Part shown: positions 1-25,079 of the stretch, in pieces
Numbering within the stretch: position 1 is the stretch's first letter
Layout: each line of letters starts with the position of its first letter
IMG/VR virus record: IMGVR_UViG_3300020129_000199
Location: 1-25,079 of that record
From: a virus
DNA length: 25,079 nt
Strand: one strand, 5' to 3'
The notes under the pieces: model-generated
What the model saw: the letters and a program-made list of their open reading frames with translations, nothing else
Told to the model about the DNA's origin: nothing
Databases searched by the model: none
Position numbers and translations under genes: made by a program

Positions 1-1
1 T

Positions 2-271
2 GCGACCGCAACCTGGAAGCCCGGCATGGACGTACTCGGCAATGACGTGCCGCGCGGCGCCGCGGTGGCCACGTTCGACGCAGCCGGCCGCTACGCCAAC
101 GCGACCGACGGATCCTCACACGCGGCGTTGTTCCTGCATCATCATCCGACCGGCGGTTTCGAGGCGATTGACCAATGGCTCGGCCACCCCGGCGCCCGCC
201 GCCACATCCGCGATAACAACGGGCGCGGGCCGGCGTGCGACGATGCCAGCCGGTTTCGCGTGATCGAATAG
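2..271 (+). CDS. BPSL0067-family peptidoglycan hydrolase, 3' part (5' end outside window)
   Basis: The frame is open from the first bases of the window, so this is the C-terminal part (about 89 residues) of a longer protein. The visible part reads ATWKPGMDVLGNDVPRG, then AVATFDAAGRYAN, then SSHAALFL, then IDQWLG, and ends FRVIE. This order (xGTAIATF, a xHAAxYL block with the conserved histidine, a xDQW block, and a terminal FSVIE-like end) matches what I remember of the BPSL0067 family, papain-like (NlpC/P60 or CHAP-like) proteins that act on peptidoglycan. In a phage the likely role is endolysin. The catalytic cysteine would lie upstream of the window and cannot be checked. The ATG at 26 is internal, because homologous residues precede it. 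The gene converges on the leftward block, with 2 bp between them. Confidence 0.72.
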   Translation, partial: ATATWKPGMDVLGNDVPRGAAVATFDAAGRYANATDGSSHAALFLHHHPTGGFEAIDQWLGHPGARRHIRDNNGRGPACDDASRFRVIE

Positions 272-273
272 CG

Positions 274-570
274 TCACCTAAGAAACCGTATGCCGGGGTC
301 GGTTCCAAGAATGTGTTTGAATTGACGATTGCCCGCCGCCCTTTGCAGCGGCGTTCCGCTGGCGTCGAACAGCCACACGTCCGAGATGCGCCAGCCCTTG
401 CGGTGCACGACATTGAGCAGAACCGCGTCGCTCTTGCCGACCAGCCACGCGAGGATCGGCGCGGTCCGTATGACCTTACCCGTTTCGTCCAGAATCAGCC
501 CGGCGACGAAATCGGGCCCCACGACCCGATACAGCATGGTTTCGCCGGTCTTTTTCCGGTCGCGACTCAA
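274..570 (-). CDS. Hypothetical phage protein, last gene of the leftward block
   Basis: A 98-residue ORF with no family I can name. It reads like a real soluble protein: LYRVVGPDFVAGLILDE, then APILAWLVGKS, then GWRISDVWLFDASG, suggesting a compact alpha/beta domain. Two starts are possible. TTG at 570 overlaps the stop of the upstream gene (TTGA), which would allow translational coupling. ATG at 537 gives 87 residues beginning MLYRVV, and codon-by-codon the conserved-looking part starts there. Neither has a strong Shine-Dalgarno sequence. It is the last of four tightly linked leftward genes (829-1053, 711-836, 567-707 and this one), so it is probably transcribed from the promoter at 1077-1105. 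It ends 2 bp from the convergent hydrolase gene. Confidence 0.6.
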   Translation of the reverse strand: MSRDRKKTGETMLYRVVGPDFVAGLILDETGKVIRTAPILAWLVGKSDAVLLNVVHRKGWRISDVWLFDASGTPLQRAAGNRQFKHILGTDPGIRFLR

Positions 571-707
571 GCGGGCCGCCGGCGCGCTTCCCAGCGGCGC
601 TTTTCCTCACGCTCGATGCGGCGCTGGCGCGACCAATTCACGATGCCGCCGACGCCGCAAACCGTCACCACGATTGCCAGCCAAACCATCACCAGAAATG
701 AAAGCAT
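567..707 (-). CDS. Small single-pass membrane protein (46 aa)
   Basis: A 46-residue protein with an N-terminal hydrophobic segment (LSFLVMVWLAIVVTVCGVGG, residues 2-21), then a strongly charged tail rich in Arg and Glu (NWSRQRRIEREEKRRWEARR). The expected topology is one transmembrane helix with a basic, probably cytoplasmic C-terminus. The start is ATG at 707, preceded by a good Shine-Dalgarno (GAGGGA) about 9 nt upstream. Its stop overlaps the possible TTG start of the next gene. It lies 3 bp after the other mini membrane gene (711-836). Size, topology and proximity to a cell-wall hydrolase would fit a holin, antiholin or spanin-like role, but no motif proves this. Confidence 0.6.
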   Translation of the reverse strand: MLSFLVMVWLAIVVTVCGVGGIVNWSRQRRIEREEKRRWEARRRPA

Positions 708-710
708 GGG

Positions 711-836
711 TCAGATCCCTCTGTTACCGTGCCACGACGCGCGCCGCGCGCGGTGCTGACAGATCCAATAAGTGAGCAACACCGGGCCCAGTAGCGGCAG
801 GAACACGGTGGCCAGAAAAGCGGAAAGGCTAGTCAT
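711..836 (-). CDS. Small single-pass membrane protein (41 aa)
   Basis: A 41-residue protein with a hydrophobic N-terminal half (SLSAFLATVFLPLLGPVLLT, residues 3-22), a short WIC stretch and a basic tail (QHRARRASWHGNRG). One membrane helix is predicted. Its ATG at 836 lies inside the last codons of the HTH gene (the two overlap by 8 nt), so translation is probably coupled; there is no clear Shine-Dalgarno of its own. The next membrane gene begins 3 nt after its stop. Two consecutive mini membrane genes of the same design suggest a pair working together, for example in lysis or membrane modulation, but this is inference from size and position only. Confidence 0.55.
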   Translation of the reverse strand: MTSLSAFLATVFLPLLGPVLLTYWICQHRARRASWHGNRGI

Positions 837-1053
837 GGTCTGGCGCCGGATGGCGTTTCAGCACGTCGCGAACCTCGCGCGCGATGGTTTCCATCCAGTC
901 CACCAGCCGCGGCGGTACGGTCCGCGCGGAGGCTTCGCTTTCGGTTTCATAGCGCCACACGGCGTCTTTCGACATGCCGAGATGCTGCGCCGTTGTCTGC
1001 CGTGTCCAGTGCAATGACTGGCGCGCGCGCAAGAATCGCTGCCGCAGTGTCAT
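829..1053 (-). CDS. XRE/Cro-type helix-turn-helix regulator
   Basis: A 74-residue protein. Residues 11-36 form a helix-turn-helix of the Cro/CI class: RQSLHWTRQTTAQHLGMSKD followed by AVWRYE, where QTTAQHLGMSKDAVWRYE lines up with the usual 'LA..LGvs..tv.rwE' recognition unit. The tail VPPRLVDWMETIAREV is typical of short phage and Rhodospirillales-type XRE proteins. The start is ATG at 1053 with an AAAGGGAA Shine-Dalgarno. It has its own consensus promoter (TTGACA at 1105-1100, 17-bp spacer, CTATTT at 1082-1077) bracketed by two inverted GCACGACAA sites, suggesting autoregulation. It overlaps the next gene, so regulator and small membrane proteins are co-expressed. Whether it is the repressor or a Cro-like switch protein cannot be told from the sequence. 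Confidence 0.75.
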   Translation of the reverse strand: MTLRQRFLRARQSLHWTRQTTAQHLGMSKDAVWRYETESEASARTVPPRLVDWMETIAREVRDVLKRHPAPDHD

Positions 1054-1065
1054 AATGTTCCCTTT

Positions 1066-1122
1066 CCTTGTCGTGCAAATAGTCGCCGCCCCGCGCCCTT
1101 GTCAACGGAAAGCACGACAAGG
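1066..1122. promoter_or_regulatory. Candidate operator pair bracketing the HTH promoter
   Basis: CCTTGTCGTGC at 1066-1076 and its exact inverse GCACGACAAGG at 1112-1122 flank the promoter: one covers the transcription start side, the other lies just upstream of the -35 box. The core GCACGACA also forms the palindrome at 2354-2377. A bound regulator would cover or loop this promoter. Binding by the protein encoded at 829-1053 is inferred. Confidence 0.6.
1077..1105 (-). promoter_or_regulatory. Sigma70-type promoter of the HTH regulator operon
   Basis: On the minus strand a perfect TTGACA (-35, positions 1105-1100) is followed after exactly 17 bp by CTATTT (-10, positions 1082-1077). The start codon of the HTH gene lies 24 nt further on. 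The stretch between the neighbouring genes (1054-1134) is only 81 bp and is filled by this promoter and its flanking repeats. Confidence 0.7.
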
Positions 1123-1134
1123 GCGCGGCCGCGA

Positions 1135-1734
1135 TCAATGGGCGCCGCCGCCGGTATAGCTGGGCCCGATTTTCACCCCGGCCACCGTGGCCGTGTTCCA
1201 TTTGCTGGCGTGGTAGTGGTGATCGACCTTAATCCGGCCGTCTTGGATCAGGACGCGCGTTTCCGGTCCGCAATAATCGCCCGACTGCGGCATGCAGCGA
1301 TGGCGCCAGTCATAGCCTAGATCCTGCTGGGCTTGGCGGATCTTGCGGACCGTCGCGTAGCGGCCGGCGATGGCCACGACCTCATAAAAGACATGGTGCG
1401 TTTCGTCATAGCCGTACGAATAGTGGAAAATATCGCCGACCTCGATTTCCGCCCGAAACGCCTCCGCCTTCGCCTTGCGTTCGGCCGCCCATGTCGCGCG
1501 CGTCCCGAGTGTCAGCTGGCGCCCGGCAAACAGTCGCGCAATGTCCGCTTCGAGGCGTGCCGCGTCGCGGTATAGCGTGTGCGAGTAGGGCCGCGCCTGC
1601 TTGCCGTAGAATACCGCCGCGCCACACTTGCCGGACTCGCAGTCATAGACATAGGCCACCGCGTCGGATTTCTTGTCGCAGACTTTGGTGGAGTTTTTCG
1701 GGATGTAAGATTCCCGCATGGGCTTGCGGTACAT
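1135..1734 (-). CDS. Conserved phage hypothetical protein (199 aa)
   Basis: A 199-residue soluble protein. The central part, VGDIFHYSYGYDETHHVFYE then VVAIAGRYATVRKI (about residues 97-132), resembles a motif I recall from phage and mobile-element proteins of unknown function ('vGdIf..sWGYdqTn.dFYqV'). The C-terminal part, HYHASKWNTATVAG, fits the end of the same family. The N-terminal part has cysteines (VCDKK, CESGKCGAA), and residues 80-95 are helical and charged. The start is ATG at 1734 with a strong GGGAGGC Shine-Dalgarno 6 nt upstream. That ATG overlaps the TAA (1736-1734) that ends the extended frame of the preceding gene. No biochemical role is known to me. Confidence 0.75.
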   Translation of the reverse strand: MYRKPMRESYIPKNSTKVCDKKSDAVAYVYDCESGKCGAAVFYGKQARPYSHTLYRDAARLEADIARLFAGRQLTLGTRATWAAERKAKAEAFRAEIEVGDIFHYSYGYDETHHVFYEVVAIAGRYATVRKIRQAQQDLGYDWRHRCMPQSGDYCGPETRVLIQDGRIKVDHHYHASKWNTATVAGVKIGPSYTGGGAH

Positions 1735-1814
1735 TATGCGGCCTCCCGGTATGCCGGCAGCCCATAGGCAACGCGCCGCTCCGCTTCATTGTAAAATGCC
1801 GGCTCCCACGCCTA
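1734..1814 (-). other. Coding continuation beyond the TAG stop
   Basis: After the TAG, the same frame gives AWEPAFYNEAERRVAYGLPA then YREAA and a TAA whose last base is the first base of the next gene's ATG (TAATG). There is no in-frame ATG, GTG or TTG after the TAG, so it cannot be a separate ordinary gene. The composition is protein-like, and the stop/start overlap matches the style of other junctions in this genome. Confidence 0.55.
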
Positions 1815-2066
1815 TTCCGCCGCATACTCTGGGCCCACCGGCAGCAATCCGTTCGGCCAGAACCGCGCGGCCGGCAGCCGCACGTCGCGCGGACTCTTGG
1901 ATGTACGGCCGAACACTTTGCACGCCACCCATGCGGCCGGCAGCCGCGCCAGCGCGGAGGCGCCGGGCACCAGATGCCAGTGCAACCCGTGCGCCTCGCA
2001 CGCGGCCAGCTTGGCCGCGCGGTTGGCTGCGGAAAAATCATCGTAATTCTTGAATGTCTTGCGCAT
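1812..2066 (-). CDS. Hypothetical protein, probably interrupted by an in-frame TAG
   Basis: An 84-residue ORF of no recognised family, starting at ATG 2066 with a Shine-Dalgarno AAGGAA 8 nt upstream. It begins MRKTFKNYDDFSAANRAAKL and includes WHLVPGASALARLPAAWVAC. It ends at a TAG (1814-1812), but the same frame remains open for 25 further codons that read as natural protein (see 1734-1814). The intact protein would be about 110 residues and end exactly at the start of the next gene. Either this is a nonsense mutation or sequencing error, or the stop is read through at some level. Confidence 0.6.
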   Translation of the reverse strand: MRKTFKNYDDFSAANRAAKLAACEAHGLHWHLVPGASALARLPAAWVACKVFGRTSKSPRDVRLPAARFWPNGLLPVGPEYAAE

Positions 2067-2078
2067 CGAAAGTGTTCC

Positions 2079-2306
2079 TTACAGGGTAATTTGAATGTCC
2101 ACGTCCCGATCGCGGAACGTGTCGTGGTAGCGTGCCAGCTTGTCGTTAATGCCCTCGCGCGCGTGTTCGGACTCGAACACTGCGAACGCATGGAACAGCA
2201 CGGTTGACAGCGCGCCATGGCGCAGCAGATGCGCGGTTGTTTGCAGCATCGTGCCGTCAATGATCACGCGGACGGTGGCCTTATCTGGAATGCGTTTAAC
2301 CTTCAT
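2079..2306 (-). CDS. Small hypothetical protein, first gene of the leftward block
   Basis: 75 residues, beginning MKVKRIPDKATVRVIIDG and including FHAFAVFESEHAREGINDKL; no family recognised. The frame is open back to a GTG at 2363 and an ATG at 2348. I prefer ATG 2306 because it has a purine-rich Shine-Dalgarno (GAGGGAAAGG) upstream, while the ATG at 2348 has none and directly abuts the TATTAT promoter-like box. The longer version would add MTAIANDGEGKAKA. It is transcribed away from the operator palindrome at 2354-2377 and is followed after 12 bp by the next leftward gene, so it is probably an early gene under the same control. Confidence 0.6.
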   Translation of the reverse strand: MKVKRIPDKATVRVIIDGTMLQTTAHLLRHGALSTVLFHAFAVFESEHAREGINDKLARYHDTFRDRDVDIQITL

Positions 2307-2347
2307 TGCCTTTGCCTTTCCCTCGCCGTCATTGGCGATGGCTGTCA

Positions 2348-2353
2348 TATAAT
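2348..2353. promoter_or_regulatory. Promoter -10 box next to the operator
   Basis: TATAAT is perfect on the plus strand at 2348-2353. The overlapping TATTAT reads on the minus strand at 2354-2349. No convincing -35 box is seen for either direction at 16-18 bp, so the direction is uncertain and activation by a regulator is possible. On the minus strand the palindrome would occupy the -35 region; on the plus strand it would cover the start point. Confidence 0.35.
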
Positions 2354-2377
2354 AGCACGACACCAGACTGTCGTGCT
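2354..2377. promoter_or_regulatory. Operator-like palindrome in the divergent control region
   Basis: AGCACGACA (2354-2362), a 6-bp spacer, then TGTCGTGCT (2369-2377): a perfect 9+9 inverted repeat. It lies between the leftward gene at 2079-2306 and the rightward genes starting at 2477. A related GACGACAA follows at 2382-2389. The same half-site brackets the HTH promoter at 1066-1122. This is a good candidate for the main early operator. Confidence 0.6.
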
Positions 2378-2476
2378 TTTAGACGACAATGCAGGCATGC
2401 AGAAACGGCAATGGTTGTCCCCGGCTTGTCGCATTATTATCCGACACATCGAAACCAGACGAACGGAACCGCACAC

Positions 2477-2782
2477 ATGCCAAAGCATACCGCCCGCTAC
2501 GCCGTCACTTTCGGATTGTCAGGCTGCTACATGCCGGACAGCCATGATGGCGCGTTTGAAGTCACGACCCGCCGCGAATTGGCCAGCCTGATCCGCGGCG
2601 AATTGGAAACCTATGACATGCCGGCATCCTTATTCCGCGAGGTGCGGATTGCGCGCTTGTGGCGCTTCATTAAGCGCCACGGATCCTCGAGTGCTCATTT
2701 CAGCTTGGTGCATGGCGGCAATGAGTTGGCGTTTCATGGCCTCACCGAACAGGAATACAACGAACAGATCGGGGAATGCTGA
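2477..2782 (+). CDS. Hypothetical phage protein (101 aa)
   Basis: The frame begins further upstream (2306), but that part crosses the control region. ATG 2477 gives 101 residues starting MPKHTARYAVTFGLSGCYMP and including RRELASLIRGELETYDMP and GGNELAFHGLTEQEYNEQIG. The pattern (a beta strand with an AVTFGLSGCYMPD motif, then two helices) is typical of small early phage proteins that modify or sense something, but I know no named family. The Shine-Dalgarno is weak. The next gene begins 1 bp after its stop, so the three rightward genes form one operon ending at the terminators near 3329-3460. Confidence 0.65.
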   Translation: MPKHTARYAVTFGLSGCYMPDSHDGAFEVTTRRELASLIRGELETYDMPASLFREVRIARLWRFIKRHGSSSAHFSLVHGGNELAFHGLTEQEYNEQIGEC

Positions 2783-2783
2783 A

Positions 2784-3086
2784 ATGACGACTGATAGCAA
2801 CGTGACGACGCTGCAAGCCGGCTCGCTGGCAATCTGGGATAGCCTCACCGCGGGACTGGTGCCCTGCCGCATCGTGAGCATTGACGGTTATCCTGGCCAC
2901 AAGTGTATCCTGCTGACGGTTACCGCCAAGCGCGGCAGCTATGAGCGTGGCCGGCTGGTGGACACCAACGCGTCGCGCGTCCTGCCACGCAACATCCGTC
3001 GCGTCCGCGGCAGCTATGGCCAGCGCATCATCATTCCGCCGCATCGGTTCCTTGTCACGCGCGGGGAGGGAGTCGGCGATGTATGA
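2784..3086 (+). CDS. Hypothetical phage protein (100 aa), possible small beta-barrel
   Basis: 100 residues starting MTTDSNVTTLQAGSLAIWDS. The middle, LVPCRIVSIDG, then CILLTVTAKRGSYERG, then VLPRNIRRV, alternates short beta strands with Lys/Arg-rich turns. This resembles an SH3 or KOW-like barrel; it is an impression, not a family match. The start is ATG 2784 with GGGGA 9-10 nt upstream. The C-terminus overlaps the start of the next gene by 8 nt, indicating coupled translation. Confidence 0.65.
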   Translation: MTTDSNVTTLQAGSLAIWDSLTAGLVPCRIVSIDGYPGHKCILLTVTAKRGSYERGRLVDTNASRVLPRNIRRVRGSYGQRIIIPPHRFLVTRGEGVGDV

Positions 3087-3294
3087 CCTCGCGCAACCGG
3101 CCGAGAAACCGGGACGCTGCCCGAAATGCCAGGGCAGCGGCCGCTATCAATGGGGCGGCACGGTGAACGGTAAGGCCGTCAAATCTGGCCCGTGCTTTTC
3201 CTGCCGCGGCAAGGGCGCGCAAGATCCGGCACAGATCGCGCGCAACGTCACATACAACCGGCACAAGATTGCCTGGATTGCCTCGCTGGCATAG
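3079..3294 (+). CDS. Small DnaJ-like zinc-ribbon protein (71 aa)
   Basis: 71 residues with two CxxCxGxG motifs: CPKCQGSG at about residues 14-21 and CFSCRGKG at about 39-46. This is the zinc-binding arrangement of DnaJ cysteine-rich domains and small phage zinc ribbons. It probably binds one zinc ion and contacts nucleic acid or another protein; no J-domain is present. The C-terminal part, ARNVTYNRHKIAWIASLA, is helical. ATG 3079 has a strong Shine-Dalgarno (GGGGAGGG) and overlaps the previous stop by 8 nt. It is the last gene before the tandem terminators. Confidence 0.72.
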   Translation: MYDLAQPAEKPGRCPKCQGSGRYQWGGTVNGKAVKSGPCFSCRGKGAQDPAQIARNVTYNRHKIAWIASLA

Positions 3295-3328
3295 GCTGGC
3301 AACGTATCGTCACCTAGAGCAAACCTAG

Positions 3329-3360
3329 GGCCCCGCTTCTCACCAGCGGGGCCTTTTCTT
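3329..3360 (+). terminator. Rho-independent terminator of the 2477-3294 operon
   Basis: GGCCCCGC (3329-3336), a 9-nt loop, GCGGGGCC (3346-3353), then TTTTCTTT. It has a perfect 8-bp GC stem followed by a T tract, 35 bp after the last gene. Confidence 0.88.
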
Positions 3361-3429
3361 TGGCGCTTGACGTGACCACGGGACGCCGCGGCATGCTGGC
3401 GCAACCTCACTTTGTCCACGTCCCAACTC

Positions 3430-3461
3430 AGCCCCGCTCCCCAGAGACGGGGCTTATTTTA
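3430..3461 (+). terminator. Second, tandem rho-independent terminator
   Basis: AGCCCCG (3430-3436), an 11-nt loop, CGGGGCT (3448-3454), then TATTTTAT. It lies about 75 bp after the first terminator, so read-through into the repeat region is doubly blocked. Confidence 0.7.
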
Positions 3462-3558
3462 TCGCTTGGCGCGACACCGCTGCGTATGCCAGCGTCATTC
3501 CCCGCGCCCGACGATGAAATAGCCTTCGATCTCACGGCGGCGTGATCGAACGAAATGT

Positions 3559-3675
3559 GGTAACAGAGCACTCAAATGTGGTAGCAGGATACGCAAATAC
3601 GGTAGCAGGATACCACATTTGAGTAACTAGATACCACAAAAAAGTAACGGGTTACCACACGCTGTACAGGCTACC
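3559..3675. repeat. Tandem 21-bp iterons
   Basis: Five units start at 3559, 3580, 3601, 3622 and 3643, exactly 21 bp apart (two helical turns), with a sixth degenerate unit at 3663. The left part of each unit is GGTAACAGAGCAC, GGTAGCAGGATAC, GGTAGCAGGATAC, AGTAACTAGATAC, AGTAACGGGTTAC. The core is GGTA-N6-TACC, itself a dyad, so each unit is probably a dimer site on the same DNA face. Another GGTAGC lies at 3680. Confidence 0.75.
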
Positions 3676-3707
3676 GGACGGTAGCAAAACAAGTTGCGAG
3701 CTCTAAG

Positions 3708-3801
3708 GCGTTGAAAAGGCCGGATTGCAACCATTGATACTGAGTATAGTGAGTAAGCTGCAACCCAGTAATTAACTCAGATTAAGCGTTGAAAAAGGCC
3801 G
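3708..3801 (+). repeat. Diverged direct repeat GCGTTGAAAAAGGCCG
   Basis: GCGTTGAAAAGGCCG (3708-3722) and GCGTTGAAAAAGGCCG (3786-3801), 78 bp apart. TGCAACC also recurs between them (3726 and 3760). The function is unknown. Confidence 0.5.
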
Positions 3802-3802
3802 T

Positions 3803-3904
3803 TTGAGTAAGGTGAGTAAGGTGAGTAAGGGAAATGCATACTATGCGTGCGCGCGCGTCGCATGCGAGGCTTATATCCGTGCTCACCTTACTCACCTTAC
3901 TCAA
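3803..3904. repeat. Perfect 23-bp inverted repeat built of 9-bp TGAGTAAGG units
   Basis: The left arm 3803-3825 and right arm 3882-3904 are perfect inverse complements separated by 56 bp. Three tandem TGAGTAAGG units (3804, 3813, 3822) face two CCTTACTCA units (3886, 3895). The loop contains a smaller dyad, ATGCG (3843-3847) and CGCAT (3859-3863), around an alternating purine-pyrimidine stretch GCGTGCGCGCGCG. Confidence 0.8.
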
Positions 3905-3934
3905 TTGCTATAAAGGAATAATAATATATATACT
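3905..3934 (+). promoter_or_regulatory. Candidate promoter for the late operon
   Basis: TTGCTA (3905-3910), an 18-bp spacer, then TATACT (3929-3934) inside the AT-rich tract. It is flanked on both sides by the inverted 9-bp repeats, which could hold a regulator. It would drive the TerS candidate and everything downstream. The -35 match is only moderate, and in such AT-rich sequence chance matches are likely. Confidence 0.35.
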
Positions 3935-3954
3935 TATCAAAGAGATAGGGAGGG

Positions 3955-4010
3955 GGTGAGTATATACATACGGTGAGTAAGACATCTTTCCTATATACTC
4001 ACCTTACTCA
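3955..4010. repeat. Second inverted repeat of the TGAGTA family in the TerS leader
   Basis: GGTGAGTATATA (3955-3966) is the inverse of TATATACTCACC (3992-4003). GGTGAGTAAG lies inside (3972-3981), and CCTTACTCA follows at 4002-4010, ending 23 bp before the TerS candidate ATG. An isolated GTGAGTAAG also sits at 3749-3757. Confidence 0.7.
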
Positions 4011-4033
4011 GAGACCACGGAAGCGTAACGGAA

Positions 4034-4636
4034 ATGAGCGACGAAAGCACAGGAACCGGCTCGAAAGGATCCGACCGTCCGGCCTCGCTGGCGCAGCTGG
4101 CCGCTGCCACCTTGCCGGCCGCAGCACAGATCGGCTGGCAGTTCGGCGCCGACGGTGGCGCGGCCGTTGTGGAGGCGCCGGCCGAACCGCCGAAACGCAT
4201 CGCGACGCGCGGCACCTTGCGGTCGGATGCGCGACGCGCCGCGGAATACCTCGCGAGCCGCGGCAAGACGCCGCTGGAATCGCTGCATGACGTGGCGCGG
4301 ATGCGCTGGCGCGTCGCGGTGCGCGTCATCGCCAAAGAATTGCAATGCTCCAAGCTGGAAGCATTCAAAATTTGGCAGTCGTGCGCGGTGTCGCTGCTGC
4401 CCTACTCGGCCGCGCGGTTCGACACGATTGAGCTCGGCGGCCAGCTGGCCGGATCCGCCGGCAGCCTGACGGTGGCACACTTCCTCGCCGCTTCGATGGT
4501 CGCGGAACGACTCGGCCAGCCCATGTCACCAGAGGGGCGATCATTTGACAGCACGATGACGACGCAATATCAGTTGCTTGCGGACGATGGGCAAGCGAGT
4601 GCCCAAAGCGGATTGCCACCGAAACCAGCGGACTAA
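4034..4636 (+). CDS. Probable terminase small subunit
   Basis: 200 residues, beginning MSDESTGTGSKGS. The N-terminal 60 residues are low complexity. About residues 66-145 form a helical domain: AAEYLASRGKTPLESLHDVA, RMRWRVAVRVIAKELQ, then SLLPYSAARFDTIELGGQLA. The 'TPLE ... M ... AA ... PY ... R/L' spacing recalls small terminases of alphaproteobacterial phages ('TPLEYML... AAPYxHPRL'). Such proteins recognise the packaging site and recruit TerL. It is the first gene of the rightward late operon and lies 1.3 kb upstream of TerL, which supports the call. The start is ATG 4034 with a weak GGA-rich leader. The family match is by eye and weak; a DNA-binding regulator is the alternative. Confidence 0.5.
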   Translation: MSDESTGTGSKGSDRPASLAQLAAATLPAAAQIGWQFGADGGAAVVEAPAEPPKRIATRGTLRSDARRAAEYLASRGKTPLESLHDVARMRWRVAVRVIAKELQCSKLEAFKIWQSCAVSLLPYSAARFDTIELGGQLAGSAGSLTVAHFLAASMVAERLGQPMSPEGRSFDSTMTTQYQLLADDGQASAQSGLPPKPAD

Positions 4637-4654
4637 ACCACGGGAAGGGCGCCC

Positions 4655-5347
4655 ATGCCGGCAGACATTGCCACCAGCTGCGCCGCCCGATCGACCCCCC
4701 CCGGCCTCGAGGGACCCAGCCCCGTCATCGTCGCGGCCACCTACTGCAACCGCCCTCCGTCCCCGTTGGAGCGTCACAACAGCCACCCGGAACAGACGGG
4801 ACCACGGGAAGGGCAGGGGGTTGGCGGGGGATGCTGCGCGGTCTGCGCCAAGCCGCTCGGGCGCGGCAGCGATCGGATGCCGCTGAAACGCTACTGCTCC
4901 GCGTCCTGCCGCCTGGCCGCCGCAGCCGAGCGGGCTGGCCGCCGCTGCGAACAGTGCGGCGGCGCGCTGCATTCCCCGGTCAATCGGTTCTGCACCCAGA
5001 TTTGCGCCATCGCCTGGCGCCGTGGCGCCGGCTTCACCCTGTCCGACAAGCAACGCGCCCAGATCGCCAGCCTCTGGGCCGCGGGGCTGTCGCAGGTGAA
5101 AATCGCGCTCCGCGTCGGCGTCACCAAGCACGCCGTCGCCGGCTATCGCCGCCGCCACATGCCAGCCCGCGACAATCCCAAGGGCCAGAAGGCGCCGCCA
5201 CCAGCGACGCCCGCGAAGGCCGCACGGACGCGGCTGATCTGCCAGCCCGAAACCGCCGATCGCCGCCAGCCGGGGCGCTACTGCTCGGCCCATCCCGAAA
5301 TCCGCTTTCACCCGAAAGGCTGGTCATGCCGGGCGGCGGCGGCATGA
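4655..5347 (+). CDS. Zinc-finger protein with GcrA-like helix-turn-helix
   Basis: 230 residues. After a variable N-terminus come two treble-clef-like fingers: CAVC (61-64) with YCSASC (80-85), and CEQC (98-101) with FCTQIC (112-117). Then follows a helix-turn-helix, FTLSDKQRAQIASLWAAGLS (127-146) with VKIALRVGVTKHAVAGYRRR (148-167). It reads like the N-terminal DNA-binding unit of GcrA ('LW.eGLSa.qIA..LGgvtrnAVigk.hR'), a sigma70-associated cell-cycle regulator of alphaproteobacteria. A third Cys cluster (LICQPE, RYCSAHPE, WSC) closes the protein. A role in controlling late transcription or packaging-site binding is plausible. The start is ATG 4655 after GGAAGG; the C-terminus overlaps the HNH gene by 4 nt (ATGA). 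Confidence 0.65.
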   Translation: MPADIATSCAARSTPPGLEGPSPVIVAATYCNRPPSPLERHNSHPEQTGPREGQGVGGGCCAVCAKPLGRGSDRMPLKRYCSASCRLAAAAERAGRRCEQCGGALHSPVNRFCTQICAIAWRRGAGFTLSDKQRAQIASLWAAGLSQVKIALRVGVTKHAVAGYRRRHMPARDNPKGQKAPPPATPAKAARTRLICQPETADRRQPGRYCSAHPEIRFHPKGWSCRAAAA

Positions 5348-5952
5348 GGATCCGCGTCAAACCGATCGCCTGCGCTATCTGCGGCAAGGCGTTCGCTGGC
5401 CGGCATCATGCGGCGCGGTGCTGTTCGGAAGCATGCCGGCTCGCACTGCGCCGGCAAGTCTGGCCAAAGCGCCACCACCGGCAGCACACTTTGCTCGAGC
5501 GATTCTATGCTCTCGTGAGTCCCGAGCCAAATTCCGGCTGCTGGTTGTGGGAAGGCGCGGTGGACCGTCGCGGCTACGCCCGAATGAAGGCGGACGGACC
5601 TGGTGCGACCAGCGCGGCGCATGTGGCGCTGACCGAAATCTACGGCCAACCGCGTCCAGCGAGCGGCCATTACTGCTGTCATCGCTGCGACAATCCGTCC
5701 TGCGTTAATCCCGAACATCTCTATTGGGGCACGCCCGCGCAGAATGTCGCCGACATGAAGGCGCGCGGCCGCATGAAGTTGAACCCCGTGAAGGGAGAAG
5801 CCAGTCCTCACGCGAAGCTCACCGAAGCGGACGTGCTGACGATACGGGCATCCCAAGACCGCGGCAGCGCGCTCGCGCGCCGATTTGGCGTCTCGCATAG
5901 CCTGATCAGCCACATTCGCACCGGGCGTAACTGGAACTGGCTATCGTGTTAA
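5344..5952 (+). CDS. HNH endonuclease with N-terminal zinc finger
   Basis: 202 residues. A zinc finger, CAICGKAF (10-17) with CCSEACR (26-32), is of the same type as in the preceding gene. The nuclease core follows: EPNSGCWLWEGA (61-72), a strand-helix with AAHVAL (91-96), CCHRCDNPSCVNPEHLYWGT (111-130), and QNVADMKARGR (133-143). This is the 'H.C.n..CvNP.HL..Gt..eN..Dm...Gr' signature of phage HNH endonucleases. The C-terminus, LTEADVLTIRASQDRGSALA then RRFGVSHSLISHIRTGRNW, is a NUMOD-like DNA-binding helix-turn-helix of homing endonucleases. It may be a free-standing homing enzyme or assist packaging, as HNH proteins next to TerL often do. The start ATG overlaps the upstream stop (ATGA), and the gene overlaps TerL by 7 nt. 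Confidence 0.88.
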   Translation: MRIRVKPIACAICGKAFAGRHHAARCCSEACRLALRRQVWPKRHHRQHTLLERFYALVSPEPNSGCWLWEGAVDRRGYARMKADGPGATSAAHVALTEIYGQPRPASGHYCCHRCDNPSCVNPEHLYWGTPAQNVADMKARGRMKLNPVKGEASPHAKLTEADVLTIRASQDRGSALARRFGVSHSLISHIRTGRNWNWLSC

Positions 5953-7424
5953 CGCTCGGACCGACGTTCGATCAGCAGCGGGGCGCGGTTATCGCTGCGC
6001 TGCAAGCGCTCATTGCGTCGGGTGACGCGCCCTTTGCCTTCCTCGCCGATCGATTCGCAAATGCTCCGAATGGCTTCTGGCGCGAGATCCTTGGCATGGA
6101 GCCCGATGACTGGCAGCTGGCCGCCAACCGCGCGCTGGCGCACGGCCATAAGCGGCTGTCGATCCGCTCCGGCCACGGCGTCGGCAAATCCACCTGGGCG
6201 GCGGCATCGATGTGCTGGTTCGCCAATACCCGCGCCCCCTGCAAGATCGGCGTCACCGCGCCCAGCGCGCCGCAGCTGTATGACAGCCTCTGGGCGGAAA
6301 CCAAAGTCGTCTGGTCGCGACTGCCGCAGGCGTGGCGCGATCTGTGGGACGTGCAAGCCGATCGCATCGAACTCAAAGCCGCGCGCGACGAATGCTTCAT
6401 CACCGCCCGCACCGCGCGCGCTGACAAACCCGAAGCGCTGCAAGGTCTGCACAGTCGGCACTTGATGCTGCTGGTCGATGAAGCCTCGGGCGTCGATGAA
6501 GCGGTGTTCGAGTCAGCCGGCGGTTCGATGTCCACCGAGGGCGCGATTACCCTGCTGACCGGCAATCCGACCCGTTCCACCGGTTTCTTCTGGCGCACCC
6601 ACCACCTCGAGCGCGACCGCTGGTTCTGCATGCAGGTGTCGTGCAAAGACAGTCCGCGGGTGTCGCGCGCCTTCATCGAGGAAATCGCCAACCGCTACGG
6701 CGAAAACTCCAACGCCTTCCGCATTCGCTGCCTCGGGGATTTTCCAGTCGCCGAAGATGACGTGCTCATTCCGGCCGAGCTCGTGGAATCGGCGATGCAA
6801 CGCAACATCGAACCCGACTACGCGCATCCCGAAATTTGGGGCCTCGACGTGTCGCGCTTCGGCGCCGACCAGAGCGTGCTGGTCAAGCGGCGCGGGCCGT
6901 TCCTCACCGAACCGCCGCGCCGCTGGCAGGGCATCGACACCATGGCGCTCGCCGGCATCGTCAAGGCCGAATTTGACCAGCTGCAACCGGGCGCGCGCCC
7001 GCAGCTGATCGCGGTGGACGTGATCGGCATCGGCGCCGGCGTGGTCGATCGGCTGATGGAGCAGAACATCCCGGTGCTCGGGGTGAATGTCGCCGAACAG
7101 CCGTCGGTGACCGGGCGTTTCGCGCGGCTGCGCGATGAGCTCTGGTTTCGGGTGCGCGAATGGCTGGAAAGCCGCCGCGTGTCGCTGCCGTATGACGATC
7201 GGTTGCGCGCCGATCTGTGCGCGCCGCGCGTCGGGTATCTTTCCGATGGCCGTATGCAGGTGGAAAGCAAGGCGCAGATGCGCGCCCGCGGCTATGCCTC
7301 GCCGGACGTGGCCGACGCGTTGTGTCTCACCTTCTGCCCGTCGGGCATGGCGGTGGCGCTCGGGCTCGGCAATTTCCTCAATTCGCGCGCGCCGTTGCGC
7401 CGCCACATCGCAGGGACGGAGTAA
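5946..7424 (+). CDS. terL: Terminase large subunit (packaging ATPase and nuclease)
   Basis: 492 residues, the usual length. The protein pumps DNA into the prohead and cuts the concatemer. ATPase domain: Walker A SGHGVGKST (75-83), Walker B LMLLVDEAS (173-181) with D178-E179, and coupling motif TGN (205-207). Nuclease domain with RNase H-like acidic residues: GLDVSRFGADQ (D301), AVDVIGIGAGVVDRL (D358), and SPDVADALCL (D454/D457) near the C-terminus. The start is GTG at 5946, inside the last codons of the HNH gene, with MLTLGPTFDQQ as N-terminus. Conserved-looking residues (PNGFWREILGMEPDDWQ) follow well after it, so the exact start is not critical. All key residues seem present, so this copy should be active. 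Confidence 0.95.
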   Translation: MLTLGPTFDQQRGAVIAALQALIASGDAPFAFLADRFANAPNGFWREILGMEPDDWQLAANRALAHGHKRLSIRSGHGVGKSTWAAASMCWFANTRAPCKIGVTAPSAPQLYDSLWAETKVVWSRLPQAWRDLWDVQADRIELKAARDECFITARTARADKPEALQGLHSRHLMLLVDEASGVDEAVFESAGGSMSTEGAITLLTGNPTRSTGFFWRTHHLERDRWFCMQVSCKDSPRVSRAFIEEIANRYGENSNAFRIRCLGDFPVAEDDVLIPAELVESAMQRNIEPDYAHPEIWGLDVSRFGADQSVLVKRRGPFLTEPPRRWQGIDTMALAGIVKAEFDQLQPGARPQLIAVDVIGIGAGVVDRLMEQNIPVLGVNVAEQPSVTGRFARLRDELWFRVREWLESRRVSLPYDDRLRADLCAPRVGYLSDGRMQVESKAQMRARGYASPDVADALCLTFCPSGMAVALGLGNFLNSRAPLRRHIAGTE

Positions 7425-7430
7425 GGTATT

Positions 7431-8114
7431 TTGCCAGTAAATGTCCCGACTCAGGACGAATTTGCCACGCTCGAAAGCGACGTGATGGACCTCGATGCGC
7501 GGATTGCGCTGCTCGAGTCCCGCGTCACCGAACTGGAAAACGCCGCCACCACGCCGCCGCCAGAGCCGGGCCGCCCAGAGCATCCCATCGTCCTCCCGCC
7601 ATGGGAGCCCGAGCCGCCAGAGCCCGAGCCAGAGCCAGCTGGCGCCGTCACGGTGCACATGGGCGGCGTGGATTATCTCTACGATCCGGCGGCCGGGGCC
7701 GACATCGGCGACTACCACGACCCTGACGGGCGCTTTGTCATGTCGTGCATTCGTGTCACGCGCGACGATTGCCCGCTGCTGGTCGATTTCCGCGCGACCG
7801 ACGCTTGGCGCTGCGTCGTGTTCGAGCATTCGGATCCGCTGAATGGCAGCTGCCCGAACCTCGCCTATTCCGTCACCATCGAGGACATCGAGCACCAGGT
7901 GGCGGATCACTGGGGCAACGCCAGTTGGCGCTGGCAGTCCTGCCCGTGGCCGCATCCGCTGACGCCGCTTGAAACGCTCTATGAGCGCAAGCTATTGCCA
8001 AGGCACGACGGCGCGTTGGCATGCGGCAAGGCGAGCGGCCTGACCAACGTCGCGGCGCCCGTGCCGCCCATGAGCCTGTGCGGGTTCACCCCCGACATGC
8101 CAGGCACCGGCTGA
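7431..8114 (+). CDS. Large virion-type protein, N-terminal part (ends at an in-frame TGA)
   Basis: 227 residues. An N-terminal coiled coil (FATLESDVMDLDARIALLES then RVTELENA) is followed by a Pro/Glu linker (about 41-70) and a beta-rich domain with DYLYDPAAGADIG, SCIRVTRDDCPLLVDFRATD and SVTIEDIEHQVADHWGNASW. The start is TTG 7431 with TAAGG 6 nt upstream. The frame stops at TGA 8112-8114, but the sequence on both sides (GFTPDMPGTG, then RADIGVLTGWQGEYVC) reads as one continuous domain that carries on in the same frame to 9167. The combined product would be about 578 residues. The coil plus linker suggests a trimeric particle component; the exact role is unknown. Confidence 0.65.
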   Translation: MPVNVPTQDEFATLESDVMDLDARIALLESRVTELENAATTPPPEPGRPEHPIVLPPWEPEPPEPEPEPAGAVTVHMGGVDYLYDPAAGADIGDYHDPDGRFVMSCIRVTRDDCPLLVDFRATDAWRCVVFEHSDPLNGSCPNLAYSVTIEDIEHQVADHWGNASWRWQSCPWPHPLTPLETLYERKLLPRHDGALACGKASGLTNVAAPVPPMSLCGFTPDMPGTG

Positions 8115-8129
8115 CGCGCGGACATCGGT

Positions 8130-9167
8130 GTGCTGACCGGATGGCAGGGCGAATACGTCTGCACCGAGGGCGAGCAGATGCGCGCCACCGTGATCAATCA
8201 GGGCGAGGCTTCGTTCAACTGGCGTTACCGCGACCGCGAAACGGGTGCGATCTTCGACGCCATCAAGCAATACCCGAAAGCCAGCCTGCACTGGGGCAGT
8301 GGTCCGAGCGGCCAGCCGCAGGTCTACAACAGCACCGGATACAAGCCCGGCCTCGATACCGCCCATTCGCCAAGTTGCTACTATGTCCCGTTCTTGCTCA
8401 CCGGCGATCCCTACTTCCTGGAATATCACCAGGGCGCGCTGATGTACCACTTCATGGAGATACCGCGGAACCCGCAGACCGTTGTGGGCTCTGAGCAGGT
8501 GCGCGGCGTCGCGTGGTCGCTGCGTTATCTGCTCAACGCCGCAGACGCCACGCCTGACGAAGTGCCATCCTGGCTGTTGCCGAAATCGATCTTCGTGGAC
8601 GAATTGGAACGGCAGCGCACGTTGCTAGAGGCGCGGCAGTCCGATGGTTGGGTCTATCGCGACTGGTCGCACATCATCGACTCATTCGGACGCTGGCAAC
8701 ATGCGTGGTGGCAGCACGATTACGCTACGGCAATCGCCGCGTGGGCGTCGCTGCTTCACCCCGAATGGGCGCAGCAACGCGACTACATGGTGCAGGGCAT
8801 CGAGGGCAGGAACAGCGACACGTCCGGCTGGTGCCCTGGGTATCCGACCTCATACTGGACCAACACCACATCGAAAAATGACTGGTATCCCGAGGGCTCA
8901 TTCACCGACTGGGCCGCGGCGTGGGACTACAACGCCAATTACGTCTATACAGACACACCCGGCGGCGTCTGCCCGACCTTAGAGGCGACGCTAAGTAAGA
9001 ATACCACGTATGACTATTTTTACGCGATGATGCATGCATTGCGGCTCGCCAGCCAAGCCGGCTGCGCGCAGGCCGATGACGTGCTGGCGAAGCTGATTGC
9101 GCCGTGGGAAACCGGACTGAAACAGTACGGCTATACCGAATTTAAATACTGTGCAGCCTCGGAATGA
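8130..9167 (+). CDS. Large virion-type protein, C-terminal part downstream of the in-frame TGA
   Basis: 345 residues from GTG 8130, in the same frame as 7431-8114; only 5 codons separate the TGA from this GTG, and there is no Shine-Dalgarno, so it is more likely the second half of one gene than an independent one. Features include LDTAHSPSCYYVPFLLTGDP, YFLEYHQGALMYHF, VRGVAWSLRYLLNAADATPD and SFGRWQHAWWQHDYATAIAA. Regular helix pairs with aromatic residues and 'LTGDP.fLE' resemble an alpha/alpha-toroid (six-hairpin) fold, and related proteins occur in other phage genomes as I recall. A carbohydrate-active or receptor-related virion role is inference. It ends 20 nt after YCAASE-type codons of normal composition, just before a convergent small gene. 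Confidence 0.6.
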   Translation: MLTGWQGEYVCTEGEQMRATVINQGEASFNWRYRDRETGAIFDAIKQYPKASLHWGSGPSGQPQVYNSTGYKPGLDTAHSPSCYYVPFLLTGDPYFLEYHQGALMYHFMEIPRNPQTVVGSEQVRGVAWSLRYLLNAADATPDEVPSWLLPKSIFVDELERQRTLLEARQSDGWVYRDWSHIIDSFGRWQHAWWQHDYATAIAAWASLLHPEWAQQRDYMVQGIEGRNSDTSGWCPGYPTSYWTNTTSKNDWYPEGSFTDWAAAWDYNANYVYTDTPGGVCPTLEATLSKNTTYDYFYAMMHALRLASQAGCAQADDVLAKLIAPWETGLKQYGYTEFKYCAASE

Positions 9168-9347
9168 TTATGATTCGCGGAACGGGCCGAGCCGACGGAC
9201 CGCCTCGGCATGCTCGGGATCGTTCGCATCATACTCCCGCGCCAGCTGCTCGCGGAATGCGACAAAGCGCTCATACTCGGTTTTTAACTGTTTCCGCCAA
9301 CGCAACTGCCGACGTGCCCGTAACCATTGTCGCAGCAGGAACCCCAT
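9168..9347 (-). CDS. Small basic helical protein on the opposite strand of the late operon
   Basis: 59 residues: MGFLLRQWLRARRQLRWRKQ, LKTEYERFVAFREQLAREYD, then DPEHAEAVRRLGPFRES. It is strongly helical, basic at the N-terminus and amphipathic, and reads like a real protein. ATG 9347 has a good Shine-Dalgarno (GGGAG, 8 nt). The frame is open further upstream, but that part overlaps the plus-strand gene and loses protein character. It is the only minus-strand gene inside the 21-kb rightward operon. Its stop abuts the stop of the preceding plus-strand gene (9167), so it is convergent with it and would produce RNA antisense to late transcripts. Confidence 0.6.
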   Translation of the reverse strand: MGFLLRQWLRARRQLRWRKQLKTEYERFVAFREQLAREYDANDPEHAEAVRRLGPFRES

Positions 9348-9359
9348 GGACGCGCTCCC

Positions 9360-9566
9360 GTGAGTGAGTCGGCCCCTGATGACCGACTGCTCGAGGCTTT
9401 GCAAGCCCGCGCGCGCTCTGAGGCGGACTCCGTGGTCGCGCTCGCCACGATCCGACAAACCGGATGGGGCGACGCGCTGCGGCTCTATGCCGCGTGCTTC
9501 ACCGACGCAGCCAAGCAACTGCTGGCGCGTGCCGAGTTGGCGCGCGCGCGGAGGGAAGGCCGATGA
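9360..9566 (+). CDS. Small hypothetical helical protein (68 aa)
   Basis: From GTG 9360: MSESAPDDRLLEALQARARS, then VVALATIRQTGWGDALRLYA, then a helical Ala/Arg tail ending RREGR. No family is recognised. There is no Shine-Dalgarno at normal distance from the GTG. Instead a five-codon mini-ORF (ATG 9346, MDALP, TGA 9361-9363) with a good AGGAA leader ends in GTGA, overlapping this start, so translation could be coupled to it. A TTG at 9327 is an alternative start. The stop overlaps the next gene (ATGA). Confidence 0.6.
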   Translation: MSESAPDDRLLEALQARARSEADSVVALATIRQTGWGDALRLYAACFTDAAKQLLARAELARARREGR

Positions 9567-9748
9567 GCATCGGATTCTTGTTCTGGTTGATCATGGTTTT
9601 GTGGATCCTGTTTTGGGCGTTCGGCAATTTCACGCCGCAGGGGCAACCGTACTGGAACCGCGGCGGCTGGCTGGTCGGTTTCGTGCTGTTTTTCCTGTTG
9701 GGATGGGCCGTGTTTGGTTTCGCCATCCAGGGGCCCGGCCTGCGATGA
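9563..9748 (+). CDS. Small two-TM membrane protein (61 aa)
   Basis: 61 residues with two hydrophobic segments, IGFLFWLIMVLWILFWAFG (3-21) and WLVGFVLFFLLGWAVFGFAI (36-55), joined by a polar loop with PQGQPYWNRGG. It is an inner-membrane protein with both ends probably on the same side. The Shine-Dalgarno GGAGGGAAGG is very strong. It overlaps both neighbours (ATGA at each end), so it is translated with them. Small TM proteins in a late operon could be holins, but the place between TerL and portal is unusual for lysis genes; membrane-associated assembly or superinfection exclusion are alternatives. Confidence 0.65.
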   Translation: MSIGFLFWLIMVLWILFWAFGNFTPQGQPYWNRGGWLVGFVLFFLLGWAVFGFAIQGPGLR

Positions 9749-9912
9749 CCCTGATCGTGATCGTGCTGCTGGTGCTGCTGCTCGCCGGCGGCGGCTGGGG
9801 CTGGCGGGCGGGATACTACAGCCCCGGCGAGCCGATTTTTATCGTGCTGGTGGTGCTGGTGATCCTGCTCGCGTTCGGCGCGATTGGCGGCCCCCGCTAC
9901 TTAGGATGGTAA
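9745..9912 (+). CDS. Small two-TM membrane protein resembling DUF3309
   Basis: 55 residues: MTLIVIVLLVLLLAGGGWGW (TM1), RAGYYSPGEPIF loop, IVLVVLVILLAFGAIGG (TM2), ending PRYLGW. The 'LIVIVLLVLLL ... GYY.PG ... ivlvvLvilLa' layout resembles DUF3309-type short membrane proteins; this is a weak, composition-driven match. Start ATG 9745 overlaps the previous stop, and the portal gene starts 1 bp after its TAA. Its function is unknown; the comments on a paired membrane function for 9563-9748 apply here. Confidence 0.6.
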   Translation: MTLIVIVLLVLLLAGGGWGWRAGYYSPGEPIFIVLVVLVILLAFGAIGGPRYLGW

Positions 9913-9913
9913 C

Positions 9914-12766
9914 ATGAGCGGAACAGCCTTCATCCCGGCGCTGGCGCAACCGCCGCAACGGCCGATCGCCGCCGGCATGACGCCGGGCCCGGCCGGACTG
10001 CTCGGCACGCCCGGCCCGTTCGACCTGGCGGCGCTGGCGCCACCGCCGTCCTACCGCGACCCGGCCGTGTCGCTTTCGACCGGCCATGTGGTGCTCACCG
10101 ATCGCGCGCAGATCGCCGCGTCGCTGTCCGACGTGCTCGAGGACGATACCGGCCCGACGGCCAACTATGACACCGCACTCCAATCCGCGGTCGCACCCGC
10201 CGGCGTGCCGTGGATGCAGGAAGTCGTTTTCGATCGCGTCGCGGTCTCGAATGACGAAATCCAAAACGAAATGATCGCCTACTATAACGCGGCGCAAAAC
10301 TATGACTGGCGGCTCGGCCTCGAGCGCATCCGCGCGTCCGACGCCTATCGCGGCGCCCCGCTCGGCACCGAGGAAGATGGCCGCAGCAAGCTCGTGCTGA
10401 CGACCGTACGCGATACCATCCTGGCCACCTTGCCGTCGCTGTTGCGCGTGTTTACCGGCGTGGAAAACCCGTGCGAGTTTGTGCCCGCCGTCGCCGACAA
10501 TGAGCAGCTGGGCGAGTTGCATGCGGAGCTCGCGCGCCAAGCCACATCGTACGCCCATTGGGCGCTGTTCGTGGCCAATCCCGGCTGGATGATCCTGCAT
10601 GACGTGATCCTGAACGCACTCACCCGGCGCGCCGGCTGGATCCGCTGGCGCTGGGGTGAGCGCAAGGCGTCACGCGTCGAGGAATGCAACAATCTGATTG
10701 CGCCGCAGCTGCAAGCGCTGATGCGCCAGCCGGGCATCACGGCGCAGCGGGTGACCAAACGGCCGATGCTGCCGGCCGAACAGCGCGCGGTGCTCGCGAC
10801 ACCGGATGGCGCCGCGTATTTCCAAAACGGCGGCGAGCCGGTGCTGTTTTCGGCCCTGATCACCCGCGCCGCGGCCCGCTCCTGGCCGATTGTCGAATCG
10901 GTCGAACCCGATGAGGTTTGGGTGGTGTCCGACGCGGATATGGTGGACACCGCGCGGGCGATCTTTCATGTCCGCGACATCCCGGCGTCGGATCTCATTG
11001 CCGCGGGTTTCGACCGCGACGACGTGCTGGAAAACGCCACCGCGGAAATTCAGACGCCCCGGCAACGCCGCGAAGCGATTGCGCGGGATCCGGTCTCCGG
11101 CCGCGCGTGGCGCATCGCGCAGCCCGGCAATGACCGCGCGATGGCAAAGGTCAGGTATATCGAGGGCTGGATCCAGGCCGATACCGACGGCGACGGCGTG
11201 GCCGAACTGATTCACACCCATGCGGTCGGCGCTTCGCCGAAGCTGTTGCGCTGGGACCGTACCGACGAAATTCCGCTCGCGGCGATGACGCCCTATCGCG
11301 AGCCGAACCGCATCATCGGCATGTCGCAGGCGGACATGACGATGGATTTGCAGCGCACCGAAACGCAGGTGATGCTGGCGACGATCGATTCCCTCAGTCA
11401 GTCGATCTTTCCGCGGACCGTCGTGGTCGGCAACGGCGTGAACATCGATGACGTGCGGCAAACCGCGATCGGCGCGATCATCCGCGTGACCGCGCAGGGC
11501 AACGTCCAAGAGTTGGAAAAACCGTTTTTGGGCGACAAGGCGCTGATGGTGATGCAGCAACTCGAGGCGATCCGCGAGGGCCGCACCGGGATCACCCGCA
11601 CCAGCCAGGGCCTGACCGCGGAAAGCCTGCAATCGACCACCGCAGTAGCGGTCGATGCGCAGACCGGCGCGGCCCAAGACCGTTTGGACATGATTGCGCG
11701 CACCTGCGCGGAAACCGGCCTGGTGCCGCTCTACAAAGGGCTGTTGCGGCTGATGGCGAAAAATCAGGATCGGCCGAACGTGTTGTCGATCCGCGGTCGC
11801 TGGATCCCGGTCGATCCGCGCGCGCTGTCGCAAATCTGGTCGGTGCAATGCAATGTCGGCGGCCGCGGCACGCCGGCCGAGCGGCTGCGCATGCTGGCGG
11901 CGATCGCCGCCAAGCAGGAACAGATTCTCGCCCCCGCGGTGCAGCAAGGCATGCTCGATACGCCGTTGGTCGGGCTGCCGAACTACCGCAACACTTTGGC
12001 GCGCATGGTGGAAACCGCCGGGTTTTCCGATGTGGTCAGCTACTTCAAGGATCTGCCGCCGGATTGGCAGCCGCCGCCGCCGCCGCCGCAACAGCCGACG
12101 CCCGACCAGGTGCTCGCCGACGTGGAGCGGCAGAAGCTGGCGCAGACTTCGATCGATGAAGCCCGTTCGTCGAGCGATGATCGATTGAAATTGGCTATCG
12201 AGGACGATCGCAGCCGGGCCGAGGCGGCGGTGACCGCATGGGTACAGGCGTATGCCGTGGCGGCGCAGCATCCCGGCACCCCGATGCCGACCATTGAGGA
12301 ATTTCAGGCCGCGCTGCGCGGCAAGATCCCCACCGTGGCGATTCTGGCGCCACAAGCGCCGCCCCCTGGCATGCCACCGGGGCCGCCCGGCATGCCGCCA
12401 GGGCCCATGATGATGCCACCGCCTGGTGGGCCGCCAGGCGGCCCGCCGGCGGGATTGCCACCACCGGGTGCCGGAATAGCCTCCCCAGCGCCGGCGCTTG
12501 GTGTTCCGGTTGGCGGCGGAGCAGCGCCCACCGCCAACCGGGGCCCGGCGGTCAATCCAGCGGCGTTGCGCGGGATGCCAGGCGTCGCGCCGCCACCGAC
12601 CGCCGGGCCACAAGCCGGACCACAAGCTGGGCCGCAGATGGCGGATCCGGCGGCGCTGCTGGCGATGCGCCAAGCGCTGTTGCGCGGCGGCGGCAATCCG
12701 ACCGGGGCCATGCTCACCAACCGCGCGTTGCTGCCGCAGCAGCCGGGGCCGCCGCCGAATGGTTGA
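9914..12766 (+). CDS. Portal protein (P22-like, with Pro/Gly-rich C-terminal extension)
   Basis: 950 residues. Portal proteins form the dodecameric ring at the capsid vertex through which DNA enters. The core contains a helical wing and stem region: AMAKVRYIEGWIQADTDGDG (about 411-430), PYREPNRIIGMSQADMTMDL, then QRTETQVMLATIDSLSQSIF, and SRTSQGLTAESLQ-like and TGAAQDRLDMIARTCAETGL segments. These are typical of podoviral P22-type portals ('p..h...G.s..d...dlQ...t...r...d'). WIPVDPRAL and NVGGRGTPAERLRML follow. From about residue 815 the protein runs into Pro/Gly/Met-rich repeats (GMPPGPPGMPPGP, GPQAGPQAGPQM), so it is longer than the P22 portal (725 aa). It starts at ATG 9914 with GGATGG upstream and overlaps the next gene by 8 nt. 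Confidence 0.88.
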   Translation: MSGTAFIPALAQPPQRPIAAGMTPGPAGLLGTPGPFDLAALAPPPSYRDPAVSLSTGHVVLTDRAQIAASLSDVLEDDTGPTANYDTALQSAVAPAGVPWMQEVVFDRVAVSNDEIQNEMIAYYNAAQNYDWRLGLERIRASDAYRGAPLGTEEDGRSKLVLTTVRDTILATLPSLLRVFTGVENPCEFVPAVADNEQLGELHAELARQATSYAHWALFVANPGWMILHDVILNALTRRAGWIRWRWGERKASRVEECNNLIAPQLQALMRQPGITAQRVTKRPMLPAEQRAVLATPDGAAYFQNGGEPVLFSALITRAAARSWPIVESVEPDEVWVVSDADMVDTARAIFHVRDIPASDLIAAGFDRDDVLENATAEIQTPRQRREAIARDPVSGRAWRIAQPGNDRAMAKVRYIEGWIQADTDGDGVAELIHTHAVGASPKLLRWDRTDEIPLAAMTPYREPNRIIGMSQADMTMDLQRTETQVMLATIDSLSQSIFPRTVVVGNGVNIDDVRQTAIGAIIRVTAQGNVQELEKPFLGDKALMVMQQLEAIREGRTGITRTSQGLTAESLQSTTAVAVDAQTGAAQDRLDMIARTCAETGLVPLYKGLLRLMAKNQDRPNVLSIRGRWIPVDPRALSQIWSVQCNVGGRGTPAERLRMLAAIAAKQEQILAPAVQQGMLDTPLVGLPNYRNTLARMVETAGFSDVVSYFKDLPPDWQPPPPPPQQPTPDQVLADVERQKLAQTSIDEARSSSDDRLKLAIEDDRSRAEAAVTAWVQAYAVAAQHPGTPMPTIEEFQAALRGKIPTVAILAPQAPPPGMPPGPPGMPPGPMMMPPPGGPPGGPPAGLPPPGAGIASPAPALGVPVGGGAAPTANRGPAVNPAALRGMPGVAPPPTAGPQAGPQAGPQMADPAALLAMRQALLRGGGNPTGAMLTNRALLPQQPGPPPNG

Positions 12767-13022
12767 TTTAACCGACGCCACGGGACGCGAGGCCGGGGCC
12801 GCCGCCGAACGGCTGCTCGCTGACCCGTATCTCAAAGAGGCGTTGGACGAAATGATCCAACGCCACACCGACCTTGCGATTCGCGGCATGGGCGCAGACC
12901 AACGCGAGGAAAGCCGCAATCTTGTGCTGGCGATTCTGGAATTGCGCGGCACGTTGCGCTCCGTGCTGGAAAGCTGGCGCGGCGCCGCCGCCGCCGCCGC
13001 CGCGGCACGGGCGCGCGAATGA
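12759..13022 (+). CDS. Small helical hypothetical protein after portal
   Basis: 87 residues: MVDLTDATGREAGAAAERLL, DPYLKEALDEMIQRHTDLAI, then RNLVLAILELRGTLRSVLES and an Ala-rich tail. It is highly helical. A helix-rich protein of this size directly after portal often belongs to the head assembly group, and similar short proteins ('LL.dp.l.eAl..l......') occur in P22-type modules as I recall. The start is ATG 12759, within the portal frame (8-nt overlap), so translation is coupled. The exact function is unknown. Confidence 0.65.
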   Translation: MVDLTDATGREAGAAAERLLADPYLKEALDEMIQRHTDLAIRGMGADQREESRNLVLAILELRGTLRSVLESWRGAAAAAAAARARE

Positions 13023-13234
13023 AGAAGCTGCATCGCAAACGCGGCCGCGCGCTGGCCGCCAAGGCGACCGCAAAGCAGCGCAAGCTGCTCGCCGCGCTGC
13101 CGTTCCGCCGCGCCTATGAGGCGGAACTGATGGCGCAGGGCCTACGTCGGCGGGCCGAGCTCGCGGACGCACGACCAGAGCGCGATGAGCCGCCGGATCC
13201 GTCCGAGCTTGCAGAGATGTTTGGGGAAAAATGA
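13019..13234 (+). CDS. Small basic hypothetical protein (71 aa)
   Basis: 71 residues with a Lys/Arg-rich first half (MKKLHRKRGRALAAKATAKQ then RKLLAALPFRRAYEAEL) and an acidic second half (RPERDEPPDPSELAEMFGEK). The charge split suggests nucleic-acid or protein contact in the particle. It overlaps both neighbours by ATGA and is placed between the portal-linked gene and the scaffold. No family recognised. Confidence 0.6.
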   Translation: MKKLHRKRGRALAAKATAKQRKLLAALPFRRAYEAELMAQGLRRRAELADARPERDEPPDPSELAEMFGEK

Positions 13235-14313
13235 GCGAATCCAGCAATTCCGGCGGCGCCGCACCGGCCGCTCCGGCCCCCGCTTCGGGTGAGGGCGCCG
13301 GACCGCAACCGCTCGGCCAGTCGCCGCGCCTGCAAGGCGGCATTTCGCCCGAGGAAGCGGTCAAGCGGCTCACCGCGCAGCGCGCCGAACAGCAAGGCAA
13401 GCCGCCGCCGACACCGCGCCGCGACCGGCCCGCCGATGCAGCGCCCGCCGCCGCTGCGAGCGAGGGCGCGGATCCGATCGATCAGCTGATCCAAGCGTTC
13501 CGCGGCGGTAAAACCGACGCGCCCGCACAAGCCGCTGCGGAGCCTGCGCCGGCGAACGGCCATGACCCGTCGCCGGATGCGCCGATCCGCCTCACGATCG
13601 ATGGCAAGCCGCAGGATTTCACCGTCGCGCAGCTGATCAACCATGTGCGGATGGCCGCGGACTACACGCAGAAAACCCAACAGCTGACCGCGCTCCACAA
13701 GCAGGTCAATGAGCGCGCCCAAGCGATCGATCGCATGCTGCCGGTGCTGGTGCCGGAAATCGAGCGGCAAATCGCCGCGCTGGACGCCCAACTCGGCCAG
13801 CCGATCGATTGGGATACGCTGTCGCGCACCGATCCGGCCGAATACATCCGCCAGGACGCCGCCTGGAAGCGCGCCCAAGCCGAGCGCCAGCGACTGCAAG
13901 ACCTCACCGCGATGCAGCAGCAGGAAACCGAGCAGCAGCAGGCGCAGCGCAGCGCCGCCGGCCACGCGAAGCTGGTGGAACAGCTGCCGGGTTGGGACAA
14001 TCCGCAAACCCGCGCCCGACTGACCAGCGAAATCCGCCGCTGGGGCCGCGAAGCAGGGTTTTCCGATGGCCAACTCAACGCGGTGCACGATCCGGCCGAA
14101 GTCGTGACCTTGTTCAAGGCGATGGCGTTCGATCGCATGATGAACAACGTCAAAACCTCCGCGCCGGTGGTGCCGGTGGTGCAACGCCGTGGCACGCCGC
14201 CGCAGCCGCGCCAGCGCGAGGCGATGAATGACGCCGAAGCGCGATTCCAGCAGACGCATTCGATGCGGGACGCGATTGCGGCGCTGAATGCCAAGCGACG
14301 GAGCATGAACTGA
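13231..14313 (+). CDS. Capsid scaffolding protein
   Basis: 360 residues. The first 110 residues are disordered Ala/Pro/Gly-rich sequence. Then comes the typical scaffold entry motif IRLTIDGKPQDFTVAQLINH then VRMAADYTQKTQQLTALHKQ (about 115-160): 'v.vdGk...vtl.eli.g.q.aadYtrKTqeLa'. A long coiled coil follows, rich in Gln and Glu (AERQRLQDLTAMQQQETEQQ), then GWDNPQTRARLTSEIRRWG and a basic C-terminus (HSMRDAIAALNAKRRSMN) that probably binds capsid subunits. Scaffolds direct prohead assembly and leave before maturation. Position between portal and major capsid protein supports the role. It overlaps both neighbours by ATGA and TGATG. Confidence 0.85.
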   Translation: MSESSNSGGAAPAAPAPASGEGAGPQPLGQSPRLQGGISPEEAVKRLTAQRAEQQGKPPPTPRRDRPADAAPAAAASEGADPIDQLIQAFRGGKTDAPAQAAAEPAPANGHDPSPDAPIRLTIDGKPQDFTVAQLINHVRMAADYTQKTQQLTALHKQVNERAQAIDRMLPVLVPEIERQIAALDAQLGQPIDWDTLSRTDPAEYIRQDAAWKRAQAERQRLQDLTAMQQQETEQQQAQRSAAGHAKLVEQLPGWDNPQTRARLTSEIRRWGREAGFSDGQLNAVHDPAEVVTLFKAMAFDRMMNNVKTSAPVVPVVQRRGTPPQPRQREAMNDAEARFQQTHSMRDAIAALNAKRRSMN

Positions 14314-14495
14314 TGGCGAAATCGACCGCCGGCATCGGGCCGAAAGGCCAAGCGAAAATGAGTAAGGTGTTTAAAGAATGGGGAACTGGGAACCTCCACT
14401 CGGGCTCGAAAACCGGGCCCATAGTGAAGAATCAGCAACAGGCGGTGGCGATTGCACTGGCGCAGGGCCGCAAAGCTTCGCGCGCGAAGCGGTAA
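14313..14495 (+). CDS. DUF6496-like small basic protein
   Basis: 60 residues: MAKSTAGIGPKGQAKMSKVF, KEWGTGNLHSGSKTGPIVKN, then QQQAVAIALAQGRKASRAKR. The pattern 'kmskVm.Ef..G.LhsGsk.Gp.Vk.rkQAiAIAlseA' is that of DUF6496-type proteins, common in phages and bacteria and of unknown role. It starts with TGATG overlap to the scaffold stop. The next gene begins inside it in another frame. Confidence 0.8.
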   Translation: MAKSTAGIGPKGQAKMSKVFKEWGTGNLHSGSKTGPIVKNQQQAVAIALAQGRKASRAKR

Positions 14496-14662
14496 GCGCC
14501 GCCACCATCGACCAGCTGCTCGGGCACTGCCAGGCCGTGCTCACGCAGCTGCCGCCCAGCCATGCCCGCGCGTATGCGCTCTCGAAAGCCTCCGAAATGA
14601 TGTTCTGGCTGCGCGCAGCACTCCGGCGACAGCAACGGGACCAGGGCCCGGACCCGGACTAG
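14378..14662 (+). CDS. Acb2/Tad1-like candidate anti-defence protein (divergent)
   Basis: The convincing part is the C-terminal half (about residues 38-88): SAATIDQLLGHCQAVLTQLP, then PSHARAYALSKASEMMFWLR, then AALRRQQRD. The second block lines up without gaps with the motif I recall from Acb2 family proteins, 'SRERSLALTKLEEAMFWANA' then 'AIAR' (shared S, R, AL, K, E, MFW, AA, R). Acb2 proteins are hexameric sponges that bind cyclic dinucleotides and trinucleotides and so blunt CBASS, and gcADPR of Thoeris. The N-terminus is unclear: ATG 14378 lies inside the DUF6496-like gene, and its first 37 residues look like a shadow of that gene; GTG 14537 would be too short. A missing or unusual start is possible. 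The homology itself is by eye and needs proof. Confidence 0.5.
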   Translation: MGNWEPPLGLENRAHSEESATGGGDCTGAGPQSFAREAVSAATIDQLLGHCQAVLTQLPPSHARAYALSKASEMMFWLRAALRRQQRDQGPDPD

Positions 14663-14757
14663 AGCCAACGGATGACCTCGCGCCCGCCGCGGGCATCCTG
14701 ACCCTCGCGCTCGGCTCGCTGCCGTGGTGGGCGCTGCTCGGGTGGCTGTTTTGGTGA
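14641..14757 (+). other. Hydrophobic coding tail without a clear start codon
   Basis: The frame reads LEPTDDLAPAAGILTLALGS then LPWWALLGWLFW and stops at TGA 14755-14757, which overlaps the GTG start of the next gene (GTGA). This is the same coupling style as elsewhere, and the peptide looks like a membrane helix. No ATG, GTG or TTG lies in this frame after the preceding gene's stop; ACG 14668 stands where a start would fit. It may be a mini-gene with a non-standard start, a decayed gene, or a -1 frameshift extension of 14378-14662. Confidence 0.35.
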
Positions 14758-14954
14758 CAATCCCCGATCAGCAGGAGCTCGCCGCCGCCTTTGCGCTGCG
14801 CTGCTGCGCCTGCGGCCAGCCGGCGTGCCTGGTGACGGTCGGCGCCGACGCGGTGGTGGAAGTCGGCATCACGCTGACCCGCGCCATCGCCGATCACAAT
14901 CTCTGCCGATCCTGCGCCGATCGCATCTTGACTGGCATCGCTCGAGGCTCCTAG
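14754..14954 (+). CDS. Small zinc-ribbon-like hypothetical protein (66 aa)
   Basis: From GTG 14754: MTIPDQQELAAAFALRCCAC, then GQPACLVTVGADAVVEVGIT, then ADHNLCRSCADRIL. The cysteines (CCACGQPAC and CRSC) could hold one zinc ion. The start overlaps the stop of the hydrophobic frame (GTGA); GTG 14724 would add ten residues. It is the last gene before the 288-bp capsid leader. No family recognised. Confidence 0.6.
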   Translation: MTIPDQQELAAAFALRCCACGQPACLVTVGADAVVEVGITLTRAIADHNLCRSCADRILTGIARGS

Positions 14955-14975
14955 CACGGTCACCGCGCAGGCCAT

Positions 14976-15122
14976 GGCAGTCGGTACGCCGACCAAGCAA
15001 CGCCTGTCGAAGTCGCCGGGGGCAGTCGGCACGCCGACCAAGCAACGACGCAGCCGTGCCGTCGCCGAAGCCGTGACCACTCAAAGCGCCTTCATGCGGG
15101 CCGGAGTCGGTACGCCGACCAA
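14976..15122 (+). repeat. Three repeated hairpins in the capsid gene leader
   Basis: A 27-bp unit beginning GGCAGTCGGYACGCCGACC and ending AAGCAACG occurs at 14976-15002 and 15021-15047 (one difference), with a third shorter copy (GGAGTCGGTACGCCGACCAA) at 15103-15122. Each holds the stem GTCGG / CCGAC around a TACG or CACG loop. In the leader transcript they would fold as three equal stem-loops. Confidence 0.7.
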
Positions 15123-15203
15123 CCGACAGCGCCATTGCGTTGCGAAGTCACTCCGTCGCGAGCGCTTCGTCCTGGGCGATGAACCAGGGCAGATCGTTCA
15201 ACC

Positions 15204-15225
15204 GCGCGCATGCGGACATGCGCGC
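15204..15225 (+). promoter_or_regulatory. Strong stem-loop just before the capsid ribosome binding site
   Basis: GCGCGCATG (15204-15212), loop CGGA, CATGCGCGC (15217-15225): a perfect 9-bp GC-rich stem with a 4-nt loop. It ends 7 nt before the GGAG at 15233 that serves the capsid ATG at 15243. No T tract follows, so it is not an ordinary terminator. Protection of the capsid mRNA 5' end or translational control is likely. Confidence 0.6.
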
Positions 15226-15242
15226 TCGCGATGGAGACTGAC

Positions 15243-16223
15243 ATGGCTCTGCCCGTGATGGGTGCCGCCCCCGCCAACACTTACATGCAGGCGACGGCGA
15301 CGAACGTAAAAGAGGATCTGGCCGACTACATTTACCAGATCGATCCCGTAGAGACTCCGATGGTCACTCTGGCGAACCGCTCGGGAGCCGACCAGATCGA
15401 CACGCAATGGCTGGTGCAAGAACTCTATCCCGCCGCCAACGTGCCGCAGCTGGAAGGCTTTACCGCGTTGATGAGCCCGGCGAAGGTGCCGGCGCGCTTC
15501 TCCAACATCTGTCAGATTTTGGCGCGCACCGTGGCCGTGTCGGACACCCTGCGCGTGGTCGATCAGGTGGGCGAGGAAGAGTACAACCGCCAGATGGTGC
15601 TGCGCGCGATGGAGCTCAAACGCGACGTGGAGCTCACCATCACCGGCGCGACCATTCGCACCATCGCCGATCCGCGCTCGCTCTCCGGCTTCCAAACCTG
15701 GTGCTCAAACGGTTCGGTGGGCGCCGCTACCGGCGTCCTGCCGGTCGGCGACGGCAGCAACGCCCACACCGCCGGCACCTTGCGCGACCTCACCTTGGAT
15801 ATGATCGAGGACGCGATTCAGGGCGCCTGGAACTCCGGTGGCAAGCCGACCACCGCGATCATGTCGGCCAGCATCAAGCGCTGGTTTTCCAACATGGCGC
15901 AGGGTGGCACGGGTTCGCCCATCGTCGCGCAAAATATCGTGCAGGCCACGTCGCCGTCGCCGGTGACGATCGTGGGCGCTGTCGGGGTTTTCCTGTCTGA
16001 TTTCGGGCCGATCGACCTGGTGCCGGACCGCTACATGCCGGCGCATGTGGTGGAAATCGTGGATCCGAACTACCTCGAGCTCGCGATGCTGCCGCAGCGC
16101 GATTTCATTCAGGAAGATTTCGCGAAAACGGGCGACAACACCCAGGGCGGTTGCATCTGGGAAGGCACGCTGCGCCCAACCGCACCCAAGGCGCATGCTT
16201 GTGTGTGGGACCTCAACCAGTAG
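15243..16223 (+). CDS. Major capsid protein (DUF5309/SU10-type)
   Basis: 326 residues. N-terminal block: ATNVKEDLADYIYQIDPVET then PMVTLANRSGADQIDTQWLV (about 20-58), matching the DUF5309 pattern 'reDLsdiIynisPtETPf.s..gr..a....eWq'. RFSNICQILARTVAVSDTLR then VVDQVGEEEYNRQMVLRAME and LKRDVELTITG follow (85-135), as in that family's long spine helix region. SU10-like podoviruses use this HK97-fold capsid subunit. The start is ATG 15243 with GGAG 6 nt upstream; the frame is open further upstream, but the extra residues run through the leader hairpin. It is preceded by a 288-bp structured leader and followed after 12 bp by the next head gene. Confidence 0.9.
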   Translation: MALPVMGAAPANTYMQATATNVKEDLADYIYQIDPVETPMVTLANRSGADQIDTQWLVQELYPAANVPQLEGFTALMSPAKVPARFSNICQILARTVAVSDTLRVVDQVGEEEYNRQMVLRAMELKRDVELTITGATIRTIADPRSLSGFQTWCSNGSVGAATGVLPVGDGSNAHTAGTLRDLTLDMIEDAIQGAWNSGGKPTTAIMSASIKRWFSNMAQGGTGSPIVAQNIVQATSPSPVTIVGAVGVFLSDFGPIDLVPDRYMPAHVVEIVDPNYLELAMLPQRDFIQEDFAKTGDNTQGGCIWEGTLRPTAPKAHACVWDLNQ

Positions 16224-16235
16224 GGCGACGGTGCG

Positions 16236-16931
16236 ATGACCACGCTCGCCGGGATGATGCAGCAAGGCACCGCCCACACCGCCGCGCATTTGCGCGGCGG
16301 GCAAGTCTTTGATCAACCGGCAGCGCTCGCCGCGTTGCAGGCCGTCACCAACGGCGGGCTCAGGATCACCGTCGATGGCGTGCTGCGCGGCTACGTGGGC
16401 GACTTCTCGTCAATCACGTCACTCGGGCAGGCGGCCGATATTATCACCGCCGCTATGGGCGGCTCGTGTTACTGCGAATGGGACGTGACGCCAAGCGCCT
16501 TCACCTTCACCTCGGAAACGCAGGGCGTCGGCTCGACTCTGACCTATACCAGCGCGCCGGCCTCGGGCACCGATATATCGCCCATCCTGCTGACCGACAC
16601 GGCGAGCGGCGGGGCCCTCGTGCAAGGCACCGGCGCGGCGTTCGGGCCGCAATGGGTGGCGGCGGACGGGCGGTTTATTCGACTGACCTATCAGGAGTTT
16701 GCGCCCCTGCCGCATGTCGGGCTGGGGCCGTTCTCGAGCGGCACCAAATACGACTACTGGCGCCGCGTCGGCCGCTGGGCCGGCAGTGCTGGGTTCCATC
16801 CTCTGCCGTCCGGTCTGCGCGTCCCCTACGACCCGGCCGGCAGCTGGTACGTGTCGGTTGCCGACAACAGCAGCGAAGCCGACCTGGTGGCGCCGCCGAC
16901 CGTCATGCGGCCGCCGCCGGGGGTGCGCTAG
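16236..16931 (+). CDS. Head or decoration protein with DUF3383-like segment
   Basis: 231 residues. Residues 29-130 read AALQAVTNGGLRITVDGVLR, TSLGQAADIITAAMG, AFTFTSETQGVGSTLTYTSA, GTDISPILLTDTASGGALVQ. This is the repeat pattern of DUF3383 domains, known from contractile-tail sheath-like proteins ('l..itdGsf.i.vdG ... F.itS.t.G..Sti.yat ... GtdlsalLglt'). Here it occurs alone after a capsid gene, with a different C-terminal half (FAPLPHVGLGPFSSGTKYDY, DPAGSWYVSVADNS). I infer a capsid decoration or head fibre, since no sheath is expected in this phage type. Start ATG 16236; the spacing to the previous gene is 12 bp. Confidence 0.6.
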   Translation: MTTLAGMMQQGTAHTAAHLRGGQVFDQPAALAALQAVTNGGLRITVDGVLRGYVGDFSSITSLGQAADIITAAMGGSCYCEWDVTPSAFTFTSETQGVGSTLTYTSAPASGTDISPILLTDTASGGALVQGTGAAFGPQWVAADGRFIRLTYQEFAPLPHVGLGPFSSGTKYDYWRRVGRWAGSAGFHPLPSGLRVPYDPAGSWYVSVADNSSEADLVAPPTVMRPPPGVR

Positions 16932-16933
16932 AG

Positions 16934-17275
16934 ATGAACACCCTGCTCTACGAAAGCGCCGATCCGGTGCGGTCCTACCGCACCCGCCTGGTGCGGGATG
17001 CCGACAGCGGCTTGCCGCTGATCATCTCGCAGCAGGATTGCCGCACGGTGGCGAATGATGCCGGCCGGTATGCGCAACTGTTCGATCCGCACCGCGTTCG
17101 CAAGCAGTCCGGCCGCATGGTTGCGATGGTGCCGGCGGTGATCGTCAACCATCTGATGAAACTCGGCATCTGGCAGGATCCCCAAGCGAAACTCCGCTGG
17201 CTGTCGCGCCGCGACGCTCGCGGGTTCCGTACCGACGACGGCCGCCCTCTCGTGAAAGGAAGCTCTAATGAGTGA
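16934..17275 (+). CDS. Hypothetical head-module protein (113 aa)
   Basis: 113 residues: MNTLLYESADPVRSYRTRLV, DSGLPLIISQQDCRTVANDA, VPAVIVNHLMKLGIWQDPQA, then RRDARGFRTDDGRPLV. 'vp..vv.hLm..GIw.D...lr.WL..rd.r.fRt..G' is a pattern I recall in phage head modules near the capsid gene; its role is unknown. It starts 2 bp after the previous stop with GAG just upstream and overlaps the next gene by 8 nt. Confidence 0.68.
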   Translation: MNTLLYESADPVRSYRTRLVRDADSGLPLIISQQDCRTVANDAGRYAQLFDPHRVRKQSGRMVAMVPAVIVNHLMKLGIWQDPQAKLRWLSRRDARGFRTDDGRPLVKGSSNE

Positions 17276-17606
17276 TCATTCCAACAAGTCGCAGGCCACC
17301 GCGGAGCAGCGCGGACAGATGCGGATGGGCGCCTCGCCGGTGCCCGCGCCGGTGGAACAGGCAGGGCCGGTCGAATTGCAGGCGCCGCAATACCTGCCTG
17401 GCACGCTGCCGATCTATATCCTGCATTCGGATCCCGCCGCCGCCCGCGCCGCGGCCGAGGCCGCCGCGAAGGCGACGCCGCCACCGCCGCCGCAGCCGGC
17501 GATCGCCAACGTGGACGATCCGTCGCAGCCGCCGCACACGCCAACCCGCGCGCCGGGCTTGTTTGCGCCGGTCGCGCCTGACGCGCCGACGGAACGGCGC
17601 AAGTAG
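17268..17606 (+). CDS. Low-complexity Ala/Pro-rich hypothetical protein (112 aa)
   Basis: 112 residues dominated by Ala, Pro and Gln: AEQRGQMRMGASPVPAPVEQ, QYLPGTLPIYILHSDPAAAR, AAAEAAAKATPPPPPQPAIA. It is probably disordered, with one short ordered stretch (YLPGTLPIYILHSD). The strong Shine-Dalgarno AAAGGAAG supports real translation. It lies between head-module genes and may be a linker or accessory head protein. No family recognised. Confidence 0.6.
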   Translation: MSDHSNKSQATAEQRGQMRMGASPVPAPVEQAGPVELQAPQYLPGTLPIYILHSDPAAARAAAEAAAKATPPPPPQPAIANVDDPSQPPHTPTRAPGLFAPVAPDAPTERRK

Positions 17607-17612
17607 CTATCC

Positions 17613-18242
17613 ATGGCGTCACTGACCCAACTACAGACCGACGTGGCCGATTGGCTCAATCGTCAAGATATGGACGCGCGGATGGGCAGTTGGGTCAGGA
17701 TGGCGGAAACCGACATCGCCGAGTTGCTGCGCGCGCGCTGCATGGTCACGCAGGTTGTGCAGCCGATCGATGCGGCGCTGATCAGTCTGCCGGCGGATTT
17801 CCTCGAGATGGAGCAGCTGCAAGACCACGACACCGGCCGGCTGCTCTCGCTCGAGGACTATTGGACCGGGCCGAACGCGAATGACCCGTTGCCGGTGCGC
17901 GCGTGGCGCCTGGTCGGCAACTGCATCGAATTTTTACCGCACCCGATCGTTCCCAATCCGCCGGATCCGACCTGGCAGCCGCAACAGGTCGATATGACCT
18001 ATTATCAGCGGCCGCGGCCGTTGCTGGATCCGCAGGACACCAACCCGGTGCTCGAGACGCTGTATGGCGTCTACCTGTTCGCCACCCTGCGCTACGCCGC
18101 CAAATGGGCGCTCGATCCCGACCGCGCCCAGCAGGCCGAGGCGGATCTGACCGAGCAGATTTCGGCGGCCAACAAGTGGAAGGACAAGACCGACTATTCC
18201 GGGGCGCCGCTGCGGGCCGTCGTGCGGTCGTTTGGTTGGTGA
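17613..18242 (+). CDS. Head-tail adaptor (connector) protein
   Basis: 209 residues. The pattern is that of podoviral adaptors: an N-terminal helix MASLTQLQTDVADWLNRQDM, WVRMAETDIAELLRARCMVT (lateral helix), PIDAALISLPADFLEMEQLQ ('.....lP.Dfl....l'), a beta insert with FLPHPIVPNP and VDMTYYQRPRPL, then TLYGVYLFATLRYAAKWALD and a C-terminal helix with QAEADLTEQISAANKWKD. Such proteins (gp4-like of P22, 'phage adaptor') bind under the portal ring and join it to the tail. Start ATG 17613; the last base of its TGA starts the next gene's ATG. Confidence 0.8.
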   Translation: MASLTQLQTDVADWLNRQDMDARMGSWVRMAETDIAELLRARCMVTQVVQPIDAALISLPADFLEMEQLQDHDTGRLLSLEDYWTGPNANDPLPVRAWRLVGNCIEFLPHPIVPNPPDPTWQPQQVDMTYYQRPRPLLDPQDTNPVLETLYGVYLFATLRYAAKWALDPDRAQQAEADLTEQISAANKWKDKTDYSGAPLRAVVRSFGW

Positions 18243-18793
18243 TGGCACAGTTCCCGCTGGTCTGTTGGATGGGACTCTCCGTCGGTGGCGCGGAAATCCT
18301 CACCCCTGGCTATGTCCGCGAGCTCGCCCTGTTCGCCATCACGACGGACGGCGATACCGCGGCCAACCTCTATACCGTCGTGTGGCCGGTGGCCGTCCAC
18401 GATTGGGGCTCGCCTGACGCGGTGCAACTCTATGACACTGCGACCGGCGGCACCCTGCTCTGCACGATGGCGCCAACGGCGCCGGTGACGATCCGGCGCT
18501 ATGATCGCGTCCGCGTGCCGGCCGCGAGCTACGTCGTGGTGCCAACGCCGAAGATCCCGAGCCCCTACGGCGTCGGCAAATTCGGCATCGGCACTTATGC
18601 CACCGTGCGGCCCGATCCTTCGCTTTCGCCGGCCGGATCCGGCATCGGCATCGCATACAACACCGGCGGCTATAATGTCGGGCCCTACCAGATGCGCCAA
18701 TGGACCGTGCCGCTCGAGCTCACCTTCGGCCAGGTGTCGCATATCTGCGCGCCCGGTGTCTGGGCGCCGGCATTGCTCGAGGTAACGCCATGA
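18242..18793 (+). CDS. Tail or neck structural protein (183 aa), family unknown
   Basis: 183 residues: MAQFPLVCWMGLSVGGAEIL, TPGYVRELALFAITTDGDTA, ... YVVVPTPKIPSPYGVGKFGI, YATVRPDPSLSPAGSGIGIA, ending GVWAPALLEVTP. The first half resembles phage proteins with 'F.lc.g......ltpgy.R..v.f', and the second half is beta-rich and Gly-rich like tail or neck proteins. Position between the adaptor and fibres supports this. TGATG overlap on the left, ATGA overlap with the HNH gene on the right. Confidence 0.6.
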   Translation: MAQFPLVCWMGLSVGGAEILTPGYVRELALFAITTDGDTAANLYTVVWPVAVHDWGSPDAVQLYDTATGGTLLCTMAPTAPVTIRRYDRVRVPAASYVVVPTPKIPSPYGVGKFGIGTYATVRPDPSLSPAGSGIGIAYNTGGYNVGPYQMRQWTVPLELTFGQVSHICAPGVWAPALLEVTP

Positions 18794-19287
18794 GCGACAG
18801 CGGAATGATGTATACTGCCGAGATGGACAGAAGGGCAGCCGCGAACAGGGCAAGGGCGATCCCTTGGCAAGACCGAGTGATCCCCGAACCGAACTCTGGA
18901 TGCCTGTTGTGGGAGGGCGCAGCGACTGGCGCCGGCTATGGTGTAATTGGCCGCGACGGCAGACTGTTGCTCGTGCATCGTTTTGTCTGGGAAGAAACAT
19001 GCGGCCCTATTCCCAAAGGGATAGACGTTCTTCATCGCTGCGATGTTCCGCTGTGTTGTAACATCGACCATCTTTGGCTGGGCTCGGCTAGCGACAATGG
19101 CAGGGACATGGCGGCCAAGGGTCGCGCCCGTGGTGGCGGTCTTTATAACGCTGGCAAGCTGGAATGCGGGCGTGGCCATCCATTTGATGAGGCCAATACC
19201 CGCATCGACGCCGCTGGAAAACGCCAATGTCGTAAGTGCAACCTGATCAGGTGGCGTGCTGCGTATGCCCGAAAGCGGGGTGTATAA
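18790..19287 (+). CDS. HNH endonuclease, probably homing type
   Basis: 165 residues. The core is EPNSGCLLWEGAATGAGYGV, LLVHRFVWEETCG, VLHRCDVPLCCNIDHLWLGS and NGRDMAAKGR: the same HNH signature as the gene at 5344-5952, with H-RC-n-pLC-n-HL and a NxxDM motif. The C-terminal CGRGHPF then GKRQCRKCN forms a second zinc ribbon, common in phage homing endonucleases. The gene is noticeably less GC-rich than its neighbours and sits inside the tail module, both signs of a mobile gene. It joins by ATGA on the left and TAATG on the right. Confidence 0.85.
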   Translation: MSDSGMMYTAEMDRRAAANRARAIPWQDRVIPEPNSGCLLWEGAATGAGYGVIGRDGRLLLVHRFVWEETCGPIPKGIDVLHRCDVPLCCNIDHLWLGSASDNGRDMAAKGRARGGGLYNAGKLECGRGHPFDEANTRIDAAGKRQCRKCNLIRWRAAYARKRGV

Positions 19288-20849
19288 TGAGCGGCAGTGG
19301 AGATTATACCCTCACCCCCAACTTGAATTTATATAAACCTGTCTCCAATAAAGATGTCGGCGCGTGGGGCACGCACTGGAATCTGAATGCCGATACGATG
19401 GATAGCGCGCTGGCGACCAGCGGCAGTGGCGGGCTTTTCCTGCCCCTAAGCGGCGGCGCGATGGTCGGTCCCACCACATTCACCGGCACGGTGACATCTG
19501 GTGCCGCGTCGCCCGCGACGCCGCCGCTGCTGCAAACCACATGGAACGTCAATAACAGCGACGGCGCGGTGACGACTTATCAGTGCCAGACGGACAATCA
19601 GACATACATCAACAATCCAGTCGGGCAGAATATCTGGGCCAATCGCAACGAATTATTCTACCGCTCGCCCACCCCGACCAACACCCGCACCAGCTACATC
19701 GCCGCCACCTCGCACACTCTGGCGTTCACCGACCGAGGCACTGCCGCAGGCGCACCGCAGATTTGGGCGCATCTCATGGAGTGTTCGGATCACACCGGGC
19801 ATCCGTCCAGTGTCGGCGGGCAACTGCTGACGCTCGAAGTCGATATCGGGGCCGCCGGCCTGGATGACGCCAACAACCGCGCAGCAGTCGTGGTTGTGGG
19901 CGCCACGTATAACTACCCGACCAATGCATCGTCCGAGTTTACCAGCGGTATCTCGGTGAGCAGCGGAGACGCTGGCGCGACATTCAAAGACCAGCTGACA
20001 CTGGCAGGAAAGTTCAATCGGGCCGGCATCAACTTCACGCAGTCCACTTCGGTCGGCAACGCGCCCGCGATCTGGCTCAATACCGGACAATCGATTGCGT
20101 TCGACAACGCCGCGAACATGCAATTCCGCTGGTCGGCCGCGAACTCACGATATGAGTTTCAGTGGCTTGGCAGCCCCCATTGGAGCCTCAATCCGGCCGG
20201 CGATGTGACGGTCACCGGCACAGAGACGATAACGGGCAGCCTTACCGTTGGCGGCACGGTGTCCGGTGCTGGCTTCACTAGTCTGCTGGCATCACCACCA
20301 CCAATTGGTAGCACGGCCGCGGCAGCAGGCAGCTTCACGACACTGGCCGCAAGCGGAGCGGTCTCTGGGGCGGGCTTCTCGAATTACCTGGCGTCGCCGC
20401 CCGCAATCGGTGGCACCGCAGCGGCGGCTGGGACATTTACCACGTTGCGCGCCAATTACTGGCTTTTCGCCGCTTTCAATGTCGGGGCATCACTTGTTCC
20501 AGCTGCGGGAAACTATGGCGCGATAGCGTGGAATGTATCGAATGGTGGGGCCGAAACCTCCTACGTGAATTGCTATACTGGCGGTGCGGGTACCTCGCAC
20601 ACCTTCTGGCAACAGACCGGGGCCAGCACGTCAACACGGCTGATGGACATCGGGCCAACCGGCAACGTTACCCATTACGGCAGTGCAGGCATTAACGGCC
20701 CAACCGGCCCAACCTGGACCTCCGGCAGCGCCGCGCCCGCAGCAGTGGCACCTGTAGGCTCGCTCTATTCACGCGTCGGCGGGGCTGTGGGTGCGACGCT
20801 CTATGTGAGCCGCGGTGCCGGCACCTGGGCACCGGTGGCGGGAGTGTGA
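19287..20849 (+). CDS. Tail fibre protein (520 aa)
   Basis: 520 residues. The N-terminal anchor is YTLTPNLNLYKPVSNKDVGA then WGTHWNLNADTMDSAL (7-42), followed by LPLSGGAMVGPTTFTGTVTS, a beta-rich shaft, and a tandem repeat around residues 325-390: VSGAGFTSLLASPPPIGSTA then AAAGSFTTL, repeated as VSGAGFSNYLASPPAIGGTA then AAAGTFTTL. Such 'IGgT.AAaGtFTTL' units are common in phage fibres. The end APVGSLYSRVGGAVGATLYV then SRGAGTWAPVAGV is a typical fibre tip end. The start is ATG 19287, overlapping the HNH stop (TAATG). It probably recognises or carries the receptor-binding part. Confidence 0.8.
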   Translation: MSGSGDYTLTPNLNLYKPVSNKDVGAWGTHWNLNADTMDSALATSGSGGLFLPLSGGAMVGPTTFTGTVTSGAASPATPPLLQTTWNVNNSDGAVTTYQCQTDNQTYINNPVGQNIWANRNELFYRSPTPTNTRTSYIAATSHTLAFTDRGTAAGAPQIWAHLMECSDHTGHPSSVGGQLLTLEVDIGAAGLDDANNRAAVVVVGATYNYPTNASSEFTSGISVSSGDAGATFKDQLTLAGKFNRAGINFTQSTSVGNAPAIWLNTGQSIAFDNAANMQFRWSAANSRYEFQWLGSPHWSLNPAGDVTVTGTETITGSLTVGGTVSGAGFTSLLASPPPIGSTAAAAGSFTTLAASGAVSGAGFSNYLASPPAIGGTAAAAGTFTTLRANYWLFAAFNVGASLVPAAGNYGAIAWNVSNGGAETSYVNCYTGGAGTSHTFWQQTGASTSTRLMDIGPTGNVTHYGSAGINGPTGPTWTSGSAAPAAVAPVGSLYSRVGGAVGATLYVSRGAGTWAPVAGV

Positions 20850-20850
20850 C

Positions 20851-22848
20851 ATGAGCGACTACACCACCACGCCGAATCTTGGTCTTTATAAACCTACGTA
20901 CAATGCCGATGACGGCCAGTGGGGCGGACATTTGAACGCCAATGCCGACACGCTGGACACGTTGCTCGGCACTGGCCCGGCTGGGCGTTTCTTACCGTTG
21001 GCTGGCGGGACGATGCAGGGCTCGATCGACATGGGCGGTCACCTGATCACCGACAGCAACGCGCCGATCAATCCGCTCGATCTGGCGAACAAGTCTTATG
21101 TGGATACGCTCAGCATCATCGCCACGGGCAGCATCACGTCGCGCGCACTGACGGATCGCTTCGCTGACATCGCCAACGTGCTCGACTACGGCGCTGATCC
21201 GACAGGTGTTGCCGATAGTGCGCCGGCATTTCGGGCGGTGCTCGGCTCCAATCGGCGCATTGTCGTGCCGCCCGGCACGTATCTGTTCAACTCAACCACC
21301 GCCGCGCTGCCGCCGCCTTATGGGAACGTGATGCAGCAGGGCGTGCTGGTGCAGGGGTTCTCTAACTTCACCATCGAGGGCTACGGCGCGACCATCGCGA
21401 TGGGCAATAGCGTGAACCGCTCGAACGTGTTCACCTTCGAGGGGTGCCACTATTTCAGTGTGTCCGGCCTGACGATCAATGGCAACCGCACGGGCCTTAC
21501 CTCTAGCGACCCAAGCTGTGCTCTTATGGTGATGAGCAGCACGGGCTTTGTGTTTGAGGACATCCACCTGACGCCATGGTGGACCAACGCAATCGCCGGC
21601 GACTGGCTGGTGAACGGCACGTTCCGCAACATCATCTGCGATCGTGCGAACTTCGTGTTCGACATCGCCTATCTCAAGCAGGTGCTGATCGATAACTGCC
21701 GGGGCATCGGCACAAACGGCACAGGCGGCACTGGCGCAGCGAACGCAGGCGGTACCGGCTTCTCCTGCATCATCGACCCGCCGAACGCGGGGGCCAACAA
21801 CTCCGGCGTTGCCTTCACCGAGACCACCAACGTCACGGTGCGCGGCTGCGACTTTCAGAACTTCGGCACCGGCATCTACTTTCAGACCGGCACCTACCTG
21901 ACGATTGAAGGTAACTTCCTCCATGACAATCCCGGCGTAACCGCCGGCCCGACGCCTGGCGTGGGCATCAATATCAGCGGCTACACCAGCGGCGTCCAAT
22001 CGTCCTGCTATGCGATCATTGCCAACAATCAGATTGCCCACAACGGCGCGAATGTGGCCGGATACGGCATCTTTGTCGGATCAAGCGGCATCTCCGACAC
22101 GATCACCAGTCTGACGATCCGCAACAATACCATCGATAACAACACGGCAACCGGCATCGAGTGCGCGACGACGACGAACCTTGTCTCAGTGTCCGAGTTT
22201 GGCAACACGTTTACCGGCGGGGCACAGACGACACCGATCGGTCCCAACTTCGCCACGGTTGCGACGACCTTTGTGCGCTCGCCGATCCAGTTCAACGCCA
22301 ATCTGGCGATGAACAGCACAGCAACGGTCAGCACCGGTCCCCTCGCCGTGGCGAATGGCCTGCAGTTGCACATGCTGGACACCGGCGGATCGCCCGCGCT
22401 GCTGCGCGTGCAGTCAGACAACAATCTGGTGCTGGCGGGAACCGGCAGCGGCGGTGCTTCACGTAACCTGATGACCGCGGCGATGCGCAGCGATACGTCT
22501 GCGCTCACCTTCCCGGTGGCGGCGCAGTTCAACGGGGCGGTCACTGTTGCGGGGCTTGAGACCAATACCAGTGGGCGCATTCTGTCAAAGGCCGCTACCA
22601 ATTCATCCGTTGCTGTCAGTGACGGCACGACTGCGATCGGCATGTTCATCTCGGGCGGCGGCCTCGACTTCGGGCCGTGCAATAACACGACGGCCGCGCC
22701 GACTGCTGTTTGGGCTTCATTCGACACCAGCGGCAACTACTCGCCGCACCTGGTGGCTGCGGCATCCGACGCGGCTGCCGCGACGGCCGGCTGTCCGGTT
22801 GGCGGCCTCTATAACAACGCGGGAGTCGTGCATGTCAGGCTCGCCTGA
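20851..22848 (+). CDS. Tail fibre/tailspike with pectate-lyase-like beta-helix
   Basis: 665 residues. The same anchor as its neighbour (TTPNLGLYKPTYNADDGQWG then GHLNANADTLDTLL) is followed by FLPLAGGTMQGSIDMGGHLI and a parallel beta-helix entry, VLDYGADPTGVADSAPAFRA (about 111-130): the 'v.dyGA..dG.tddt.Af..a' motif of pectate-lyase-like tailspikes. VPPGTYLF comes next, then repeated strands such as FTIEGYGATIAMGN, FSVSGLTINGNRTG, NVTVRGCDFQNFGTGIYF, YLTIEGNFLHDN and SLTIRNNTIDNNTATGI. The C-terminus [18 protein letters not shown] is another known fibre end. It probably binds or cleaves a host surface polysaccharide; catalytic residues cannot be assigned by eye. Confidence 0.85.
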   Translation: MSDYTTTPNLGLYKPTYNADDGQWGGHLNANADTLDTLLGTGPAGRFLPLAGGTMQGSIDMGGHLITDSNAPINPLDLANKSYVDTLSIIATGSITSRALTDRFADIANVLDYGADPTGVADSAPAFRAVLGSNRRIVVPPGTYLFNSTTAALPPPYGNVMQQGVLVQGFSNFTIEGYGATIAMGNSVNRSNVFTFEGCHYFSVSGLTINGNRTGLTSSDPSCALMVMSSTGFVFEDIHLTPWWTNAIAGDWLVNGTFRNIICDRANFVFDIAYLKQVLIDNCRGIGTNGTGGTGAANAGGTGFSCIIDPPNAGANNSGVAFTETTNVTVRGCDFQNFGTGIYFQTGTYLTIEGNFLHDNPGVTAGPTPGVGINISGYTSGVQSSCYAIIANNQIAHNGANVAGYGIFVGSSGISDTITSLTIRNNTIDNNTATGIECATTTNLVSVSEFGNTFTGGAQTTPIGPNFATVATTFVRSPIQFNANLAMNSTATVSTGPLAVANGLQLHMLDTGGSPALLRVQSDNNLVLAGTGSGGASRNLMTAAMRSDTSALTFPVAAQFNGAVTVAGLETNTSGRILSKAATNSSVAVSDGTTAIGMFISGGGLDFGPCNNTTAAPTAVWASFDTSGNYSPHLVAAASDAAAATAGCPVGGLYNNAGVVHVRLA

Positions 22849-23077
22849 AATCCCACGCCACATGCCCATCGCTGTTACCCTCACCGCCGAGCAGTGGCAG
22901 GCCGTGATGCAGGTGCTGGGCGGCGGCCCCTATTCCGTGGTGGCGCCGCTGATCGGCCAGATACAGCAGCAGTGCATGCGCTACAGCGCGCCGCTTCCCG
23001 CGCACATGCCATTGCGGGTGCCAGGCGGCGCCAACGGCGAGGACCAACCCTGGACGGCGGATCGACCCGATGGCTGA
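22832..23077 (+). CDS. Small hypothetical tail-associated protein (81 aa)
   Basis: 81 residues: [49 protein letters not shown]. 'LT.eqWq.vl..L..gpy..vapLi..i..Q' resembles small phage proteins found next to fibre genes, maybe assembly helpers; unproven. Start ATG 22832 with GGGAG overlaps the fibre gene by 17 nt; the ATG at 22862 is an alternative. It overlaps the next gene by 8 nt. Confidence 0.65.
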
Positions 23078-23939
23078 TACTTACACGAGTAACTATCTGC
23101 TAACAAAACCGGAGGTTGGTGCCTCGCGCGATTCGTGGGGTGGGAAGGTTAATATCGATCTCGATACGATCGATACGATCTTAGCGGCGCTCATGCCGAT
23201 CGGCTGCATGGTGGACTTTACCGGCGCCTATGCACCCTCTGGCTGGCTCCTGGCCGACGGCTCGCTGCAATCGATCGCGACCTATCCCAAGCTGTTCGCC
23301 GTGCTCGGCGTCCGCTTCGGCGGCGACGGCACGACCAACTTCGCGCTGCCCGATACGCGCGCCCGCACGCTAATCGGCGCCGGGACGACCACCGACGAAT
23401 ATGGAACGTCGCTCACCTATACCCTTGCGCAGCGCGGCGGTTATGGGTGGATGACGATTGGCCAGCAAAATCTACCGAACTATGCGCTGTATGTCACCAC
23501 CGCGGGCGATCACGCGCATGTCGGCTGGACCGATTCACAGGGCGATCACACGCATTACGGCTGGACCGATACCCAGGGCAGCCACTATCACACGGTCTAT
23601 ACGCCCTACGGCTACGGCGGCGGCGGCGGTGCCGGTTCTTGGACCGCCACCGGTGTCGGCGGCTTCGGCGCCTATACCGACTATCAGGGCAGCCACACGC
23701 ACAACGTCGGGATGAATACCACGGGCGCGCATAGCCATAACGTCGGGATGACCACCACGGGCGGGCACGCCCATACCGTGATGCTGAATGGCGGTGTCGC
23801 CTATTTTGTCATCACCAACCCCTATCTGGCCACGACCAAAATCATCTTCGCCGGGCCGCCCGGCTTTACCGCGGCCTCGGGCGCCACCCCGAGCTCGCGC
23901 ACGGTGGTATCCTCGCCGTGGCGCGGTGGGCTGCACTGA
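23070..23939 (+). CDS. Tail collar fibre with metal-binding HxH repeats
   Basis: 289 residues. The N-terminal anchor [20 protein letters not shown] then [14 protein letters not shown] is shared in outline with the two fibres upstream. A phage tail-collar domain follows: [20 protein letters not shown] then [20 protein letters not shown] and [12 protein letters not shown] (about 52-103). Then six His-X-His motifs occur at residues 148, 160, 172, 209, 221 and 233 (HAH, HTH, HYH, HTH, HSH, HAH). Each triplet lies 12 residues apart, in a Gly/Thr-rich shaft. In short-tail-fibre proteins such as T4 gp12, HxH pairs from three chains hold iron along the trimer axis; a similar arrangement is likely here. 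Starts at ATG 23070; its stop overlaps the next start (TGATG). Confidence 0.85.
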
Positions 23940-25079
23940 TGGCACTGCGCCCGGTTTTCCCACCTGCCGGCGTCGTGCGCGGCGCCACGCCCGACGTGAT
24001 GGCGCAAAACTGGTGGGACATGAACCTGATGCGGTTTCGTGGCGGCCAACTGATTCCGATTGGCGGCTATGTGCAACTGAATGGCACCGCCGTTGATTCG
24101 CCGCCGCGTGACATGCTCACCTGGCACGCGAACCCGTTGGGTCGCTGGGCGGCGTTCGGCACCGATACCAAACTCTACGCCTACGCGTTCGATACCGCGA
24201 CGCTGTATGACATCACCCCAGCTGGCGTCGGCCCGCTGGACACGCCGGGGGCGCTACTAGGCTACGGCATCGGCGACTATGGTACCGACACCTATGGGAC
24301 GGCGCGCTCGGCCGACAACGTGGCGGCGGAAGATGCGTCGGGCAGCTTCGGCGATTGGTGGTCCTTGGCGCTGTTCGGCGCGGACTTGCTGGTGGTGCCG
24401 ACGCAGGACGGCAGCCTCTACCGCTGGTCTCCCACCACCCCCACCACGCCGGCGGCGCTGGTCGCTGGCGCGCCGACGCAGAACAGCGGTGTGATGGTCA
24501 CCGATGAACGGCATGTCGTTTTGATCGGCGCTGGCGGCGTGATGCGCGCCGTCGCCTGGTCAAGCCAGGAAGATCCCAACACCTGGACGCCCGACATCAC
24601 CAACACCGCCGGCGACCTGATGCTGGAAACCGAGGGCCGCCCGCTGCTGGCGCGGCGGGTGATCAGCGGCACTAACCTGATCTGGACCGACAATGACGTG
24701 CACGAATTGCGCTACGCCGGACAGCCGTATGTCTACGGGCTGCACAAGATCGCCTCGAATTGCGGGCTGATCGCGCCGCGTGCGGTGTCGTTCTGCGGCG
24801 CGGAAGTGGTCTGGATGGCGGTGCAGGGATTCTATCAATACATGGGCGGCAGCGTCACCGCGCGCAGCTGCGACGTACAGGATTGGCTGTTCTCGTTAAT
24901 CAACCGGGCGATGATCGGCCGCATCTTCGCCTACGGCAATGCCGAATTTCGCGAGCATTGGTTCTTCTGGCCGGACGAAGGCAGCGCCAGCGAGTGCAAT
25001 CGTTACGTGGCCGTAAATTATGCCGATCGCGGCGCGCCGTGGATCATCGGCGAGATGGCGCGCACCGCGGGCGACAACA
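23939..25079 (+). CDS. P22 gp10-like tail/DNA stabilisation protein, 5' part
   Basis: About 380 residues are visible; the 3' end lies beyond the window. Sequence: [99 protein letters not shown], then QEDPNTWTPDITNTAGDLM, VISGTNLIWTDNDVHELRYA, EVVWMAVQGFYQYMGGSVT, and YGNAEFREHWFFWPDEGSAS. It has the beta-propeller-like pattern of repeated 'W.....dg.lY.w' strands with 'ednp..W.pd..n.aG.l', as in podoviral stabilisation and tail-hub proteins. It would close the DNA exit channel under the adaptor. Start ATG 23939 overlaps the previous TGA. Confidence 0.75.
   Translation, partial: MALRPVFPPAGVVRGATPDVMAQNWWDMNLMRFRGGQLIPIGGYVQLNGTAVDSPPRDMLTWHANPLGRWAAFGTDTKLYAYAFDTATLYDITPAGVGPLDTPGALLGYGIGDYGTDTYGTARSADNVAAEDASGSFGDWWSLALFGADLLVVPTQDGSLYRWSPTTPTTPAALVAGAPTQNSGVMVTDERHVVLIGAGGVMRAVAWSSQEDPNTWTPDITNTAGDLMLETEGRPLLARRVISGTNLIWTDNDVHELRYAGQPYVYGLHKIASNCGLIAPRAVSFCGAEVVWMAVQGFYQYMGGSVTARSCDVQDWLFSLINRAMIGRIFAYGNAEFREHWFFWPDEGSASECNRYVAVNYADRGAPWIIGEMARTAGDN

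Follow-up and report, generated by a model that had tools for sequence, protein, structure and literature searches.

Genomic context

The window, that is, the whole stretch of DNA analysed here, is a complete linear IMG/VR contig of 25,079 bp that we judged from its gene content to be a phage fragment. It opens with early genes (1-3294), followed by the gene for the large terminase subunit (TerL, 5946-7424) and then by a portal gene with a homologue in Sinorhizobium phage phiM5. According to the ORF list, a non-coding gap of about 740 bases (3295-4033) separates the early genes from the terminase region, with a GC content of 0.50 versus about 0.65 in its flanks. Its left edge carries two terminator-like hairpins on the plus strand, an intrinsic one closing the upstream genes (3327-3355) and a second at 3436-3453. 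Inside the gap lies an array of sites spaced by 21 bp, over which the ORF list has no frame of 60 aa; stop codons occur in all three plus-strand frames across the array, which rules out a coding repeat.

All genes bordering the gap lie on the plus strand. Directly upstream, the product of ORF 3079-3294 is a small zinc-finger protein that weakly matches Q-like antiterminators (PHROG 6060, E 0.0017). On the other side, ORF 4034-4636 is kept beside TerL in related phages and would be a small terminase by position only: it has no match to small-terminase families and no profile match to the TerS of phiM5, and its AlphaFold model (mean pLDDT 51) is unusable. Profile matches identify the next two products as a zinc-finger/HTH protein that is HNH-like (4655-5347) and an HNH endonuclease (5344-5952). 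The match of 5946-7424 to PHROG 2 (E 1e-43), together with 70-79% identity to the proteins of four relatives, confirms by sequence similarity that this gene codes for TerL. The preliminary description of this DNA had taken 4034-4636 and 4655-5347 as the terminase genes, an assignment that we therefore do not retain.

An array of phased 20-bp sites

Five cores start at 3559, 3580, 3601, 3622 and 3643, a step of exactly 21 bp, as first described; the core GGTA-N6-TACC originally given for all of them is perfect at 3601 only, the other four having one or two mismatches. Autocorrelation over 3546-3665 peaks at 21 (0.64), 42 (0.53) and 63 (0.42). The best 105-nt segment of the gap scores 0.71, while 300 dinucleotide shuffles give 0.50 at most, and the five-unit lattice scores 35/40, against maxima of 25 in 1000 shuffles and 21 in the remainder of the window. 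The array is thus genuine and far above chance expectation.

An asymmetric site of 20 bp, TGTGGTAnCnnGnTACtcaA, describes the unit best, with iterons 1 (TGTGGTAACAGAGCACTCAA, 3556-3575) and 2 (TGTGGTAGCAGGATACGCAA, 3577-3596) in forward orientation on the plus strand, and iterons 3 (TGTGGTATCCTGCTACCGTA, 3598-3617, the most symmetrical of all units), 4 (TGTGGTATCTAGTTACTCAA, 3619-3638) and 5 (TGTGGTAACCCGTTACTTTT, 3640-3659) in reverse orientation on the minus strand. Mismatches to TGTGGTA in units 1 to 5 number 0, 0, 2, 3 and 4 in the left arms and 4, 3, 0, 0 and 0 in the right arms, the good half-site being the left one in units 1-2 and the right one in units 3-5. Because the better half-site switches side between units 2 and 3, the array would consist of two convergent sets on one lattice. 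Among all possible assignments of orientation, F F R R R is also the best, with a summed pairwise identity of 134 versus 122 when all units are direct, and convergent sets describe the array better than the earlier view of plain direct repeats with internal dyads. The array ends in a degenerate unit with a palindrome (3663-3685). Both the degenerate unit at 3663 and the half-site at 3680 that had been noted there are present, the former (TGTA-N5-TACC) standing one base off the lattice and the latter forming part of a perfect palindrome, GCTACC-GGAC-GGTAGC (3670-3685), at the end of that unit.

A position weight matrix (PWM) of the array finds no site elsewhere in the window, the sixth-best match scoring 8.4 bits versus 22-25 for the array sites. 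A/T tracts can be read off the linkers at steps of about 21 bp, which suggests that the DNA of the array may be intrinsically bent. No homologous array was found in public phages or plasmids by blastn (E<=1), and a literature search retrieved no paper on 21-bp repeats combined with terminase and origin.

A second iteron family around an AT-rich tract

Besides the array, the gap contains shorter iterons of a second family, GGTGAGTAAG, whose inverted sets surround an AT-rich tract. These 9-bp iterons (GGTGAGTAA) span 3741-4010, 150-350 bp from the 21-bp array, and six of the seven copies of GGTGAGT in the 25-kb window fall in the gap. Outlying copies (TGAGTATAGTGAGTAAG) stand on the plus strand at 3741-3760. 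The first set (TTGAGTAAGGTGAGTAAGGTGAGTAAGG, 3803-3830, plus strand) is one arm of a 28-nt inverted repeat whose other arm, the inverted second set (3877-3904, minus strand), is 93% complementary to it at a distance of 46 nt; the 46-nt loop between the arms contains a run of GCGCGCGC. There follow the AT-rich tract, a candidate unwinding element (3905-3954, up to 70% AT), and a third set (3955-4010) with iterons on the plus strand at 3955 and 3972 and on the minus strand at 3997. As expected of an unwinding element, AT-rich DNA (about 3895-3955) adjoins the 9-bp iterons, at some 240-250 bp from the 21-bp array. Phased iterons near AT-rich DNA and upstream of what is now confirmed as the large terminase gene had already been reported for this locus, and this part of the preliminary description stands. 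Mainly because of the 9-bp iterons, we consider that the gap is probably a replication origin region.

A third family of repeats, GCGTTGAAAARGGCCG, has two plus-strand copies in the gap, at 3708-3727 (GCGTTGAAAAGGCCGGATTG) and 3786-3805, with a spacing of 78 bp.

The gap in related phages

The gap could be read in three relatives, L004, L017 and L022 (L020 is the same as L004, and L021 the same as L017); the contig of a further one, L018, is cut off on its left side. None of the three gaps contains a phased array of 16-26 bp, the gap itself being present in each. Relatives with TerL 77-79% identical thus lack the 21-bp array, which is not conserved together with the terminase. The preliminary description held that a 21-bp phase not conserved in related phages, along with the lack of a bound protein, would refute its proposal; the phase is indeed not kept where the gap is readable, which is half of that. 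In L017, the two best PWM matches of the contig fall in the gap, as happens with about 1% of permuted PWMs, and such a clear concentration in the gap was seen in this contig only among the five tried. Since p is about 0.01 per contig and five contigs were tried, these matches are no more than suggestive.

The layout of the 9-bp family fares differently. L022, whose TerL is 77% identical, has the same one built on another iteron, GGGTGTGACGG. Its 28-nt arms are perfect, the loop of 49 nt again contains GCGCGCGC, and AT-rich DNA and further iterons come next, followed by the homologue of ORF 4034-4636. L004 has scattered copies of GGTGAGGCGGC, and L017 has copies of CTACTGGTCAG. Judged from these comparisons, the 21-bp array is lineage-specific, while the origin-like layout that surrounds it is shared. 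Its absence from L004, L017 and L022 also makes the array dispensable for the conserved layout.

The window is a fragment without replication genes. L004, L017 and L022 all encode a P-loop protein of 631-632 aa that is similar to phage primase-helicases, and L004 additionally encodes a Toprim primase and an O-like HTH_36 protein, the latter absent from L022 and the other records searched. The zinc-finger protein of ORF 3079-3294 is 70% identical in L017, and its gene is also present in L022. Additional contig scans for further relatives returned none of use.

The first 240 bp of L018, upstream of its homologue of ORF 4034-4636, contain five GTAAC half-sites (0.3 expected), and GTAAC is the most enriched 5-mer there. 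We rejected this half-site as a common signal, as it is enriched in L018 and L004 and not in L017 or L022.

Comparable arrangements in other phages

The iteron GGTGAGTAAG occurs in a similar layout in two AT-rich contigs, L013 and L014; in L014, an unrelated phage, the iterons lie near TerL, and a DUF5906-type helicase is encoded in the genome. We also scanned IMG/VR for two phased GTARC-N3-WTAC units and obtained 24 matches versus about 20 expected by chance on a rough estimate, several of them in evidently homologous sequence. Only one contained a long comparable array, G006 (IMGVR_UViG_3300004241_000007), where inverted 9-bp AAGTTAATG iterons and an AT tract are followed by GTAAC-NN-GTTAC dyads spaced by 21 bp, immediately before TerS/TerL. 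Both this phage and the window therefore have 9-bp inverted iterons, an AT tract and 21-bp dyads before terminase genes. However, the two phages are unrelated, the two repeat families come in swapped order, and similar TGTAA repeats are also placed before several early genes of G006. G006 shows that the combination of the two repeat families recurs in phages, although it is a biased sample because it was retrieved by searching for the geometry of the array.

Two other contigs were set aside as not comparable. The match in L005 is a single copy attributable to chance, and L066 has a perfect 21-bp minisatellite, GTAACTCTATACGCTTTTCGA, which occurs in two places (2192-2270 and 3089-3190).

Possible functions of the array

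Of the origin, partition or packaging locus initially proposed, the first option has gained from the origin-like layout of the second repeat family, which is common to other phages, while packaging finds no support in phiM5. Our preferred reading, held tentatively and at somewhat less than an even chance, is that the array serves a composite phage replication origin in the gap as its accessory binding region of initiator type. A phage DNA-binding protein would bind all five sites from the same face of the helix and bend the DNA, aided by the A/T tracts that recur in the linkers at steps of about 21 bp. The 9-bp iterons would serve to load a primase-helicase pair of the kind encoded by the relatives (the Toprim primase and the 631-632 aa P-loop protein), which would then melt the AT-rich tract.

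An iteron origin should have a specific repeat in several helically phased copies, as the array does. Origins of iteron plasmids, for example pSC101 and R6K, have iterons of 21-22 bp arranged as direct repeats beside the Rep gene; the window array resembles them in its spacing of about 21 bp, or two helical turns, but it is not all direct and no Rep was found in the window. In lambda-type origins, the iterons are inverted repeats that the O protein binds and bends beside an AT-rich tract (PMC7466680), and the array is similar in having four to six phased sites with internal dyads near such a tract. However, lambdoid iterons lie inside the initiator gene, whereas the array is non-coding and outside any such gene, has two opposite orientations, and stands about 250 bp from the AT tract. 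In phage-inducible chromosomal islands (PICI), origins always have two sets of iterons flanking an AT-rich region and are located immediately 3' of rep (PMC6092414). The 9-bp family of the window matches this two-set layout of PICI/SaPI origins (3803-3830/3877-3904 and 3955-4010 around 3905-3954), but the window belongs to a full-size phage, has an extra 20-bp iteron array, and its gap adjoins the terminase genes; in L004 and L022, the 632-aa helicase gene ends about 4 kb before the gap. Further points against an origin function of the array are its absence from L004, L017 and L022, all of which have the gap, the lack of an initiator matched to it (the O-like HTH_36 protein being confined to L004 among the records searched), and the GC skew of the long relatives, which has no consistent extreme at the gap. 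The repeats of G006, since they precede several early genes, also fit a regulator better than an initiator.

This last observation leads to the strongest rival, a live alternative though a less probable one, namely that a late regulator (activator or repressor) of the rightward terminase and structural operon binds the array, with a late promoter within 3660-4030. As the two terminator-like hairpins close the upstream genes before the array, a late promoter would be needed in the gap, and there is a precedent in the late regulators Alt of TP901-1 and Ltr of phage Phi13, which use a group of four repeats shortly before the late promoter (PMC13123087). The window shares with them several repeats upstream of the terminase/late operon, but its repeats are 20-bp dyads in two orientations and no convincing late promoter was recognised, the search of the gap yielding one weak match only (at 3905; chance expectation 0.9). 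As a neighbour of the array with a weak Q-like match and conservation in L017, ORF 3079-3294 speaks for such a regulator; however, L022 has the gene but no array, so that the gene is unlikely to encode a dedicated partner. The multiple locations of the G006 repeats likewise favour regulation, but in the window the array sites are restricted to one place, and the early intergenic regions share another motif, GCACGACA.

An alternative that is also live, but decidedly less probable, takes the array for a recognition site in packaging, to which the small terminase or a DNA-binding protein associated with it would bind. The ORF in small-terminase position begins 350-480 bp downstream of the array, with TerL further downstream, the 21-bp dyads of G006 directly precede TerS, and the pac site of SPP1 contains direct repeats spanning the start of terS (PMC4737164). 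Besides this likeness to SPP1, there are differences. In phiM5 (L107, 7582-8006), a distant relative with TerL 48% identical, the start of the annotated 357-bp direct terminal repeat falls within terS, about 65 bp into the gene, and part of terS is repeated, so that the corresponding gap lies just outside the repeat and lends packaging no support. Moreover, the array is not conserved with TerL even at 77-79% identity, and ORF 4034-4636 matches neither small-terminase families nor, by profile, the TerS of phiM5. Plasmid partition systems are known to have centromeres made of short repeats in phased arrays, a precedent for a partition site of a plasmid-prophage; this reading of the array is scarcely credible here, as the ten window proteins scanned include no match to partition proteins and a gene of L004 reads, from its sequence, as a tyrosine integrase, which suggests integration over plasmid maintenance.

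Returning to the composite origin, a wider proposal would be that the two convergent iteron families (20-bp and 9-bp) act jointly, with one initiator/regulator coupling the start of replication to late transcription and packaging, and that this layout is a recurrent module beside the terminase in unrelated phages. We consider it highly doubtful. Should the preferred reading of the gap as an origin be right, PICI-like iteron origins would not be confined to satellites and would occur in full-size phages beside terminase genes, with close relatives differing in the iteron sequence but not in the layout. Such origins could then be found in uncultured phage contigs, which raises the testable question of how helicase and iterons co-evolve. 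The 21-bp array on its own would be one more lineage-specific protein-binding array.

Other repeats

In the window, the early intergenic regions 1068-1120 and 2355-2376 contain GCACGACA/TGTCGTGC sites, a motif unlike that of the array. These are probably operators of the small HTH protein encoded at 829-1053, a reading that leans on their position, since counts in the whole window (12 versus 8.5 expected) are near chance. In L022, TATCCG-N7-CGGATA-like dyads precede successive leftward genes (6330-8545) and look like multiple operators of one regulator. Finally, 36-bp tandem repeats (23504-23579 and 23694-23779) lie within ORF 23070-23939 of the window, which is probably a tail-fibre gene.
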